This document shows positions 1 through 64,000 of a stretch of DNA of 64,000 nt, in pieces. Every line of letters begins with the position of its first letter. Within the stretch, counting starts at the first letter, position 1. Under the pieces are notes generated by a model. The model saw only the letters and a program-made list of their open reading frames with translations. It had not been told where the DNA came from and made no database searches. The translations under genes and the position numbers were made by a program. The stretch lies in assembly GCA_019187485.1 (NCBI GenBank), contig JABAQR010000016.1:1-64000 (forward strand). Reading direction: 5' to 3'. The DNA is from Lysobacterales bacterium. Lineage in GTDB: Bacteria; Pseudomonadota; Gammaproteobacteria; Xanthomonadales; SZUA-5.

Positions 1-696
1 GGCCGTGTCCAGCCAGCGCGCGATGCCGAAGTCGATCAGGCGCGGTTGGCCCTGCGCGTCGACCAGCAGGTTGCCGGGCTTGAGGTCGCCGTGGGCGACC
101 AGTCGCGCATGCGCGTGCGCGACCGCCGCGCACACCGCCAGCAGCAGGCGCACGCGCCCTGCCTGCGGCAGCTCCGCGATCGCCTGCTGCCAGCCGCGCC
201 CCTCGACGTACTCCTCGACCAGCCAGGGCTGGCCCTCGGCGTCGATGCCGGCGTCGAGCAGGCGCGCGATGCCGGGGTGGTCCAGGCTGGCGAGGATGCG
301 GCGCTCGGCCGCCAGCCGCGGCGCGGTCCATTCGGCCGCGATCCCGGGCGCCAGCAGCTTGATCGCGACCTTGCGCTCGAACTGGCCGTCGCAGCGCTCG
401 CCCAGCCAGACCTCGCCCATGCCGCCGCTTCCGAGCCGCCGCAGCACGCGATAGGCCCCATAGGCGCGGCCGACCAGTTGCCGGCGCGCCAGTTCGGCTT
501 CGGCATCGTGCACCGCGCGTGCACCCAGGGCATCGAAATGGGCCACGGCCGGCGCATCCGCGGCGATCAGCGTGCGCGCCTGCGCGAGCAGTGGCGGATC
601 GTCGTGGAGGGCCTCGGCGAGCACCGCATCGCGCCGCTCCGCCGGCGCCTCCCAGGCCGCCTCGACGGCCGCCCGCAGGCGCGCGTAGTCGCTCAC
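1..696 (-). CDS. Serine/threonine protein kinase, partial (3' end outside window)
   Basis: Partial gene: 232 codons are visible from a GTG start at 696 and the frame is still open at the left edge. After an alpha-helical N-terminal region of about 80 residues comes a Hanks-type kinase domain: glycine loop GSGGMGEVWLG (about 89-99), ATP-binding Lys113 in VAIKLL, catalytic loop HGDLKPGNLL with Asp204, and DFG at 222-224. The Arg of the usual HRD motif is Gly here, so it is a non-RD kinase. The GTG start overlaps the stop of the upstream sigma-factor gene (GTGA), which implies translational coupling. Sigma factor plus kinase pairs are common in this order. The C-terminal part, often with TPR or sensor domains, cannot be seen. 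Confidence 0.9.
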   Translation of the reverse strand, partial: MSDYARLRAAVEAAWEAPAERRDAVLAEALHDDPPLLAQARTLIAADAPAVAHFDALGARAVHDAEAELARRQLVGRAYGAYRVLRRLGSGGMGEVWLGERCDGQFERKVAIKLLAPGIAAEWTAPRLAAERRILASLDHPGIARLLDAGIDAEGQPWLVEEYVEGRGWQQAIAELPQAGRVRLLLAVCAAVAHAHARLVAHGDLKPGNLLVDAQGQPRLIDFGIARWLDTA

Positions 697-1235
697 CGGG
701 GCGCGCCCGTCAGTTGCCGGTACAACCAGGTGCGCGCGAAGGCGTAGTCGCGCTTGACGGTCGCGCTGCCGCAGCCGAGTGCGAGCGCGGTGTCGGCTAC
801 GTCGAGTCCGCCGAAGACGCGGCAGACGACCACATCGTGCGCGCGCGGATCGAGTGCGGCGAGCGCCACCAGCGCCTGGTCGACCGCGAGCAGTTCCTCC
901 GCCGGCATCTGCTCGACATCCGCATCGGCAAGTTCGACCGCGATCGCGCCGCCGCCGTGGCGCGCGCTCTGCGCTCGGCGCGCGCGGTCGACCAGCAGGC
1001 AGCGCATCGCGCGCGCGGCGAGATGGAAGAACTGGGCGCGCGTGACCCAGTCGACGCTGCGCTGGCGCGCGAGGCGCTCGTAGGCCTCGTGGACGATGCT
1101 GGTGGTGCTCGCCTCGCCGCCGCCAGCGCGGCGCCGCTGGCGCGCCGCCAGCGCGCGCAGTTCCGCATAGACGCGCTGCGCCAGCGCCGGATCGCCGCCG
1201 CCGAGCTCGTCGAGGAAGCGGTTCAGGTCGTCCAT
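693..1235 (-). CDS. ECF-type RNA polymerase sigma factor (TIGR02999-like)
   Basis: 180-residue protein with sigma-70 region 2 in the first half (around VHEAYERLARQ and AARAMRCLLVDRAR) and a region 4 helix-turn-helix near the C-terminus (DTALALGCGSATVKRDY). It resembles the Sig-70_X6/TIGR02999 group, whose members usually sit directly before a Ser/Thr kinase, as here (4-base GTGA overlap). It would direct RNA polymerase to a small stress or envelope regulon, perhaps with activity set by the downstream kinase; that link is inference. No anti-sigma gene lies next to it. It is divergent from the transglycosylase gene at 1331, with 95 bp between them. Confidence 0.9.
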   Translation of the reverse strand: MDDLNRFLDELGGGDPALAQRVYAELRALAARQRRRAGGGEASTTSIVHEAYERLARQRSVDWVTRAQFFHLAARAMRCLLVDRARRAQSARHGGGAIAVELADADVEQMPAEELLAVDQALVALAALDPRAHDVVVCRVFGGLDVADTALALGCGSATVKRDYAFARTWLYRQLTGAPR

Positions 1236-1330
1236 GCGTGCATTTCAGCACAATCCACACGGACGCTGCCGACGGCGTGCAAGGCTTGACGTAGCATCCC
1301 CATCTCCCCGCCGCAGGACCCCGACGCGGA

Positions 1331-2329
1331 ATGATCGCTGCACGCTGGACCTGGTGCCTGTGCCTGCTGTGCGCGCTCGCAGGCGAGGCCGCGGCGACCG
1401 CGGAGAAGCACCCCGGCATGGAGGCGGTGATCGCCGAGCTGGCGGCGGGCGACGAGGCGATCGCGGCGCAGGCGCGCGCGCTGCTGCAGGGCGCCGAGTA
1501 CCGGCAGGCGATCATCGACGCGATCAGCCGCCCGGCCGAGGGCGTCAAGCCCTGGTACGAGTACCGCAAGATCTTCCTGACCGAAGAGCGCATCGCCGCC
1601 GGCGCCGCCTATCTCGCGCAGCACCGGCAGACGCTCGCCGCCGCGCAGGACGCGCAGGGCGTGCCGGCCGAATACGTGGTCGCGATCATCGGGGTGGAGA
1701 CGTTCTACGGGCGCATCACCGGCAAGTGGAAGGTGATCGACGCGCTGGTGACGCTCGGCCTCTATTACCCGCCACGCCAGCCCTTCTTCCGCGGCGAGCT
1801 GCTGCGCTTCCTCGGCCTGCCCCGCGAACGCGGGATCGAGCTCGACCTCGCCAACGTGCAGGGCAGCTATGCGGGGGCCATGGGCCTGGGCCAGTTCATG
1901 CCGACCAGCCTCGCGAAGTGGGCGGTGGACGCCGACGCCGACGGCCGCATCGACCTGTGGACCACGCCGGCCGACATCCACATGAGCGTCGCCCACTACC
2001 TGCGCGAGCACGGCTGGGCCGCGGGCCAGCCGGTGCTCGCCGAGATGGTCCCCGGCCCGGGCGCGCGCCGATTGCGCGACACCGGCCTCGACCCGGTCTT
2101 TCCCTTCAGCCAGTTGGTCGAATGGGGCTACCAGCCGCCCGACGGCAGCGCCCTGCCGCCCGACACCCCGGCCAACCTGCTGACCCTGGAAGTCGCCGAG
2201 TCCGACTACGGCTACTGGGCGATCTTCGGCAACTTCCGCGCGATCACGAAATACAACCGCTCGCCGATGTACGCACTGGCGGTGCATCAGCTGGCGCAGG
2301 AGATCGCGGCGCGGGCGGGTGGGGAGTGA
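1331..2329 (+). CDS. mltB: Lytic murein transglycosylase B
   Basis: 332-residue periplasmic lytic transglycosylase that cleaves the MurNAc-GlcNAc bond of peptidoglycan, forming 1,6-anhydroMurNAc ends. An N-terminal hydrophobic signal (about 1-22) is present but no convincing lipobox, so it may be soluble rather than lipid-anchored. The family catalytic Glu is Glu123 in IIGVETFYGR. Further MltB blocks are NVQGSYAGAMGLGQFMPTS (about 178-196) and the Asp-rich DADADGRIDLW segment. Length fits the family. The next gene, rlpA, also acts on peptidoglycan, and the two are probably co-transcribed. Confidence 0.95.
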   Translation: MIAARWTWCLCLLCALAGEAAATAEKHPGMEAVIAELAAGDEAIAAQARALLQGAEYRQAIIDAISRPAEGVKPWYEYRKIFLTEERIAAGAAYLAQHRQTLAAAQDAQGVPAEYVVAIIGVETFYGRITGKWKVIDALVTLGLYYPPRQPFFRGELLRFLGLPRERGIELDLANVQGSYAGAMGLGQFMPTSLAKWAVDADADGRIDLWTTPADIHMSVAHYLREHGWAAGQPVLAEMVPGPGARRLRDTGLDPVFPFSQLVEWGYQPPDGSALPPDTPANLLTLEVAESDYGYWAIFGNFRAITKYNRSPMYALAVHQLAQEIAARAGGE

Positions 2330-2480
2330 AGGCGCCTCCCGGAAAGCCGGGGCAGGGGCCGGGGGCTGGGGCGTGCGCGCGGGAAGGCGACTGCACCCGT
2401 CCCGCTCGCGCATGGCGCCCTTCCGAGGCGGACGGTCGTGCGCCCCAACCCCCAGTCCCAAACCCCGCTCCCGTTTTCGC
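2330..2480. repeat. GC-rich imperfect palindrome between mltB and rlpA
   Basis: The 150 bases after the mltB stop hold G-rich blocks (GGGGCCGGGGGCTGGGGCG near 2352) and a mirrored C-rich block (GCGCCCCAACCCCCAGTCCC near 2440), with weaker inverted similarity between them (GGGAAGGCG against CGCCCTTCC). It looks like one of the dispersed palindromic intergenic elements of this order rather than coding sequence. This is a reason to doubt an rlpA start as far upstream as 2326. Confidence 0.45.
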
Positions 2481-2505
2481 CCACCGCTTTCGGAGCGGGT
2501 TCGTC

Positions 2506-3333
2506 TTGCTCACCCTGCTCCTCGCCGCCTGCGCCTCGCACGGGCCCGAGCGCGCGCCGCGGGCGGGAGCGGATCCGGCGCATCGCTACGAGCCGCTGGA
2601 CGGGCCGCCGAACGTGCCCTTCGACGTCGACGCGATCCCGGAGCCGGTGCCGCGCGAGGAGCCGCTCGCGCGCTACGGCAACCACTCGCCCTACGAGGTG
2701 CTCGGCAAGCGTTACCGGGTATTGCCGCGCGGCGCGGGTTATCGCGAGCGCGGCATCGCGTCCTGGTACGGCACCAAGTTTCACGGGCGTCTGACCAGCA
2801 CCCGCGAGCCTTACGACATGTATCAGTTCACCGCCGCGCACAAGACCCTGCCGCTGCCCAGCTACGCGCGCGTGACCCGGATCGACAACGGCCGCAGCGT
2901 GGTCGTGCGCATCAACGACCGCGGGCCCTTCGTCGACGATCGTCTGATCGACCTCTCGTACGCCGCCGCGGTCAAACTCGGCATCCACGGCAGTGGTACC
3001 GCACCGGTGGAGGTGCAGGTGCTGCACGCGGATGATGGCCTCGCCACGCGCCGGGTGTCGCATCCGTCGAAGCCGCCGTCGGTGCTGCGTTCGCGCGGCG
3101 ACGTGCTGGTGCAGGTGGCGGCCTTCGGCACGCGCGCCAACGCCTACGCCTACCGCAAACGCCTGCGTCAGGCTGGTTTCGACGAGATTCGCATCTACAC
3201 CGCGCGCACCCGGGCGGGGCAGGTCTGGCGGGTGCGCATCGGCCCCTTGGCCGACCGCGCGCAGGCCGATGCGATTCGCGTCCGCCTGCGCTCGGGCGGC
3301 TTTGGCGAGCCGCGGATTCTCGAAGGGCCCTGA
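2506..3333 (+). CDS. rlpA: Septal ring lytic transglycosylase RlpA family lipoprotein
   Basis: Outer-membrane-anchored septal peptidoglycan enzyme. A lipobox (LLAAC, Cys about 9 codons after the TTG at 2506) is followed by a low-complexity linker, then a double-psi beta-barrel RlpA domain starting at GIASWYGTKFHGRLT with the IDNGRSVVVRINDRGPF block, and a C-terminal SPOR domain that binds denuded glycan (DVLVQVAAFGTRANAYAYR to the end). The start is uncertain. TTG 2506 gives a very short signal peptide; the frame is open back to a GTG at 2326 that overlaps the mltB stop (GTGA), but that would add 60 residues of repeat-derived sequence. The translation just before 2506 (FRSGFV) looks like the start of a signal peptide, so the true start may be a rare codon. 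Confidence 0.88.
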   Translation: MLTLLLAACASHGPERAPRAGADPAHRYEPLDGPPNVPFDVDAIPEPVPREEPLARYGNHSPYEVLGKRYRVLPRGAGYRERGIASWYGTKFHGRLTSTREPYDMYQFTAAHKTLPLPSYARVTRIDNGRSVVVRINDRGPFVDDRLIDLSYAAAVKLGIHGSGTAPVEVQVLHADDGLATRRVSHPSKPPSVLRSRGDVLVQVAAFGTRANAYAYRKRLRQAGFDEIRIYTARTRAGQVWRVRIGPLADRAQADAIRVRLRSGGFGEPRILEGP

Positions 3334-3473
3334 GCGGTACGCAGGGCGGCGCGCATGCCCACGACGTTACGCGCCTGGGTGCCCGACCCGTATGGGACGG
3401 AGTACGGCCGTGTTGGCGAGGGCGTTCCCCCAGCCGGGGATTCAGATCCAGGTCGGGTTCCCGCCAGGTCCGC

Positions 3474-4229
3474 TCAGGCGCGCAATCCTGCCAGCACTTC
3501 GCGTGCGATCCATCCGCGCAGCAGGACGTCGGCTGGCGCCAGCAATGGCTCGGCTGCCTGTCCGGCCTCGCTCGCCACCTGCTCGACCAGCGCGCGCCCG
3601 CAGTTTCCGCCGTCTTCCTGCACCAGCGCCAGCAGACGCGCCGCCAGCGGTTCCAGGGACTGGAATTGCACCCGGTCGGCACGGTTGCGGTAGACCACGA
3701 TCCAGCTCGGCTGGGCGGGCGCCTCACCGGGCTGGCAGCCCGGTCGGATCCGGTGCACCGGGAAACGATAGCCCAGCAGCCAGGCGAGGCCAGACGGAAC
3801 CGGCACGCTCTCCAGCGGATCGGACAGCGTGGCATCGACCCGGACGTCGTCGAAACTCGCCGGATCCAGGTCCAGCGCCAACTCCACCCATTCGTAATGC
3901 GCCAGCTCGTGCAGGAAGGGGTGTTCGGCCTGCCATAGCTCGGGATGCTCGCCGAGAAAGCGCACGAACTCGCTGCCGAGTTCGTGGAACAATGGTGTAC
4001 GCGCGGCGTGCCGACGGTAGAACTCGCGCACCAGCGCCGAAAAGGGCAGATCGCCGAGCAGTCGCCGGATCACGGGGAAATTGCCGGCGAGCAGTCCGCG
4101 GACATTGTTGAACAACAGTTCGCGATAGATGCCGACGCGACGGTCTTCCAGATCCGTCGGGGCCGGCACTCGCGCGGGATCGCGCAGATGGCGCGCCAGC
4201 CGCAGTTGCAGTTCCTCAAATGACGGCAT
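3474..4229 (-). CDS. hvfC: HvfC/BufC-type DUF2063 partner protein for RiPP maturation
   Basis: 251 residues of the DUF2063 family. The N-terminal helical domain has the family signature ([29 protein letters not shown], here about residues 31-60) and the second half ([18 protein letters not shown]) resembles the C-terminal domain of these proteins. In studied clusters the DUF2063 protein binds the precursor peptide and presents it to the DUF692 oxygenase. Its first 14 bases overlap the end of hvfB, so the two are translationally coupled. The cluster order A-B-C matches hvfABC and bufABC loci. It was formerly annotated as a putative DNA-binding protein; that function is not supported by this context. 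Confidence 0.88.
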
Positions 4230-5079
4230 GGAGCGGTGTCGGCAGATCGCGGTCGACCGCGCGGGCCTGCACCGCGCGCACGCGGTCCAGTTCGGTCAGC
4301 AATTGCGGTAGCGGCGGGATGTTGAAGTCGCGTTCGAGCAGCGTCGGCCGCGTGCCGATGCGACGGTAGCTGTAGTCGAGCAACTGCCAGACCGGATCGA
4401 CGATGTCGGCGCCGTGGGTGTCGACGATCAGGTCCGGCGCTTCGTGGTAGTGACCGGCGACGTGCAGATAGGCGACGCGCGCGGCGGGGATGCGGTCGAT
4501 GAAGGCGCGCGCGTCGTAGCGGTGGTTGACGCTGTTGACGTAGACGTTGTTGACGTCCAGCAGCAGCTCGCAATCCGCCTCGGCGAGGACCGCGAGCAGG
4601 AACTCCGGTTCACTCAGCTCGCTCGCCAGCGGCGTGTAGAACGATGCGTTCTCGACCGCGATGCGTCGCCCGAGGATGTCCTGGGTGCGGCGGATGCGCG
4701 CCGCCACGTGTTTCACCGCATCTTCGGTGAAAGGGATCGGCAGCAAATCGTAGAGGTGGGCACCGTCGCTGCACCAGCTCAAGTGTTCGCTGTAGAGCAC
4801 GATGCCATGCTCGTCGAGCAAGCCCTTGAGGCGTTGCAGGAAGATCTCGTCCAGCGGATCCGGGCCACCGAGCGAGAGCGACAGGCCGTGGCAGATGAAG
4901 GGGAAGCGCTCGGTGTAGCGGCGGAAGGTCTTGCCCAGCCTTCCGCCGATACCGAGCCAGTTTTCCGGAGCGACTTCGAAGAAGTCGACGCGCGCAGGCA
5001 GCTCGTTGCAGACATCGAGCTCCGGCAGCATGCTGCGCCGGAGCCCGAGACCGGCCGCGGTTGCGGGCAGTCGTTTCAT
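4216..5079 (-). CDS. hvfB: DUF692 multinuclear iron oxygenase (MNIO), HvfB/BufB-type RiPP maturase
   Basis: 287-residue TIM-barrel protein of the DUF692/MNIO family, which uses a two- or three-iron site to convert Cys residues of a precursor peptide into oxazolone/thioamide or related heterocycles. Visible family blocks with candidate metal ligands are [57 protein letters not shown] and [13 protein letters not shown]. Length is typical. It lies 23 bp after the precursor gene hvfA and overlaps hvfC by 14 bases. The product is probably an intracellular maturase acting on the precursor before export. Family assignment is firm; the exact Cys modification is inferred from relatives. Confidence 0.93.
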
Positions 5080-5102
5080 CGGCTGCGTCCCGCAGGATCA
5101 GC

Positions 5103-5462
5103 TCAGGCTGCGCCGCCGCACTTGCCTTCTTCCTTGGCCTTGTCGCCGCCGCACTTGCCTTCGCCGCACTTGCCCTCTTCCTTGGCCTTGTCGCCACCGC
5201 ACTTGCCCTCTTCCTTGGCCTTGTCGCCGCCACACTTGCCTTCGCCGCACTTGCCTTCTTCCTTGGCCTTGTCGCCGCCGCACTTGCCTTCGCCGCACTT
5301 GCCTTCTTCCTTGGCCTTGTCGTCGCTGACCAGCATGTAGCCCTGGGCGAGGTCGGTTGCGTCCATGCCGGTGGCGGCCGTCGCGGCGGTGCCGAATGCG
5401 AGGCTGCCCAGGAAGGCGGCACCAACCGCCAGGGAAACCGGCTTGATCGTCTTGCTGCTCAT
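5103..5462 (-). CDS. hvfA: HvfA-family secreted RiPP precursor with eight EGKCG motifs
   Basis: 119 residues. A long signal-peptide-like leader (hydrophobic core about 9-24, AxA cleavage near residues 27-30) is followed by a short spacer (MDATDLAQGYMLVSDD) and a core of Lys/Glu/Gly/Cys repeats: DKAKEEGKCGEGKCGG units in 11- and 16-residue forms, giving eight EGKCG motifs and eight Cys. Such precursors are modified on the EGKCG Cys by a DUF692 enzyme and exported as copper-binding metallophores (HvfA, bufferin-like). Followed by hvfB and hvfC in one apparent operon. The repeats are nearly identical at DNA level, so motif number could change by recombination. Copper as the ligand is inference from the family. 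Confidence 0.93.
   Translation of the reverse strand: MSSKTIKPVSLAVGAAFLGSLAFGTAATAATGMDATDLAQGYMLVSDDKAKEEGKCGEGKCGGDKAKEEGKCGEGKCGGDKAKEEGKCGGDKAKEEGKCGEGKCGGDKAKEEGKCGGAA
5112..5327. repeat. Tandem coding repeats in hvfA core
   Basis: Tandem 33-bp and 48-bp units encoding AKEEGKCGGDK and AKEEGKCGEGKCGGDK, five units in all, nearly identical in bases (CTTGCCTTCTTCCTTGGCCT recurs on the + strand). The 48-bp form appears to be the 33-bp unit with a duplicated GEGKC segment. The near identity suggests recent expansion or ongoing homogenisation. Confidence 0.9.
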
Positions 5463-5530
5463 GGTCTTGTTCTCCGAATTGCGTAATGGGGCCCCGGTTG
5501 GGGCAGGGATTGGCCGCTCGCGCAGCCTGG

Positions 5531-5580
5531 ATGCCGCCGACCGTCATCGGCGGCATAAAGCTATGCCGGTCGGATGACAA
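5531..5580 (-). promoter_or_regulatory. Candidate hvfABC promoter with palindromic operator
   Basis: On the minus strand a -35-like TTGTCA (5580-5575) is followed after 17 bases by TATGCC (5557-5552), about 90 bases before the hvfA start. A perfect inverted repeat, ATGCCGCCGA (5531-5540), loop CCGTCA, TCGGCGGCAT (5547-5556), overlaps the -10 box and the predicted transcript start. That position suits a repressor operator or a 5' UTR hairpin. Promoter call is by eye only. Confidence 0.5.
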
Positions 5581-5637
5581 AGACAATCATCCGCATCCAG
5601 CACGAGTCGGACGGACCGATCTACGCGCCGAAGGCTT

Positions 5638-6771
5638 TCATCGGATGCGCGGGCCGCGCGACGAACGGCGCTTCTGGTCGCAGGCGGATTTGCCGGCGGC
5701 TGCGGATTTTTCCGGCAATCGACGGCTCGCAGGCGGATGCTGGCTGCGGTCGTTGCTCGCAGTGGCACCTGCGCCCGCGCGCAGATCCACCGGCAGCAGC
5801 GCCACCGTGACCTCCTCGCGGTCGTGATAGAGCTGGCGTGCGCGCAGTCGCCAGCCGCGGGCGAGCAGCGGGGACAGGGTGGCGCGTGCGCGCTGCCAGG
5901 CATCGAAGCGTCGCTTCATCGGCAGCTTCAGGTTGAAAATCGCCGCCCGACACCAACCTTGCGTGGCCCAGCGCAGCACGAGTTCGGCGACGCGATCGGG
6001 TTTTTCGACCATGTCGCAGACCAGCCAGTCGACTGGCTTGGGTGGGCGGTAACGGAAACCGTCCTCGCGCAGATGCCGCACCTGGCCGCTCGCCAGCAGG
6101 CTGGCGTCGATGCGGCCGTTGTCGATCGCCGTGACTCTGAGTCCGCGTTGAACCAGTTGGAAGGTCCAACCTCCGGGCGCTGCGCCGAGATCGACCGCGT
6201 TGCCGCCGGCGCGCAGCAGCGCGCCGCGTTCGCGCTCGTCGAGCAATACGTGGAAGGCCTCCTCGAGTTTCAGGGTCGAGCGCGAGGGCGCCCCACGCGG
6301 GAAACGCAGCCGCGGGATGCCGCCCGGAAAGGCCGCGCCGCCGGGGGGCACCTGACCGACCAGGGCGTGCGTGCTGGTCAGCAACCAGACGGCGGCGGTC
6401 GTGGTGCAGGCGACGCTCGCGTGCGCCCGCAGGCGTGCTTCCAGCGCGCTCGCCAGCGGCGCCAGCGGACGCGTGTCGTCGCTGTCCGGCACCACGACCT
6501 GAACCCGCGCAAACGGCGCCAGGGCAGCCGCCAGCGGCGTGACCCGGTCGCGCGGTTCGAGTGCGACCAACTCCGCCGCGACCACCATCAGCTCGCGTGC
6601 GAACAGCAATTCGTCCAGCTGCGGCGCGCGTGCGGCGGCTTGCACCCGGACCAGCGCGGCCTGCGGAGAGGCCACTCCGGCGGCGTCCAGCCCCGGCAGC
6701 GCTCGCAGCTCCGCGATCAGATCGGGCTCGAAACCGGCGCGGCAGAGCAGAGCGAGATGCATGCGGGTCAT
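5638..6771 (-). CDS. rlmM: 23S rRNA (cytidine2498-2'-O)-methyltransferase RlmM
   Basis: Methylates the 2'-O of C2498 in 23S rRNA using SAM. The protein has an N-terminal THUMP-like half and a C-terminal Rossmann methyltransferase with SAM loop DLGAAPGGWTF (194-204). The K-D-K-E catalytic residues are recognisable: Lys168 (TLKLEEA), Asp253 (VCDMVEKPD), Lys282 (FNLKLPMK) and Glu319/320 (YHDREEVTV). The reading frame runs about 45 residues past the usual family end (after HDREEVTVALLPVDL) as an Arg/Ser-rich tail with no recognisable domain; the normal stop may have been lost. It is the last gene of a minus-strand run with 38 bp to the preceding acyl-CoA dehydrogenase. Confidence 0.93.
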   Translation of the reverse strand: MTRMHLALLCRAGFEPDLIAELRALPGLDAAGVASPQAALVRVQAAARAPQLDELLFARELMVVAAELVALEPRDRVTPLAAALAPFARVQVVVPDSDDTRPLAPLASALEARLRAHASVACTTTAAVWLLTSTHALVGQVPPGGAAFPGGIPRLRFPRGAPSRSTLKLEEAFHVLLDERERGALLRAGGNAVDLGAAPGGWTFQLVQRGLRVTAIDNGRIDASLLASGQVRHLREDGFRYRPPKPVDWLVCDMVEKPDRVAELVLRWATQGWCRAAIFNLKLPMKRRFDAWQRARATLSPLLARGWRLRARQLYHDREEVTVALLPVDLRAGAGATASNDRSQHPPASRRLPEKSAAAGKSACDQKRRSSRGPRIR

Positions 6772-6809
6772 GGCAGGAACGTCGCCTGCGTCGCTCCTGC
6801 GGGCGTCGG

Positions 6810-8603
6810 TCAGACCAGCGCCGCCTCCACGGCGGTGGTCAGCGAGGCCGCGCCCGCGCGCACGCCGGCGGCGTGGGTCAGCGTGCGCGGCAGCAGACGA
6901 TCAAAATAGAAGCCGACCGTCGCCAGCTTCGCGTCACGAAACTCTGCGGTGCCGGTGTAGGACGCGCGAGTCACTGCCTCGGCCTCCCGGGCGAGCAGGT
7001 AGGCGAAGCTCACGTAGCCCGAATAGAAAAGGTAATCGACCGCCGCGGCGCCGATTTCCTCGGCGTTCTGCGCGGCCCTGGTGCCGATCTCGCGGGTCAG
7101 CACCTCCCAGTCCTGCGCATGCCTGGCCACGCTCGTCACCCACGGGGCGATCACCGCGTTGGCGGCCTGGGCGGTGCAGAAAGAGCCGATTTCGCCGAGG
7201 AAATGACGCAGGCCGACGGCCTGCTGGCCCATGATCTTGCGTCCGAGCAGGTCCAGTGCCTGGATCTGGGTGGTGCCCTCGTAGATGCTGGTGATGCGCG
7301 CGTCGCGCAGGAACTGTTCCAGCCCCCACTCGTGGATGTAGCCGTGCCCGCCGAGGATCTGCACGCCGTGGCTGGTGCACTCGATCGCCAGCTCGGTCAG
7401 CATCGCCTTGCTGATCGGCGTCAGGAAGGACAGCAGTTCGTCCGCGCGCTGGCGCACGCTCGCGTCGGGGTGCCTGGAGACCAGGTCCACCTGCAAGGCC
7501 GAGTAGATGCACAGTGCACGACCGGCCTCGGCGCAAGCCTTCTGGGTCATCAACATGCGCCGCACGTCCGGATGCACGATGATCGGGTCGGCAGGTTTGT
7601 CCGGGCGCTTCGGACCCGACAGCGAGCGCATCTGCAAACGGTCTTTCGCGTAGGCCAGCGCGTTCTGGTGCGAGACCTCGATCAGGCCGAGGCCCTGCAC
7701 GCCGACGCCCAGGCGGGCGGTGTTCATCATGGTGAACATCGCGGCCAGGCCGCGGTTCGGCTGGCCGATCATGAAGCCCTCCGCGCCGTCGAAGTTCATC
7801 ACGCAGGTGGCCGAGCCTTTCAGACCCATCTTGTGCTCGATGCTGCCCGCCGCGACCGGGTTGCGCTCGCCGACCGAGCCGTCGCGCGCCACCTGGTACT
7901 TGGGCACGATGAACATGCTGATGCCGCGCGTGCCCGCAGGCGCATCGGGCAGCCTCGCCAGCACCAGGTGGACGATGTTCTTCGACAGGTCATGGTCACC
8001 GGCGGTGATGAAGATCTTGGTGCCGGAAATCCGGTAGCTGCCGTCCGCTGTCGGCTCGGCGCGCGTGCGCAACAGGCCGAGGTCGGATCCGCAATGCGGT
8101 TCGGTCAGGCACATGGTGCCGGTCCAGTCGCCCGAGAGAATGCGCGGGATGAAGACCTCGCGCTGCCATTGCTCGCCGTGGTGGGTGAGCGCGTCGACCG
8201 CGCCGGCGCTGAGCAGCGGATAGGTGCCCCAGGCGACGTTCGCGGATTCGATCATCTCCTTGAAGACGTAGCCTACGCTTTCCGGCATGCCCTGGCCGCC
8301 GTAGGCCGGGTCACCGCACAGTCCGGTCCAGCCGCCCTCGACGAAGCGGTCATAGGCCTCCCGGAAGGCCTTCGGAGTGGTCACCGACTGGCTGGCCTGG
8401 TCGTAGTGGCAGCCTTCGGAGTCGCCGATCGCGTTGGTCGGAGCCAGTACCTGCTCGCAGAACTTCGCGCCTTCCTCGAGGATCGCCTCGATCAGTTCGC
8501 GGCCGTGCTGCTCGCCGCCGGGCAGGGCGGCGTACAGCGCGGTGGCCTCGAAGACGTCGAACAGCACGAAGCGCATATCGGTCTGCGGTGCGGTGTACTT
8601 CAT
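6810..8603 (-). CDS. Acyl-CoA dehydrogenase (FadE-like, with C-terminal extension domain)
   Basis: 597-residue FAD-dependent acyl-CoA dehydrogenase that introduces the alpha-beta double bond in fatty acyl-CoA. Seen are the short N-terminal AcylCoA_DH_N segment, the middle domain with MCLTEPHCGSDLGLL and ISGTKIFITAGDHDL, and the C-terminal helical domain with the catalytic region ITSIYEGTTQIQALDLLGRK, whose Glu is the expected base. About 120 further residues form the extra C-terminal domain typical of the 590-600-residue branch. It lies in a tight minus-strand operon between a lipoprotein gene (27 bp) and rlmM (38 bp), with no other beta-oxidation gene nearby. Substrate chain length cannot be told from sequence. 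Confidence 0.95.
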   Translation of the reverse strand: MKYTAPQTDMRFVLFDVFEATALYAALPGGEQHGRELIEAILEEGAKFCEQVLAPTNAIGDSEGCHYDQASQSVTTPKAFREAYDRFVEGGWTGLCGDPAYGGQGMPESVGYVFKEMIESANVAWGTYPLLSAGAVDALTHHGEQWQREVFIPRILSGDWTGTMCLTEPHCGSDLGLLRTRAEPTADGSYRISGTKIFITAGDHDLSKNIVHLVLARLPDAPAGTRGISMFIVPKYQVARDGSVGERNPVAAGSIEHKMGLKGSATCVMNFDGAEGFMIGQPNRGLAAMFTMMNTARLGVGVQGLGLIEVSHQNALAYAKDRLQMRSLSGPKRPDKPADPIIVHPDVRRMLMTQKACAEAGRALCIYSALQVDLVSRHPDASVRQRADELLSFLTPISKAMLTELAIECTSHGVQILGGHGYIHEWGLEQFLRDARITSIYEGTTQIQALDLLGRKIMGQQAVGLRHFLGEIGSFCTAQAANAVIAPWVTSVARHAQDWEVLTREIGTRAAQNAEEIGAAAVDYLFYSGYVSFAYLLAREAEAVTRASYTGTAEFRDAKLATVGFYFDRLLPRTLTHAAGVRAGAASLTTAVEAALV

Positions 8604-8630
8604 CGGTGGGCCTCTGGGAGTCGCGGTGGG

Positions 8631-9086
8631 TCAGCGGTAGGAGCCAGGCTTGCCCGGGGTCGCGCGCAAGCGACCCTCGTAGCGCAGCGGGAAGCGCACA
8701 TTAGGCGCGGAATACTTGAGTTCGCCCTCCAGCACGTAGGCGAGGCTGCTGTCGGTGGTCAGCGCGGCGAACTGCGGCAGCGCCTCGATGGCGCCGAGGT
8801 CCACGCGCACCACATCGCCGGACACCGGCGGCAGCGACTGCGACAGCTTCTGCATGCCGCGCGCGACCTGCACGCCGTCCAGGTTCAGCGTCCAGTCGAA
8901 GTGCTCCAGGGTGACCGGCATGCTGGCCGGGCTGTCCAGGCGGACGCGCGCCACATAGCGTCCATCGAGAGCCTCGACTTCCTGCATGGACAGGGTCGGC
9001 GGTCCGAGCACACGGCGCGGGCCACCACAGGCGACCAGCAGCAGGACCAGCAGTGTCAGGGCAGTCCAGGAACGGCGATTGCGCAT
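8631..9086 (-). CDS. LEA type 2 (LEA14/WHy-like) lipoprotein
   Basis: 151-residue putative lipoprotein. A signal peptide (MRNRRSWTALTLLVLLLVAC) ends in an LVAC lipobox at Cys20. The rest is one all-beta domain of the LEA14/water-stress-hypersensitive-response type (ARVRLDSPASMPVTLEHFDW, LSQSLPPVSGDVVRVDLG). Such domains occur in periplasmic stress proteins and their molecular role is not settled. The ATG at 9086 is supported by GAGGAG eight bases upstream; a longer frame extends further 5' but lacks this ribosome site and would bury the signal. It lies 11 bp after the MAPEG gene. Confidence 0.85.
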   Translation of the reverse strand: MRNRRSWTALTLLVLLLVACGGPRRVLGPPTLSMQEVEALDGRYVARVRLDSPASMPVTLEHFDWTLNLDGVQVARGMQKLSQSLPPVSGDVVRVDLGAIEALPQFAALTTDSSLAYVLEGELKYSAPNVRFPLRYEGRLRATPGKPGSYR

Positions 9087-9097
9087 CGGTGATCTCC

Positions 9098-9493
9098 TCA
9101 TGCCAGCAGCGGGCGCAGCAACAGATACAGCGACAGGCCGGCAATCGCCAGCCAGCTCAGCAGCACGCCCCAGAAGCGGCCGATGCTGTGGCCGGCGCTT
9201 CCGTTCAGCCCCCAGGCATGCAGCAAACGCGCGACGAGGAGCGTGGCGCCGGCCGCGTGGACGCTCCAGGCGGGCGCACCGCCGGCCTCGACCAGTGCGA
9301 GCAGGATCAGTGCGATCGGCACGTACTCGACGGCATTGGCGTGGATGCGCACACGGCGTTCGAGGGCGTGGTTGCCACCGTTGCCGATGCCGATCTTCTC
9401 GCGCCGACGCAATTCGACCACCCGCCACGCCAGCCACAACAGCAGCAGCGCGCACAGGGCGGCATAGATCGAAGTGATCGCAAACGGGTTCAT
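9098..9493 (-). CDS. MAPEG family inner-membrane protein
   Basis: 131-residue protein with four predicted transmembrane helices: about 6-23, then after ELRRREKIGIGNGGN helices near 50-66, 75-90 and 105-128. The RxxxxIGxGNGGNxxLERRVRIHANAVEYVP pattern is diagnostic of MAPEG proteins (membrane-associated proteins in eicosanoid and glutathione metabolism), which in bacteria include small YecN-like proteins with weak or unknown glutathione transferase activity. The start at 9493 is chosen because the next upstream Met precedes hydrophilic out-of-family sequence. 10 bp separate it from the PhoX-like gene. Confidence 0.9.
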   Translation of the reverse strand: MNPFAITSIYAALCALLLLWLAWRVVELRRREKIGIGNGGNHALERRVRIHANAVEYVPIALILLALVEAGGAPAWSVHAAGATLLVARLLHAWGLNGSAGHSIGRFWGVLLSWLAIAGLSLYLLLRPLLA

Positions 9494-9503
9494 GCTGGTT
9501 CTC

Positions 9504-10880
9504 TCATTGCGAAAGCCATTCTTCCCAGGGACCGGTGATCGCCACGGTGAATCCTGGACGGTAGACGTTCGCGAACAGCCAGCGCCCGTCGGGCGACACG
9601 CAGCATCCGGCCCACTCGGCGGCCCCGTAGTCGACACCGTCGATGTGCGTGTCGTTCTCGGCGATCGTCAGCAGGCGGCCATCGCGACCCAGCCACTTGA
9701 GGCGCTGGCGCTGCCGAATCTTGCTGTCCTCGCAGATCACCATGCCCTCGCCGGGGCCTTCGGCGAGATTGTCCGGATAGTCCATTCCTTCGCGGTCGCC
9801 GACCTCGTACATCAGTTGCAGCAGCGATTCGCGCGGGTCGTAACGCCACACCTGGCCACCGCCGGCGTCGCCCCCGGAGGTGGATGTGAACCAGATGCCG
9901 TCGCTGCGCGCCAGGCAACCCTCCAGGCGCAGCAGCCGTGAGCCACCCGCCGCCAGGCCCTGCATCACCACGCCGCCCTGATCGCGGGTGCCGGGTGAGT
10001 GGCCGCGCATCGGCTCGGCGATCGGTACCCAGTGGGTGCGCCAGCTCTGGCCGCTGCGCAGCCCGCGACGCAGATCCGGCCCACCTTCGGCGGCCAGCAT
10101 CTCGAGCGCGCCGCCGGCTGCGAGATCGCCACGCACGCGCGGCGTGTAGCGATAGAACCCGGAGACCTCATCGCGGTCTTCGGTCAGGTAGGCCTGCCCG
10201 GTCGCAGCGTCGATCGCCGCGGCTTCCTTGCGAAACAGGCCCATGTCCTCGATCGGTCGCGCCGGCCCACCTGTGATCCCCGGAACTTCGAAAGCCAAGC
10301 CGTGCGGTCGCCGCAGCGCACGGTCCGGACGGTGCTGGTCCGGGCGCACCTGATCGCGATCGATGACGATTTCCTCGCAGCTGATCCAGCTTCCCCAGGG
10401 GGTGACGCCGCCGGCGCAGTTGGCGAGTGTGCCGGTCAGCGCCGCCTCGGCGTGCACCAGCTTTTCGGCCGCCGTATCCAGATGCAGGCGTACACAGCCG
10501 CCGCCGCAGAGCGGATCCCAGGCGCCATCGCCCGGCGCGAAGCGGGCACTTGCGTCGACGATCTCGTGGTTGCGGATCAGGGTCAGGACCGAGCCCTGTG
10601 CGCGCACAATGCCCATGCCGTCGGCGTTCGCCGGGATGCGGCCACCGCCGGCCAGCGCTTCGCCCGTCCAGCCGAAGGTGAAGTAGCGGAATCCCGGCGG
10701 CAGTCGGAGCAGCGGCAGTCCGGTAGTGGCGTCGCGCGCCGGTCGCAGGCCTGGCGCGGTCGCCGACGCGCGCGCCGACGGTCGCGCACAGCCCACGGTC
10801 GCGCCGAGCCCGCCGACCAGCGCGGGCCACAGGCCCAGTTGCACGGCATGGCGCAGGAATCGGCGGCGGGATCCGGGCAT
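9504..10880 (-). CDS. PhoX family phosphatase-like protein (DUF839), Tat substrate
   Basis: 458-residue secreted protein. The N-terminus has a twin-arginine-like motif (SRRRFLRHAVQLG) and hydrophobic stretch ending near VGCARPSA, as in PhoX alkaline phosphatases, which fold with cofactors and leave through Tat. DUF839 blocks include LTLIRNHE, CAGGVTPWGSWISCEE, YLTEDRDEVSGFYRY and AEWAGCCVSPDGRWLF. PhoX proper is a Ca/Fe phosphomonoesterase; many DUF839 proteins are uncharacterised, so activity is not certain. It is the first gene of a five-gene minus-strand operon with spacings of 10-38 bp. The start at 10880 is chosen for the Tat signal. Confidence 0.9.
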   Translation of the reverse strand: MPGSRRRFLRHAVQLGLWPALVGGLGATVGCARPSARASATAPGLRPARDATTGLPLLRLPPGFRYFTFGWTGEALAGGGRIPANADGMGIVRAQGSVLTLIRNHEIVDASARFAPGDGAWDPLCGGGCVRLHLDTAAEKLVHAEAALTGTLANCAGGVTPWGSWISCEEIVIDRDQVRPDQHRPDRALRRPHGLAFEVPGITGGPARPIEDMGLFRKEAAAIDAATGQAYLTEDRDEVSGFYRYTPRVRGDLAAGGALEMLAAEGGPDLRRGLRSGQSWRTHWVPIAEPMRGHSPGTRDQGGVVMQGLAAGGSRLLRLEGCLARSDGIWFTSTSGGDAGGGQVWRYDPRESLLQLMYEVGDREGMDYPDNLAEGPGEGMVICEDSKIRQRQRLKWLGRDGRLLTIAENDTHIDGVDYGAAEWAGCCVSPDGRWLFANVYRPGFTVAITGPWEEWLSQ

Positions 10881-11234
10881 CGTCGGGGTACATGCGGGTG
10901 GGCACGGGAGCATGCCAGAAGCTTGGCGCAGCGGCGGCTGGACGCTGCTGGCCGCCGGTCCGGCTGCATCCGTCATCCACGAAGACCCCGGACCCGACGG
11001 CAAGCGACCGAGCGTCTACAGCCACGGCTTCGGACCCGGGCGCGGCCCGCGCGGGCGGTGCGTCGGCGCAATGCAACAAAAATGAAACTAACGCATTGTT
11101 CTGCAAAGATTTTAGCTTTGCGGCGGAGAGGCCGGCGCAACATGACTTAAGCGGGCTACTTCGGTTATGATTTGGTTAAGCCTGCACCCGGAGGGGGTGC
11201 ATGGTCTTCATCCATACCGGTTATCGAGGTACTC
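10881..11234. other. Divergent intergenic region with candidate promoter for the 11235 receptor gene
   Basis: 354 bases without a gene between the PhoX-like operon (leftward) and a TonB receptor gene (rightward). The part from 11080 to 11180 is notably AT-rich for this DNA. A plausible plus-strand promoter is ATGACT (11142-11147), 18 bases, TATGAT (11166-11171), about 60 bases before the receptor ATG. I see no clear promoter for the leftward operon. Confidence 0.45.
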
Positions 11235-14093
11235 ATGAAAGTCAAACCGTTTCCCGCGCGACACCCGTTGACGCTGGCCCTGGGCGCCCTGCTGGCGGCG
11301 TCGTTCCTGCAACCCGTGTATGCGCAGGACGATGAAGACAAGGAAGACAAGACCAAGAGCGAACAGGAGGCGGTCGACGAAATGGAGCCCGTGGTCGTCA
11401 CCGGCTCGCTGATCCAGCGCCACGGCTTCGACACGGTCTCCCCGGTGCAGGTGATCACCTCGGACGTGAGCGCGACCACCGGCCAGCTCGACACGACCAC
11501 CATCCTGCAATCGACCAGCGTCGCCTCGGGTTCGACCCAGATCAGCAACCAGTTTTCCGGATTCGTGGTCGAAGGCGGCAACGGCGTGCAGACGCTCTCG
11601 CTGCGCGGCCTCGGCGCCAACCGCACACTGGTCCTGCTCGACGGACGTCGTCCGGGTCCCGCCGGCACGCGCGGCCAGGTCGGTGCGTTCGACCTCAACG
11701 TGATGCCCACGGTGATCCTGCAGCGCGCCGAAATCCTCAAGGATGGCGGCGGCTCGATCTACGGTTCCGACGCGGTGGCGGGCGTGGTCAACCTGATCAC
11801 GCGCAAGTCCATTGATCGCACCGAACTCAGCGTCGACACCAATCTGCCCTTCGACGGCGGCGGTGAGCGCATCAATATTTCCGGCGCGACCGGCTGGAAC
11901 TTCGACAACGGCAGCGTGGTCGCTGCGTTCCAGGCCTACCGCCAGGAACCGTTGAAGGTTGGTGATCGCGACTTCTTCGAATGCCCGCGCGATCTGGTCC
12001 GCGGCCCCAACGGCAACCTGATCGACCGCGAAGACCGCTCGATCACCGCAGGCACGCCGCTCGGTGGCTGCAACAACCTGTACGCCAACACCGTGCTCGC
12101 CGGCGCAACGCGCTACGTGCCGTCCCCCGACGGCACGACGGTGGGCCCGTTGCCCGGCTATCGCCCGCGCCGCAACGCCAATGCCACCGCCACCAGCGCG
12201 GCCTTCTACGAGGATGTGCTGAACTTCGATTTCTTCGGCGACGCGCACATCTTCTCCGAGCAGCAGCGCACCAGCGTGTACGCTGGCGCCGACTTCACCT
12301 TCGGCAATGTCGCCTGGGAAGGTCAGTTCCTGTACAACAACCGCGAGACTTCCTCCGAGCGCTTCCGTCAGTTCTTCCCGGTGGTCAGCGGCACGGCGGC
12401 CGGTCTCCCGGCGCGCGTGCAGCCGGTCATGCCGTTCCGCTCGAATCAGGAAATCGACGTCGACTACTACTATCTGGCCTCCGGTTTCAGTGGTGGCTTC
12501 GGCGACACCAGCTGGTCCTGGCGTCTGGACACCACCTACTCGCGTTCGGACGGCGACTACACCGTTCTCAGCATCGCGCGCGACCTCACCGGCGATCTCA
12601 ACGTCGACCGCAACGGTGGCGGCACGCCGGTCAACTATTTCGATCCACGCTTCCTGAGTGGCACCGCGATCGACGAGCTGCAGGCCGCGGTCGGCGCCGT
12701 CCACACCGGCAACACCGTCTACTCGCAGATGGTGGCGACCGGCACGGCTACCGGTGAGTTGTTCGAAACCGGCGCGGGTGTGGCTTCCGGTGCCTTCGGC
12801 GCCGAGTTCCGCCGCCTCGAGATCGACGACAACCCGAGTGACCTTGAGCGCACCGGTGGACTGTGGGGCCAGAGTTCGGCCACCGGCACCGAGGGCGACG
12901 ACGACGTGTCCGAGCTGTTCGGCGAAGTGGAAATTCCGCTGCTCGCGGGTCTGCCGGGGGTGGAACAACTGACCTTCAACAGCTCGGCCCGCCTGTTCAA
13001 GTACGACACGGTGGAAGATTCCGATCATGTGTGGAAGGTGGGTCTGGGCTGGCAGGTCGTGCCCTCGGTGCGCCTGCGCGCCACCAACGGCACGTCCTAC
13101 CGCGCACCGGGCCTGTACGAGTTGTTCCTCGGCGACCAGACCGCCTTCGTCGGCCAGCTCGCCGTCGACCCGTGCATCGACTGGGGCAACAGCTCGAACC
13201 CGAACATCCAGCGCAATTGCGCGGCCGCGGGCATCCCGCGGGATTACTCGGGCGCCGGCTCTTCGGCCACCATCGTCACCGGCGGCGGTCTGGGCGTGGT
13301 TCGTCCGGAGCGTTCGCGGGCGTTCACCGCCGGCCTGGTGCTCACGCCGGAAGAGGCGGGCCTCAGCATCTCGGTCGATTACTTCAAGATCGAAGTCAAC
13401 GACCAGATCAGCCAGCTCGGTGGCGCCGCGATCGTCGGCAGTTGCTACTCGCTGCCGAACTTCCCGAATGCCTTCTGCGGCCTGTTCGACCGCGCCTCCG
13501 GCACCGCGGACAACCCGTACAACATCACCGAGATCCGCGATTCGTACCTCAACATCAACCGCCAGGTGGTGCGCGGTTACGACCTCAACCTGCGTTGGGA
13601 TCGCGAGTTCGCTTTCGGCAAGATCGACGTCGAGTCGCAGTTCACCTACACGATGGAAGACGTGGAACAGCTGTTCGACAGCAGCCAGGAGAGCGGCTAC
13701 GACACCAACGACCTGAACGGCATCATCAGCCGCCCGGAGCTGGTGGGCAACATCCGCACCGGACTGACCCGCGGCGACTTTACCTACACCTGGGGCATGC
13801 GCTACGTCGGCGACACCGAGAACTTCACCTTCACGCAGCCGGCCAGCTACTTCGGCAACGCGAACCCGGTCTACGACTTCCAGGCCGGCGCCCGCACGTA
13901 TCACAGCTTCTCGGTGCAGTACCGCACCGACGATTGGGATGTGCTGCTGGGTGTGGATAACCTGTTCGACAAGGCGCCGCCGGATATCTCCACCGGGGTG
14001 GGTTCCACCCGGTACGGCACCATTCCGGCATTCGCCACGCAGTACGACTGGTACGGCCGTTCCTTCTTCGGTCGTTTCAGCTACCGCTTCTGA
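11235..14093 (+). CDS. TonB-dependent receptor
   Basis: 952-residue outer-membrane receptor for energised uptake. A signal peptide (about 1-31, cleaved after PVYA) leads to an acidic spacer, a TonB-box-like MEPVVVTGS, a plug domain with LSLRGLGANRTLVLLDGRR and the conserved AEILKDGGGSIYGSDAVAGVVN block, and a 22-strand beta-barrel ending in an aromatic Phe (GRFSYRF). It belongs to the large receptors expanded in this order, often used for peptides or glycans; the substrate is unknown. ATG 11235 is chosen because GAGGT lies five bases upstream and the signal peptide starts there. It is paralogous to the receptor at 16706, and the S9 peptidase between them suggests peptide uptake (inference). 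Confidence 0.95.
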   Translation: MKVKPFPARHPLTLALGALLAASFLQPVYAQDDEDKEDKTKSEQEAVDEMEPVVVTGSLIQRHGFDTVSPVQVITSDVSATTGQLDTTTILQSTSVASGSTQISNQFSGFVVEGGNGVQTLSLRGLGANRTLVLLDGRRPGPAGTRGQVGAFDLNVMPTVILQRAEILKDGGGSIYGSDAVAGVVNLITRKSIDRTELSVDTNLPFDGGGERINISGATGWNFDNGSVVAAFQAYRQEPLKVGDRDFFECPRDLVRGPNGNLIDREDRSITAGTPLGGCNNLYANTVLAGATRYVPSPDGTTVGPLPGYRPRRNANATATSAAFYEDVLNFDFFGDAHIFSEQQRTSVYAGADFTFGNVAWEGQFLYNNRETSSERFRQFFPVVSGTAAGLPARVQPVMPFRSNQEIDVDYYYLASGFSGGFGDTSWSWRLDTTYSRSDGDYTVLSIARDLTGDLNVDRNGGGTPVNYFDPRFLSGTAIDELQAAVGAVHTGNTVYSQMVATGTATGELFETGAGVASGAFGAEFRRLEIDDNPSDLERTGGLWGQSSATGTEGDDDVSELFGEVEIPLLAGLPGVEQLTFNSSARLFKYDTVEDSDHVWKVGLGWQVVPSVRLRATNGTSYRAPGLYELFLGDQTAFVGQLAVDPCIDWGNSSNPNIQRNCAAAGIPRDYSGAGSSATIVTGGGLGVVRPERSRAFTAGLVLTPEEAGLSISVDYFKIEVNDQISQLGGAAIVGSCYSLPNFPNAFCGLFDRASGTADNPYNITEIRDSYLNINRQVVRGYDLNLRWDREFAFGKIDVESQFTYTMEDVEQLFDSSQESGYDTNDLNGIISRPELVGNIRTGLTRGDFTYTWGMRYVGDTENFTFTQPASYFGNANPVYDFQAGARTYHSFSVQYRTDDWDVLLGVDNLFDKAPPDISTGVGSTRYGTIPAFATQYDWYGRSFFGRFSYRF

Positions 14094-14110
14094 GCGACAC
14101 GCTCGGGGTG

Positions 14111-14146
14111 ACGACGACGGCCGGGACCTCCCGGCCGTCGTCGTTT
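14111..14146 (+). terminator. Rho-independent terminator after TonB receptor gene
   Basis: A perfect 15-bp inverted repeat (ACGACGACGGCCGGG, loop ACCT, CCCGGCCGTCGTCGT) lies 17 bases after the receptor stop and is followed by a short T run. It is a strong GC-rich hairpin. Confidence 0.8.
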
Positions 14147-14154
14147 CCGAGGCA

Positions 14155-14193
14155 GGCATTTGGGACAGGCATTCGGGGCAGGCATTCGGGGCA
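14155..14193. repeat. Three 13-bp tandem repeats
   Basis: GGCATTTGGGACA, then GGCATTCGGGGCA twice, followed by a partial fourth unit. They lie between the receptor terminator and the S9 peptidase gene. A short direct-repeat array that could vary in copy number; no function visible. Confidence 0.8.
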
Positions 14194-14275
14194 GGCGATG
14201 CCCTGCACCGCCACGCCATCCCGGATGGGTTGGCGCTATAACGCCGGACGACCGCACTTCCCGCTGGAGGCTTCG

Positions 14276-16294
14276 ATGTACACCAGGATTTTCGCCGCAC
14301 TGGCCTTGCTGGCCGCCGCAACGATGGTCGGCGCCGAACCCATCCCGATCGAACAACTGGCGCGCATGCCGAGCCTGCAATCGGTTTCCATGAGTTCGGA
14401 CGGCAAGCATCTGATCGCGCTCGCGGGCAAGCCGGACGCGGAGGAGTTCGACACCGTCCTCGCCACTTGGGACCTGGAGAAGCTGGACCGCGCCCCGAAG
14501 ACCACGGCCTCCGGCGACCGCATGAAGTTCATCAACGCGATCGCACTGAAGGCCGGGCACTTCCTGGTCGTGGCCCGTCAGGAATGGACCGGCGAGCTCG
14601 CCGGTTGCGGCGAAGGCCGCAGCACCGGATCGACCAAGACCTTCGTCACCAAGATCTATCTCAGCGATGTCGAGCACAGCAAATTCGAAGTGGCTTTCGC
14701 GGACAAAAGCCGCGATATCGGCATCAGCGAGAACACGCGGCGATGCCTGGAACTGGCCGGCAGCGCGCGTCTGGTGGAGCCGCTGCCGCTGGATCCCGAT
14801 CGCGTGATCATCGCGCAGCTCGACACCGCGCGCTTTCGCGACACCTACTACCGCTACAACCTGCGCACCCACGAGAGCGAGCTGCTGTTCCGTGCCACCG
14901 GGCGGTCCTCGCCCGGTCTGTTCGACCCGCGCACGGGGGACGTGCTCACGCGCACGCAACTGGAGCCGATCGAGGGCGGCGAGTACGAACAGCGGATCCT
15001 GATCCTGGATGCCGAGTCCGGGGAATTCGAAATCCAGCCGGCGCTGACCACCCGGCTTGCCGATCGCTACACGGTCGAGATCGTCGGTCGCGATGAGGAG
15101 AGCGGCAAGTTCTACGTGCTGACGGACCTCAAGTCGGATCATGTGCAGGCCATGCTCTACGACGCGAAGGCCAAGACCTTCGATCCGGAGCCGCTGGTCA
15201 CGCACCCGCAGTTTTCGATTGGCCGTCTGCTGCTGGGTACCCGCAAGAGCGATTTCAACCAGGTCATCGGCTTCACCGTGAACGCGGCAAGTCCGCAAAC
15301 CACCTGGTTGGAACCGCGCCTGCGCGCGATCGCCGAGGGCCTCAAGAAGGGCTATCCCGGGATGGACGTTGCCATTCTTGGCTACACCGACGCGCGCGAT
15401 CGGGTGTTGTTCAGTACCGAGAGCAACCGTCACCCGCCCGCTTACCATCTGTTGCTCGACGGCAAGCAGGTCAAGGCGCTCGGTGCCGAGCGCACCGGCA
15501 TCGATCCGAACAGCATCGGCGAGCAGCGCTGGGTAAGCTACAAAGCGCGGGATGGCCTCAAGATCCCCGCCCTGCTCGATCTGCCGCCTGGCTGGAAGAA
15601 GGGCGATGCCGCGCTGCCGGCGGTCATCCACCCGCACGGCGGACCGTGGGCGCGCGATTTCGGTGGCTGGGATGCTCCCGGTTGGGTGCCATTCCTCACA
15701 TCGCGCGGCTACGCCGTGCTGCGTCCGCAGTATCGCGGGTCGTCGGGATTGGGACGCGCGCTGTGGCTGGCCGGCGACGCCGAGTGGGGGCAGAAGATGC
15801 AGGACGACAAGGACGACGGCGCCGCCTGGCTGGTCGCGCAGGGCATCGCCGATCCGCAGCGCCTGCACATCTTCGGGTACTCCTACGGCGGCTTCGCGGC
15901 CGCCGCCGCCGCGGTGCGCCCGCACAGCCCTTATCGGTGCGCCATCGCCGGAGCCCCGGTGACCGATCTGGCGCGGCTCGGCGTGAGCTGGAGCGAAAAC
16001 CGCGTTCAACGGATCCTGCAGGGCCGGACCGTGACCGGCATGGATCCCATGAAGCACACCGGCCAGGCCAACATTCCGATCCTCCTGTATGTCGGCGATC
16101 GCGATGTGCGCACGCCCGCCTTCCACGCGCGCGACTACTACCGCGCGGTCAAAGGCAGGGTGCCGGCCCGTTTCGAACTGATTCCCGACATGCCGCACAG
16201 CCTGCCCTGGTATCCGCGCCACCATCGGCAGACGCTGGAGTTGATCGAGGACTTTCTCGGTGGACCGTGCGCGGCCGCGACAGACCCCGACTGA
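14276..16294 (+). CDS. S9 family prolyl oligopeptidase-like peptidase, exported
   Basis: 672-residue secreted serine peptidase with a signal peptide (about 1-20, cleavage near VGA). A seven-bladed beta-propeller (about 30-400) precedes an alpha/beta-hydrolase domain with nucleophile Ser536 in GYSYGG, Asp610 in GDRDVRTP and His641 in MPHSL. This is the S9 fold of dipeptidyl/acylaminoacyl peptidases, which release short peptides in the periplasm. GGAGG lies seven bases before the ATG at 14276; a longer frame upstream would run through the 13-bp repeats. Its place between two TonB receptors suggests handling of imported peptides. Confidence 0.93.
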   Translation: MYTRIFAALALLAAATMVGAEPIPIEQLARMPSLQSVSMSSDGKHLIALAGKPDAEEFDTVLATWDLEKLDRAPKTTASGDRMKFINAIALKAGHFLVVARQEWTGELAGCGEGRSTGSTKTFVTKIYLSDVEHSKFEVAFADKSRDIGISENTRRCLELAGSARLVEPLPLDPDRVIIAQLDTARFRDTYYRYNLRTHESELLFRATGRSSPGLFDPRTGDVLTRTQLEPIEGGEYEQRILILDAESGEFEIQPALTTRLADRYTVEIVGRDEESGKFYVLTDLKSDHVQAMLYDAKAKTFDPEPLVTHPQFSIGRLLLGTRKSDFNQVIGFTVNAASPQTTWLEPRLRAIAEGLKKGYPGMDVAILGYTDARDRVLFSTESNRHPPAYHLLLDGKQVKALGAERTGIDPNSIGEQRWVSYKARDGLKIPALLDLPPGWKKGDAALPAVIHPHGGPWARDFGGWDAPGWVPFLTSRGYAVLRPQYRGSSGLGRALWLAGDAEWGQKMQDDKDDGAAWLVAQGIADPQRLHIFGYSYGGFAAAAAAVRPHSPYRCAIAGAPVTDLARLGVSWSENRVQRILQGRTVTGMDPMKHTGQANIPILLYVGDRDVRTPAFHARDYYRAVKGRVPARFELIPDMPHSLPWYPRHHRQTLELIEDFLGGPCAAATDPD

Positions 16295-16705
16295 GGGTGG
16301 CCCGTTCCGACGATGGGTGCGCTCTCCACCGGACGCGCCCATTGCCCGTTGCGGATCGAGCTTGGGAACCTCTGAACAATTCAGAGGTTCCGCGCGCCAC
16401 GGATGGCGCGCTCGCGGATCGAGCACGTAAGTGCTTGATCCAGCGGTGCCGAGTCTGGGCCTGTGCCGGGCTCGACACGTCTGAAGAAGTCCAGGATGGA
16501 CTTGTTCAGACCTTCCCTTGATGTCGAGCGCCTTCCCACGGCGATGACCCGTCGCCTGTTGCGCAAACACGACAGTCCGAGGCACTTTTGCAACCGTTAG
16601 CTTTTTGTTAGCCTCGCCTCCGCTCAGGGATGGGGCTAGGACACGCGTCTGGTCAAGATGGCAAGATCCCGAGATTCATCTGTGAAGTCCTTTGGAGAGT
16701 GCAAA
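16295..16705. other. Intergenic region with structured element and candidate promoter
   Basis: 411 bases without a gene. The centre is taken by a four-hairpin repeat element (listed separately). The last 100 bases before the receptor gene are AT-rich, with the near-repeat TTAGCTTTTTGTTAGCC at 16598-16614 that may be part of the receptor promoter. The rest shows nothing recognisable. Confidence 0.6.
16365..16510. repeat. Four-hairpin palindromic element (REP/MITE-like)
   Basis: Four consecutive inverted repeats: GGAACCTCTGAA/TTCAGAGGTTCC (16365-16391, perfect); GCGCGCCA/TGGCGCGC around CGGA (16392-16411, perfect); GGATCGAGCAC/GTGCTTGATCC (one G-T wobble); TCTGAAGAAGTCC/GGACTTGTTCAGA (16480-16510, one mismatch). 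The ends are also inverted to each other: TCTGAACAA at 16371 and TTGTTCAGA at 16502. This looks like a dispersed palindromic element of this order and would fold strongly as RNA in either direction. Confidence 0.75.
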
Positions 16706-19588
16706 ATGAACTTGAAGCTTAGGGAGTTGAACCTCGCCATGGGCCGCGCGCTCATGGTCGGGTCGGTCGCCGCGGTGTCGATGCCGGTGCTCGCGCAGGA
16801 TGCCGACAAGGAAACCCGCATCGAAACGGTGACGGTCACCGGCTCGCGCGTGAAGCGCGTGGACGCCGAGACCTCGCAGCCCGTCTTCACCATGAGCCGC
16901 GAGGACATCAAGGCCCAGGGCCTGACGTCCGTCGGCGACGTGATCCAGAACATCACCGCCAACGGCTCCACCTTGAACAGCACGTTCAACAACGGCGGCA
17001 ACGGCGAGACGCGTGTCAGCCTGCGCAACCTCGGCTCGAATCGCACCCTGGTGCTGATCAACGGTCGCCGCTGGGTTGGCGGCACCGGCCTCGGCGGTGC
17101 GGTCGACCTGAACACCATCCCGACCGCCGCGGTCGACCGCATCGAAGTGCTGAAGGACGGCGCCTCCTCGATCTACGGTTCCGATGCGATCGCCGGCGTG
17201 GTCAACGTCATCCTGCGCACCGATTTTACCGGCGCGGAGTTCAACACCTATCAGGGCGAGTACGACGAGGGCGACGGACAGCGCGAATCGTATGACATGA
17301 CGATCGGTGCGAGCGGTGATCGCTACACCGCGTTGATGGGCGCCGGTTACGTCAAGGAACAGCCGGTCGGCGCGGGTGATCGCACCATTTCCGCCGAGCC
17401 GACCTTCGGCACCGGCACCACCTTCGGATCCAGCACCACGCCTTTCGGTCGCTTCCAGATCTGCAATACCGCGACGCCGGTCACCGCGCCGCTGTCCTGC
17501 CCCGGCGCCAACCGGGTTCTGCCGAATGGTAGCTCCGGTCAGTTCACCTACGCTCCCGGTCAGTCCGGCACCAACTGGCGTCCCTTCGTCATTCCGGACG
17601 ACATCTACAACTTCGCGCCGGACAACTACCTGCTGACCCCACAGGAGCGTTCCTCCATCTTCGGCCGGGCCAGCGTCGAGCTCACCGACGACATCAGCTT
17701 CTCGATGATGGCCTCCTACAACGAGCGCAAGTCCGAGCAGTTGCTCGCGGCGATGCCGATCGTGCTCGGCACCGGCCCCGGCGCTGGCCTGCAGGCGCGC
17801 ACCGTGCTGATCCACCAGAACAATATCTACAACCCCTTCGGTGCGCCGGTGGTGCGCATCCAGCGCCGTGCGGTGGAAACCGGCGGCCGCAGCTTCAAGC
17901 AGGACGTCGACACCTTCGCCTTCAACGGCACCCTGGAAGGCTCGTTCTCGCTGGGCGACCGCTATTTCAGTTGGGACGCCGGCTACATGTATGCGAAGAA
18001 CGATCAGAACGACGTGACCGAAGGTCTGTTCGATGTATCCGCGCTGCGTCAGGCCCTCGGCCCGTCCATGCTGGTGAACGGCGTGCCGACCTGCGTGTCG
18101 ACGCCGGGCAACGCGGCCACCGCGATCGCGGGTTGCGTACCGCTGAACCTGCTCGGTGCGCCGGGTACCATCACGCCGGACATGCTGGCGTTCAGCTCCT
18201 TCATCGCCCACGATCAGCTCGGTTACGAGATGCTGGATTACTTCGCCAACCTGTACGGCGAAATATTCGAGTTGCCGGGCGGCATGGCCGGCTTCGCCTT
18301 CGGCCTCGAGCACCGCACGGAAGAGGGCTTCGACACGCCGGACGCCTTGATCGCGGCCGGCAACACCACCGGCAATGCCCGCAAGCCCACCGATGGTCGT
18401 TACAGCCTGGATGAGGCCTATCTGGAGTTCGCGCTGCCGGTGTTGTCCGACGTCACCATGGCCAAGTCGCTCGAGTTCAGCCTGGCCACCCGCTACTCGG
18501 ATTACAGCAACTTCGGCGACACCACCAATTCCTCCTTCGGAATGAAGTGGAACCCGATCGACGACCTGCTGATCCGCGCCAGTTATGCCGAGGGCTTCCG
18601 CGCCCCCAGTATCGCCGAACTGTTCCAGGGAGTGTCGGACAACTTCCCGCAGGTCGCCGATCCCTGCAACACGGTTCGTTTCGGAAGCCTGAGCGCCGAC
18701 GCGCAGGCGCGCTGCATCGCCCAGGGCGTGCCGGCTGGCGGCTACCAGCAGGGCAATCCGCAGATCCGTACCCTGGTGGGCGGCAATCCGAACCTCAGTC
18801 CGGAAACCTCGGTGTCCAAGAACTTCGGCATCGTCTACAGCCCGAGTTTCCTGAATGGCTTCGACGTGTCCGTCGACTGGTGGAAGATCCGCCTGCGCAA
18901 CACCATTTCGGGCGCCGGCGCACAGTTCATCCTGGACGACTGCATCCTGAACAACAATCAGGCCTTCTGCTCGCAGTTCAACCGCCTGCCGGGTGGCGAC
19001 ATCGACAACCTGCTGGAGGGCAACGGCAACATCGGCACCTCCGAAGTCGAAGGTTTCGATGTCACCTTCAACTACGTGCTCGCGGACACCGACTACGGCA
19101 CCTTCTCCTTCTCGCTGGACAACAGCTACACGCTGAAGAATCGTTCCGACAACGATCTCGATGGTGAACTGGATGACAGCGTCGTCGGCGAATACCAGGA
19201 CCGCAACAACAACTGGCGCCTGCGTTCCAACCTGGCGACGCGTTGGGAGATGGGCAACTGGGGTGCGACCTGGAATTCGCGGTACTACTCCCGTCAGGAG
19301 GAAGACTGTCAGTTCATGGTCGACTATGGCTTCGGCGATCTGTGCTCCGATCCGAATCGCGTGGATGCAGACGGCAATCCGGCGGCGCTGAACAAGCTCG
19401 GTGGAACCACCTACCACGACATCTCCGGTTACTGGAATGCACCGTGGGATGCGCGGATCACGGTGGGCATCAACAACGTCGGCGAAAAGGATCCGCCGGT
19501 GTCGTTCACGACCTTCGCCAACAGCTTCGACCCGCAGTACGAAGTTCCGGGTCGCTTCTACTACATGCAGTACACGCAGCGCTTCTGA
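16706..19588 (+). CDS. TonB-dependent receptor
   Basis: 960-residue outer-membrane receptor, paralogous to the one at 11235. It has a signal peptide (about 1-31, VLAQDA), TonB-box-like IETVTVTGSRV, plug blocks VSLRNLGSNRTLVLINGRR and IEVLKDGASSIYGSDAIAGV, and a beta-barrel ending YYMQYTQRF with terminal Phe. A Gly/Ser/Thr-rich extracellular loop lies around residues 230-310. The ATG at 16706 follows GGAGAG by eight bases. It is followed by a terminator and then a TPR-sulfotransferase gene, an arrangement I associate with receptor loci of this order. Substrate unknown. Confidence 0.95.
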   Translation: MNLKLRELNLAMGRALMVGSVAAVSMPVLAQDADKETRIETVTVTGSRVKRVDAETSQPVFTMSREDIKAQGLTSVGDVIQNITANGSTLNSTFNNGGNGETRVSLRNLGSNRTLVLINGRRWVGGTGLGGAVDLNTIPTAAVDRIEVLKDGASSIYGSDAIAGVVNVILRTDFTGAEFNTYQGEYDEGDGQRESYDMTIGASGDRYTALMGAGYVKEQPVGAGDRTISAEPTFGTGTTFGSSTTPFGRFQICNTATPVTAPLSCPGANRVLPNGSSGQFTYAPGQSGTNWRPFVIPDDIYNFAPDNYLLTPQERSSIFGRASVELTDDISFSMMASYNERKSEQLLAAMPIVLGTGPGAGLQARTVLIHQNNIYNPFGAPVVRIQRRAVETGGRSFKQDVDTFAFNGTLEGSFSLGDRYFSWDAGYMYAKNDQNDVTEGLFDVSALRQALGPSMLVNGVPTCVSTPGNAATAIAGCVPLNLLGAPGTITPDMLAFSSFIAHDQLGYEMLDYFANLYGEIFELPGGMAGFAFGLEHRTEEGFDTPDALIAAGNTTGNARKPTDGRYSLDEAYLEFALPVLSDVTMAKSLEFSLATRYSDYSNFGDTTNSSFGMKWNPIDDLLIRASYAEGFRAPSIAELFQGVSDNFPQVADPCNTVRFGSLSADAQARCIAQGVPAGGYQQGNPQIRTLVGGNPNLSPETSVSKNFGIVYSPSFLNGFDVSVDWWKIRLRNTISGAGAQFILDDCILNNNQAFCSQFNRLPGGDIDNLLEGNGNIGTSEVEGFDVTFNYVLADTDYGTFSFSLDNSYTLKNRSDNDLDGELDDSVVGEYQDRNNNWRLRSNLATRWEMGNWGATWNSRYYSRQEEDCQFMVDYGFGDLCSDPNRVDADGNPAALNKLGGTTYHDISGYWNAPWDARITVGINNVGEKDPPVSFTTFANSFDPQYEVPGRFYYMQYTQRF

Positions 19589-19611
19589 TGCGATGCTGAG
19601 GTAGATGCGCC

Positions 19612-19644
19612 GACTGTGGCCCCGCGAGGGGCCACAGTCATTTT
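19612..19644 (+). terminator. Rho-independent terminator after second TonB receptor
   Basis: A perfect 12-bp stem (GACTGTGGCCCC, loop GCGA, GGGGCCACAGTC) is followed by ATTTTG, 23 bases after the receptor stop codon. Confidence 0.85.
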
Positions 19645-19719
19645 GGGGGTCGGCAGTCCCGTTCGTACTGATGGACGGCTCTCGCCGCATCGGGCGAACC
19701 AATCCTGGAGAACGATGGC

Positions 19720-21309
19720 TTGAGCGGCCTAACCGACGTTGCGGCGGCTTCCGCCCGACGGCTGCTGGACAGAATCGACGCCGCACTGGCCCGCGGCGCC
19801 CTCGACGAGGCGATTCAGTTGGGCGAGGCGCTGGTCGAGCTCCAGCCCCGGAACGCCCTCGGACGGGTGCGCCTGGGATCGGCTCTGTTGCAGCGCGGGG
19901 ATTTCCGTCGCGCTCGGGAGCATGCACTGACGGCATCCGCGCTCAAGCCCGACAAGCCGGAAATAGTCCTGTCGCTTGCGCGACTGTTGATCCGATTTCT
20001 CGAAGAGGACGCGCTGATCGGATGTCTGCGCAATCCTGGTTTCCGGCGCGCTGCGTCACCCCAGACGCTGGCGGAGGCTGGCGTACTGCTGAGCAACATC
20101 GGTGCACACGCTGAAGCCGTTGCCCTGCTGGATCTGGCGTTGCAGCGGGATCCCAGGCACGCGCCCTCACGCTATTTTCGCGGCAACCTGCACATGTTCG
20201 CCGGGGAACTCGCTCAGGCCGAACGTTCGTTCGAGCTCAGCATCGCTGCGGATCCGTGCTTCGCACAGGCGTCGTGGGTGCTTTCTTCGCTGTTCCCGCA
20301 GACCGCCGAACGCAATCACGTGGCCAGGATCCAGCAGCAACTGAGACAGGCACAGCCCGGGCTGGGGGCCGAGATCTACTTGAGTTTTGCCCTCTTCAAC
20401 GAGTTGCACGATCTGGAGCGATACCCGGAAGCATGGTCGGCCCTGGCGCACGGATGCGCGGCCAAGCGTCGACGCGTTCGCTACGATCACGGTGAGACCA
20501 TGGGCCTGTTTGCGCGATTGATGGCGCAGTGCGACGGTGGATTTATCTCCGGCGAACCCGTCGCAAATCCGGCGCCGACGCCGATTTTCATCGTGGGCAT
20601 GCATCGCACCGGAACCACCTTGCTCGAACGCATATTGGCCGGCCATCCCGATGTGGCAGATGGTGGCGAGAGCTATGCGTTCAACGTCGAAATGAAACTG
20701 CAAGCCGATTATGGGTGCGCGGGCATGCTGGACGTGGAATTGATCCGACGCTCCGCTGCAACCGATTTCCGGAAGGTTGGCGAAGGCTACATGGCACGCA
20801 GTGTTCGGCGTGCAAATGGCCGACCGTGGTTGACTGAGAAACTGCCGTCGAATTTTCTGAATATCGGATATATCGCGAAAGCGCTGCCGCATGCAAAGTT
20901 CCTGCATCTGGTTCGCGATCCGCGAGAGACTTGCTTTTCGAACTTGCGCACACTGTTTGCAGAGGCGTGCGGATACTCCTATCGCCAGGACGAGCTGGCT
21001 GATTATTATCTCGGCTATCGTGGGTTGATGGAACATTGGCACCGGGTGCTCCCCGGGCGCATCCTCGATGTTGATTTCGTGCGCTTGACCAATGCCACCG
21101 AAACGGTCGCGAAGGAAGTCTTCGAATATTGCGGTCTGGCATTCGCGCCGGAGGCATTGAATACCGAGAGGTCGCGCGGCGTGGTGACCACTGCCAGTAC
21201 TGCCCAGGTGCGCAGGAAGATCAGCCCCCAGGCGCTCCCGGCATGGACCCACTATCGCGAACAACTGGAGCCGCTGCTGGCGCGTCTGGCGGCGATGCTT
21301 CCAGTTTGA
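19720..21309 (+). CDS. TPR-containing sulfotransferase family protein
   Basis: 529 residues. The N-terminal 260 residues are TPR-like helical repeats (for example ALGRVRLGSALLQRGDFRRA, ALDLALQRDPRHAPSRYFRG). The C-terminal half is a PAPS-dependent sulfotransferase domain with the 5'-phosphosulfate loop IFIVGMHRTGTTLLE (289-303) and 3'-phosphate motif LVRDPRETCFSN, which would transfer sulfate from PAPS to an unknown acceptor. The start is a TTG at 19720, with GGAG 12 bases upstream; the nearby ATG runs into TGA after one codon, so TTG is preferred. Cytosolic by sequence. Acceptor unknown. Confidence 0.9.
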   Translation: MSGLTDVAAASARRLLDRIDAALARGALDEAIQLGEALVELQPRNALGRVRLGSALLQRGDFRRAREHALTASALKPDKPEIVLSLARLLIRFLEEDALIGCLRNPGFRRAASPQTLAEAGVLLSNIGAHAEAVALLDLALQRDPRHAPSRYFRGNLHMFAGELAQAERSFELSIAADPCFAQASWVLSSLFPQTAERNHVARIQQQLRQAQPGLGAEIYLSFALFNELHDLERYPEAWSALAHGCAAKRRRVRYDHGETMGLFARLMAQCDGGFISGEPVANPAPTPIFIVGMHRTGTTLLERILAGHPDVADGGESYAFNVEMKLQADYGCAGMLDVELIRRSAATDFRKVGEGYMARSVRRANGRPWLTEKLPSNFLNIGYIAKALPHAKFLHLVRDPRETCFSNLRTLFAEACGYSYRQDELADYYLGYRGLMEHWHRVLPGRILDVDFVRLTNATETVAKEVFEYCGLAFAPEALNTERSRGVVTTASTAQVRRKISPQALPAWTHYREQLEPLLARLAAMLPV

Positions 21310-21403
21310 GTCCCGCTGCATCCGGGGCGGCGTGCGGCCTGTGAGTCATCGTCTCGCGCGCCGCTGGGCGACGGCGCCGGTTTCATGGATTCCGAATGCA
21401 GGA

Positions 21404-21424
21404 AGCCCGGCGCAAGGCCGGGCT
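21404..21424 (-). terminator. Hairpin downstream of OmpA-family gene
   Basis: Stem AGCCCGGC/GCCGGGCT with a five-base loop, about 30 bases past the stop of the leftward OmpA-family gene and between convergent genes. The T content on the exit side is poor, so it is only a probable terminator. Confidence 0.5.
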
Positions 21425-21455
21425 CCCTGTTGCGACGCTGCCTCGACGAGAACGA

Positions 21456-22442
21456 TTACTGCACGTTCAGGTCCGTGCGACGGTTACGTGCGCGGCCTTC
21501 AGCCGTGTCGTTGGTGTCGATCGGACGGGACTCGCCGTAGCCGTTGACCGCCGAGATCTTGGCGTTGGTGACGCCATGTCCGGTCAGGTAGTCGGAGACC
21601 ACCTTCGCACGGCACTCGGACAGCTTCTGGTTGTAGGCATCCGTGCCGACGGCGTCGGTGTGACCGGCAACTTCGACGCGGATCTCGTTGCCGTTCAGCA
21701 CGCGCACCGCTTCGTCGAGGATCGTGATCGCATCCGTGCGCAAGGTGCACTTGTCGAAATCGAAATTGACGCCGTTCAGGGTGATGGACACCGGCAGCGG
21801 CTTGACCGGCTCCTCCGGTGGCGGCGGTGGCGGCACGGGCGGGGCCGGCGGCGGCACGGGCGTAGCCGGCGGCGGCGGCGCGGCCTGGCCACCGAAGTAG
21901 TGCGAGAAGCCGACCGAAACCGTGGTGTCCCAGAAGCCTTCTTCGAGGTCGTCGCTGTGGAAGTCGGTGTACTTGTGCGCCAATTCGAAGCGCAGCGCAC
22001 CCGAATCGGTCAGATCGTACTCCCAACCGCCGATCGCACCTGCCTGCCAACCCCAGTCGCCTTCGAGTGGGACGTTGTCCACGCGGTTTTCCACCACGCC
22101 GAGCGCGATCCCCAGATAGGGATGGATCTTGTCCATGTCGAACAGGTGCCGAACGGACGCAGACACGGCCGTCTGACGCCACTCCAGAGGCTCGCCGGCG
22201 CTCGCATCCTCGTCGAATTCGTGGTGGTCGAGACCGAACTCGACGGCCCAATTGTCGCGGAAGAGGTAGCCCAGGCCCAGGCCGAGGTACAGGCCATCAT
22301 CGGAGAGTCGGGACTCGTCCGCCCAGCCGTACCCCAACTTCGGCGAGATGTACCATTGACCCTGTTCCCGTGGCGCCGCCGAGGCGACGAGCGGAAGGCC
22401 TACTGTCGCCGCAAGCGCGGCGCACAAAAGCGTTTTCTTCAT
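21456..22442 (-). CDS. OmpA family outer-membrane protein
   Basis: 328 residues: a Sec signal peptide (MKKTLLCAALAATVGLPLVASA), an eight-stranded OmpA-like beta-barrel (about 23-185, ending VGFSHYFGG), a Pro-rich linker of PPAPPVPPPPPPEEPVKP type, and a C-terminal OmpA/MotB peptidoglycan-binding domain (GVNFDFDKCTLRTDA; VEVAGHTDAVGTDAYNQKLS; NRRTDLNV). It tethers the outer membrane to the cell wall. The start at 22442 is preferred over an upstream in-frame extension because of GGAGAG just upstream and the clear signal peptide. Confidence 0.95.
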   Translation of the reverse strand: MKKTLLCAALAATVGLPLVASAAPREQGQWYISPKLGYGWADESRLSDDGLYLGLGLGYLFRDNWAVEFGLDHHEFDEDASAGEPLEWRQTAVSASVRHLFDMDKIHPYLGIALGVVENRVDNVPLEGDWGWQAGAIGGWEYDLTDSGALRFELAHKYTDFHSDDLEEGFWDTTVSVGFSHYFGGQAAPPPPATPVPPPAPPVPPPPPPEEPVKPLPVSITLNGVNFDFDKCTLRTDAITILDEAVRVLNGNEIRVEVAGHTDAVGTDAYNQKLSECRAKVVSDYLTGHGVTNAKISAVNGYGESRPIDTNDTAEGRARNRRTDLNVQ

Positions 22443-22928
22443 CTTCAGCTCTCCAGTTGTTGTGAGTCCAGCCTGGGCGCCCGGCGATCCAGGATCGACC
22501 CGGCGCCATTCCCTTCTGGAACCCACACTATGCACCTTTTTTTCTGAATCGTTATTGTATGATGAACAAAAATGGTGAACCCAGTCGTCGACGCGACCGA
22601 AGGTTGGCGTGCCCATGATCGTCCGCGGCCGCGCCTCCCCCTCGGGACCGCTCTCCCGGCTGCTGGGCCCACGTGCAATCTTCGCACGCCATCCCCCGCC
22701 TCCGCATCCAGGGCGACGCCTTGTTCGCGCATCATCGTCGGGTTGTCGCCGGAGGAACCCCAGGCGTTCCGCGCGCACACCAGGCGCGACCCATCTCCTG
22801 CCACGGCGATACCGCCCTGCCGGTCGGGATGTGAGGAAGCCGCACGAGCGTGTCGCGACCCGCGTGCTTGCGACGGTCATCCGGCCCGCGTAGTGTTCCG
22901 TTCATGGCGTGAACGGACATTCGTTGCC
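22443..22928. other. Divergent intergenic region between ompA-family gene and rfaH
   Basis: 486 bases with no supportable gene. The segment 22530-22575 is strikingly AT-rich (T7 run, TTATTGTATGATGAACAAAA). It carries a minus-strand -10-like TACAAT (22559-22554) suitable for the OmpA-family gene and a plus-strand TATGAT (22558-22563); neither has a good -35. The remaining 350 bases are GC-rich and would form a long leader for rfaH. I found no convincing ops or JUMPstart element in it. Confidence 0.5.
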
Positions 22929-23432
22929 TTGCAATCCTGGTTTGCGGTGCTCACCAAGCCTCGTGCTGAAGCGGAGGCGCGGATCTGCCTGTTGAGGCAG
23001 GGTTTCGAGACCCTGTTTCCGCGCACCCGCCGCAGTGTGCGCGCGGCGTCCGGCATGGTCGTTCGCACCGAATCGCTGTTCCCGCGTTATGTCTTCATCC
23101 ATTCGGATCCTTCCTTGCAGTCGCTGGCGCCGGTGCGAAGCACCCGCGGCGTGTGCACCATCGTGCGCTTCGGCGGCGAGCCCGCGCGGGTTCCGGAGGC
23201 GGTCATCGAGCAAATCCGCTCGCGGATGGAGGGCGACGACGGATTCGTGCGCCTGGCGCCACCAGAGCTGACCCCGGGCGCGAAGGTGCGCATCCAAGAA
23301 GGCCCGTTCAGCGGGCTCGACGCGATTTTCGGATCGGCACACGGCGAGGACCGCGTGCGCCTGCTGCTGTCGATGCTGGGCACGGAACGCGAAATCGTCG
23401 TGCCCCGCCACGTGCTCGGCGCGCGCATCTGA
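22929..23432 (+). CDS. rfaH: RfaH-like transcription antiterminator (NusG family)
   Basis: 167 residues: an N-terminal NGN domain starting QSWFAVLTKPRAEAEARICLLRQ (the SW-AVLTKP pattern is typical of RfaH and NusG paralogues), then VRTESLFPRYVFIH and STRGVCTIVRFGG, and a C-terminal KOW domain (PGAKVRIQEGPFSGLDAIF). RfaH proteins load on RNA polymerase and prevent early termination in long surface-polysaccharide operons, which suits its place at the head of this cluster. The start is uncertain: TTG 22929 gives the normal family N-terminus, GTG 22893 would add 12 residues. No strong ribosome site is seen for either. Confidence 0.88.
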   Translation: MQSWFAVLTKPRAEAEARICLLRQGFETLFPRTRRSVRAASGMVVRTESLFPRYVFIHSDPSLQSLAPVRSTRGVCTIVRFGGEPARVPEAVIEQIRSRMEGDDGFVRLAPPELTPGAKVRIQEGPFSGLDAIFGSAHGEDRVRLLLSMLGTEREIVVPRHVLGARI

Positions 23433-23587
23433 CGGCAGTCCAACCCGGCGGTTCGGCCATGCGGGCCTACACCGCAGAGCGGCAGCGTGGAGGCTGTCGG
23501 CGTAGATCGCGTTGGCCCGCAAGGACGACGTGGACGACCTCCGCTCGAAGTCCGCGGAATGGACGGGGCAGCAACTCATCCGGACAC

Positions 23588-23953
23588 ATGGTCATGCTCG
23601 ACGACGACACCCGCTATCGCCTGCTGCGACTGCTGACCGAGCACCCCCAGCACTCGCAGCGCGAGCTCGCGCGCGAACTGGGCTTGTCGCTGGGCAAGAC
23701 CAACTACTGCCTGCGCGCCCTCGCCGAAAAGGGCTGGATCAAGGTGCAGAACTTCCGCAACAGTGACAACAAGCTCGCCTACGCCTATGTGCTGACGCCA
23801 TCCGGTGCGATGGCGAAGATCCGCGCAACCGGCGACTTCCTGCGTCGCAAACAGGGCGAGTACGCGCGCCTGGAGCGCGAGATCGCGGAGCTGCGACGCG
23901 AGGTGGACGCCATGGCCCGCAGTCCGGAATCCGTGCGCAGTTCCGCGCCCTGA
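23588..23953 (+). CDS. MarR family EPS-associated transcriptional regulator
   Basis: 121 residues with a winged helix-turn-helix (YRLLRLLTEHPQHSQRELARELGLSLGKTNYCLRALAEKGWIKV, about residues 9-52) and a C-terminal coiled coil (RRKQGEYARLEREIAELRREVDAM). It matches the MarR family EPS-associated regulator type, found at the start of exopolysaccharide clusters next to RfaH/NusG-like genes. Its stop overlaps the ATG of the O-antigen-ligase-like gene by one base (TGATG). It probably regulates this locus; effector unknown. A second Met at codon 3 is an alternative start. Confidence 0.9.
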   Translation: MVMLDDDTRYRLLRLLTEHPQHSQRELARELGLSLGKTNYCLRALAEKGWIKVQNFRNSDNKLAYAYVLTPSGAMAKIRATGDFLRRKQGEYARLEREIAELRREVDAMARSPESVRSSAP

Positions 23954-25350
23954 TGAGTGCCTACGCACGCAGCCACGGATCTGGCCGCGCACACGACGGC
24001 GCTGCGGGCGAGACCCGCGGACTCGCCGTACCCGGGTTGCTCGCCTGCGCTCTGCTCTTGTGCGCGCTGCTGATCGGCGGCGGCACCCGCAACCACCTGT
24101 TCAGCGATCTCATCGTCCAAGTGCTTGCGGCCGGCGTGTTGATCGAGGGCCTGCGCCGGCTCGACTGGCAGGCGCTGGAACCTGCGGCTCGTCAATTGCT
24201 GATCGTGCTCGGCGTCGCGCTGGCGCTGCCGCTGCTGCAATGGATTCCTCTGCCAACCGCCCTGCTCGCCTGGTTCCCGGGCCGCGCCGAGCTGTGGACG
24301 CGCTACGCCGAACTCGGCGTCGATCTGCCTGCATTCGCAGCCTGGACGCTGGATGCCAACGCCACCCTGGCGAGCCTGCGCGGGCTGCTGCCGGCGGCCG
24401 CCCTTGCCGTGATCGGCGTGCAGCTCGACGCCGCGTGGCTGCGTCGCCTGGCGCTCATCGTCGTCGTCGCCGCGCTGCTGATGGTGCCGATCGGCATCCT
24501 GCAGGTGGCGCAGGGGCCGCACAGCGGGCTGCGTCCGTACTCGCCGACCAACATCCACGACGCCGTCGGCCTGTTCGCCAATCGCAACCACTACGCCGGG
24601 CTGCTCGCAGCCGCACTGCTGATGGTGCTCGGCTCGCTGATCCTCGACGCCCGTCGCGAAGTCGCGCACAAGGCGGGCGCACTGCGTGTGCTCGGCTGGA
24701 TGGTGGCCGGCGCGATGCTGCTGGTCGGGATCGCGCTCTCGCGTTCGCGCGCCGGCCTCGGCCTCGCGGTCCTGATCGTGTCCGGCATGCTCGCGCTGGC
24801 ATTCGTGCGCCGGCGGCGGCATCCGCAGACCTTCCGCTGGCTGCTCGCCTTCGCCGTGGTCGGCGGCCTGCTCGCGTTCCAGTTCGGATTCATGGCGGTC
24901 GCCGACCGGCTGACGCAGACCTCCGATTTGCGCTGGAACGTGACCGGCAGCGTGCTCGCGCTGGCCGGCGAGTACGGTTGGCTGGGCACCGGTCTCGGCA
25001 GCTTCCCGGCCACCTACGCGGCGCATGAGCCCATCGACCTCGTCGGTGCGCGCATCTTGAACCACGCCCACAACGACTGGGCGGAGCTGTGGGTGGAACT
25101 TGGCCTGTTGTTCCTGTTGCCGCTGTTGTTGTTCGGTCGCTGGGCTTTCCAGCGCCTGCGCGAGTTGATCGCCAGCGGCACGGTCCAACCGACTACCCAC
25201 GCATTGCGGATGACTGGACTCGGCCTGATCGGATGTGCCGCGCTGCACTCGCTGGTCGACTATCCGCTGCGCACCACCGCCTTGTCCTGCGTGTTCGTGC
25301 TGGCCTGCCTCATGGCGGCCCTTCCGCTGCATCCAAGGTCCTTGCCGTGA
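23953..25350 (+). CDS. O-antigen ligase family (Wzy/WaaL-like) membrane protein
   Basis: 465 residues with about 11-12 transmembrane helices and a long periplasmic loop. The Wzy_C block is recognisable (GIALSRSRAGLGLAVLIV, GEYGWLGTGLGSFPATYAAHEP, LNHAHNDWAELWVELGLLFL), with the Arg and His residues that such ligases and polymerases use. It either polymerises repeat units or attaches the finished glycan to a carrier; sequence alone does not decide. One-base overlap with the regulator before it, GTGA overlap with the gene after it. A second protein of this broad class is at 60458. Confidence 0.88.
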   Translation: MSAYARSHGSGRAHDGAAGETRGLAVPGLLACALLLCALLIGGGTRNHLFSDLIVQVLAAGVLIEGLRRLDWQALEPAARQLLIVLGVALALPLLQWIPLPTALLAWFPGRAELWTRYAELGVDLPAFAAWTLDANATLASLRGLLPAAALAVIGVQLDAAWLRRLALIVVVAALLMVPIGILQVAQGPHSGLRPYSPTNIHDAVGLFANRNHYAGLLAAALLMVLGSLILDARREVAHKAGALRVLGWMVAGAMLLVGIALSRSRAGLGLAVLIVSGMLALAFVRRRRHPQTFRWLLAFAVVGGLLAFQFGFMAVADRLTQTSDLRWNVTGSVLALAGEYGWLGTGLGSFPATYAAHEPIDLVGARILNHAHNDWAELWVELGLLFLLPLLLFGRWAFQRLRELIASGTVQPTTHALRMTGLGLIGCAALHSLVDYPLRTTALSCVFVLACLMAALPLHPRSLP

Positions 25351-26417
25351 GTCACTCCCTGCTGCTGATGTTCGTACCGGAGACCCAGGCAGGTTGGTCG
25401 CGGCTGTCCTTTGGTGGCGTCGTGGACGGCTTGCGCCGACACGGCCTGCTGCCGCTGGCGCTCGAAGGCGGTTGCGGGAACGACGCGATTTTGCCGACCC
25501 TGCGCGCGACGGTGGAGCAGGGCGCGCGCGAACGTGTGCACCAGGAGGATTCGCTGATCGCGCGGGTGCTTGAAGCGCTGAACGCGCGTGGTTGTGCGGC
25601 CCTGCTGCTGAAGGGCGCCGCGCTCGGGCGCTGGCTCTACGCCCGTCCGGAACTGCGCCCGGCATCCGATGTGGATCTGCTGGTCGATCCGCGTCGTCAC
25701 CTCGACGCGCACGCCGCGCTGAGTGCGGCCGGATTCGAATCGGATGGATACAGCCAGCACGACGACGCGAGCTGCCAGGCCAGCTACCTGGACCCGGTGA
25801 GCACCCGCCAGCTCGATCTGCACTGGGCCCTGGGCGTGGTCCCGGAACTGGTGCGCGGATTCGAATTCGACGCGCTGCTGCAACGCTCGCAGCCGCTGCG
25901 CGGGCCGGCCGGTGCCCGTGGCCTCGGGCGCATCGATGCGCTGATGCATGCGGTCGTCCACTACCGCGCGCACCTGCCGGTGGAGGATCGCCTGGGCTTG
26001 TGGCTGCACGACATCGCCCTGCTCGCGCGCGGACTCGACGCATCCGACTGGACAGAACTCGACCGCCGCGTGCGTGCGCAGGGCCTCGCCGGCCTGCACG
26101 CGGCCACGCTGCGCGAGGCCGCGGCGTGGTTCCCGTTGAGCCTGCCGGAGGCCTGGCTCGTCGACTGGGAGTGCCTCGGGCGCAGCGAAGCCACTCGCCA
26201 CTGGCTGGATCCGGTCGAGAACTCGCTCACCCGCCTGTGGCGCAGCCTGCGCGCGCTGCCGAACCTGCGCGAGCGGATGCACTACCTGCGCGCCCGACTG
26301 GTCCCGTCCACGCACTGGATGCGCGGCCGCTACCGCGCCCAAGGCTCGCTCGGCCTGCTGGCTGCCTACTTTCGTCGCTGGCTTTCCGGGCTGCAACGCG
26401 TGGTGGCGGGTCGATGA
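25347..26417 (+). CDS. Nucleotidyltransferase family protein (PF14907-like)
   Basis: 356 residues. The core LLKGAALGRWLYARPELRPASDVDLLVDPRR is the NTP_transf_5 pattern: a Gly-containing helix followed by DVD, the metal-binding aspartates of polymerase-beta-like nucleotidyltransferases. Proteins of this family recur in exopolysaccharide and peptide clusters with unknown substrates. The rest is alpha-helical with a conserved-looking HWALGVVPELVRGFEFD region. GTG start overlapping the previous stop (GTGA). Cytosolic. Confidence 0.85.
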   Translation: MSHSLLLMFVPETQAGWSRLSFGGVVDGLRRHGLLPLALEGGCGNDAILPTLRATVEQGARERVHQEDSLIARVLEALNARGCAALLLKGAALGRWLYARPELRPASDVDLLVDPRRHLDAHAALSAAGFESDGYSQHDDASCQASYLDPVSTRQLDLHWALGVVPELVRGFEFDALLQRSQPLRGPAGARGLGRIDALMHAVVHYRAHLPVEDRLGLWLHDIALLARGLDASDWTELDRRVRAQGLAGLHAATLREAAAWFPLSLPEAWLVDWECLGRSEATRHWLDPVENSLTRLWRSLRALPNLRERMHYLRARLVPSTHWMRGRYRAQGSLGLLAAYFRRWLSGLQRVVAGR

Positions 26418-26465
26418 GCCTTTCCCGCGGGTCACGCCCACTCTGCGCAAACGCATGGGGGACGC

Positions 26466-28304
26466 ATGGCAACCGCCATCGCCATGTCTCCGGCCGTTGA
26501 TCGCCATTCGATGGCGCGCGAACCGCTGCGCGACCTGCCCGGCTTCGCGCGCAGCTTCCGTGATCTGATCGGTCCGCGCATGCACGTCGTGTTCGGGTTG
26601 ATGCTGGTCGAGTCGCTGCTCGAAGGCGTGGGGGTGCTGCTGCTGCTGCCGCTGCTCGCGACCTTCGGCGGCGCAGCCGAAGGCATCAGCGGCTTCTCCG
26701 CCTGGCTGCTCGCCGCGCTCGCGGGCATCGGCATCGAGGGCCTCGTCCCGGTGATGCTCGCGATCGGCCTGCTGGTGCTCGGCAAGGGCGCGGTGGCCTT
26801 CGCGGCGAACGCCTACAACGGCTACCTGCGCGCCGACCTCCAGGCGAGCCTGCTGCAGCGCATGTTCGATGCCTACTCGCGCATGTCCTACGGCTACTAC
26901 GCCAGCCGCGACACCGGCTACTTCTACAACCGCTTCACCCAGGTGTACGCGCTGGTCGGTGCCTTCCACGCCTTCTCGGCGCTGCTGGTCGGCGCCATCC
27001 GCTCGGCCGCCTACGTCTGCTTCGGCCTGCTGGTCGCGTGGAAATTCGGCCTCGCCGCCTTGCTGGCCGGTGGCCTGCTCGCGCTCGCCTTCCGCCGCAT
27101 CAATGCCACCGTGCGCACGTTGTCGAAAGACTCGGCCGAACACATGGGCACCGTGGCCAGCACCTTCGTGCAGTCGATCCAGGCCTTCAAGTACCTCGCC
27201 GCCACCGCCTCGATCCGCCCGTTGCGCGAGCGAGTGCTCGCCAACGTCCGCCATGGCGGGCGGCTGGAGGCCCGCCAGAACTTCGCGATGGCCTTCACCA
27301 ACGCCGCGCGCGAGCCGATCGCGGTGCTGACCATCATCCTCATCGTGATCGGCCACGCGCTGCTGCTCGGCGAAGCGCTGGCGCCGGTGCTGGTCTCGAT
27401 CCTGCTGTTCTACCGCGGCATCAACGCCGTGCTCGGCGTGCAGTCGAGCTGGCAGTCGCTGCTGGCGCAGGTGGGCTCGCTGGAACTCGTGCGCGATGAG
27501 CTGCAGCACCTGGACCAGGCCAGCGAACCGACCGGCGGCCGTGCGGTCGTCGACTTGCAGTGGGGCATCGAGTTGCGCGGCGTCAGCTTCGCCTACGACA
27601 CCCGCATCGGCGATGTGCTGCACGCGATCGACCTGCACATTCCGGCGCGGAAGACGGTCGCACTGGTGGGCGCCTCGGGCGCCGGCAAGTCCACCGTGAT
27701 CGACCTGCTGACGCTGCTGCTGACGCCGCGCACCGGGCAGATGCTCGTCGACGGCATCCCGGCGACTGAACTCGACCGCGCCGCCTGGCGTGCCCGCATC
27801 GGCTACGTGATGCAGGAAGCGGTGATCTTCGACGACAGTTTCGCAAACAACATCTGCTTGTGGGCCGGCGACGCCGCGAGCGATCCCGCGCTGCGGGAAC
27901 GCGTGCGCGAGGCCGCACGCGCCGCGCATCTGCTCGAGTTCATCGATTCCCTGCCGGATGGCTTCGACAGCCTCGTCGGCGACCGCGGCATCCGCCTGTC
28001 CGGCGGCCAGCGCCAACGCCTGTTCATCGCCCGCGAACTCTACAAGCAACCGCAACTGCTGATCCTCGACGAAGCCACCAGCTCGCTCGACAGCGAGGCC
28101 GAGCGCGCGATCCAGCAGAGCCTCGACGAGTTGCACGGGCGCATGACCGTGGTCGTCATCGCGCACCGGCTCGCAACCGTGCGCTCGGCCGACCAGGTGC
28201 TGGTTTTCGACCACGGCCACCTCGTCGAGCAGGGAAGCTACGCCGAACTGCGCGAGCGTCCGCGGGGTAGATTCGCGGCAATGGTCGCCGCACAATCGCT
28301 ATGA
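26466..28304 (+). CDS. ABC transporter, fused permease and ATPase (MsbA/PglK-like exporter)
   Basis: 612-residue half-transporter: an N-terminal six-helix exporter domain (about 40-345) and a C-terminal ATPase with Walker A GASGAGKST (about 403-411), signature LSGGQRQRL (about 511), Walker B LLILDEATSSLD, and the H-loop in VVIAHRLATV. It would work as a homodimer, flipping a lipid-linked glycan or lipid. GGGGGA lies close to the ATG. Its stop overlaps the start of the next gene (ATGA). The locus also has a Wzm/Wzt pair, so this exporter must serve a different step or substrate. Confidence 0.93.
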   Translation: MATAIAMSPAVDRHSMAREPLRDLPGFARSFRDLIGPRMHVVFGLMLVESLLEGVGVLLLLPLLATFGGAAEGISGFSAWLLAALAGIGIEGLVPVMLAIGLLVLGKGAVAFAANAYNGYLRADLQASLLQRMFDAYSRMSYGYYASRDTGYFYNRFTQVYALVGAFHAFSALLVGAIRSAAYVCFGLLVAWKFGLAALLAGGLLALAFRRINATVRTLSKDSAEHMGTVASTFVQSIQAFKYLAATASIRPLRERVLANVRHGGRLEARQNFAMAFTNAAREPIAVLTIILIVIGHALLLGEALAPVLVSILLFYRGINAVLGVQSSWQSLLAQVGSLELVRDELQHLDQASEPTGGRAVVDLQWGIELRGVSFAYDTRIGDVLHAIDLHIPARKTVALVGASGAGKSTVIDLLTLLLTPRTGQMLVDGIPATELDRAAWRARIGYVMQEAVIFDDSFANNICLWAGDAASDPALRERVREAARAAHLLEFIDSLPDGFDSLVGDRGIRLSGGQRQRLFIARELYKQPQLLILDEATSSLDSEAERAIQQSLDELHGRMTVVVIAHRLATVRSADQVLVFDHGHLVEQGSYAELRERPRGRFAAMVAAQSL

Positions 28305-29581
28305 ACACACTGCTTCCGTCCGAATCGCGACCGGCCGTTCTGGGTCTCGGTTACGTCGGGCTGCCGCTCGCGATCGCGCTCGGCCGCATCCGCCCGACCA
28401 TCGGCTTCGATATCGACGCCGCCCGCATCGAGCAACTGCGCCGGCATGTCGACCACAGCGGCGAATGCAGTCCCGAGGAAATCGCGGCCGCCGAACACCT
28501 GCGCCTGAGCGCGGACCTGGACGAGCTGCGTGCGGCCAACGTCTACATCATTGCGGTCCCGACCCCGGTCAACCAGCACAAGTGGCCCGACCTCACGCCA
28601 CTGCTGCGCGCCTCCGAGACCGTCGGGCGCGTGCTCAAGCGCGGCGATGTCGTCGTCTACGAATCCACCGTGTATCCGGGCGCCACCGAGCAGGAATGCG
28701 TGCCGGTGCTGGAGCGCGTCAGCGGCCTTGAGTGCAACCGCGATTTCAGCGTCGGCTACAGTCCCGAACGCATCAATCCCGGCGACAAGGCGCGGCGCCT
28801 GCCGGACATCGTCAAGGTCACTTCCGGTTCCACGCCGGAGGCGGCGGCATTCATCGACGCGCTGTACCGCCAGATCGTGCCCGCCGGCACCCACCTCGCG
28901 CCGTCGATCCAGGTGGCCGAAGCCGCCAAGGCGATCGAGAACACCCAGCGCGACGTCAACATCGCGCTCGTCAACGAGTTCGCGCAACTGTTCGGTCGCC
29001 TCGGCATCGACACCGAAGCCGTGCTCAAGGCCGCCGGCACCAAGTGGAACTTCCTGCCCTTCCGCCCCGGCCTCGTCGGCGGCCACTGCATCGGCGTCGA
29101 TCCGTACTACCTCGTGCACAAGGCGCAGGAAGTCGGCTACCACCCGGAACTGATCCTCGCCGCCCGCCGCATCAACGAAGGCATGAGCGCCTACGTCACC
29201 GGCGAAGTGCTGAAGCTGATGGCCCGCCACCGCCTCAACGTCGTCGGCGCGCGCATCCTCGTGCTCGGCATCACCTTCAAGGAAAACTGCGCCGATTTGC
29301 GCAACACCCGCGTCGTCGAGATCGTCCGCGCGCTGGAGAGCTACCACGCGCAGGTGGACGTGCACGATCCCTGGGCAGACCCGGCCGAATGCCGGCGCGA
29401 GTACCGTCAGGCACTGGTGTCGGAGCCCGCCCCGGGCCAGTACGACCTGGTCCTGCTGGCGGTCGCGCATCGCCAGTTTGCCGAACTGGGCGGAGTTGGC
29501 GTGCGTGCATTCCTCAAGCCCCGCGGCGCCGTCTACGACCTCAAATACGTTGTCGATGGAGCTGCGGATGGGCGGCTGTAG
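28301..29581 (+). CDS. tviB: UDP-sugar 6-dehydrogenase, TviB/WbpO-like
   Basis: 426 residues. NAD-binding GLGYVGLP (15-22), the UDPGP_MGDH_dh middle domain with EAAKAIENTQRDVNIALVNE and a C-terminal UDP-binding domain (LGITFKENCADLRNTRV) are visible. The catalytic Cys is Cys263 in GGHCIGVDPYYL. The best fit is the TviB/WbpO group, which oxidises UDP-GlcNAc (or UDP-GalNAc) at C6 to the uronic acid; UDP-ManNAc as substrate is possible because wecB is in the same locus. Starts inside the ABC gene stop (ATGA). Confidence 0.92.
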   Translation: MNTLLPSESRPAVLGLGYVGLPLAIALGRIRPTIGFDIDAARIEQLRRHVDHSGECSPEEIAAAEHLRLSADLDELRAANVYIIAVPTPVNQHKWPDLTPLLRASETVGRVLKRGDVVVYESTVYPGATEQECVPVLERVSGLECNRDFSVGYSPERINPGDKARRLPDIVKVTSGSTPEAAAFIDALYRQIVPAGTHLAPSIQVAEAAKAIENTQRDVNIALVNEFAQLFGRLGIDTEAVLKAAGTKWNFLPFRPGLVGGHCIGVDPYYLVHKAQEVGYHPELILAARRINEGMSAYVTGEVLKLMARHRLNVVGARILVLGITFKENCADLRNTRVVEIVRALESYHAQVDVHDPWADPAECRREYRQALVSEPAPGQYDLVLLAVAHRQFAELGGVGVRAFLKPRGAVYDLKYVVDGAADGRL

Positions 29582-29690
29582 CGCAATGAGCGTGCGAATC
29601 CTCAGGGTCACCTACGTGTCGACCGCTCGTATGGCTCGCAGGCGTCTCGAGGTCTGCCTTTCCATTCTCGCGGAGTGGCCTCGTATCGAT

Positions 29691-29715
29691 TGTGGGAGCG
29701 GGTTTTCCCCGCGAC
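29691..29715. repeat. REP-like palindrome
   Basis: TGTGGGAGCGGGTTTTCCCC and following GCGACC form a small hairpin (GCGGG/CCCGC around TTTTC) with the TGTGGGAGCGG opening typical of REP sequences in pseudomonads and Lysobacterales. It lies in the 168-bp gap between the dehydrogenase and the epimerase genes. Confidence 0.65.
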
Positions 29716-29749
29716 CGCAGGTACCAAGCCCGATGAGGGCGTGCACCAA

Positions 29750-30757
29750 ATGACCATTCTCGTCACCGGCAGCGCCGGCTTCATCGGTTATCACGTCGCC
29801 GAGCGCCTGCTGGCGGATGGCCACCAAGTCGTCGGCCTCGATTGCCTGAACGACTACTACGACGTCAACCTGAAACGCGCTCGGCTGGCCCGCCTGGAGC
29901 AGCACGCCGGCTACCACCACAGCTACGCCGATCTCGCCAACCGCAGCGCCGTCGAGCAGGTCTTTTCCGGCCACCGCATCCGCCGCGTCGTCCATCTCGC
30001 CGCGCAGGCCGGCGTGCGCTACGCGGCCACCAATCCGCATGCGTACATCGCCAGCAACATCACCGGATTCCTGCACGTGCTGGAAGGCTGTCGCCACCAC
30101 GGCATCGAGCACCTGGTCTACGCGTCCACCAGTTCGGTCTACGGCGCCAACCGCACGATGCCGTTCTCGGAGCACCACCCGACCGCCCACCCGCTGACGC
30201 TCTACGCCGCCACCAAGAAATCCAACGAGATGATGGCGCACAGCTACGCCCACCTGTTCGGACTGCCGTGCACGGGCCTGCGCTTCTTCACCGTCTACGG
30301 TCCCTGGGGGCGGCCCGACATGGCGCTGTTCCTGTTCACGAAAGCAATCCTTGCCGGTGAGCCGCTGAAGGTGTTCAACCACGGACGGCACAAGCGCAGT
30401 TTCACCTATGTCGACGACATCGTCGAAGGCATCGTGCGCGTGCTCGACAAACCACCCGCCGCAAATTCCGCATGGGATTCGCTTATTCCTGATCCTGCGA
30501 CCAGCGCTGTACCGTATCGGATCTTCAATATCGGCAGTCCCAGCACGGTCGAGCTGCTGCGCTATATCGAGTTGATCGAAGACAGCACCGGACGCAAGGC
30601 TGCATTGGAAATGCTGCCGTTGCAGCCAGGAGACGTGCCGGATTCGGAAGCGGACTGCGGGGCACTCGCCACGGCGATCGACTACGTGCCATGCGTCCAG
30701 GTGGAAGAGGGTGTGCCGAGCTTCGTGCGTTGGTATCGGAAGCACTACGATGTCTGA
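29750..30757 (+). CDS. NAD-dependent epimerase (UDP-glucuronate 4-epimerase-like)
   Basis: 335-residue extended SDR. NAD motif GSAGFIG (7-13), then DCLNDYYDVNLKRARL, which is characteristic of UDP-glucuronate 4-epimerases (CapI/LspL group), HLAAQAGVRYA, a Ser-rich STSSVYG, catalytic Tyr152/Lys156 (YAATK), and RSFTYVDDIVEG. With the dehydrogenase upstream it would convert a UDP-uronic or amino-uronic acid to its C4 epimer. It follows the dehydrogenase by 168 bp rather than overlapping it. Confidence 0.9.
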   Translation: MTILVTGSAGFIGYHVAERLLADGHQVVGLDCLNDYYDVNLKRARLARLEQHAGYHHSYADLANRSAVEQVFSGHRIRRVVHLAAQAGVRYAATNPHAYIASNITGFLHVLEGCRHHGIEHLVYASTSSVYGANRTMPFSEHHPTAHPLTLYAATKKSNEMMAHSYAHLFGLPCTGLRFFTVYGPWGRPDMALFLFTKAILAGEPLKVFNHGRHKRSFTYVDDIVEGIVRVLDKPPAANSAWDSLIPDPATSAVPYRIFNIGSPSTVELLRYIELIEDSTGRKAALEMLPLQPGDVPDSEADCGALATAIDYVPCVQVEEGVPSFVRWYRKHYDV

Positions 30758-30785
30758 GCAACGCTTGGAAACTCCGGCATTTCGT

Positions 30786-30930
30786 GAGAGGTTTGGAAAA
30801 TCATCGCGAGCGGCCCGAGGGCAAGACGTACGGAGCGCAGCGACCGAGGCATATCAAATGGATAGGCGAGGGAGCAAGCACCGCGCAACGCAGCCATCGG
30901 GCCGCGCAGCAGGTTTTGCAAACCCCTCTC
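30786..30930. repeat. Imperfect 145-bp palindromic element
   Basis: The left end GAGAGGTTTGGAAAA and right end TTTTGCAAACCCCTCTC are inverted copies, as are inner blocks GCGGCCCGAGGGC and GCCATCGGGCCGC. The whole would fold into one long hairpin. It lies between the epimerase gene and an epimerase C-terminal remnant. MITE or BIME of unknown family. Confidence 0.55.
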
Positions 30931-30962
30931 GTGGTCGTTCGGAAGATCGGCAGGTCAAACGG

Positions 30963-31181
30963 ATGAATGCAACCCATGACTTCGGGAATGATCCGGAATT
31001 CTCGGTGGAAGAATGGGTTGAGTGCGTACACCGTACGACCGACCGCGATTTTCTGATCGATACCACTCGGGTCCATCGTGAGCTGAAATGGCAATCGCGG
31101 CGCGCGGGCCTGAACACGATCATCGACACGGCGTGGCATCGGCACCCGTTATTGCAAGGCGCCGCGGCGATGCAATCATGA
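30963..31181 (+). pseudogene. C-terminal remnant of a GalE-like epimerase
   Basis: A 72-codon open stretch whose last 40 residues (DFLIDTTRVHRELKWQSRRA, then GLNTIIDTAWHRHP) match the usual end of UDP-glucose 4-epimerases. No NAD-binding or catalytic part precedes it; instead a palindromic element and unrelated sequence do. The stop overlaps the ATG of the Wzm-like gene. Probably the 3' scrap of a gene lost by deletion or insertion of the repeat upstream. Whether it is still translated is unknown. Confidence 0.6.
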
Positions 31182-32041
31182 GCCAGTACAACGATCAGCT
31201 CCGCGAGACGCATTTCGGTCACGCTCACCTCACCGAGATCAATGCCTCCGGTCATTCGTTTGCAGCGGAAATGCGCGAAGTCTGGGCCTACCGCGACCTT
31301 TTGCTGCTGCTGATCCAGCGCGACATCAGCATCCGCTACAAGCAAAGCGCGGTCGGCATCGGCTGGGCGGTGCTGCAGCCGCTGCTGACCACGGTCATTT
31401 TCACCGTGGTGTTCGGAAACTTCGCCAGGCTGCCCTCGGAAGGCTATCCCTACGCCCTGTACACCATGTGCGCGATGGTGCCGTGGACCTTCTTCACCCG
31501 CGCGCTCGGCGGCGCCAGCACCAGCATCGTCAGCTCCTCGGGCATGATCACCAAGGTGTATTTCCCGCGCCTGGTGCTGCCGATCAGCAAGACCGTGTCC
31601 GGGCTGGTGGATTTCGCGGTGGCGTTCGGGATGCTGATCCTGCTGCTGCTGGCCTACCGGGTGACGCCCAGCCTCGGCCTGCTGCTGCTGCCGCTGTTCG
31701 TGCTGCTGGCGCTGGCCACCGCGTTCGGGATCGGGCTGTGGCTGACCGCGCTCAACGTCAAATACCGCGACATTGGCCTGCTGGTGCCGTTCCTGACCCA
31801 GATCTGGATGTATGCCTCGCCGATCGCCTATTCCTCGGAGATCGTTCCGGCGCGCTGGCTCTGGGTTTACAGCCTCAATCCCATCTTCGGCGTGGTCGAA
31901 GGTTTCCGCTGGGCGTTGCTGGGCAAGGCCGCGCCAGCGCTCGGGCCATTGGCGCTGTCCTGCGCGGTGGTCGTGGCGATGCTGGCCAGCGGCATCTGGT
32001 ACTTCCGTCGCACCGAGCGCGAGTTCGCGGACAACATCTGA
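31178..32041 (+). CDS. wzm: ABC-2 type polysaccharide export permease (Wzm-like)
   Basis: 287 residues with six predicted transmembrane helices after a cytosolic N-terminus. The family segment LLLLIQRDISIRYKQSAVGIGWAVLQPLL marks the O-antigen/teichoic-acid ABC-2 permeases. It pairs with the Wzt-like ATPase that starts at its last base (TGATG) to export an undecaprenyl-linked glycan across the inner membrane. The ATG at 31178 is chosen over an in-frame upstream ATG because the upstream part belongs to the epimerase remnant region. Confidence 0.93.
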   Translation: MSQYNDQLRETHFGHAHLTEINASGHSFAAEMREVWAYRDLLLLLIQRDISIRYKQSAVGIGWAVLQPLLTTVIFTVVFGNFARLPSEGYPYALYTMCAMVPWTFFTRALGGASTSIVSSSGMITKVYFPRLVLPISKTVSGLVDFAVAFGMLILLLLAYRVTPSLGLLLLPLFVLLALATAFGIGLWLTALNVKYRDIGLLVPFLTQIWMYASPIAYSSEIVPARWLWVYSLNPIFGVVEGFRWALLGKAAPALGPLALSCAVVVAMLASGIWYFRRTEREFADNI

Positions 32042-33336
32042 TGAGCATCGCCGTCAAGGTCGAAGGCCTGAGCAAGCGCTTCCTGCTGGGGGAAAGCATC
32101 GAGCACACCCTGTCCAGCCGGGCCGGCGACCTGCTGCGCGGCAAGGGCTTGCGGCGCAGCGCCGGGCGCGAGGAATTCTGGGCCCTGCGCGACGTCAATT
32201 TCGAGGTCGCCGAAGGCGAGGCGGTCGGCATCATCGGCGGCAACGGCGCCGGCAAGTCCACCCTGCTCAAGGTGCTGTCGCGGATCACCCCGCCGACCGA
32301 AGGCCGCGCCCGCGTCAAGGGACGCCTGTCCAGCCTGCTGGAAGTCGGCACCGGCTTCCACCCGGAGCTGACCGGGCGCGAGAACGTGTTCCTCAACGGC
32401 GCCATCCTCGGCATGCGCAAGGCCGAAGTGGCGCGCAAGTTCGACGAGATCGTCGCCTTTTCCGGCGTCGAGAAATTCATCGACACCCCGGTCAAACGCT
32501 ATTCCTCCGGCATGTACGTGCGCCTGGCCTTCGCCGTGGCCGCCCACCTCGAACCCGATGTGCTGATCATCGACGAAGTGCTGGCGGTCGGCGACGCCGA
32601 CTTCCAGAAGCGCTGCCTCGGCAAGATGGGCGAGGTCGCGCATCAAGGCCGCACCGTTCTGTTCGTCAGCCACAACATGGCGGCGGTGCAGAAGCTGTGC
32701 GCGCGGGCGGTGTGGATGCGGGACGGGCAGGTGGCGCAGATCGGGGCATCCGAAGAGGTCATCGGCGCCTATATCGGCGCGTCCAGCCCCGGGGAGAATC
32801 GAGTGGCATTGCGCCCCGGCTACCTCTACGAAGCCCATGGCAGCGATGCCGTCGACAGCGATGCCGTGGTGACCTCACTGCAACTGTTGGACATGAACGG
32901 ACGACCATTGACAGCCGCGGGGACGTTCGAAGCGCTCAAGTTCAGGATCGAATTTTCGACTGCGCGTCCCTTTCGGAGCTTTTCCGCTGTGCTGCAAGTG
33001 ACGACCCCCGATGGCGTCACGCTCCTGCTCACGTCGACCACGCCCGACCAGCAGGTGGCGTTTTCAGTGTCGGAAGGCCGCTATGTGATCGATTGTGACT
33101 TCGAGCGCTTCCCGCTCGCGGCAGGGGAGTATCTGCTCGGGCTGGGACTGGCCATTCCCGGCGTCGAGTATGTCTGGCGCAACGATGCCGTGTGCCGCTT
33201 GCACGTGGAGCCTCGGGACGTCTTTGCATCCGGTTTGCCACCGGCATCCGGCCGCTACCTCGTGGCCACGCTGCATCGCTGGGGCAGTTTGCAGGAACAC
33301 AATGCATTCGACGTGCGGGAAGCGCATGGCGGATGA
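32041..33336 (+). CDS. wzt: ABC transporter ATP-binding protein with glycan-binding domain (Wzt-like)
   Basis: 431 residues. The ATPase domain (1-250) has Walker A GGNGAGKST (66-74), a YSSGMYVRLAFAVA signature and Walker B DVLIIDEVLAVGD. The C-terminal 150 residues form a beta-rich Wzt_C-type domain (SDAVVTSLQLLDMNGRPLTA to the end), which in O-antigen ABC systems binds the capped non-reducing end of the glycan before export. A terminal cap such as methyl or another group is therefore likely, and several methyltransferases lie nearby. Start overlaps the permease stop by one base. Confidence 0.93.
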   Translation: MSIAVKVEGLSKRFLLGESIEHTLSSRAGDLLRGKGLRRSAGREEFWALRDVNFEVAEGEAVGIIGGNGAGKSTLLKVLSRITPPTEGRARVKGRLSSLLEVGTGFHPELTGRENVFLNGAILGMRKAEVARKFDEIVAFSGVEKFIDTPVKRYSSGMYVRLAFAVAAHLEPDVLIIDEVLAVGDADFQKRCLGKMGEVAHQGRTVLFVSHNMAAVQKLCARAVWMRDGQVAQIGASEEVIGAYIGASSPGENRVALRPGYLYEAHGSDAVDSDAVVTSLQLLDMNGRPLTAAGTFEALKFRIEFSTARPFRSFSAVLQVTTPDGVTLLLTSTTPDQQVAFSVSEGRYVIDCDFERFPLAAGEYLLGLGLAIPGVEYVWRNDAVCRLHVEPRDVFASGLPPASGRYLVATLHRWGSLQEHNAFDVREAHGG

Positions 33337-34234
33337 AGTTCGCTGCCGCAGTTGCGGTGGCGATGGCTTGGTCGACCTCGGTCCGATACCCGGGAGTCAG
33401 GACGAACGGGTTTCCGTCCAGGCCCACCTGTACCGGTGTCCGCACTGCGCGCTGGGGCAACGCCATCCCATTCCGGATGCAGTCGGCATCGCGGCGTTGT
33501 ATGCCGATGCCAAGCCGGAAGAAATGGCCTACGTCTACGAGGACAATGCCGCGTGGGCACTGGCAAGAAACATGCTGGTCAAGCGTCTGGTGGCCGTGGA
33601 ATCTCCCAGTGTCCTCGACGTCGGTTGCCATACCGGTCGCTTCCTCGCGGGCTTGCCCAAGGCGTGGCGACGCTTCGGGGTCGAAAATCCGGGCCCACCT
33701 GCCGACGCAGCACGCAGGGACAACCGAGTCGAGATCATCGCTGACTGGATCGAGACGGTCGGTGGCGAATGGGATGCACGCTTCGACGCCGTCACCCTGT
33801 TCGACGTGATCGAACACGTACCCGATCCTGCAACGGCGATCGGCCGTCTGGCACGTCTGTTGAAACCCGGCGGCGTGCTGATCGTCAGTTCGGGAGACCT
33901 GGATGCATGGACCTGGCGATGGCTGGGCGCGGGGCACTGGTACCTGCAAACGCCACAGCACCTGTCGGTGATCTCCCGCGGATTCCTTCGTCACGTCGCA
34001 GTGGAACGCGGCCTGCGGTTGCGGGAGTTCCAGACGATCCCGCACCGCCACGCCCCGCGCACACAGGATGCTGCACGGCTTGCCTATTGGGGCATGCGCC
34101 AACGCGGCGGCCTGTGGCGGAGTCCACAGCGCCTGCTGCACGCACTGCCGGGCCTGCACGGCCTGCGCCACATGCAGTCGGTGCCGTGGGCCATGAGCCT
34201 GAGGGACCACTGCGTGGCGGTGTTCGAGGTTTGA
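33326..34234 (+). CDS. Class I SAM-dependent methyltransferase with N-terminal zinc-finger-like motif
   Basis: 302 residues. The N-terminal CRSC...CPHC pairs (about 8-11 and 36-39) resemble the zinc ribbon of sugar methyltransferases of the NovP/TylF-unlike Methyltransf_23 type. The SAM domain shows SVLDVGCHTGRFLAGLP, then FDAVTLFDVIEHVPDPATAI and LKPGGVLIVSSGD. Probably methylates a sugar or glycan end; this fits the Wzt cap-recognition model. Starts 11 bases before the wzt stop. Last gene before the toxin-antitoxin island. Confidence 0.85.
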   Translation: MADEVRCRSCGGDGLVDLGPIPGSQDERVSVQAHLYRCPHCALGQRHPIPDAVGIAALYADAKPEEMAYVYEDNAAWALARNMLVKRLVAVESPSVLDVGCHTGRFLAGLPKAWRRFGVENPGPPADAARRDNRVEIIADWIETVGGEWDARFDAVTLFDVIEHVPDPATAIGRLARLLKPGGVLIVSSGDLDAWTWRWLGAGHWYLQTPQHLSVISRGFLRHVAVERGLRLREFQTIPHRHAPRTQDAARLAYWGMRQRGGLWRSPQRLLHALPGLHGLRHMQSVPWAMSLRDHCVAVFEV

Positions 34235-34316
34235 GCGGACTTGTGACGTTTCGCGGGTGTCCAATGGTGGCTTGGGTGGGGTCGCATGTTCCCTTCATTG
34301 CCGGAGTGTCCAGAAG

Positions 34317-34332
34317 GTAGTAATGTTGCTAC
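34317..34332. promoter_or_regulatory. Candidate operator of the Phd/VapC-type module
   Basis: GTAGTAATGTTGCTAC is a near-perfect palindrome (one mismatch per arm) 26 bases before the antitoxin start, a usual position for antitoxin autoregulation. Confidence 0.45.
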
Positions 34333-34357
34333 ATCCGGTCACATCGAGAACGGCGCC

Positions 34358-34612
34358 ATGACCATCACCACGATCAGCAGCCGCGAGTTCAATCAGGACA
34401 CGGGTCGCGCCAAGAAAGCGACTCGGCGCGGCCCGGTGGTCATCACCGACCGCGGCAAGCCGACGCACGTCCTGCTCGGAATCGAGGAGTACCGGCGACT
34501 GACGGGCGGGCGCCGGAGGATAGCCGACCTGCTGGCCATGCCCGGTCTCGACGATGTGGATTTCGAAGTTCCCTCGCTGCGTGACCTGGCGCGACCGGCC
34601 GAACTGTCCTGA
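34358..34612 (+). CDS. Type II antitoxin, Phd/YefM family
   Basis: 84 residues. The N-terminal Phd/YefM fold is recognisable: SSREFNQDTGRAKKATRRG, then PVVITDRGKPTHVLLGIEEYRRL. The C-terminal tail would wrap the toxin. Its stop overlaps the ATG of the PIN-domain toxin by one base (TGATG). The module interrupts the glycan genes. Part of it recurs in damaged form at 35847. Confidence 0.9.
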   Translation: MTITTISSREFNQDTGRAKKATRRGPVVITDRGKPTHVLLGIEEYRRLTGGRRRIADLLAMPGLDDVDFEVPSLRDLARPAELS

Positions 34613-35031
34613 TGTTCCTGCTGGACACGAATGTCGTTTCCGAGTTGCGCAAGGCGGCCTCCGGCAAGGCAGATCGCAATGTGGCGCGCTGGGCCGATCA
34701 GGTCGACGCTGCGGAGCTGTTCGTTTCGGCCATCACCGTGCAGGAACTGGAGATCGGCGTCCTGCTGGCCGTGCGCAAGGATCCGCGCAAGGGGGCGCTG
34801 CTGCGCGCATGGATGGACCAGCATGTGCTGCCGGCGTTCGCCGAGCGCATCCTGCCGGTCGATGCCGCCGTCGCCTTGCGCAGCGCCGCGCTGCACGTGC
34901 CGCAGCCGCGCCCGGTGCGCGATGCCCTGATCGCGGCCACGGCGCTGGTCCATGGGATGCCCGTGGTGACCTGGAATGTTGCCGATTTCGAGACCACCGG
35001 GGTGGAGGTTGTCGATCCGTGGCGGGGGTGA
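34612..35031 (+). CDS. vapC: PIN-domain toxin, VapC/FitB type
   Basis: 139 residues with PIN-domain acidic residues: Asp5 in LLDTNVVSELRK, Glu45 in VSAITVQELEIGVLL, and a later acidic pair in PRPVRDALIAATALVHGMPVVTWNVADFE. PIN toxins are Mg-dependent RNases cutting tRNA or rRNA. FitB-like by the Phd-type partner and the DTNVVSELR start. The C-terminal third is duplicated at 35911-36051. Confidence 0.93.
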   Translation: MFLLDTNVVSELRKAASGKADRNVARWADQVDAAELFVSAITVQELEIGVLLAVRKDPRKGALLRAWMDQHVLPAFAERILPVDAAVALRSAALHVPQPRPVRDALIAATALVHGMPVVTWNVADFETTGVEVVDPWRG

Positions 35032-35050
35032 GGCTGGATGTGTCGTGTGG

Positions 35051-35128
35051 ATGCGAGTCGTGCCACGCGTGCTCGTTACCGGCTCCGCAGGTTTGATCGG
35101 CACTGCCTTGCGCGGTTCGTCGCATTGA
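35051..35128 (+). pseudogene. N-terminal remnant of an NAD-dependent epimerase
   Basis: A 25-codon stretch from ATG 35051 reads MRVVPRVLVTGSAGLIGTAL and then stops (TGA 35126-35128). VLVTGSAGLIG is the NAD-binding start of an extended SDR sugar epimerase. Nothing of the remaining 300 residues follows; the second toxin-antitoxin module begins 23 bases later. It marks the site where an epimerase gene was cut by the module or an associated deletion. Confidence 0.65.
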
Positions 35129-35150
35129 CTTACCTTGACGTAAGGAATCC

Positions 35151-35414
35151 ATGAGCCGCTTCGTCATGAGTACCGCAACGCTGACTTCCAAGGGCCAGAT
35201 CACCATCCCGGCGGCCGTTCGCAGCGGTCTGGGGGTGGGCACCGGCGACCGCGTCGAGTTCATTGAAACCGCGCCCGGCCATTACGAGATCGTCGCGGCC
35301 ACCTTGCCTGCAACCGCCCTCAAGGGGCTGGTTGCCAAGCCCGAGAGGGCGGTGAGCGTGGCGGACATGAACGCGGCCATTCACGAGCGCGCGGCGAGGG
35401 CGATGGGCCGGTGA
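35151..35414 (+). CDS. AbrB/MazE/SpoVT family antitoxin
   Basis: 87 residues with a swapped-hairpin AbrB domain (TATLTSKGQITIPAAVRSGLGVGTGDRVEF). A short inverted repeat CTTAC/GTAAG (35130-35145) lies just upstream and may be its operator. The gene ends in a GTGA overlap with the PIN toxin. Met at codon 6 (35166) is an alternative start that fits the family better. Confidence 0.9.
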   Translation: MSRFVMSTATLTSKGQITIPAAVRSGLGVGTGDRVEFIETAPGHYEIVAATLPATALKGLVAKPERAVSVADMNAAIHERAARAMGR

Positions 35415-35806
35415 TCGGACTGGACACCAATGTTCTGGTTCGCTACATCGTGCAGGACGACCCGGGGCAGGCGGCACTTGCCACGAAGCTGATCGAGTCG
35501 CTGACGCCAGAGGCTCAGGGCTTCGTCTCGCAGGTGGTGTTGGTCGAAACGGTGTGGGTGCTGGAGGCGAGCTACGGCGCCGATAAAGACAAGATCGCGG
35601 CGGTCGTCGAAACACTGGTGCGGATCGGCAGCATTCTGGTGGATCGGGCCGACCTCGTCTGGCGCGCGTTGCGCCGGTTCAAGCAGGATGGCGGCGATTT
35701 TTCGGACGCACTGGTGAGCGCGCTGGCACGCGAAGCCGGTTGTTCGATGGTGTACACCTTCGATCAGGCGGCGGCGAAACGCTCCGGCATGACCTTGCTG
35801 AGATGA
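35411..35806 (+). CDS. vapC: PIN-domain toxin, VapC type
   Basis: 131 residues, GTG start overlapping the antitoxin stop. PIN motifs: Asp4 in GLDTNVLVRYIVQDD, Glu43 or nearby in SQVVLVETVWVLEASY, and FSDALVSALAREAGCSMVYTFD. It resembles the VapC group paired with AbrB-type antitoxins and is not closely similar to the toxin at 34612. Probably a Mg-dependent RNase. Confidence 0.93.
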   Translation: MIGLDTNVLVRYIVQDDPGQAALATKLIESLTPEAQGFVSQVVLVETVWVLEASYGADKDKIAAVVETLVRIGSILVDRADLVWRALRRFKQDGGDFSDALVSALAREAGCSMVYTFDQAAAKRSGMTLLR

Positions 35807-35846
35807 CAGGACGGTTCTTGGCGGCCCGTCATGTCGGCGCGGTCCC

Positions 35847-36051
35847 TGGTCATCACCGACCGCGGCAAGCCGGCACACGTCCTGCTCGGGATCGAGGACT
35901 ACCGGCGGCGCTGCACGTGCCGCATCCGCGCCCTGTGCGCGATGCCCTGATCGCGGCCACGGCGCTGGTCCATGGGATGCCCGTGGTGACCCGAAATGTT
36001 GCCGATTTCGAGACCACCGGGGTGGAGGTCATCGATCCGTGGCGGGCATGA
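35847..36051 (+). pseudogene. Deletion-fused remnant of a second Phd/VapC module
   Basis: Bases 35847-35905 match the antitoxin gene at 34440-34500 (VITDRGKPxHVLLGIEDYRR) and 35911-36051 match the toxin 3' end at 34891-35031 (LHVPxPRPVRDALIAATALV and onward). The two parts are out of frame with each other. About 390 bases present in the intact module are missing, with the join inside a CGGCGGCG stretch. So this is a second copy of the 34.4-kb module collapsed by an internal deletion. Confidence 0.85.
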
Positions 36052-36078
36052 AGCGGTTCATTGAGTGGTACGGATTGA

Positions 36079-37260
36079 ATGTCGACTGATTCCGTAGTCA
36101 AGAAGGACGGGCAACCCATGCGAGCAAAAACGAAGCTCCGCATCGTATGCGTCGTGGGTGCGCGTCCGAACTTCATGAAGATCATGCCGATCATGAAGGC
36201 GTTTGCAGAGCGGGCGCCGGAGGTCGAGGTCCGATTGGTCCACACCGGACAGCACTACGACGTGGACATGAACGACCGGTTCTTCGGGCAGTTGGGTATT
36301 CCGGCTCCGGATGTTTCCCTGGAAGTCGGCTCGGGTACGCACGCACAACAAACAGCGGAAGTGATGGTGCGTTTCGAGCCGGTGATCGACGAGTGCCGGC
36401 CCGATGCCGTGCTCGTTGTCGGAGACGTCAATTCGACGTTGGCGTGCGCGCTGGTCGCGGCCAAAAAGGGCGTGCGGGTCGTTCACGTTGAAGCAGGCCT
36501 GCGCTCCCGTGACCGCACCATGCCCGAGGAGATCAATCGCATCCTGACGGATCAGTTGTCCGATCGCCTGTACATTACCGAAGACGATGCCTTGGCGAAC
36601 CTCGCGAGCGAAGGGATTGCAAGCGACAAGGTGATGCATGCCGGCAATGTCATGATCGATACCCTTCTTGCGAATCGCGCGCGTGCGGTTCCTGCAATCG
36701 AGACGCTGACCTCGATTGTTGGCGCCAATGCTCAGGAGTGGGTTGAACAAGGGTTCGGCCTGCTCACGATGCACAGGCCATCCAATGTCGACGATCCTGC
36801 GGTGCTTGAGACCCTGTTGGGCGTGCTGGCGGAGGCGAGCGATACCCTGCCTATCGTTTTCCCCATGCATCCGCGAACCCGATCCAAAATCGCGGAATTC
36901 GGCTTGGATCGCATGCTGGATCGGCCACGGATCGCACTGCTTGGACCGTTGGGGTATCTGGAAATGCTGGGGCTGACCTGTGCAGCGCGAGTCGTTCTAA
37001 CCGACTCCGGCGGTTTGCAGGAGGAAACCACGGCGCTTGGGGTTCCCTGTCTAACCCTGCGGGAGAACACGGAGCGCCCGGTGACGATCCATGAAGGCAC
37101 GAATCGGTTGGTCGGGCGCGACCCGGAAGCCATACGGGAAGGAATCCGCATCGCGCTCATGCAGGACAGGTCCACGGCGGCGCGTCCGCACAACTGGGAC
37201 GGCTGTGCCTCGCAACGCATCGTGGAAGACCTGGTCGCATGGGCCAGTGCGGGCCAATGA
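36079..37260 (+). CDS. wecB: UDP-N-acetylglucosamine 2-epimerase (non-hydrolysing)
   Basis: 393 residues. Family blocks: VVGARPNFMKIMPIMKAF, VHTGQHYDVDMND, VVGDVNSTLACALVA, HVEAGLRSRDRTMPEEINR, TMHRPSNVDD, LTDSGGLQEETTALGVPCLTLR and the C-terminal RPVT. It interconverts UDP-GlcNAc and UDP-ManNAc. With the TviB-like dehydrogenase it could supply UDP-ManNAcA or related amino-uronic acid. An internal ATG at 36118 has a better ribosome site (AAGGACGGG) and may be the true start. Confidence 0.95.
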   Translation: MSTDSVVKKDGQPMRAKTKLRIVCVVGARPNFMKIMPIMKAFAERAPEVEVRLVHTGQHYDVDMNDRFFGQLGIPAPDVSLEVGSGTHAQQTAEVMVRFEPVIDECRPDAVLVVGDVNSTLACALVAAKKGVRVVHVEAGLRSRDRTMPEEINRILTDQLSDRLYITEDDALANLASEGIASDKVMHAGNVMIDTLLANRARAVPAIETLTSIVGANAQEWVEQGFGLLTMHRPSNVDDPAVLETLLGVLAEASDTLPIVFPMHPRTRSKIAEFGLDRMLDRPRIALLGPLGYLEMLGLTCAARVVLTDSGGLQEETTALGVPCLTLRENTERPVTIHEGTNRLVGRDPEAIREGIRIALMQDRSTAARPHNWDGCASQRIVEDLVAWASAGQ

Positions 37261-37296
37261 AGAACTCAACTCGGCAATCGGAATGAAGGACGACGC

Positions 37297-38253
37297 ATGA
37301 GCAAGAAAGTATTGGTGACGGGTGGGCTCGGGACGATCGGTCGCGGCTTGATCCAGGAGCTTAGAGGGCGTGGGTTCGAGGTGTTTTCCTGCGACCTGCG
37401 TCATTCCGAGGACGAGGTCGGATTCTCGCTGAGGACGGACGTGCGTGATCCGGCATATGCCAGGTGTGATATCGGTGAATTCCGGCAGATCGAGCGGGTG
37501 TTCAGGCAGTGGGGGCCGTTCGACTACGTCTACAACTGCGCCGCGGAATTCGGGCGCTGGAATGGCGAAGACTTCTACGAGCAGCTCTGGCGATCCAATG
37601 CGGTCGGAACAAAGAACCTGATTCGTCTGCAGGAACAGCAAGGATTCCGGTTGATCCATTTTTCATCCTCCGAAGTGTACGGGGATTGGCCGAACATCAT
37701 GGCGGAACAAGTGATGGATCAGTACGAGATCCGGCAGATGAACGACTACGCCATGACCAAGTGGGTCAACGAGATGCAGATCCACAACTCTCGCCAGCAG
37801 TACGGCACGGAGTCGGTGATCGTGCGCATCTTCAACACCTACGGACCTGGCGAGTACTACAGCCCGTATCGTTCGGTGAACGCGCGGTTCGTCTATTGCG
37901 CCCTGCGCGGCCTGCCTTGGGTGGTGTTCCGTGGCTATTCGCGTACCTCGACCTACCTGTCGGATTCGGTACGCACGCTGGCCAACATCGCCGAGCGCTT
38001 TGTCCCGGGAGAGACCTACAACATTGGTGGCCAGCATCTGCACAGCATCGAGGAACTGTCGGACATCGTGCTCGCCGCGACCGGGGCCAGCCCGAGTCTT
38101 GTCGAGTACAAGGACGCGGAAGTGCTGACCACGCGCGACAAGCGCGTCGATACTTCCAAGGCCCGCGACCACCTCGGGCATAAAGACAGCGTCAGCCTGG
38201 CGGAGGGTGTTGCCCTCACGGTGGCGTGGATGAAGGACGCATACCGCATCTGA
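37297..38253 (+). CDS. NAD-dependent epimerase/dehydratase (extended SDR)
   Basis: 318 residues. NAD motif GGLGTIG (9-15), YNCAAEFGRWNGED, a Ser-rich FSSSEVYGD and catalytic Tyr-x-x-x-Lys in NDYAMTKWVNEMQ; RIFNTYGPGEYYSPYRSVNARF and TSTYLSDSVRTLANIAERF follow. It belongs to the nucleotide-sugar epimerase/dehydratase/reductase group, but the sugar cannot be assigned. It might act on the Gmd product or on a UDP-HexNAc derivative. AAGGA lies 10 bases before the ATG. Confidence 0.88.
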   Translation: MSKKVLVTGGLGTIGRGLIQELRGRGFEVFSCDLRHSEDEVGFSLRTDVRDPAYARCDIGEFRQIERVFRQWGPFDYVYNCAAEFGRWNGEDFYEQLWRSNAVGTKNLIRLQEQQGFRLIHFSSSEVYGDWPNIMAEQVMDQYEIRQMNDYAMTKWVNEMQIHNSRQQYGTESVIVRIFNTYGPGEYYSPYRSVNARFVYCALRGLPWVVFRGYSRTSTYLSDSVRTLANIAERFVPGETYNIGGQHLHSIEELSDIVLAATGASPSLVEYKDAEVLTTRDKRVDTSKARDHLGHKDSVSLAEGVALTVAWMKDAYRI

Positions 38254-38255
38254 TC

Positions 38256-39566
38256 GTGGCGGGCACGACAAAAACGCTGCTGCTCACCGAAACCCCGCCG
38301 GGCTCGGCCAACGTGGGCGAGATCATCCTGCGCGATCTGGTGCGACATGTCGGCGTCTCCCGCGTGCATTGCGTGGCGATCGCCGGGCCGAAGTATCGGT
38401 GGGTTCCGGACCCCTCTCTGGCGGGGCTTGCGGTGGATCGACTCGAAAGCACCCGCACCCACGGCAGGCATGGGCAAGGCAGCAAGTGGAGCGCGCCTTC
38501 CGCGCACCTGCGGTTCCGCCTCGGTTTCGGACGCGAGGTCCGGCGCCTGGTCGCCGCGGTGCTTGAGCGTACGCGCACTGCCGGGGTGGATCAGGTCTTT
38601 GCCGTGCTCAACAACGCACTGATGCTGGCGGTGGGCCACCGCGTGGCCAAGGCATTGGGTGTGCCTCTGGTGACCCTGGTCTGGGATCCGCCAGAGTATT
38701 TCCTGCAACAGGCCCGATTCGACCGCTGGAGCCGCGCCGTGCTGTTGCAGGACTTCCGCGCGAGTCTGGTGGCCTCCCGGCGCGTCGCCGTGGTGTCCGA
38801 AACGATGCAGCAGGACTACGCGGCCTGGACGCAGGCGCCGATCCAGATCCTGCGCCACGGACTGCCGACCGACGCGGGCCTCGCGACTGCAACGCTGGGT
38901 GAACCACCGCGGGACGAATGGGTGGTGGGTTTCGCAGGGTCGATGTACTCCAACGATGCCTGGCGCGCCTTCCTCAAGGCGCTGGATTCGGTGGGTTGGC
39001 AGGTCGCCGGGCGGCCGCTGCGGCTGAAGGTGCTCAGTGGCCGGATCGACCTCGCCAGCCACGCCCGCGCCCGCATCGATTACCTCGGCTTTCGTCCGCC
39101 CGAAGAGGTGCAGCGAATCCTCTCGGACTGCCATCTGTTCTACATGCCGCAGCCTTTCGTACCGCACCTGCGCGAGCTGTGCCGCTATTCCTTCCCGACC
39201 AAGTTGACCAACTATCTGGCGCTGGGCCGTCCGGTTCTGGCGCACGCTCCGGCAGAGAGCTCGTTGTCTGCCTTCCTCGCCCGGCACCTGGTCGGCGAGT
39301 TGGCGAGCTCGCTTGAATCGACCCCCATCCTTGCGGCGCTCGACCGCCTGCTTGGCGACGAATCGGCTTACGCCGAAGCGTGTCGCCAAGCCACCACCAC
39401 GGCGCGGGCCGAGTTCAGCGCCGGCGTGTTCCATGCTGCCACTGAACAATTGCTGGATGCGGACGTACCCCGGGAAATGCCATCCGCGGCAGCTTGTGAA
39501 GAGAAGTCTGAATCTCCAGCGGGGGTGCTGATTGAGGCGCATGACCATGAGGAACACCCAAGATGA
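38256..39566 (+). CDS. Glycosyltransferase (GT-B fold, family 4-like)
   Basis: 436 residues from GTG 38256, two bases after the previous stop; an ATG at 38226 in the same frame would overlap that gene by 28 bases. The N-terminal domain ends near VVSETMQQDY, and the C-terminal domain has the donor-binding pattern VVGFAGSMYSNDAWRAF, YLGFRPPEEVQRILSDCHLFYMPQPFVPHLRELCRYSFPTKLTNYLALGRPVLAH. Acceptor and donor are unknown. Cytosolic or membrane-peripheral. ATGA overlap with the following gene. Confidence 0.85.
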   Translation: MAGTTKTLLLTETPPGSANVGEIILRDLVRHVGVSRVHCVAIAGPKYRWVPDPSLAGLAVDRLESTRTHGRHGQGSKWSAPSAHLRFRLGFGREVRRLVAAVLERTRTAGVDQVFAVLNNALMLAVGHRVAKALGVPLVTLVWDPPEYFLQQARFDRWSRAVLLQDFRASLVASRRVAVVSETMQQDYAAWTQAPIQILRHGLPTDAGLATATLGEPPRDEWVVGFAGSMYSNDAWRAFLKALDSVGWQVAGRPLRLKVLSGRIDLASHARARIDYLGFRPPEEVQRILSDCHLFYMPQPFVPHLRELCRYSFPTKLTNYLALGRPVLAHAPAESSLSAFLARHLVGELASSLESTPILAALDRLLGDESAYAEACRQATTTARAEFSAGVFHAATEQLLDADVPREMPSAAACEEKSESPAGVLIEAHDHEEHPR

Positions 39567-40537
39567 TTCGAAGGCTCTTACGTCCGTTGCGGCGCCTGTT
39601 CGACCTCGCAATCTCCGCGCGCAGTTTTCTGGCGTATCAGGCCGGTGCCTTCGATCGTGTGAAGCCAGGCCAAGAGGTTCTTCGTGCGTTCGACGAGCAT
39701 GATTATGTATTGCTGCGTCGCCACTACTACCTGCCACTACCGGATGCGAAGGACCTCGCGAGCCAGAGGGAAACCGAGCTGATCGGCTGCAACTTCGATG
39801 CGGATGCCTGTCTTGCATTTCATACCGAACACGTCGCCCGCTACGATCCCGAGTTCCGTGCATTGCCAGCAACATCGCCGCCGTCGCCTGCCGACTACCA
39901 CCTCGTCAACGGAACCTTCATGGCGGTTGACGGAAACATGTACTACGGGCTCATTCGCGCACTGGCTCCGGCTCGAATCATAGAGATCGGGTCCGGAAAT
40001 TCCACACGTCTGGCGTGTACTGCCATACGTCGCAATATTCAGGAAGGGCGCGAGGCAAGCAAGCTCACCTGCATCGAGCCATTTCATTCGGGCGAGTTGG
40101 CGGCACTGCCGGAAGTTTCCGGGATCCTGAAATCCTACGTGCAGGATGTGCCACTTGAACTGTTCACCAGCCTTGCCCCGGGCGACATCCTTTTCATCGA
40201 TTCAACCCACACGGTTCGGCCTGGTGGCGATGTCTGGTGGGAGATTTGCGAGATCCTGCCACGCCTGCCATCGGGCGTCTTTGTGCATTTTCATGACATT
40301 TCGTTGCCGCGACCTTACCCGGCTCGAACCCTTGAGAACAAATGGATCTGGATGGAGCAGTATCTTTTGCAAGCATTCCTCAGTTTCAACCGCCGATTCT
40401 CGGTGGTGTGGGCAGGAAACTACCTGATGGTGAATTACCCGGATAAGATGATGGATCGCTTTGGCGCCGAGTACACGGCCATGCGTGCGGCTTGGCCCGA
40501 GTCGGAACCGGCGAGTCTCTGGTTGCGAGCGGAATGA
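39563..40537 (+). CDS. Class I SAM-dependent methyltransferase-like protein
   Basis: 324 residues. The middle has a SAM-binding loop (ARIIEIGSGNSTRLA, about 133-147), followed by TCIEPFHSGEL and LAPGDILFIDSTHTVRPGGDVWWEICEILPRLPSGVFVHFHDI, the pattern of Methyltransf_24 proteins found in polysaccharide loci. The N-terminal 100 residues are helical and without a known domain. Probably an O-methyltransferase on a sugar. ATGA overlap with the gene before. Confidence 0.82.
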   Translation: MIRRLLRPLRRLFDLAISARSFLAYQAGAFDRVKPGQEVLRAFDEHDYVLLRRHYYLPLPDAKDLASQRETELIGCNFDADACLAFHTEHVARYDPEFRALPATSPPSPADYHLVNGTFMAVDGNMYYGLIRALAPARIIEIGSGNSTRLACTAIRRNIQEGREASKLTCIEPFHSGELAALPEVSGILKSYVQDVPLELFTSLAPGDILFIDSTHTVRPGGDVWWEICEILPRLPSGVFVHFHDISLPRPYPARTLENKWIWMEQYLLQAFLSFNRRFSVVWAGNYLMVNYPDKMMDRFGAEYTAMRAAWPESEPASLWLRAE

Positions 40538-40578
40538 TCGGAGTTCACCTGCCTTTGCATGGGGCCTTGGGCACTTGC

Positions 40579-40592
40579 GGGGGGGGGGGGGG
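40579..40592. repeat. G14 homopolymer tract
   Basis: Fourteen consecutive G lie in the 72-bp gap between the methyltransferase stop and the glycosyltransferase ATG at 40610, 17 bases from the ATG. Tracts of this length are prone to slippage. An ATG at 40559 is in frame with the glycosyltransferase through the tract, so length changes could also alter an upstream start. Confidence 0.85.
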
Positions 40593-40609
40593 CTGGAACC
40601 GAACGTAGG

Positions 40610-41989
40610 ATGCCACGCGTACTCTTCTTCATGAACTCGTCGTCGCCGCTAGGCGGCGTGGAAACTTGGCTTGATCGCATCCGCGCGAACCTTTCGAAGA
40701 ACGGATTTGAGCCGATCGTCGGTCTTGTTCGCGGACTACGCTACAACCTGCCGGATCGTTACCGCGCGCACCATCCTGAACTGGAAACCTTCGAGATCGA
40801 TGGCCGCGGTCTCAACCGTGAAGGCCGTGTTCGTGCGCTGATGCGTTGTATACGCGCACTGCGGCCCGACGTGGCACTTCCCATGGGCATCGTCGAGGCC
40901 AACGAGGCCGTCATTCGTTGCAAGCAACGAGGGCAGGCCGTGCGGCTGGTTGCGCATGCTCAAGGCAATCTGCCGCCCATGCTTGCCGATCTCCGCCTAT
41001 ACCGTGACTGGTTCGATCGGGTTGTCTGCCCTGGGCGGTTGACCCGGAGATTTTTGGTGGAATTCGCAGGATTTGCCCCCGAAAGGGTTGTCCACATCGC
41101 CAACGGTGCCGACACACCCCTCGCTGATCGGCTACCGCGACGCCCCGGTGCGCCACTGCGCTTGGGTTATATCGGAAGGCTCAGCCAGCCGGACAAGCGC
41201 GTCCTCGACTTGATCCCGCTGTGCCGCGAATTGGAACGGCTTGGTGTGGACTTCGAGCTCCATGTGGTCGGGTGCGGGGCATGTCGCGGCGAACTCGAGG
41301 AGGGACTGGAGAATTGGGGCAATCGAGTGCGCCTGCACGGTGCGCTCCCGCATGAAGAGATCTACCGGCGCATCTTTCCAAACCTTGATGCCTTGATCTT
41401 GACCTCAGCCTCCGAGGCCTTCGGCATCGTGCTGGTCGAGGCCATGATGCACGGAGTGGTGCCGGTGACTTCGCGATACTACGGCTTTCACAGCGAGGGA
41501 CTGGTGAAGGATGGCGAAACCGGTTTGTCGTTTGAGGTCGGCGACATGGAAGCGGCAGCGCTGGCGGTACAGCGCCTTGAGCGTGGATCGGCACTGCTGC
41601 AAGAGTTGTCGGCTCATGCTCAGGAACATGGGCGCCTCTATACCTGGCAGCGTTCATTGGATGCTTGGCAAGCCGAATTGGCCGATCTGTCGAAAGAACC
41701 GGTTGTTCAAGCATCGACCCTGCCTATTGCGCCTGTAGCCAATCCGCGTGGAAGACTGGAGCGGTTGGGTGTGCCCGACGGTCTCATCGACGGCCTGCGT
41801 CGCCTGCGCCGCGCCACGTTGGGTGCAGCAGTCCCACCGGGAGGCGAGGAATGGCCGCTGTTCCATCGTGGACACTCCGCCGATACGGTGGCAGATATCC
41901 AATCGGCGCTTCTGACGTTGGAGTCGTCAACTGAGAACGAGTTTATGGCCAGAGAAGGCAAGTCGAACTTCATGACAGCGGGCCAGTAG
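40610..41989 (+). CDS. Glycosyltransferase family 4 protein
   Basis: 459 residues. N-terminal Gly-rich start (VLFFMNSSSPLGGVETWLDRI), then the GT4 donor domain: LRLGYIGRLSQPDKRVLDLIPLCREL, VRLHGALPHEEIYRRIFPNLDALILTSASEAFGIVLVEAMMHGVVPV, with the EX7E glutamates at ASEAFGIVLVE. A C-terminal extension of about 80 residues has no recognised domain. The gene is preceded by the G14 tract. Retaining transferase; sugar unknown. Confidence 0.9.
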   Translation: MPRVLFFMNSSSPLGGVETWLDRIRANLSKNGFEPIVGLVRGLRYNLPDRYRAHHPELETFEIDGRGLNREGRVRALMRCIRALRPDVALPMGIVEANEAVIRCKQRGQAVRLVAHAQGNLPPMLADLRLYRDWFDRVVCPGRLTRRFLVEFAGFAPERVVHIANGADTPLADRLPRRPGAPLRLGYIGRLSQPDKRVLDLIPLCRELERLGVDFELHVVGCGACRGELEEGLENWGNRVRLHGALPHEEIYRRIFPNLDALILTSASEAFGIVLVEAMMHGVVPVTSRYYGFHSEGLVKDGETGLSFEVGDMEAAALAVQRLERGSALLQELSAHAQEHGRLYTWQRSLDAWQAELADLSKEPVVQASTLPIAPVANPRGRLERLGVPDGLIDGLRRLRRATLGAAVPPGGEEWPLFHRGHSADTVADIQSALLTLESSTENEFMAREGKSNFMTAGQ

Positions 41990-41992
41990 TTC

Positions 41993-43330
41993 ATGCCTAA
42001 AGCCCTGTTCGTCGCGCCTTCGGCCTACACCCTCAGTGGCCTTGCGACCTGGCTGGATTTTCTCCTCCCCGGCCTTGCGGCCAAGGGTTGGGAGGTGTCT
42101 CTCGGTCTGGTCTCGGGCCCGCATCACCATCAGGCCGGGCGCTATCTGGCAGCGCATCCGACCGAGAATGTCCTGATGGCACATTGCGCCACGGGAACCG
42201 CGGAGGGGCGACGGCGCGCGCTGGACCGCATATTGGATCAGAGTCGTGCAGATGTTGCGGTATCGGTAAACATCCCCGATCTGCTGGTGGCCATCAACGA
42301 CCGCCGATTGAAGGGCCAGCGGGCAGCGCATGCCGTGCTTAGCGTCCACGGCATCGAGGCTTGGCTGTACGCCGACGCACGACGCTACCGCAGCATGCTC
42401 GACGCGGTGGTCTGCACCAACCGGCTGGCCTGCGAGCTGACCGGGCAACTTGGCGGTATCGCGAAGGAACGCATCCACTATGCCGCCTATGGCGTGCATC
42501 GTTCGGACATCACGCCCCGATCCTTCGAAGGGGCCTTTCGCATCGTTTATTCCGGCCGGTTGGAGGAGAGCCAGAAGCGGGTCGGAGACTTGGTCGGCAT
42601 CGTCCACGGTCTGGCCGAACGCGGTCTGCCGTTCCATCTTGACATCGCTGGCGACGGACCGGAGCGGGCCGAGCTGGAAGCCGCACTGTCGTCGCAGCAC
42701 GAAGAGGGCAGGGTCACCTTCCACGGCCAACTGGATACGCAGCGGCTCAAGCAAGACCTCTACGCGCAAGCGGACGCGCTGCTGATCACCTCGCATTGGG
42801 AAACCGGCCCGATCGTGGCCTGGGAAGCCATGGCGCAGGACGTCCCCGTCGTCAGCAGCCGCTACGTGGGCTCCGGTCTGGAAGGCGCGCTGCGCGATGG
42901 CGAGACGGCGCTGTTGTTCGACACGGGCGACGTCGCGGGCGCGGTCGATGCACTGTCGCGGCTGCACGGCGACAAGGCCCTGCAAAACCGCCTGATCGCA
43001 TCGGGGCGTCGCCTGGTAGAAGAGCGCTATTCGATCGATGCCTCGGTGCGCGCCTGGGATGCGGCATTGCGCAGCGTGCTGGGTCGCCCGCAAGCCTGTG
43101 GTCTCCAGGAACTCCCTCGGGCGAAAGCGAGCGGACGCCTGGATCGCTGGCTGGGTCCGCGCCTCGCCGAAAACCTGCGCGGGCAGTTGCGCGGCAAGCC
43201 GTTGCAGACTCCCGACCCCGGCGGCGAGTGGCCGCATGCGCACAGCCACGCGGCAAGCGACGAGAGGTTCTGGCAGGTAGCCAGTGCGGTGGATCAAGCG
43301 CTCGACGAGGTGAGAATCGGTGTGGGCTGA
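41993..43330 (+). CDS. Glycosyltransferase family 4 protein
   Basis: 445 residues, GT-B. SAYTLSGLATWLDFLLPGLAAKG at the N-terminus, FRIVYSGRLEESQKRVGDLV, LDIAGDGPERAELEAAL, VTFHGQLDTQRLKQDLYAQADALLITSHWETGPIVAWEAMAQDVPVV in the donor domain. It is related to the gene just upstream (same length class and C-terminal LDRWLGPRL extension style), so the two may be an old tandem duplication. Three bases separate it from the preceding stop. Sugar unknown. Confidence 0.9.
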   Translation: MPKALFVAPSAYTLSGLATWLDFLLPGLAAKGWEVSLGLVSGPHHHQAGRYLAAHPTENVLMAHCATGTAEGRRRALDRILDQSRADVAVSVNIPDLLVAINDRRLKGQRAAHAVLSVHGIEAWLYADARRYRSMLDAVVCTNRLACELTGQLGGIAKERIHYAAYGVHRSDITPRSFEGAFRIVYSGRLEESQKRVGDLVGIVHGLAERGLPFHLDIAGDGPERAELEAALSSQHEEGRVTFHGQLDTQRLKQDLYAQADALLITSHWETGPIVAWEAMAQDVPVVSSRYVGSGLEGALRDGETALLFDTGDVAGAVDALSRLHGDKALQNRLIASGRRLVEERYSIDASVRAWDAALRSVLGRPQACGLQELPRAKASGRLDRWLGPRLAENLRGQLRGKPLQTPDPGGEWPHAHSHAASDERFWQVASAVDQALDEVRIGVG

Positions 43331-43922
43331 TCTGCGACGCCTGGCCAGCAGCCTGAACCTTCTGCGGCGGCGGGAGGTGCATGGCTGGCTCGCCAACGAA
43401 TGGAAGCGCCGCCAGCAACTTACCGAGTTGCGCCGCTTGGCAACCGACGTGCGCATCAGCGACAGCGTGCTGGTGATCGGCCATGCGCAAAGTCGGCTGA
43501 AGCTGGGTTCCCGCGTGCAGGTTCGCGAAGGCAGCGTGCTCGCCTTCGGTGATGAGGCAAACGGTTTCGGCAACATCGAGATCGGCGAGGGCACCTGGAT
43601 CGGCCAATACAACAATCTGCGCGCCGGTGGTGGCGATATCCGGATCGGGGCCAATTGCCTGATCAGCCAGTTCTGCACACTGGTGGCATCCAATCATGCC
43701 CATGCGCGAGGCGCGATTATCCAGTCCCAAGGTAGCGACCCGAGCCGCAGCGGCGTGACCCTGGGCGACGATGTCTGGCTGGGCGCCGGGGTGGTCGTGA
43801 CGGCGGGTGCAAGCATTGGCGACGGTGCGGTGATCGGCGCCAACGCAGTGGTGACTGCGAACGTGCCGGCGTATGAGATTTGGGGCGGGGTGCCGGCAAG
43901 GCGTATTGGAGTGCGCAGCTGA
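43320..43922 (+). CDS. Hexapeptide-repeat acyltransferase (LbH family)
   Basis: 200 residues. From about residue 50 the sequence forms left-handed beta-helix hexapeptide repeats (IEIGEGTWIGQYNNLRAGGG, VTLGDDVWLGAGVVVTAGAS), ending with the NodL/WbbJ-like VPAYEIWGGVPARRIG. His and Asn of SNHAHARG could be catalytic. Probably O-acetylates a sugar with acetyl-CoA. GTG start overlapping the preceding glycosyltransferase by 11 bases. Confidence 0.9.
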   Translation: MWADLRRLASSLNLLRRREVHGWLANEWKRRQQLTELRRLATDVRISDSVLVIGHAQSRLKLGSRVQVREGSVLAFGDEANGFGNIEIGEGTWIGQYNNLRAGGGDIRIGANCLISQFCTLVASNHAHARGAIIQSQGSDPSRSGVTLGDDVWLGAGVVVTAGASIGDGAVIGANAVVTANVPAYEIWGGVPARRIGVRS

Positions 43923-45010
43923 GCGGAGCGGCGACCCTGAAACAGAAGTTGGGCTGCTGGTTGCACGAGCGCTGGCGTGCGGAGCTGATACTGCGGTTTC
44001 CACGTCTCGCACAACGCCTTGGGTGGTCGTGGCTGGACCAGTGCAATCGCCACGAGCGCCTGAGCGTGGATCCGGTCAGCGGCGGGCGGGTGTGCCATTG
44101 GGACGACTCCAGCCGATTGACGCTGGCGCGGATCTTTCCTCGCTGCGCCGAAAGGCTGCTGCGGCACCTGCTGGAGCGCTTTCCGGTCGGTTTCAAGTCC
44201 GGACAAGGGATGCCCCGGGCTGGAGTCCCCGATGTCTCGATCCTGATCCCGATCGGGGGCCGCCAGAGACTGCCGCAGTTCCGGCTGGCACTGGCCGCCG
44301 CCCGCGCCCAGGAAGGTGTGGCCTGCGAGGTCATCGTCGTCGAGCAATCACCGATCTCGGAGCTGTCCGAAACATTTCCCGACGGTGTGCGTTATCTGCA
44401 TCAAGTCTCGGAGCCGGGCGCGGAGTTCAACAAGAGTCGTGCATTGAATGCCGGCGCGTTGGCGGCACGAGGAGAAGTCCTCATTATTTTGGATGCGGAC
44501 TACCTGCTACCCCGGCGATTCGCGAGCCAGTGCGTACACGTACTGCAGTCGGTCGAGGCTTTGCGCCCAGCGCGGTGGATTTTCTATCTTGACGAGACCA
44601 GCAGCCAGCAGTTGTCGACAACGCATGACTGCAGTTCCATAAACGGTGTCGAAGCCATTGTCTCGAATAACCCGACGCCGCTCGCTGTCCGTCGTTCCAC
44701 CTATTGGGAAATCGGGGGTCACGACGAGGATTACGTTGGCTGGGGCGGCGAGGACACCGAGTTCCTCGATCGCCTGCGTACCCGGTGTGTGGCCGAAGGG
44801 GGCTGGATGCCGGTGCTGCATGCCTGGCACGAGTCGGCGCCGAAGAAGGCGGATGGTAGCCGCAACCGGGAAAATCATGAGGCGAAGATGGCAGTTCCGG
44901 CGGCGAGCCGGATTCTTGGTCTTCGAAATGCAGCGAGCGAGCCAAGTACGACCGGTTCTACTGCTGTGTCGACAATGCTGTCGAGCGAACCAGGGCGGCG
45001 TCCGGCATGA
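43880..45010 (+). CDS. Glycosyltransferase family 2 protein (GT-A, galactosyltransferase-like C-terminus)
   Basis: 376 residues from TTG 43880, which overlaps the preceding gene by 43 bases; I see no better start. The GT-A core begins at VSILIPIGGRQRLPQFRLAL; the metal motif is DAD in VLIILDADYLLPRRF. The C-terminal part (SNNPTPLAVRRSTYWEIGGHDEDYVGWGGEDTEFLDRL) is the Glyco_transf_7C block of chondroitin-polymerase-like and galactosyl-type enzymes. Inverting transferase; sugar unknown. Confidence 0.85.
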   Translation: MGRGAGKAYWSAQLSGAATLKQKLGCWLHERWRAELILRFPRLAQRLGWSWLDQCNRHERLSVDPVSGGRVCHWDDSSRLTLARIFPRCAERLLRHLLERFPVGFKSGQGMPRAGVPDVSILIPIGGRQRLPQFRLALAAARAQEGVACEVIVVEQSPISELSETFPDGVRYLHQVSEPGAEFNKSRALNAGALAARGEVLIILDADYLLPRRFASQCVHVLQSVEALRPARWIFYLDETSSQQLSTTHDCSSINGVEAIVSNNPTPLAVRRSTYWEIGGHDEDYVGWGGEDTEFLDRLRTRCVAEGGWMPVLHAWHESAPKKADGSRNRENHEAKMAVPAASRILGLRNAASEPSTTGSTAVSTMLSSEPGRRPA

Positions 45011-45982
45011 ACTGGAAACTCACTGCAGGCAAGCTGCGAGACGCTTGGTTGGCCTATCCCGGACAACGACGCGCCTATCGGTCGGTTCCCGCAGGAAAAC
45101 CGATCTTCCTCACCGGTACCCACCGCAGCGGCACCACCTGGCTGGCCAAGATGCTGGCCGCGAGTGGCATCTGGTATATCCATGAACCGTTCTTCCCCGG
45201 CAAAGGGCGCTGGCCGAGGTCGTTCGACTATCGCGAAAGCGGAACGCCTGACCCCGCAATCGATGCACTGTTTTCCGATGTGCTGAATGGAGGATTCCGT
45301 CGGGCCTTGAATCTGCCCAATGCAGATCATCCGCTGATGCCGCTGCGCCTGTTCAGGCCTGAGGTTCCGAGGGTGCTGGTCAAGGCCCGATCGCTTGCCT
45401 GCTGACCGAATATCTGACGCGTCGTTTCGACCTGCAGACCCTGATCCTGTTCCGCCATCCGGCCAGTTTCGTCGCCAGTCTCTGTCGCCTGGGTTGGCCG
45501 CGGGGGTCTTCCTGCGCCAGTTTCTCAATGACCAGCCATTGATGCAGGCGCACCTTGAGCCATTTCGCGCAATCCTTGAGCGATTTGCCCATGAGGACAG
45601 TCTGGAGTCTGCGGCAGTAATGCATGGCGCCCTGACGGCGGTGCTGTGGCGTTTCGTGCAATCCGGAATCGGGAAGCCGGTCCTGTACGAGGAACTGTGC
45701 TCTGATCCCGTGAATGAACTTGAACGACTGTTCAATCATCTGGAACTTCCATACGGACAGGGTGTTGCTGCTTTTCACGAAGCGGCGTGTCTTGCTCCGG
45801 CCAAGGCTGCCAAGGATTACCGCCCGCATGCTGTTGTCCGCAACAGTCTCGCAATGTCCCGGAACTGGAGAACGGAACTGGATCAGCGAGACGTCGAGAC
45901 CGTGCGTGCAATTTGGGAATGCTTCGACATTCCCTTGTATCGCGGCGCGGATCAATGGTCGACGCAGACAGACCAAGCATGA
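45007..45982 (+). pseudogene. Sulfotransferase gene broken by two frameshifts
   Basis: Frame 1 (45007 to about 45384) gives MNWKLTAGKLRDAWLAYPGQ and the PAPS loop IFLTGTHRSGTTWLAKML, then runs to a stop at 45405. The homologous protein continues in another frame from about 45387 (PIACLLTEYLTRRFDLQTLI, LFRHPASFVASLCRLGWP, with the 3'-phosphate motif) and again shifts at the G5 run near 45500 into FLRQFLNDQPLMQAHLEPF through to 45982. Both shifts equal a missing base. As it stands no full enzyme is made. It would have been about 325 residues, probably sulfating the glycan. Sequencing error is possible. Confidence 0.85.
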
Positions 45983-46965
45983 GCGAGGGAACTGTCTCCG
46001 TGATCATTCCCGTAAGGAACCGTGCGGGGATGTTGCGAGAAGCGCTCGGCTCGGTGTTGAAGCAGACCTACGGATCGATCGAACTGTTCATCGTCGATGA
46101 CGGTTCCACTGACGAGACGTCGGAGGTAGCTCAGGCGCTGGAGAAGGAGAACGCCGGCGTGGTGCGGATGCTATCGCAGGCCAACGCCGGCCCGGGCGCG
46201 GCACGCAATCTGGGCTTGCAGCACGCGCGCGGCGAGTTCGTCCAGTACCTCGATTCCGACGACTTGATCGAACCGCGCAAGTTCGAGTGGCAGGTGCGGG
46301 CCTTGCAGGACAACCCCTGGGCGGGTGTGGCCTACGGCCTGACCCGGCGCGTGAATCTGGCTACGGGTGAGACGAGGGATTGGGCGCGCACCGGCGAGGA
46401 CATCGAGAACATCTTTCCTTCTTTTCTGATGAAGCGAGGCTGGGACACCAACGCGCCGCTGTGGCGCCGCAGCAGTTGCGAAGCCATCGGTCCCTGGCTG
46501 GAGCTGTGTTGCATGGAGGACTGGGAGCACGACCTGCGTGCCGGCCTGCTCGGTATCAAGCCGGTGCGCGTCGATGCACATGTCGCCACCGTGCGCGACC
46601 ACACCGGCCCCCGATCCAGCGGGATGAACACGGGCTTCACCCCTGATCTCACACGGGATGTCTTTCTCGCCCATCGATCGATCTGGCGGAGGATGAAGGC
46701 TGCGGGTCGCACGGACTGGAGCTATCTTGAGGAGTTCTCGCGCAAGCTGTTCTGGATCGCCCGCATGTGTGGCGAGCGCGGATTGCTTGCCGAAGCCGAA
46801 GAAGCCTTGGCCATTGCCGACGAGATGATGGCCGGGCGCAGTGCGGCAAAACGCCTGCGCCTCTTTCGCGCCATGGTGCGGGTGCTGGGCTGGCGCCGCG
46901 CGGTGGCACTTGGCGAGCGGGCGAGGCGAGGGGGGTGGCAATCAGGAGCAACGGCCCTTGCCTGA
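45979..46965 (+). CDS. Glycosyltransferase family 2 protein
   Basis: 328 residues, GT-A fold: VSVIIPVRNRAGMLREALGSVL, IVDDGSTDETSEVAQ, GPGAARNLGLQHARGEFVQYLDSDDLIEP with the DSDD metal motif. ATG in an ATGA overlap with the broken sulfotransferase gene. It shares its start organisation with the transferases at 46958 and 51973. Inverting enzyme, sugar unknown. Confidence 0.92.
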   Translation: MSEGTVSVIIPVRNRAGMLREALGSVLKQTYGSIELFIVDDGSTDETSEVAQALEKENAGVVRMLSQANAGPGAARNLGLQHARGEFVQYLDSDDLIEPRKFEWQVRALQDNPWAGVAYGLTRRVNLATGETRDWARTGEDIENIFPSFLMKRGWDTNAPLWRRSSCEAIGPWLELCCMEDWEHDLRAGLLGIKPVRVDAHVATVRDHTGPRSSGMNTGFTPDLTRDVFLAHRSIWRRMKAAGRTDWSYLEEFSRKLFWIARMCGERGLLAEAEEALAIADEMMAGRSAAKRLRLFRAMVRVLGWRRAVALGERARRGGWQSGATALA

Positions 46966-47953
46966 ACGGCGGGCACCGCGCGTATCGGTGGTAATGAGCG
47001 TCTTCAATGACTCCGAGCGGTTGCGTACCGCCGTCGCCAGCATCCTCGGGCAGACCTGGCGCGATCTGGAACTGATCGTCATCGATGATGGTTCCACGGA
47101 TGGAAGCGGGGAGTTGCTGGATGAACTCGCGGCCGCGGATGTCCGCCTGCGGGTGATCCATCAGGACAATACCGGCCTGACCCGCGCGCTGATCCGCGGT
47201 TGCTCCGAAACGCGTGGCGAATTCATCGCCCGACAGGATTCCGACGACTGGTCGCATCCGCAGCGCATCGCCGAGCAGGTGGCCCTGCTGGACGGCGACC
47301 CCGGCATCGGCTTCGTGTCCTGCGCCACGCAGTACCTCGGGCCCGCGGACGAGCCGTTGTGCGTCATCTCACGCACGACCGATTCCGTGCAGGCCACGGA
47401 AGGACTGCTTCATCGCCGCGAAGGCCCGCCCGCGCATGGCAGCGTGATGTTCCGCTCAACGCTGTATCGCGAAGTCGGCGGCTATCGCGGTCAGTTCCGT
47501 TATTCGCAGGATTCCGATCTATGGCTGCGAATGGGGGAGCGCGCCCGCATCGGCTATGTGCCGGGTATTCGGTACGCGCACCGCAAGGATGCCGCCAGCA
47601 CTTCGGGCGCCGCGCGGCCGGCGCAGCGCCGTTTCGGAGAATTGGGGCATCTGTGTCGCAAGTCGCGACTCGCGGGGCAGAGTGAACAGCCCTGGCTGGA
47701 CGAAGCCGAAACGCTGTCGGCCCGCGTTCGGGACGGTGTAGCGCAAGATCCGCGCGCCCGCCGACGGGCGATGGCGGATGCCAATTATCTACTTGGATCC
47801 ATCTTGACAGCCTCGAAAAACACACGCGCACAGATCTACTTGTTGGAAGCTATTCGCTTGATTCCGCTACGTCCGAAACCCTGGATCCGCCTGGTGCAGT
47901 CCGGCCTAACCGGTCGGAAGGTCCCTGCATTTGATTTTGAAGATGCGCGTTGA
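46958..47953 (+). CDS. Glycosyltransferase family 2 protein
   Basis: 331 residues. VSVVMSVFNDSERLRTAVASIL, IVIDDGSTDGSGELL, ETRGEFIARQDSDDWSHPQRI (metal motif DSDD) and FRYSQDSDLWLRM in the acceptor part. The start is a TTG at 46958 with AGGAG about nine bases upstream; the frame is open farther 5' but lies inside the previous gene. It overlaps that gene by eight bases. Last gene before a 197-bp gap and an AT-richer stretch. Confidence 0.9.
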   Translation: MPERRAPRVSVVMSVFNDSERLRTAVASILGQTWRDLELIVIDDGSTDGSGELLDELAAADVRLRVIHQDNTGLTRALIRGCSETRGEFIARQDSDDWSHPQRIAEQVALLDGDPGIGFVSCATQYLGPADEPLCVISRTTDSVQATEGLLHRREGPPAHGSVMFRSTLYREVGGYRGQFRYSQDSDLWLRMGERARIGYVPGIRYAHRKDAASTSGAARPAQRRFGELGHLCRKSRLAGQSEQPWLDEAETLSARVRDGVAQDPRARRRAMADANYLLGSILTASKNTRAQIYLLEAIRLIPLRPKPWIRLVQSGLTGRKVPAFDFEDAR

Positions 47954-48150
47954 AGCTGTCGGTTTGTGCTGAAGATACCCACTCCGACTCCTACACGGCG
48001 GGCACCGTTTTCGTCACACTCATGCTATTCAAGCCGGCAGTGACGATTAGCAGGTGACTGATGGTCACGGTTGTAGTGCGCGGCTTTCGCATCTCTGCTC
48101 CTGGATTCGGTTGCTTTGGGTGTTATTCGCATGAGTGAAGGGGCGAGCTT

Positions 48151-48774
48151 GTGAATGAGAGTGAAGGAAGGTCAGCGTTGACTTTGGCGGAGCGGTGCAT
48201 GCTGGCACTCGGAGTTCGGCGAAGCTTGATCATCGAAAGGATGGTTTCCGGACTTCGAAATGCGGGTGGGGTTGGGCTGCACCTCGGCTGTGGCAGAAAG
48301 TACATCGAAGGGATGGTCAATTGCGACAAGTACTCAGAATTGGCTGATGTTGCCCTTGATATGACAGATCTTTCTGCGTATCAGGATGCGTCCATTGGGC
48401 TGATCGAGACGCACCATGCCATAGAGCACCTTGGTTTCAATGATGCTGAGGCAGCATTGAAGGAATGGGCGAGAGTGCTACGAACAGGCGGATATTTGGT
48501 TGTTTCATGCCCGGATTTCGGAGCGATTTGCTGGAAGTGGATTCGAAGTACCTTGGTCGGCAGAGTGGCGGACAGAAGTGCGGCTCGGAGCTACATACTG
48601 AAAATGGTATGCGGCTCACAGGAGAATGCGGGGATGTTCCATCGAAGCCACTACGACAGGCGATTGATGCGGGAGAAGCTCGAGTCGCTGGGATTCTCAG
48701 TAGTCTGCCAGCTGAAGAGTTATCCGAGTCGACCTACCCCGTCGTTTGTGACCATTGCAGTGCGCGTGAGGTAG
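48151..48774 (+). CDS. Class I SAM-dependent methyltransferase
   Basis: 207 residues. SAM loop GVGLHLGCGRKYIEGMVNCD, then DVALDMTDLSAYQDASIGLIETHHAIEHLGFNDAEAALKEWARVLRTGGYLVVSCPDF, the Methyltransf_11 pattern. GTG start with AAGGGG upstream. Base composition is clearly more AT-rich than neighbours, as in the next gene, which suggests separate acquisition. Likely target is a sugar of the glycan. Confidence 0.87.
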   Translation: MNESEGRSALTLAERCMLALGVRRSLIIERMVSGLRNAGGVGLHLGCGRKYIEGMVNCDKYSELADVALDMTDLSAYQDASIGLIETHHAIEHLGFNDAEAALKEWARVLRTGGYLVVSCPDFGAICWKWIRSTLVGRVADRSAARSYILKMVCGSQENAGMFHRSHYDRRLMREKLESLGFSVVCQLKSYPSRPTPSFVTIAVRVR

Positions 48775-48778
48775 GCGG

Positions 48779-49474
48779 TTGAAAGACAATCATCGTCGAT
48801 CAGTATGCTGCATAGTGGGGTGGCATTTCCCCAAAGCTACATTCACCGCATCCAACTTTCCCCTTTCGTTGGATGTCTTTGTGCTTTCACACGCTCCAAT
48901 CAATCGGGTGCCGAAATACGTGTTCGACATGGTCGGGGCGGAGAGGATTCTTGCAAGACCAAACATCGGATACGACTGGGGCGCATACCAGCAATTCATC
49001 GAATCGATCGATATTGATGAATACGAATACGCATTCTTCATGCATGATGACGTTGTTATAAATTCATCGCGCATATTTTCGGACGCGTCCGCGCTACTGG
49101 AAAAGTGCGAAATCGTTGGTTTGAGGAGTCAAGGGATACATGACTGGGCGTCCGTCATAACGCCAGCAATGTTTGCTCACATGAGCAACCCGCCTGCGGT
49201 CGGATGTACAAGATTTCCTGTTGTTCGAGGGTCGTTCTTCGCGACACGACCAAAAGTGATCAAAGCTGTTCGTCCAATTCAGGTTTTCTGGGACAGGTTC
49301 CAAATTGATATTGGTTACGGGAATCACAGTTTGGTCGCATTCTGCAGTTCGGTCGATTCAGCGTTTGGGCACGCCGCGTTCGCTTGGTTGGCCGATCACA
49401 TGGATGACGTGCCGATGCACGAGATGGTTCGGGGCGGGAATTCGACGGCGAGTGCTAGAGAGCAGTTTGATTAA
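48779..49474 (+). CDS. Hypothetical glycan-locus protein (rhamnan-synthesis-F/DUF616-like)
   Basis: 231 residues from TTG 48779, four bases after the previous stop. Not firmly recognised. The stretches SLDVFVLSHAP, RPNIGYDWGAYQQFIESIDIDEYEYAFFMHDDVVIN recall RgpF-like and GT-A proteins (NIGYDWGAY for an N-x-G-x-D-x-G motif; HDD as possible metal site). AT-rich like its neighbour. Its last codons (REQFD and stop) lie inside the left end of a MITE, so the natural C-terminus may have been replaced. Confidence 0.7.
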   Translation: MKDNHRRSVCCIVGWHFPKATFTASNFPLSLDVFVLSHAPINRVPKYVFDMVGAERILARPNIGYDWGAYQQFIESIDIDEYEYAFFMHDDVVINSSRIFSDASALLEKCEIVGLRSQGIHDWASVITPAMFAHMSNPPAVGCTRFPVVRGSFFATRPKVIKAVRPIQVFWDRFQIDIGYGNHSLVAFCSSVDSAFGHAAFAWLADHMDDVPMHEMVRGGNSTASAREQFD

Positions 49475-49559
49475 CCTCAATTTCTGCCCCTTCAGCGGCT
49501 GTAAGTCGTTGATTAATGGGCTGTCGCAACTTCGAGTTCTGGGTTAATCAAACTGCTCT
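49459..49559. mobile_element. 101-bp MITE with perfect 18-bp terminal inverted repeats
   Basis: Left end AGAGCAGTTTGATTAACC (49459-49476) and right end GGTTAATCAAACTGCTCT (49542-49559) are perfect inverted copies. The 65-bp interior is not coding. AG flanks both sides and may be a short target duplication. It supplies the stop codon of the upstream gene. No transposase in the window has related ends. Confidence 0.8.
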
Positions 49560-49784
49560 AGAAGCGGCGGTTTCATTCGCATCGTCCGTGGCGTAGTACG
49601 ACGACTGTTGGTGGCACGAATGACAGCGCGGTGGCGGAATTGGCTTGCTGTCGATTGGGTCTTGATGCGGTTGGTGAAGCTGATTGCGGGGCGGCCTGAT
49701 TGGCGATCCACTTGATTCTGCGGACGGAACTTGAATTTGGAATGCGAGTGAGCGGTGAAAGAATGTGCATCCTAAACCGCTGAC
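49560..49784. other. Intergenic stretch after the MITE
   Basis: 225 bases (310 from the last stop codon to the next start, including the MITE). No supportable gene, no hairpin with a T run. It may carry a promoter for the next glycosyltransferase gene, but I see no clear boxes. Confidence 0.4.
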
Positions 49785-50951
49785 ATGAGAATCCTTGTCG
49801 GAGCCGACGCTCCGCCCAATCCGGACTCCGGCGCCGCCGGAACCGTGGTGGCCACCAACTTGGCGCTACGGACGCTGGGACACGAGGTGGAGGCCTTCTG
49901 GGATGTTGACCTTGCCCACCGCATCCGACACTGGAACCTGCACTACTGGCTGGAACTTCCGCGCGAATATCGGCGGGAAGTGGCAAGGCGCTGCTCGGGC
50001 AAGGACTACGACGTCATCCAGTTGAGTCAGCCCCATGCGTGGATGGCGGCAAGGGATCACCAGCGGCGCCGGCGGCGCGGAATCATCGTCAACCGCAGCC
50101 ATGGCCTCGAATGCATGGCCGATCATGCGCTGGCACGCGGGCACCGGGAGCTGGGCATGCCGGCCAACCGCTTTCCCCGCAACCTGCTGGCGCCCGCCCT
50201 GCAGCGCAGGCTGCACGCCTCGATCGACAGGGTGGTGCGATTCTCGGATGGCCTGATCGTGCCGGCGCAGGACATCAAGGACCACCTCGTTGCCCACCAT
50301 GGCGCCGACCCGGAGCGGGTGGCCGTCATCCACCATGGCGTGCCCGAGGCGTTCCTGCGCACGCCGGTTCGCCCCATGAGTGTCGAGCGACTCTCGCGCA
50401 TGCTGTGCGTGGCGCAGTATTCCTTCATCAAGGGGCCGCAGTTCCTGGCCCGGGCGGCAAGCCAAGTATTGCGTTGTAATTCGAGGGCCAGCCTGACCTG
50501 GGTCTGCAGCCGCGTCCATCACGCCGAGGCACGCAGCCTGTTTCCTTCCGAGCTGCAACCGCGGGTCACATTGCTGGACTGGCAGGCCCAGGATGAACTG
50601 ATCGCACTCTATGACTCCCACGGAATCGGACTGGCGCATTCACTTTATGAAGGCGCAGCCAAGGCCTGCGCCGAAGCGATGGCGCGTGGGCAGGTGCTTG
50701 TCAGCAGTGCCGTGGGCGCAGTGAAGGACCATGTCCGCCACGGCGAGAACGGATTTGTGGTGGACGTGGGTGACTGGCAGGGCATGGCCAAGGCGGCGCT
50801 TGCGGTGATGGATGACCTCCCCCGGGCGCAGCGGATTGCTCAAGCGGCAAGAAGAACCATGTCCCGGATGAGTTGGGACGCTTGTGCACAGTCTGCGGTG
50901 AAGTTCTACGAACGGTTGCTGGTCATGAGGCAGCCGGCGGTGCTCGCGTGA
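49785..50951 (+). CDS. Glycosyltransferase family 4 protein
   Basis: 388 residues, GT-B. MRILVGADAPPNPDSGAAGT at the N-terminus with a Gly-rich acceptor loop; donor domain around RMLCVAQYSFIKGPQFLARAAS, VTLLDWQAQDELIALYDSHGIGLAHSLYEGAAKACAEAMARGQVLVSS, with the second Glu of EX7E in the SLYEGAAKACAEAMA region. GC-rich again after the AT-rich pair. Sugar unknown. Confidence 0.88.
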   Translation: MRILVGADAPPNPDSGAAGTVVATNLALRTLGHEVEAFWDVDLAHRIRHWNLHYWLELPREYRREVARRCSGKDYDVIQLSQPHAWMAARDHQRRRRRGIIVNRSHGLECMADHALARGHRELGMPANRFPRNLLAPALQRRLHASIDRVVRFSDGLIVPAQDIKDHLVAHHGADPERVAVIHHGVPEAFLRTPVRPMSVERLSRMLCVAQYSFIKGPQFLARAASQVLRCNSRASLTWVCSRVHHAEARSLFPSELQPRVTLLDWQAQDELIALYDSHGIGLAHSLYEGAAKACAEAMARGQVLVSSAVGAVKDHVRHGENGFVVDVGDWQGMAKAALAVMDDLPRAQRIAQAARRTMSRMSWDACAQSAVKFYERLLVMRQPAVLA

Positions 50952-51079
50952 CAAATGGGCGCACCCCCGTGGCAGGCGATTGCGACAGTCTGGAACCTCA
51001 TGGAGTTCGGTGCGGTGGCACAGGGGACGGCCGGGTGGATAGGGCTGCAACAGGGCAGGTTTGCGAATCCTTCCGGGAA

Positions 51080-51976
51080 ATGGAAGTGAGCCTGTCGATC
51101 GCGATCCCGAGTTTTCGTCGCGGCGAGATTGCGCTGGCCAGCATCAGGGCTCTGTCGGCCTTGGAGCGGAAGGCAGACGAGATTCTGCTGGTGGACCAAA
51201 CCCAGGATCATCCTCCGGACGTGGTGGAAGCGCTGCAGGCACTGCACGACGCCGGCACCATCCGTTGGCTGCGCCTGTCCGAACCCAGCATTCCGCATGC
51301 GATGAACGTGGGATTGTTGCAGGCAAGGTCGGAGGTTGTGCTCTTTCTTGACGACGACATGGTTCCAGATGCACGGCTTGTTGCGGTCCATGCCGAGGCG
51401 CAGGCACAGGCTCCGGGTCTCGTCGCAGGGCAGGTGTTACAGCCCGACCAAAAGCCCGAACCTCTTCGGTCCGGCGAACCCTTCCGCTTCAACAGCATCG
51501 CCCCGGCGGATATCCGCGAGTTCATGGGAGGCAATTTCTCGGTGAACCGGAAGATGGCGCTGGAACTGGGCGGTTTCGACGAGAACTTCGTCGGTGCCGC
51601 CTACCGATTCGAGGCCGAGTTCGCGTACCGCTGGCTTCACAGCTTTGAGGTCATTCGGTTCGAGCCGGCCGCCTCCATCCACCATCTGGCCATCCCCACA
51701 GGCGGCACCCGTGCCCATGGCCATCACCTGCGTACGGTCAAACCGACTCACGCCGTGGGTGCCTACTACTACTGGCTGTGCACCCGGAATCCCGGCTGGC
51801 GGCGACAAGCGCTTTTGCGCCCGCTGCGCGCGGTGCGCACCCGCCACCATCTGCGACGGCCTTGGTGGATCCCGTTGACACTGCTCGCGGAGTTGCGAGG
51901 GTTTCTGATGGCCTTGCAATTGAATCGGAAAGGGCCAAGTCTGGTTCACACAGTGTCTGGGGCACGGCACGGATGA
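51080..51976 (+). CDS. Glycosyltransferase family 2 protein
   Basis: 298 residues, GT-A: LSIAIPSFRRGEIALASIRALS, ILLVDQTQDHP, HAMNVGLLQARSEVVLFLDDDMVPDA with metal motif DDD, FMGGNFSVNRKMALELGGFDENF. ATG 51080; a GTG three codons later is an alternative. 128 bases separate it from the preceding stop. A piece of this gene (WLRLSEPSIPHAMNVG region) recurs in the chimeric ORF at 54988. ATGA overlap with the next gene. Confidence 0.9.
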   Translation: MEVSLSIAIPSFRRGEIALASIRALSALERKADEILLVDQTQDHPPDVVEALQALHDAGTIRWLRLSEPSIPHAMNVGLLQARSEVVLFLDDDMVPDARLVAVHAEAQAQAPGLVAGQVLQPDQKPEPLRSGEPFRFNSIAPADIREFMGGNFSVNRKMALELGGFDENFVGAAYRFEAEFAYRWLHSFEVIRFEPAASIHHLAIPTGGTRAHGHHLRTVKPTHAVGAYYYWLCTRNPGWRRQALLRPLRAVRTRHHLRRPWWIPLTLLAELRGFLMALQLNRKGPSLVHTVSGARHG

Positions 51977-52935
51977 GTTTGCCTCTGATCTCGGTTGTGA
52001 TTCCCGCATACAACGCAGAGCAAACGATCGAGCGTTGCATCGCGTCGGTCTTGGCCGATCCGCACGACGCCGTGGAAATTGTTGTTGTAGATGACGGCTC
52101 CACCGACAGGACGGCTCAGATACTGCAAGCGGCGGCGGTTCGCTATCCGGGCTTGGTGCGAGTTCTTAGCCAGAGTAACAGCGGCGCATGTGCGGCGCGC
52201 AATGCAGGCATGGAGGCTGCCTCAGGAGAATTCATCCAGTTCCTCGATAGCGACGACGAACTGATAGGGCACAAACTCCAGCAGGCGATCGTTGCGTTCC
52301 AAGCGCGACCGGAACTTGCCTGTGTTTATTCCGATATGGAAGTCGTCGTCGATGCTTCGTCCGGGTGAATTGTGTCCGCCGACCACGAAAACATTGAAGC
52401 GTTGATTGAACGGCGAGCCGGACATTTTACATGCGCGCTGAACACCAACATGCCAGTGTGGCGAACCAGCTTTCTGAGGGCGTCTGGCTTGTTCTGGAGA
52501 GAGAACCTGCCTTGTTGGCAGGAGTCTGTCTACTACGTCGAGCTACTCACCGAACTCGAGTCGCCACGACAAGTGTTCCATACCGGATCAGTCGGCGTCA
52601 GGTTTCATCGTCCGGCCAGATTTGCTGGCCTGTCCTCTGGCTATTGGTCCTCGCGCTATATCAGGGGGCAGTTGTTGGCGATTGCGATGCTCCATGCGCG
52701 CTGCATGTCCAAGGGAATGCGTGCCAAGACGCTGGAAATGCAGCGCGACAGGTTTCAACGAAATCTGCTTGTCCGGTCTGTAGTGGGGAATGCTCCGGAT
52801 GCATGGAAGGACGTTTCACTCGCCATGCGTTCAATCCCACCTAGTCTGCATTGGAGAATTTTTTCCCGCCTGCCGTTTTCGGTTGTGAGGGCTACCTACT
52901 CTGTTTACAGAAGCCTACGCGCATGGCTGAACTGA
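51973..52935 (+). pseudogene. Glycosyltransferase family 2 gene with in-frame TGA
   Basis: One continuous frame of 321 codons interrupted only by TGA at 52366-52368. Before it: ISVVIPAYNAEQTIERCIAS, VVVDDGSTDRTAQ, GACAARNAGMEAASGEFIQFLDSDDELIG (132 residues, complete nucleotide-binding part). After it: SADHENIEALIERRAGHFTC and about 170 more residues typical of the acceptor half. SG-TGA-IV could be a TGG (Trp) to TGA change. Without readthrough the product lacks its second half. Overlaps the acyltransferase start by 13 bases. Confidence 0.85.
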
Positions 52936-54988
52936 GCTACCGTCGCCACATCGACGGCCTGCGCGCGGTAGCGGTGCTGGCGGTGGTGGCGTTTCACGCC
53001 GGGGTGCCGTGGCTGCCGGGCGGCTACGTCGGGGTGGACGTGTTCTTCGTGGTGTCCGGGTTTTTGATCACCGGGCTGCTGCTGCGCGAATTCGAGACGC
53101 GCGGCGACATTTCGCTGGTCGGCTTCTACGAACGCCGGGTGCGGCGGCTGGGGCCGGCACTGTTGCTGGTGCTGGCGGTCACGCTGGCGCTGGGCGCGGT
53201 GTATCTGGTGCCGATCGGGGGCGAGCAGCAGGGACTGGCGAAGTCGGCCATCGCCACCTTGCTGCTGGGCTCAAACGTCTGGTTCGCGCATGCCACCGGC
53301 GGTTATTTTGATGCGCCTGCGGCGGCGCAGCCGCTGCTGCACACCTGGTCGCTGTCGGTTGAGGAGCAGTTCTATCTGGTCTGGCCGACGCTGTTGTTGT
53401 TGACGTCACGCTGGGCGGTGCGCAGGCGCTCCGATCCGGCGCGGGCGGCGGCGTGGATGCTGGCGCTGGTGGGGATCGGGTCGCTGGCGCTGTCGATCGT
53501 CACCACCGGGACGCATCCGGAGTTCGCGTTCTTCGGTTCGCCGACGCGGGCCTGGGAGTTCGCGATCGGCGGGCTGGCGTTCTTCCTGGTCTGCAGGCGC
53601 AGCGCGCCGATTCCGCTGGCGCAGTCGCTGGCATGGCTGGGCCTGGCGATGATCCTGTGGGCCTGCGCGACATTCTCGGAAAGCGCGACTCCGTTCCCCG
53701 GCTGGCGCGCGGGCATCCCGGCAGTGGGCGCGGCGCTGGTGATCCTCGGCGGCGAGCACGCCGAGCGCGGCTGGTGTACGCGCCTGCTGTCGCTGCGGCC
53801 GATGGTGCGGGTCGGGCTGCTGTCGTACTCGCTGTACCTGTGGCACTGGCCGCTGCTGGTCATCGCGCGTCTGGACACGCTGGGGGAGATCGGTCCGTGG
53901 GGGACCGCAGCGATTTGCGCGCTGGCGTTCGTGCTGGCGTGACCTATCGCTTCGTCGAGAATCCGCTGCGTCGCCGGCAGTACTCGCTGATGGCTACGCG
54001 CCCGAGAGCGTTCACCGTGGGCGCGCTGGGCTGTCTTGCGGTGATGGTGCTGGCCGGTGGGCTGGGCGCGTGGGCGCGGGTGGGCTGGCGCGGGGATGAT
54101 CAGCAGACGGCGTTGCAGACCGCGTTGCGTGGCATGCGCAAGTCGCTGTCGGGCTGTGCGCAGGAACGCCCGTATTCCGGCACCCTCCTGCAACGCGAAG
54201 AATGCGCGCCCTCGACGGCGGGGATCCTGCTATGGGGCGATTCCCATGCCGATGCACTGGCGCCTGCGGTTGCCGAAGTTGCGCGCCAACGCGGTGAGCC
54301 TGTTCGCATCCGTTTCATGCCTGAATGCCCGCCGGTTCCTGGCTATTCGCCGGCGATGGTCGGCATCGATTTCCCGAAAGGCAGTGGCAGCTTCGCCGGC
54401 TGCGAGCGGTTCAATTCGGATGTTCTGGCAGAAATCATGCGTTCGCGCGGCAGCGGGCTCCACACGGTGGTCATGGTGGCGCATTGGCGCGCCTACTTGA
54501 GCACCGAGGCGGCGCGCGAGAAGGTGCAGGCGCAGTGGATGGCGACATTGGGCAAGCTGCGGGGCGCAGGGCTGCGGGTGGTGGTGCTGGCACCCGGCGT
54601 GGACTTTTTCCACGACGTGCCGGCCTGCCTCGCGCGCCGACCGGCGGCGGTCTGCGACATGGATCGCGGCACGGCCGAGGCGCAGCGCGGTGAGGCGCTT
54701 GCGCTGCTGCGAAGAGCCGTTGCTTCCATGCCGAACAGTGTCCTGCTGGACCCGCTGGTTTCGCTCTGCTCGGCAGCCAGTTGCTCCGGCTTGGCGGGTG
54801 GGGAGGTACTGTATTCCGACCGCCATCATCTCAGCGTTGCCGGCGCCATGCGGCTGCTTCCGGCGCTTTCCTCCATGCTCGATCCAGCCCTGACGAGCAC
54901 TCCGCAAACGCCGGAAGCGGGAAGCAGGGGAACGAGCAGCGCGTCCGTCAACGCGGTCCGTGGTACCTCTTCGGAGACGATGCACTGA
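52923..54988 (+). pseudogene. Acyltransferase 3 - SGNH (OafA-like) gene with one frameshift
   Basis: The first part (52923-53942, 339 codons) is an acyltransferase-3 membrane domain: YRRHIDGLRAVAVLAVVAFH with the catalytic His, GGYVGVDVFFVVSGFLITG, TWSLSVEEQFYLVWP. It ends at TGA 53940-53942. The expected continuation TYRFVENPLRRRQYSLMATR follows at once in another frame and leads into a periplasmic SGNH domain with WGDSHADAL and YSDRHHLSVAG, to 54988. One missing base near 53939 explains it. If intact, about 688 residues that O-acetylate the glycan. Confidence 0.88.
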
Positions 54989-55137
54989 TGCGCGTGGCCA
55001 TGGTCACCACCCACACGATCCAGTATCAGGTTCCGTGGCTGCGGCTGACCGAGCCGAGCATTCCGCAGGCGATGAACGTCGGCCTGCAGGAAGCGAGGTC
55101 GGATGTTGTGCTGTCCAGCCGCCCGAACGCCTCGTAA
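54988..55137 (+). pseudogene. Chimeric glycosyltransferase fragment
   Basis: 49 codons. Residues 1-17 (MRVAMVTTHTIQYQVPW) nearly equal the start of the glycosyltransferase at 56043; residues about 18-42 (LRLTEPSIPQAMNVGLQEAR, SDVVL) match an internal part of the transferase at 51080. The join falls in the shared WLRL codons. It then ends in unrelated sequence before the TacA-like module. A recombination scar, not a working gene. Confidence 0.8.
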
Positions 55138-55153
55138 TGCAGACGTCATTACG
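55133..55153. promoter_or_regulatory. Candidate operator of the TacA/TacT-like module
   Basis: CGTAATG, seven-base spacer, CATTACG: a perfect inverted repeat 41 bases before the antitoxin start, where ribbon-helix-helix antitoxins usually bind. Confidence 0.5.
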
Positions 55154-55193
55154 TGGTGCTATGCTGGTGGCTCATCCTGCTGCGAACCCTGAC

Positions 55194-55972
<779 letters not shown>

Positions 55973-56042
55973 TCGCCTTGGACGGGCGATACGGTACGGA
56001 TGAGTCGTGTCGCCGATCGATGAAGTCGACGCCACCCGCCGC

Positions 56043-57212
56043 ATGAAGATCGCCATGGTCACCACCCACCCGATCCAGTATCAGGTCCCGTGGCTGCGGC
56101 TGCTCGGGCAGCGCCCCGGGATCGATCTGCACGTCTATTTCGCGATGCTGCCCGACGCTGACCAGCAGGGACGTGAATTCGGGGTCGCCTTCCAGTGGGA
56201 CATCCCGCTGCTGGGAGGGTATGCCCATACGGTGCTGGACAACGTTGCGCAGCACCCGTCCTTGACGGCCTTTGGCGGTTGCGACACGCCGGGGGTTCGC
56301 GACGAGCTGAAGCGCGGCAAGTTCGATGCGGTGATTGTCAACGGCTGGGGCACCAAGACCTGCCTGCAGGCGCTGCTGGCCTGCCGCCTGCAGGGCATCC
56401 CGTGCATCGTGCGCGGCGAGGCCAACGGCCTGCGCCCACGTGCTGCGTGGAAGCGCTTCCTGCATGCCCGCCTGCTGTCGCAGTACGCGGCATGCCTGGC
56501 CATCGGCAGCAACAACCGGCGCTACCTGCTCGATGCCGGGGTGCCGTCGTCGCGGATTTTCGATACGCCCTACTGTATCGACAACGAATCCTTCGCCACG
56601 GCGGCGGAGCGCTGGCGCAGCGCGACCGGCGTGACGGCACTGAAAGCGCGCTTCGGGTTGGACCCGGCGCGTGCGACGTTCCTGTTTTCCGGGAAGTTCG
56701 TCAACAAGAAGCGGTCCGGTGACATCGTCGCGGCACTGGCCCGCATGACGGACGCCGAGCGCGCGCGGATTCAGGTGCTGCTGGTCGGCGACGGCCCCTT
56801 GGCCGCGGACCTGCGCGCGCAGGCGGAGGGCTTGCCGGTGCATTTTTCCGGATTCCTCAACCAGTCCGAGATCACGGCGGCCTATGCCGCTTCGGACTGC
56901 CTCGTGCTCCCTTCCGACAGCGGTGAAACCTGGGGGCTGGTGGTCAACGAGGCGATGGCCTGCGGCCTGCCGGCGTTGGTCAGCGACCAGGTGGGCTGCG
57001 CGATCGATCTCGTCGAGGACGGGGTCACGGGCTGGGCTTTCCGTTGCGCGGATGTCGCCCATCTGGCCGAGAGAATGCTCGCGGTGCAGAAGCCGGGACG
57101 ATGCGCCGAGATGGGTCGTGCGGCGCGCGCCCATGTCGAGGCCGGCTACCACTTTGATCGGGTGGTGGACGGCGTGATGGACGCGGTCGCTTCGTTGAGC
57201 GGACGCGCATGA
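56043..57212 (+). CDS. Glycosyltransferase family 4 protein
   Basis: 389 residues, GT-B. MKIAMVTTHPIQYQVPWLRL, VNGWGTKTCLQALLACRLQG, then donor domain FLFSGKFVNKKRSGDIVAALARM, QVLLVGDGPLAADL, VHFSGFLNQSEITAAYAASDCLVLPSDSGETWGLVVNEAMACGLPALVS with EX7E in GETWGLVVNE. GTG 56007 is a possible earlier start. The 5' end is copied at 54988. ATGA overlap with the next gene. Confidence 0.93.
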   Translation: MKIAMVTTHPIQYQVPWLRLLGQRPGIDLHVYFAMLPDADQQGREFGVAFQWDIPLLGGYAHTVLDNVAQHPSLTAFGGCDTPGVRDELKRGKFDAVIVNGWGTKTCLQALLACRLQGIPCIVRGEANGLRPRAAWKRFLHARLLSQYAACLAIGSNNRRYLLDAGVPSSRIFDTPYCIDNESFATAAERWRSATGVTALKARFGLDPARATFLFSGKFVNKKRSGDIVAALARMTDAERARIQVLLVGDGPLAADLRAQAEGLPVHFSGFLNQSEITAAYAASDCLVLPSDSGETWGLVVNEAMACGLPALVSDQVGCAIDLVEDGVTGWAFRCADVAHLAERMLAVQKPGRCAEMGRAARAHVEAGYHFDRVVDGVMDAVASLSGRA

Positions 57213-58324
57213 CCGGGGACCGACTGAAGATCGCACTCGTCTGCACCGCGGCGCCGGACGCGCCGGGAAGCATGCGCGCATACGCCGAAACCTTAATGGA
57301 CGCATTGGTCCGGTTTGCGCCAGACCTCGACGTACGCCGACTCAGCATCGGTTCTCCTGCCGGCCGAGGCCATTGGTCCGCGCGTTGGGAGACGACCCGA
57401 CTTCCATGGCGCGCTTGGCGCTTGGACAACGATTGGCCGGATGTTTGGCATGTGCTCGATGGCAGTCGTGCCTACCTTACGGGCCTTCTGCGTGGTGCGG
57501 CGTGTGTCGTCACCGCCCACGATCTGATTCCATGGCTTCAGGCGAAGGGACGCTTTCCTGGCGCGCCGCGCGCCAGTCGGGCCGCCGCGCTGTTGTGGCG
57601 TCTCAACGCGCGCAGCATGCGGAAAGCGGATACGCTCGTTTGCGATAGTCACTCGACGGCCCGCGATGCGCAAGAGTGCTTCCAGGTTCCGGTGTCCCGC
57701 TGCCGAGTGGTTCCGTTGCCACTTCGGCCCTCGTTGGCTCGGCTTGCTTCCGAGCCGTCCGACATGGCACGCGAGCAAGGGCTGGTTCTCCACCTCGGCA
57801 ACAACGGTTTCTACAAGTGGCGCGAGCAGGTGCTCCGGATCTTTGCGCGCCTCGATCGGGCACGAGCGCGACGGTTGGTCATGGCGGGACCGCCGCCCAC
57901 CGCGGGAATGAGGGACCTGGCGAGCCAGCTGGGCATCACCGAGCGGGTGAACTGGGTCGGCGATCCGGACGATGACCGGCTTGCGGAACTCTATCGACGG
58001 GCCTCGCTGCTGCTCTTCCCATCCCGCTACGAAGGCTATGGCTGGCCGGTATTGGAGGCGATGAGCTTCGGGCTGCCGGTGGTGTGCAGCGACCGCGGAT
58101 CGCTGCCGGAGGTAGCCGGCGATGCCTGTCCCTGCCTCGACCCGGACGACCTCGAAGCGATGGCCGGCGTCGTGTCCGCTATTCTCGACGAGCCGCTGCG
58201 CGCGGCCGCGTTGGCGCGTGCAGGTCTGCGCCGCGCCGGGGCGCTATGTGTCGCCGACTTTGCCGCCACGATGTGCACTATTTATCGCGAGCTTCGACCG
58301 CGCCGTGGGGTGGTCGCCACATGA
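57209..58324 (+). CDS. Glycosyltransferase family 4 protein (GT4, mannosyltransferase-like)
   Basis: 371 residues. N-terminal domain with WHVLDGSRAYLTGLLRGAACVVTAHDLIPWLQ and DTLVCDSHSTARD; donor domain LVLHLGNNGFYKWREQVLRIF, VNWVGDPDDDRLAELYRRASLLLFPSRYEGYGWPVLEAMSFGLPVVCSDRGSLPEVAGDA, EX7E at EGYGWPVLE. The layout resembles mannosyl- and rhamnosyltransferases; with gmd next to it a GDP-sugar donor is plausible but not shown. ATGA overlaps on both sides. Confidence 0.92.
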   Translation: MTGDRLKIALVCTAAPDAPGSMRAYAETLMDALVRFAPDLDVRRLSIGSPAGRGHWSARWETTRLPWRAWRLDNDWPDVWHVLDGSRAYLTGLLRGAACVVTAHDLIPWLQAKGRFPGAPRASRAAALLWRLNARSMRKADTLVCDSHSTARDAQECFQVPVSRCRVVPLPLRPSLARLASEPSDMAREQGLVLHLGNNGFYKWREQVLRIFARLDRARARRLVMAGPPPTAGMRDLASQLGITERVNWVGDPDDDRLAELYRRASLLLFPSRYEGYGWPVLEAMSFGLPVVCSDRGSLPEVAGDACPCLDPDDLEAMAGVVSAILDEPLRAAALARAGLRRAGALCVADFAATMCTIYRELRPRRGVVAT

Positions 58325-59343
58325 CCGATTGCATCCCGACCACAAACGTGAACGCACCCCCGAATGGCAAGAGCGCATTGATCATCGGCGTGTCCGGCCA
58401 GGACGGCGCGCTGCTGGCACGTCTGCTGCTCGCCAAGGGCTATCATGTACACGGGAGCTCGAGAGACGCGCAGATCGGGAACTTCGGCAACCTGGAGCGC
58501 GTCGGTGTGCGCCATCGTGTGCAACTGCACTCGGCGGTGACCACCGATTTTCGAAGCGTGGCGCAGTTGCTGAGCCGCACCGCCCCGGATGAGGTCTACT
58601 TGTTGGCGGGACAGAGTTCGGTCGGGTTGTCCTTCGAACAACCGGTGGAAACGTTGGAGAGCATCGCGCTCGGTACGTTGAATCTGCTGGAAGCCATCCG
58701 CTTTCTCGGATTGCCCACCCGCCTGTACAACGCAGGCTCGAGTGAATGCTTCGGAGATCAGGAGGAGCCTGCCGATGAACAGACGGCGTTTCGGCCGCGC
58801 AGCCCCTATGCCGTCGCGAAGGCCAGTGCGCACTGGGCGGTGGCCAGCTATCGGGAAGCCTATGGCTTGCATGCCTGCACCGGAATCTTGTTCAATCACG
58901 AATCGCCGTTGCGTCCGCTGCGGTTCGTCACCCGCAAGATCGTTGCGAGCGTCTGTCGCATCGCCGCCGGAAGCGCAGAGCGCTTGCGCCTGGGCAACCT
59001 CGACATCGAACGCGATTGGGGATGGGCGCCGGAGTACGTGGACGCCATGTGGCGCATGCTGCAGTTGCCCGAGGCGAATGATTTCGTGATCGCTACCGGC
59101 CAGGCACATTCGCTGCGCAGCTTCGTCGAGTTCGCCTTCGCTGCGCTGGACTTGGACTGGCGAGCACACGTCGATTATGACGACGACTTGCGCCGGCCGA
59201 GCGACCTTCGGCGTAGCGTCGGTTGTCCGCGTCGGGCCGCCGAGTATCTCGGGTGGAAGGCCACTTCCGATTTGCAGAGCGTTATCCGCCGGATGCTGGA
59301 CGCCGAGCAGGGAAGAGCGTGGCCGATGCAGGCAAATTCTTGA
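58321..59343 (+). CDS. gmd: GDP-mannose 4,6-dehydratase
   Basis: 340 residues. NADP motif GVSGQDGALLARLLLAKGYHVHG (the GxSGQDGxxL pattern is diagnostic), RVQLHSAVTTDFRSVAQLL, VYLLAGQSSVGLSFEQPVET, Tyr-x-x-x-Lys in SPYAVAKASAHW, FNHESPLRP and LGNLDIERDWGWAPEYV. It converts GDP-mannose to GDP-4-keto-6-deoxymannose, the precursor of GDP-rhamnose, GDP-fucose or perosamine. No clear reductase or aminotransferase partner is in the window; the SDR at 37297 is a candidate. ATGA overlap with the gene before. Confidence 0.94.
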   Translation: MTDCIPTTNVNAPPNGKSALIIGVSGQDGALLARLLLAKGYHVHGSSRDAQIGNFGNLERVGVRHRVQLHSAVTTDFRSVAQLLSRTAPDEVYLLAGQSSVGLSFEQPVETLESIALGTLNLLEAIRFLGLPTRLYNAGSSECFGDQEEPADEQTAFRPRSPYAVAKASAHWAVASYREAYGLHACTGILFNHESPLRPLRFVTRKIVASVCRIAAGSAERLRLGNLDIERDWGWAPEYVDAMWRMLQLPEANDFVIATGQAHSLRSFVEFAFAALDLDWRAHVDYDDDLRRPSDLRRSVGCPRRAAEYLGWKATSDLQSVIRRMLDAEQGRAWPMQANS

Positions 59344-60461
59344 TGCATCTCGCTATCGACGCCTTGCCGATCAACAATTTTTCGGGTCGAGCGGTTCTGC
59401 GAGGACACCTGAGAAACCTCGCGAACGCCGGCCGTGGTCGTCATCAGTTCACGATATTCCATCATGCGGCCAACAACGATCTCCGGGAAGAGCTTGGCGA
59501 GCATGTTCGATTCCACTGTTGCCCGGTGGGAAGCGGCTGGATTGGGCGAATCGCCTGGCAATCGTTTCAATTCGACAGGATTCTGCGTTCAATCCGGGCG
59601 GATGCAGTGCTTTCGACCTCTGGCGCGTTGATTCCAAACATCGGGATTCCGCAGTGGGTATTCGCGCAGAATCCATGGTGTTTTTTTTCGAACTTTCATC
59701 GTGGAAGTGAGCGCCTCAAGGCTTGGTTGCAGCGACGAGGCTACCGTGAAGCGCAGCGGAAGGCACAGGCGATATTCTATCTTTCGGACTACATGCGTCG
59801 ATTGTATGGAAAGAACGCCAAGGGCGCTGTCGCGGCTGGCGCGACCATATACGTCGGCGTAGACCAGGACTACTTCAGATTGGCTCAGCAGACACCACCA
59901 CCTGCCTACGAAGAGCGCCCGTGCGAAGTCTTGACCGTGTCGGTCATGACACCTCACAAATCGATCGAAGACATCATTGCTGCATTTGCGATCCTGCGCG
60001 CACGCGGAGTGGACGCGAGCCTGCGGCTGGTCGGCCCATGGGCAACGCCAGTTTATAGAAAACGCATCGAATCGATGATTCGTTTGCGCGGTTTGGATAA
60101 TTGCATCAGTATCGAAGGTCATTTGAGTCGACTGGAGCTTGCTTGTGCATACAAGAGGGCGCGCGTATTCTGTCTGCTGAGCCGATGCGAATCTTTCGGA
60201 ATACCGGCCGTGGAGGCTCAGGTGTTCGGTACCCCTACGGTGGTGGCTGACGTGTGTGCGCCACCCGAGATTGCAGGTCCAGGCGGCAAGATCGTGGCTG
60301 AAGGCGATAGCGTTGCCGCTGCCGCTGCGCTGACGCAGCTCTTGACCAACGAAGACGCGTGGAAGACAGCGTCTCGGGACGCCTTTGCGAACGCTCAGAG
60401 ATTTCACTGGGACAATCTCAGCAGACCCATTGTCGACATGATGAATGGGTGGCAACCATGA
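59343..60461 (+). CDS. Glycosyltransferase family 4 protein
   Basis: 372 residues. MHLAIDALPINNFSGRAVLR, QWVFAQNPWCFFSNF, IFYLSDYMRRLYG, donor domain EVLTVSVMTPHKSIEDIIAAFAIL, CISIEGHLSRLELACAYKRARVFCLLSRCESFGIPAVEAQVFGTPTVVADV with EX7E at ESFGIPAVE. One-base TGATG overlap with gmd. From here to the window end base composition is more AT-rich than before. Confidence 0.92.
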   Translation: MHLAIDALPINNFSGRAVLRGHLRNLANAGRGRHQFTIFHHAANNDLREELGEHVRFHCCPVGSGWIGRIAWQSFQFDRILRSIRADAVLSTSGALIPNIGIPQWVFAQNPWCFFSNFHRGSERLKAWLQRRGYREAQRKAQAIFYLSDYMRRLYGKNAKGAVAAGATIYVGVDQDYFRLAQQTPPPAYEERPCEVLTVSVMTPHKSIEDIIAAFAILRARGVDASLRLVGPWATPVYRKRIESMIRLRGLDNCISIEGHLSRLELACAYKRARVFCLLSRCESFGIPAVEAQVFGTPTVVADVCAPPEIAGPGGKIVAEGDSVAAAAALTQLLTNEDAWKTASRDAFANAQRFHWDNLSRPIVDMMNGWQP

Positions 60462-61867
60462 CCATGTTGCTTACCCTGATCGCGGTCATGGCAGCGGCGC
60501 TCGCTTCCCTCAGTAGTTGGCGTCGCATGTACTTTCTGATCATTGTGATCGCAGCGGTTCAGGATCCTCTCAGAAAAATCACTCCAGGGACCCCTGGATG
60601 GTTTACTTTGCTGTCGTTGCCGGTATTTTTTTCCGCACTGCTTGCATCCCGAGCAAAAATCCCAGGTTGGTGGGCTGCATTCAAGACTGCCTGCCCATCG
60701 ATCACTAAAGGAATTTATTTGTTGTGTCTGCTCGTGATCCCCGCCGTGGTAATTTCTGTCAGTTATTCATCCGGAAGTTGGCAATATACATTGTTGGGCT
60801 TGACATCGTATTCATTGATCTTCTTGTCGATCATCGCTGGGTTCCACTTCGGTAGAAGTGTGGAATCCATACGCAAACTGATCGCATTTTATGTCGGCGT
60901 GCATGCACTGGTTTTGGTCGGTGGGGTCATCCAGTATCTTGGAATGTTCGAGGGACTTGATGTCATCGGCGACCGCGCCCTGGGACATGAATGGCTTCGC
61001 TGGATTCCAGGATATGTGGTGCACTTGATCTCCGGATTTTACCGCAGCGCAGACGTGATGGGCTGGCACGCCGCGACTGTGTGCATGCTCGCGTTGATCC
61101 TCGCGTTCTCGGAGACCGGCAAGGCCCGATGGTTCTGGACAATGATTGCAGCCTGGGCGGTTTTTGGTTTGTTTCTGTGCGGACGACGAAAAATGGTTTT
61201 CATGCTGCCGATCTTTCTGTTCACACTGACGTGGGTGTACTTCTATTTTGGTCGCGCAGCACGGGTGCTCCCCATGATTGGATTTCTGGTAGTGCCTGCG
61301 GCATCGGTGTACTTCGTCAGTGATTTTCTGGGTGAAGAGTCCGCGCAAATTCAGTACTACAGTTCCGCGCGAGAAGGCGACACCGCGTTTGATCGTTTGA
61401 GTGGGCACGGTTTCAATTCAGTTCTTGAAACTGTGCGACAGGCCGGATTTTTCGGTCATGGTCTTGGATTTGCGACACCAGGCTCGCATCATATCGGTGC
61501 AGCACGTCCACGAATCTGGCAGGAGAGCGGAACCAGTCGAATCATGGTCGAGTTGGGCGTGCCTGGCTTCGTCGGATTCGTCGGGACGTTGATTGCCCTG
61601 GTCGTCAGACTCTGGTCTGTCACCAGAATGCATCTGCGCAGGCGCACACCAGCGGGCATCTATGCCGCTGGACTGTTTGCACTATTCCTTGCGAACCTTG
61701 GGAGTCTGACCGTATCCGGGCAAATATTGGCAGACAGTTTCATCGTGATCTTTCTGGGCTCCCTGGTGGGGATTGGTCTCGGATTTGCACGCCCGACATT
61801 CATGAACGTCATGCAGACGAGGCAAAACGGCGGTGAAGCTGGATATTCGACGCAATCGCTCCGCTAG
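60458..61867 (+). CDS. O-antigen ligase/polymerase-like membrane protein
   Basis: 469 residues with about 11-12 transmembrane helices. Candidate Wzy/WaaL features are GRRKMVFMLPIFLFTLTW and, near the C-terminus, GHGLGFATPGSHHIGAARPRIWQESGTSRIMVELGVPGFVGFVGTLIAL, where a Gly/His-rich periplasmic loop precedes a Glu-containing helix, as in O-antigen polymerases. Assignment rests on topology and this block. The second protein of this class in the locus (the other is at 23953). ATGA overlap upstream. Confidence 0.8.
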   Translation: MTMLLTLIAVMAAALASLSSWRRMYFLIIVIAAVQDPLRKITPGTPGWFTLLSLPVFFSALLASRAKIPGWWAAFKTACPSITKGIYLLCLLVIPAVVISVSYSSGSWQYTLLGLTSYSLIFLSIIAGFHFGRSVESIRKLIAFYVGVHALVLVGGVIQYLGMFEGLDVIGDRALGHEWLRWIPGYVVHLISGFYRSADVMGWHAATVCMLALILAFSETGKARWFWTMIAAWAVFGLFLCGRRKMVFMLPIFLFTLTWVYFYFGRAARVLPMIGFLVVPAASVYFVSDFLGEESAQIQYYSSAREGDTAFDRLSGHGFNSVLETVRQAGFFGHGLGFATPGSHHIGAARPRIWQESGTSRIMVELGVPGFVGFVGTLIALVVRLWSVTRMHLRRRTPAGIYAAGLFALFLANLGSLTVSGQILADSFIVIFLGSLVGIGLGFARPTFMNVMQTRQNGGEAGYSTQSLR

Positions 61868-62381
61868 ACCGTATTCCAGAAAAGAATACGCCGGCCGTAT
61901 GTTATGGGCCTTGGCCACGCCGTTCTTTCGCGCAAGTCCCAGAATCTGCCATGGCTGGCGCGCTGCTATTCTGCGGCTCTTTGGAGCGAAGATCGGAGAC
62001 CGAGTTCATATCTACCCTGGCGCTAGAATCGAAATCCCCTGGAATCTTTCGGTTGGCGATGATTCGAGCATCGGGGAGGCCGCGTGGATCTACAACCTTG
62101 GAAAAGTGACGATTGGTAGTGAATCGACAATCTCGCACCGTGCGCATCTTTGTGCGGGTACACACGACTACACGGACACGGCATTACCGTTGAAGCGCTT
62201 GCCGATTGTGATTGGTTCGGGTGTCTGGATATGTGCCGACGCCTTCGTTGGACCGGGGGTCTGCGTGCAAGACGGCGCAGTGGTCGCGGCTGGTGCGGTG
62301 GTGGTGAAGGACGTCCCGTCCGCAATGGTCGTCGGCGGGAATCCGGCAAGAATATTGAAACACAGGGTGATGGTGTCATGA
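61833..62381 (+). CDS. Hexapeptide-repeat acetyltransferase (WcaF-like)
   Basis: 182 residues, GTG start overlapping the membrane protein by 35 bases. Beta-helix repeats begin at GAKIGDRVHIYPGARIEIPWNLSVGDDSSIGEAAWIYNLGKVTIGSESTISHRAHLCAGTHDYTD; the His-containing CAGTHDYTD block is the WcaF-type active-site region. The end VVKDVPSAMVVGGNPARIL is typical. Likely O-acetylates a sugar of the glycan. Confidence 0.92.
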   Translation: MKLDIRRNRSARPYSRKEYAGRMLWALATPFFRASPRICHGWRAAILRLFGAKIGDRVHIYPGARIEIPWNLSVGDDSSIGEAAWIYNLGKVTIGSESTISHRAHLCAGTHDYTDTALPLKRLPIVIGSGVWICADAFVGPGVCVQDGAVVAAGAVVVKDVPSAMVVGGNPARILKHRVMVS

Positions 62382-63205
62382 TTTCCGTCGTGATATTGAC
62401 GAAAGACGAAGAGATCAATCTGCCCCGTTGCCTCGCGAGTGTGGCGTTCAGCAACGATGTAGTGCTGGTGGATTCGGGCAGCCAAGATCGGACGCTGGAG
62501 ATTGCTCGTTCCGCTGGAGTTCGAGTATTCACGCGGAGCTTCGACTCATTCGCCAAGCAGCGCAACTTTGCCTTGGAGCAAGAGTTGCGGAACGATTGGG
62601 TGCTTCATCTTGATGCTGATGAAGCCGTCACACCGGAGCTGGAGCGCGAGCTGATGGAAGTGGTGCGGTCTCCAATGCAATTCTCCGCGTTTCAAGTGGC
62701 ATCTCGCCTGATATTCATGGGACGGTGGCTCAAACATGCCGGGATGTATCCATGTTACCAGGTTCGGTTCGGACGGAAGGATACACTGAGTTTCGTGGAT
62801 TTCGGTCATGGACAACGTGAACTCGTGAAGCACGGCAAAGTTGGCACGCTGCGAGCTCCTCTCGAACATCATAACTTCTCGAAGGGAATTGCAGATTGGT
62901 CCAGGAGGCATTTGGGCTATGCAAGAACTGAGGCACATCTGTATGCGGGTGTTCCGGATGCCATCGACTTCGGCGGTCTGATCTCGACCGATCGAGTAAT
63001 TCGGCGAAGGACCTTGAAAAATATCTCTCTTCGCATCCCATTTCGCCCAGTATTGCGCTTTCTTTATGTCTACGTGGCGAAACTCGGATTTCTTGATGGC
63101 CTCGCGGGGATTCGGTATGCCTACTTGATGTGCTGGTACCAATTGATGATCGATCTTTGTGTTGAGGAGATCCAGGCCCAGCGGCTCCAAAAGGAGCTCC
63201 GATGA
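62378..63205 (+). CDS. Glycosyltransferase family 2 protein (LPS-core/WaaE-like)
   Basis: 275 residues, GT-A. MISVVILTKDEEINLPRCLASVAFSNDVVLVDSGSQDRT and FAKQRNFALEQELRNDWVLHLDADEAVTPEL match the WaaE/KdtX group (beta-1,4-glucosyltransferases and relatives), metal motif DAD. A C-terminal hydrophobic amphipathic segment (PFRPVLRFLYVYVAKLGF) may bind the membrane. ATGA overlaps with genes on both sides. Confidence 0.93.
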   Translation: MISVVILTKDEEINLPRCLASVAFSNDVVLVDSGSQDRTLEIARSAGVRVFTRSFDSFAKQRNFALEQELRNDWVLHLDADEAVTPELERELMEVVRSPMQFSAFQVASRLIFMGRWLKHAGMYPCYQVRFGRKDTLSFVDFGHGQRELVKHGKVGTLRAPLEHHNFSKGIADWSRRHLGYARTEAHLYAGVPDAIDFGGLISTDRVIRRRTLKNISLRIPFRPVLRFLYVYVAKLGFLDGLAGIRYAYLMCWYQLMIDLCVEEIQAQRLQKELR

Positions 63206-64000
63206 TAGCCGCATGGCATTATGTGTTTGCCGGGTTGCGTGTCGAATCTGATCGTCCTTTGGCACCGATGTCAGCGTGTGAAGACGTTGCTATTGACCGT
63301 ATCGATTTGCGGCTGAGGAGGCGCAGTCGACCATGGATGAAGGCAGTCATCAAGGACGGACCTCCTCGACATTGGATCAAGCGCCTCGACAGGGACCGGG
63401 TTGTTCTTGCGATTGAAGACTTTGGCGTGATTTGTGCCAGCCCCGGTCTGCTCGAATGGGCGATTCGGCATGAAGCCGACTGGAGGGAGTTCCAAGGATA
63501 CCTCTTGGGAATTGGATTGGGAATTTCTCTTTACCAACTGGATGTAATACCTTTCCACGTCTCTGGATGTGTTGTCGGTGGTGGCGCCATCGCTTTTTCC
63601 GGAACAAGTGGCGCGGGGAAGTCTTCGATGGCCTATGCACTCGCATCGGCTTTTGGCGGCGAGATTGTGAGTGATGACATGACCAGCTTCCAATGTGCCG
63701 AGAAGGGAGCGTTCATGTTCCCCGGAATCTCCGAAGTTCGATTGTTTCGTGAGGTGGTTTCAGAGTTTCGGGAAGACAGGCTTCGCGCACGGCGGGATGA
63801 GCGTACTCAGAAAAAGTATCGAATGATTGGCGCACGACGGGCGCTTCGACCGGTGGAGGTTCGTGCTTTGGTGTGGATAGAACTGGAGCGGGGCTCGGAC
63901 TTTGGTATCCGGCGCGTGGTGGCTGGTGAACGACTCCGCAGGTGGCGTGATTCTCTTTACGCAGCTGATTTTGGAGTGCATCTTGGTCGACCTGCAAGGG
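63202..64000 (+). CDS. HprK-like serine kinase / P-loop protein, partial (3' end outside window)
   Basis: At least 266 residues, open at the right edge. ATG overlaps the previous stop (ATGA). An N-terminal domain of about 120 residues without a known name (HYVFAGLRVESDRPL, VICASPGLLEWAIRHEADW) precedes a Walker A P-loop AFSGTSGAGKSSMAYALASA and GGEIVSDDMTSF, the pattern of HPr-kinase-like proteins. Such HprK-like kinases without HPr occur in glycan and peptide gene clusters with unknown substrates. The C-terminal part is missing. Confidence 0.85.
   Translation, partial: MIAAWHYVFAGLRVESDRPLAPMSACEDVAIDRIDLRLRRRSRPWMKAVIKDGPPRHWIKRLDRDRVVLAIEDFGVICASPGLLEWAIRHEADWREFQGYLLGIGLGISLYQLDVIPFHVSGCVVGGGAIAFSGTSGAGKSSMAYALASAFGGEIVSDDMTSFQCAEKGAFMFPGISEVRLFREVVSEFREDRLRARRDERTQKKYRMIGARRALRPVEVRALVWIELERGSDFGIRRVVAGERLRRWRDSLYAADFGVHLGRPAR

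Follow-up and report, generated by a model that had tools for sequence, protein, structure and literature searches.

A captophorin operon of a Lysobacterales bacterium, its hvfX on another contig, and a promoter-like element that may tie both to a scattered stress regulon

Operons for copper-binding RiPPs of the HvfABC type often keep a DoxX-like partner at hand, and the locus described here does not; is it a reduced system that works alone, or one part of a pathway laid out in several places of the genome? The locus lies in the window, the whole stretch of 64,000 nucleotides that was analysed (contig JABAQR010000016.1, assembly GCA_019187485.1). On the minus strand a precursor gene is followed by an MNIO gene and a DUF2063 gene, the operon spanning 3474-5462. 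According to the ORF coordinates, precursor and MNIO genes are separated by 23 nt, and the MNIO and DUF2063 genes overlap by 14 nt. A sequence-only reading had described one tight minus-strand operon with a signal-bearing precursor, an MNIO (DUF692) and a DUF2063 partner, and ORF layout and family profiles agree with it. The features are:

5614..5640, minus strand: promoter-like element TGAAAGC-N15-CGGTC upstream of hvfA, conserved in 9 of 9 genomes of the organism's family.
5103..5462, minus strand: hvfA-like captophorin precursor, 119 aa, eight EGKCG motifs and eight Cys (ORF, NF050137, alignment with precursors of the genus and family).
5376..5462, minus strand: predicted Sec-type signal sequence MSSKTIKPVSLAVGAAFLGSLAFGTAATA, about residues 1-29, read from the sequence, with a putative cleavage site.
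5109..5326, minus strand: repeat core of 33- and 48-bp DNA units encoding GDKAKEEGKCG(EGKCG) (repeat analysis).
4216..5079, minus strand: hvfB-like MNIO (DUF692), 287 aa (PF05114, NF003818).
3474..4229, minus strand: hvfC-like DUF2063/PME1 partner protein, 251 aa (NF050145, PF09836, PF22106).

Upstream of the operon lies rlmM (5638-6771) and downstream a convergent RlpA-like ORF, read from the sequence. A scan that took in most large ORFs in the rest of the window revealed neither a DoxX nor an exporter or copper gene beside the operon. Surface-polysaccharide genes dominate that remainder, where a long plus-strand cluster (about 22500-63200) holds a NusG-like protein, an O-antigen ligase, an ABC exporter and many glycosyltransferases. 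Searches for sigma-70 promoters and intrinsic terminators scored no better than on shuffled sequences, the window has no Rfam match or tRNA, and 5080-5640 contains no inverted repeat of at least 12 nt.

Profile matches for all three genes bear out the earlier assignment to an HvfABC or bufferin-like copper RiPP family. The precursor, which begins with MSSKTIKPVSLAVGAAFLGSLAFGTAATAATGMDATDLAQGYMLVSDDKAKEEGKCGEGKCG and in which exactly eight EGKCG motifs and eight Cys were counted, matches NF050137 (KCGExKCG_twice) at 2.2e-21, with 75.2 bits for a cut-off of 19.5. Its score with the HvfA equivalog NF050188 is 37.7 bits, below the cut-off of 95; therefore it is named here a member of the wider EGKCG family and not HvfA itself. 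In the alignment, its hydrophobic N-terminal signal sequence belongs to a layout common to all family homologues. The MNIO matches PF05114 at 2.7e-102 and the HvfB family NF003818 with 419 bits (cut-off 360), and the partner protein matches the HvfC family NF050145 at 7e-77 with 258 bits (cut-off 142), as well as Pfam PF09836 and PF22106. The solved relatives of the two proteins, 3bww (3.5e-75) for the MNIO and 3dee for the DUF2063 partner, are the pair named in PMC13097082. Across 109 MNIO homologues the Arg-Arg pair (14, 15), D251-F252, DxH (220, 222) and DVNN vary little or not at all, the last two being the iron-site motifs of MNIO, while R14-R15, D251 and F252 correspond to R15/R16/D249/F250 of FonB. 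The corresponding residues have been shown to matter in FonB (PMC13097082) and, by motif, in HvfB (PMC13419390). MNIO, PME1, HvfX and the EGKCG locus each occur once in the genome, where no second EGKCG precursor was found. The locus thus combines the traits of a captophorin (Buf_EGKCG/oxazolin type), that is, a signal with repeated EGKCG, an HvfB-family MNIO with FonB-like residues and an adjoining DUF2063/PME1 protein. It is an ordinary Buf_EGKCG/oxazolin/fontiphorin ("captophorin") operon, a new member of a kind already known.

The MNIO/PME1 pairs behind fontiphorin, oxazolin and gonophorin install 5-thiooxazoles at every motif, giving products that bind copper (PMC13097082, PMC13419390). 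The closest parallel in layout is fonABC of Fontimonas thermophila, which likewise consists of A, B and C only, with a signal-bearing EGKCG precursor and a DUF2063 partner, and whose FonB has the same substrate-contact and catalytic residues as the MNIO of the window; fonABC encodes seven motifs instead of eight (PMC13097082). The parts of the fontiphorin account available to us describe neither regulation nor any unlinked hvfX (PMC13097082). Oxazolin of Haemophilus influenzae shares the three protein families and the EGKCG motifs, but its hvfX is part of the operon and its precursor carries six motifs, as opposed to an hvfX on a separate contig and eight motifs here (PMC13419390, PMC7907618). 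By analogy with these systems, HvfC would deliver the eight-motif precursor to HvfB, a presumed mixed-valent iron enzyme, which would turn each EGKCG Cys into a 5-thiooxazole thiol with a loss of 4 Da each. The modified peptide would leave by the Sec route, as its signal sequence predicts, and would bind excess Cu(I) in the envelope. The anatomy of the eight-motif precursor gives no reason, judging from its family, to expect other than such a 5-thiooxazole, copper-binding product.

The precursor had also been regarded as expanded and its core as freshly amplified. The 33- and 48-bp repeats that build the core are real, but eight motifs do not constitute an expansion: an EGKCG-type precursor occurs in 62 of the 80 nearest public-genome loci with a median of 6 motifs (range 2-16), and among relatives in the order 38 distinct precursors carry 2-18. 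FonA has seven and HvfA six, and the longest known precursor contains 58 Cys (PMC13097082, PMC13419390, PMC12452194). Codon identity among five repeat units is 0.90, far above the 0.585 expected from local codon usage (p = 5e-5), and hence the units arose by DNA duplication. This excess over codon bias would suit a fresh amplification that tunes copper capacity through motif number, as would the number of motifs or units in close species, 8 here versus 9 in another species of the genus (G002). However, the units of that species match those of the window at 0.92, while the window units match each other at 0.90, so that there is no sign of recent homogenisation, and eight motifs are mid-range. 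Tuning of capacity is further opposed by FonA, which has seven sites yet took up no more than four Cu (PMC13097082) and so speaks against one copper per motif as a simple rule. A fresh, capacity-driven amplification is hence very improbable. Whole repeat units are, as the compared sequences indicate, gained or lost between species. In one genome (G001; L084, 1350-1375) the EGKCG array is interrupted by a stretch of N and what looks like a stop, which mark an assembly gap, and repeat numbers from draft genomes therefore need care.

The supposed lack of a DoxX and a metal sensor holds locally but fails genome-wide, where an HvfX is found on another contig and an ECF sigma/DUF3379 pair lies unlinked to the operon. 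The sole DoxX of the genome, a protein of 218 aa encoded on contig C6, matches NF050144 (HvfX) with 134.7 bits for a cut-off of 80; operon linkage, which is not an NCBI criterion for HvfX, is the usual layout elsewhere in the order. It is 66% identical to an hvfX directly after the operon in another family, and in a tree it groups with operon-linked hvfX, apart from ordinary DoxX. On its sequence, the C6 protein is a true HvfX. A DoxX occurs within 6 kb of the MNIO in 28 of 52 genomes with a close MNIO, but in 0 of 9 in the window's own family; there, 8 of 9 genomes have an unlinked HvfX, and the ninth genome is 77% complete. Among 61 genomes, an HvfX over the cut-off is present in 41 of the 52 with a close MNIO versus 1 of the 9 without (Fisher p = 2e-4). 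That hvfABC is reduced and works without HvfX, the distant DoxX having another purpose, would be in keeping with the production of fontiphorin by A-B-C alone in E. coli (PMC13097082) and with the 11 of 52 relatives that have a close MNIO but no HvfX over the cut-off. We consider it improbable, since the sole DoxX passes the NCBI equivalog model for HvfX, groups with operon-linked hvfX and carries the upstream element of the operon. With hvfX elsewhere behind the same promoter-like sequence as hvfA, the pathway looks scattered rather than reduced. A genome of the same order that is 99% complete (G016) offers a mirror image of the window: at L138 (contig C33) two consecutive EGKCG precursors (1192-1632 and 1809-2285), one of them with a lipoprotein-like signal, precede hvfX (2423 onward), and no MNIO was found in that genome, which thus has HvfA and HvfX without the modifying enzyme.

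The shared element emerged from the aligned hvfA upstream regions of the nine family genomes, all of which contain TGAAAG(C/A)-N15-(C/G)GGTC with invariant spacing. Three genomes, G000, G002 and G005, also have it 56-63 bp ahead of their unlinked hvfX; in G003 it precedes one of the two such genes, and in G007 its distance to the unlinked hvfX is 184 bp. The exact element is hence present at 5 of 9 unlinked hvfX genes of the family and absent at four (chance about 4e-17 at the observed site rate, a statistic that ignores kinship). In a wider set of loci, a slightly looser pattern precedes 24 of 82 precursors versus 22 of 1455 control stretches. The genome has nine sites, three of which precede hvfA, hvfX and a signal-bearing (exported-type) msrB; no convincing gene was found ahead of the remaining six. 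Relatives have the element before msrA (G023, G039), msrB (G002), msrP (G022, G019) and the gene of a secreted AhpC/TSA protein (G022), and also before an ECF sigma gene (G005, G022, G031); sequence likeness is the basis of the assignment for msrP in G019 and for the sigma genes in G022 and G031. Over 17 genomes the element has 133 sites, part of which were inspected, and its reversed pattern 129; being no commoner than its reverse, it owes its weight in the argument to position. Two further observations concern G023 and G039. In both, the element stands before the gene of a membrane protein of about 709 aa with a VTT domain (TVP38-type; L181-L184), which is perhaps a further regulon member; a similar protein adjoins the unlinked hvfX in G003 and G006. 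At L185/L186 a DUF3379 gene has the element at its start, and the stretch read there shows no adjoining sigma gene.

A candidate regulator is encoded on contig C14, unlinked to hvfABC, where a sigma gene is followed by the gene of a DUF3379 protein. This sigma is 71% identical to the one of G005 whose gene has the element upstream, and directly before its own gene stands CGAAAGC-N15-CGGTCT, with one mismatch to the element. A two-block element of fixed spacing thus precedes the genes of the proposed regulon and, in relatives, the sigma gene, the copy at the organism's own sigma gene having the one mismatch. From its position after the sigma gene, the DUF3379 protein is a putative anti-sigma; the literature searched yielded no mention of DUF3379. 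The window itself contains a PF07638-group ECF sigma (693-1235, minus strand), with a protein-kinase-like ORF behind it at the window edge, apparently unrelated to the operon. It was rejected as the regulator, belonging to another subfamily, whereas the C14 sigma is orthologous to those of element-bearing genes.

We read hvfABC, hvfX and the exported-type msrB as one predicted regulon of an ECF sigma, scattered over the genome and comparable to those of Caulobacter, Neisseria and Haemophilus. The Caulobacter sigma-F regulon likewise places unlinked MNIO/DUF2063 operons and the genes of a DoxX, a YedY/MsrP-like protein and an ECF sigma with its anti-sigma under a common promoter (PMC3511200). 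However, its precursors are DUF2282, its anti-sigma DUF1109 and its promoter GTAACC-N16-CGAA, whereas here they are EGKCG, DUF3379 and TGAAAGC-N15-CGGTC (PMC3511200). Neisseria sigma-E controls msrAB and a doxX cluster (PMC2893595), and Haemophilus RpoE2 controls msrAB and the hvf/doxX operon (PMC7907618), an ECF-sigma control with msrAB whose counterpart here would be the predicted control with msrB. Neither the anti-sigma proteins of these three organisms nor the promoter motifs given for Caulobacter and for Neisseria match those of this organism, H. influenzae lacking the pairing of sigma with a DUF3379 protein. The balance of the evidence leans towards an undescribed ECF sigma/DUF3379 pair which, with its own promoter TGAAAGC-N15-CGGTC, would govern, across the order, dispersed genes for captophorin, HvfX, methionine-sulfoxide reductases of the exported type and a peroxiredoxin as one regulon, HvfX acting in trans and hvfX having left the operon keeping its promoter. 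Beside this reading may be set two genomes of families with hvfX next to hvfC, in which one element precedes hvfA and another precedes hvfX.

The company of the element bears on what the peptide is for. It also stands before genes of periplasmic methionine sulfoxide reductases and of a secreted peroxiredoxin; HOCl induces the H. influenzae hvf operon through RpoE2 (PMC7907618), and chromium is among the metals to which Caulobacter sigma-F responds (PMC3511200). The peptide might thus serve a metal other than copper, or a stress (e.g. gold or hypochlorite damage), its copper binding being incidental. This is rather unlikely, as all characterised members with this core bind copper (PMC13097082, PMC13419390), and the stresses are not exclusive. 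The reading that we prefer, and consider likely, is that of a captophorin operon in which hvfABC, the unlinked hvfX and msrB are co-controlled by an ECF sigma in an envelope metal and oxidative-stress response. In it hvfX, the fourth gene, is not lost but kept elsewhere in the genome, and the unlinked sigma, held by the DUF3379 protein, would most likely recognise the element and switch on hvfABC, hvfX and msrB together, the inducing signal presumably being envelope metal or oxidative stress.

Most of the reasons for surprise at this locus dissolve; the scattered regulon and its element are worth keeping. Operons that seem to consist of A, B and C only can have their DoxX partner and regulator elsewhere, and with hvfX located outside the operon, cluster-based surveys will undercount HvfX. 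The element ties captophorins to methionine-sulfoxide repair in another lineage, and the sigma/anti-sigma pairing, unlike those of Caulobacter, Neisseria and Haemophilus, suggests that the same stress logic has been wired repeatedly. Moreover, the element provides a sequence handle for finding further members and for testing the role of HvfX.
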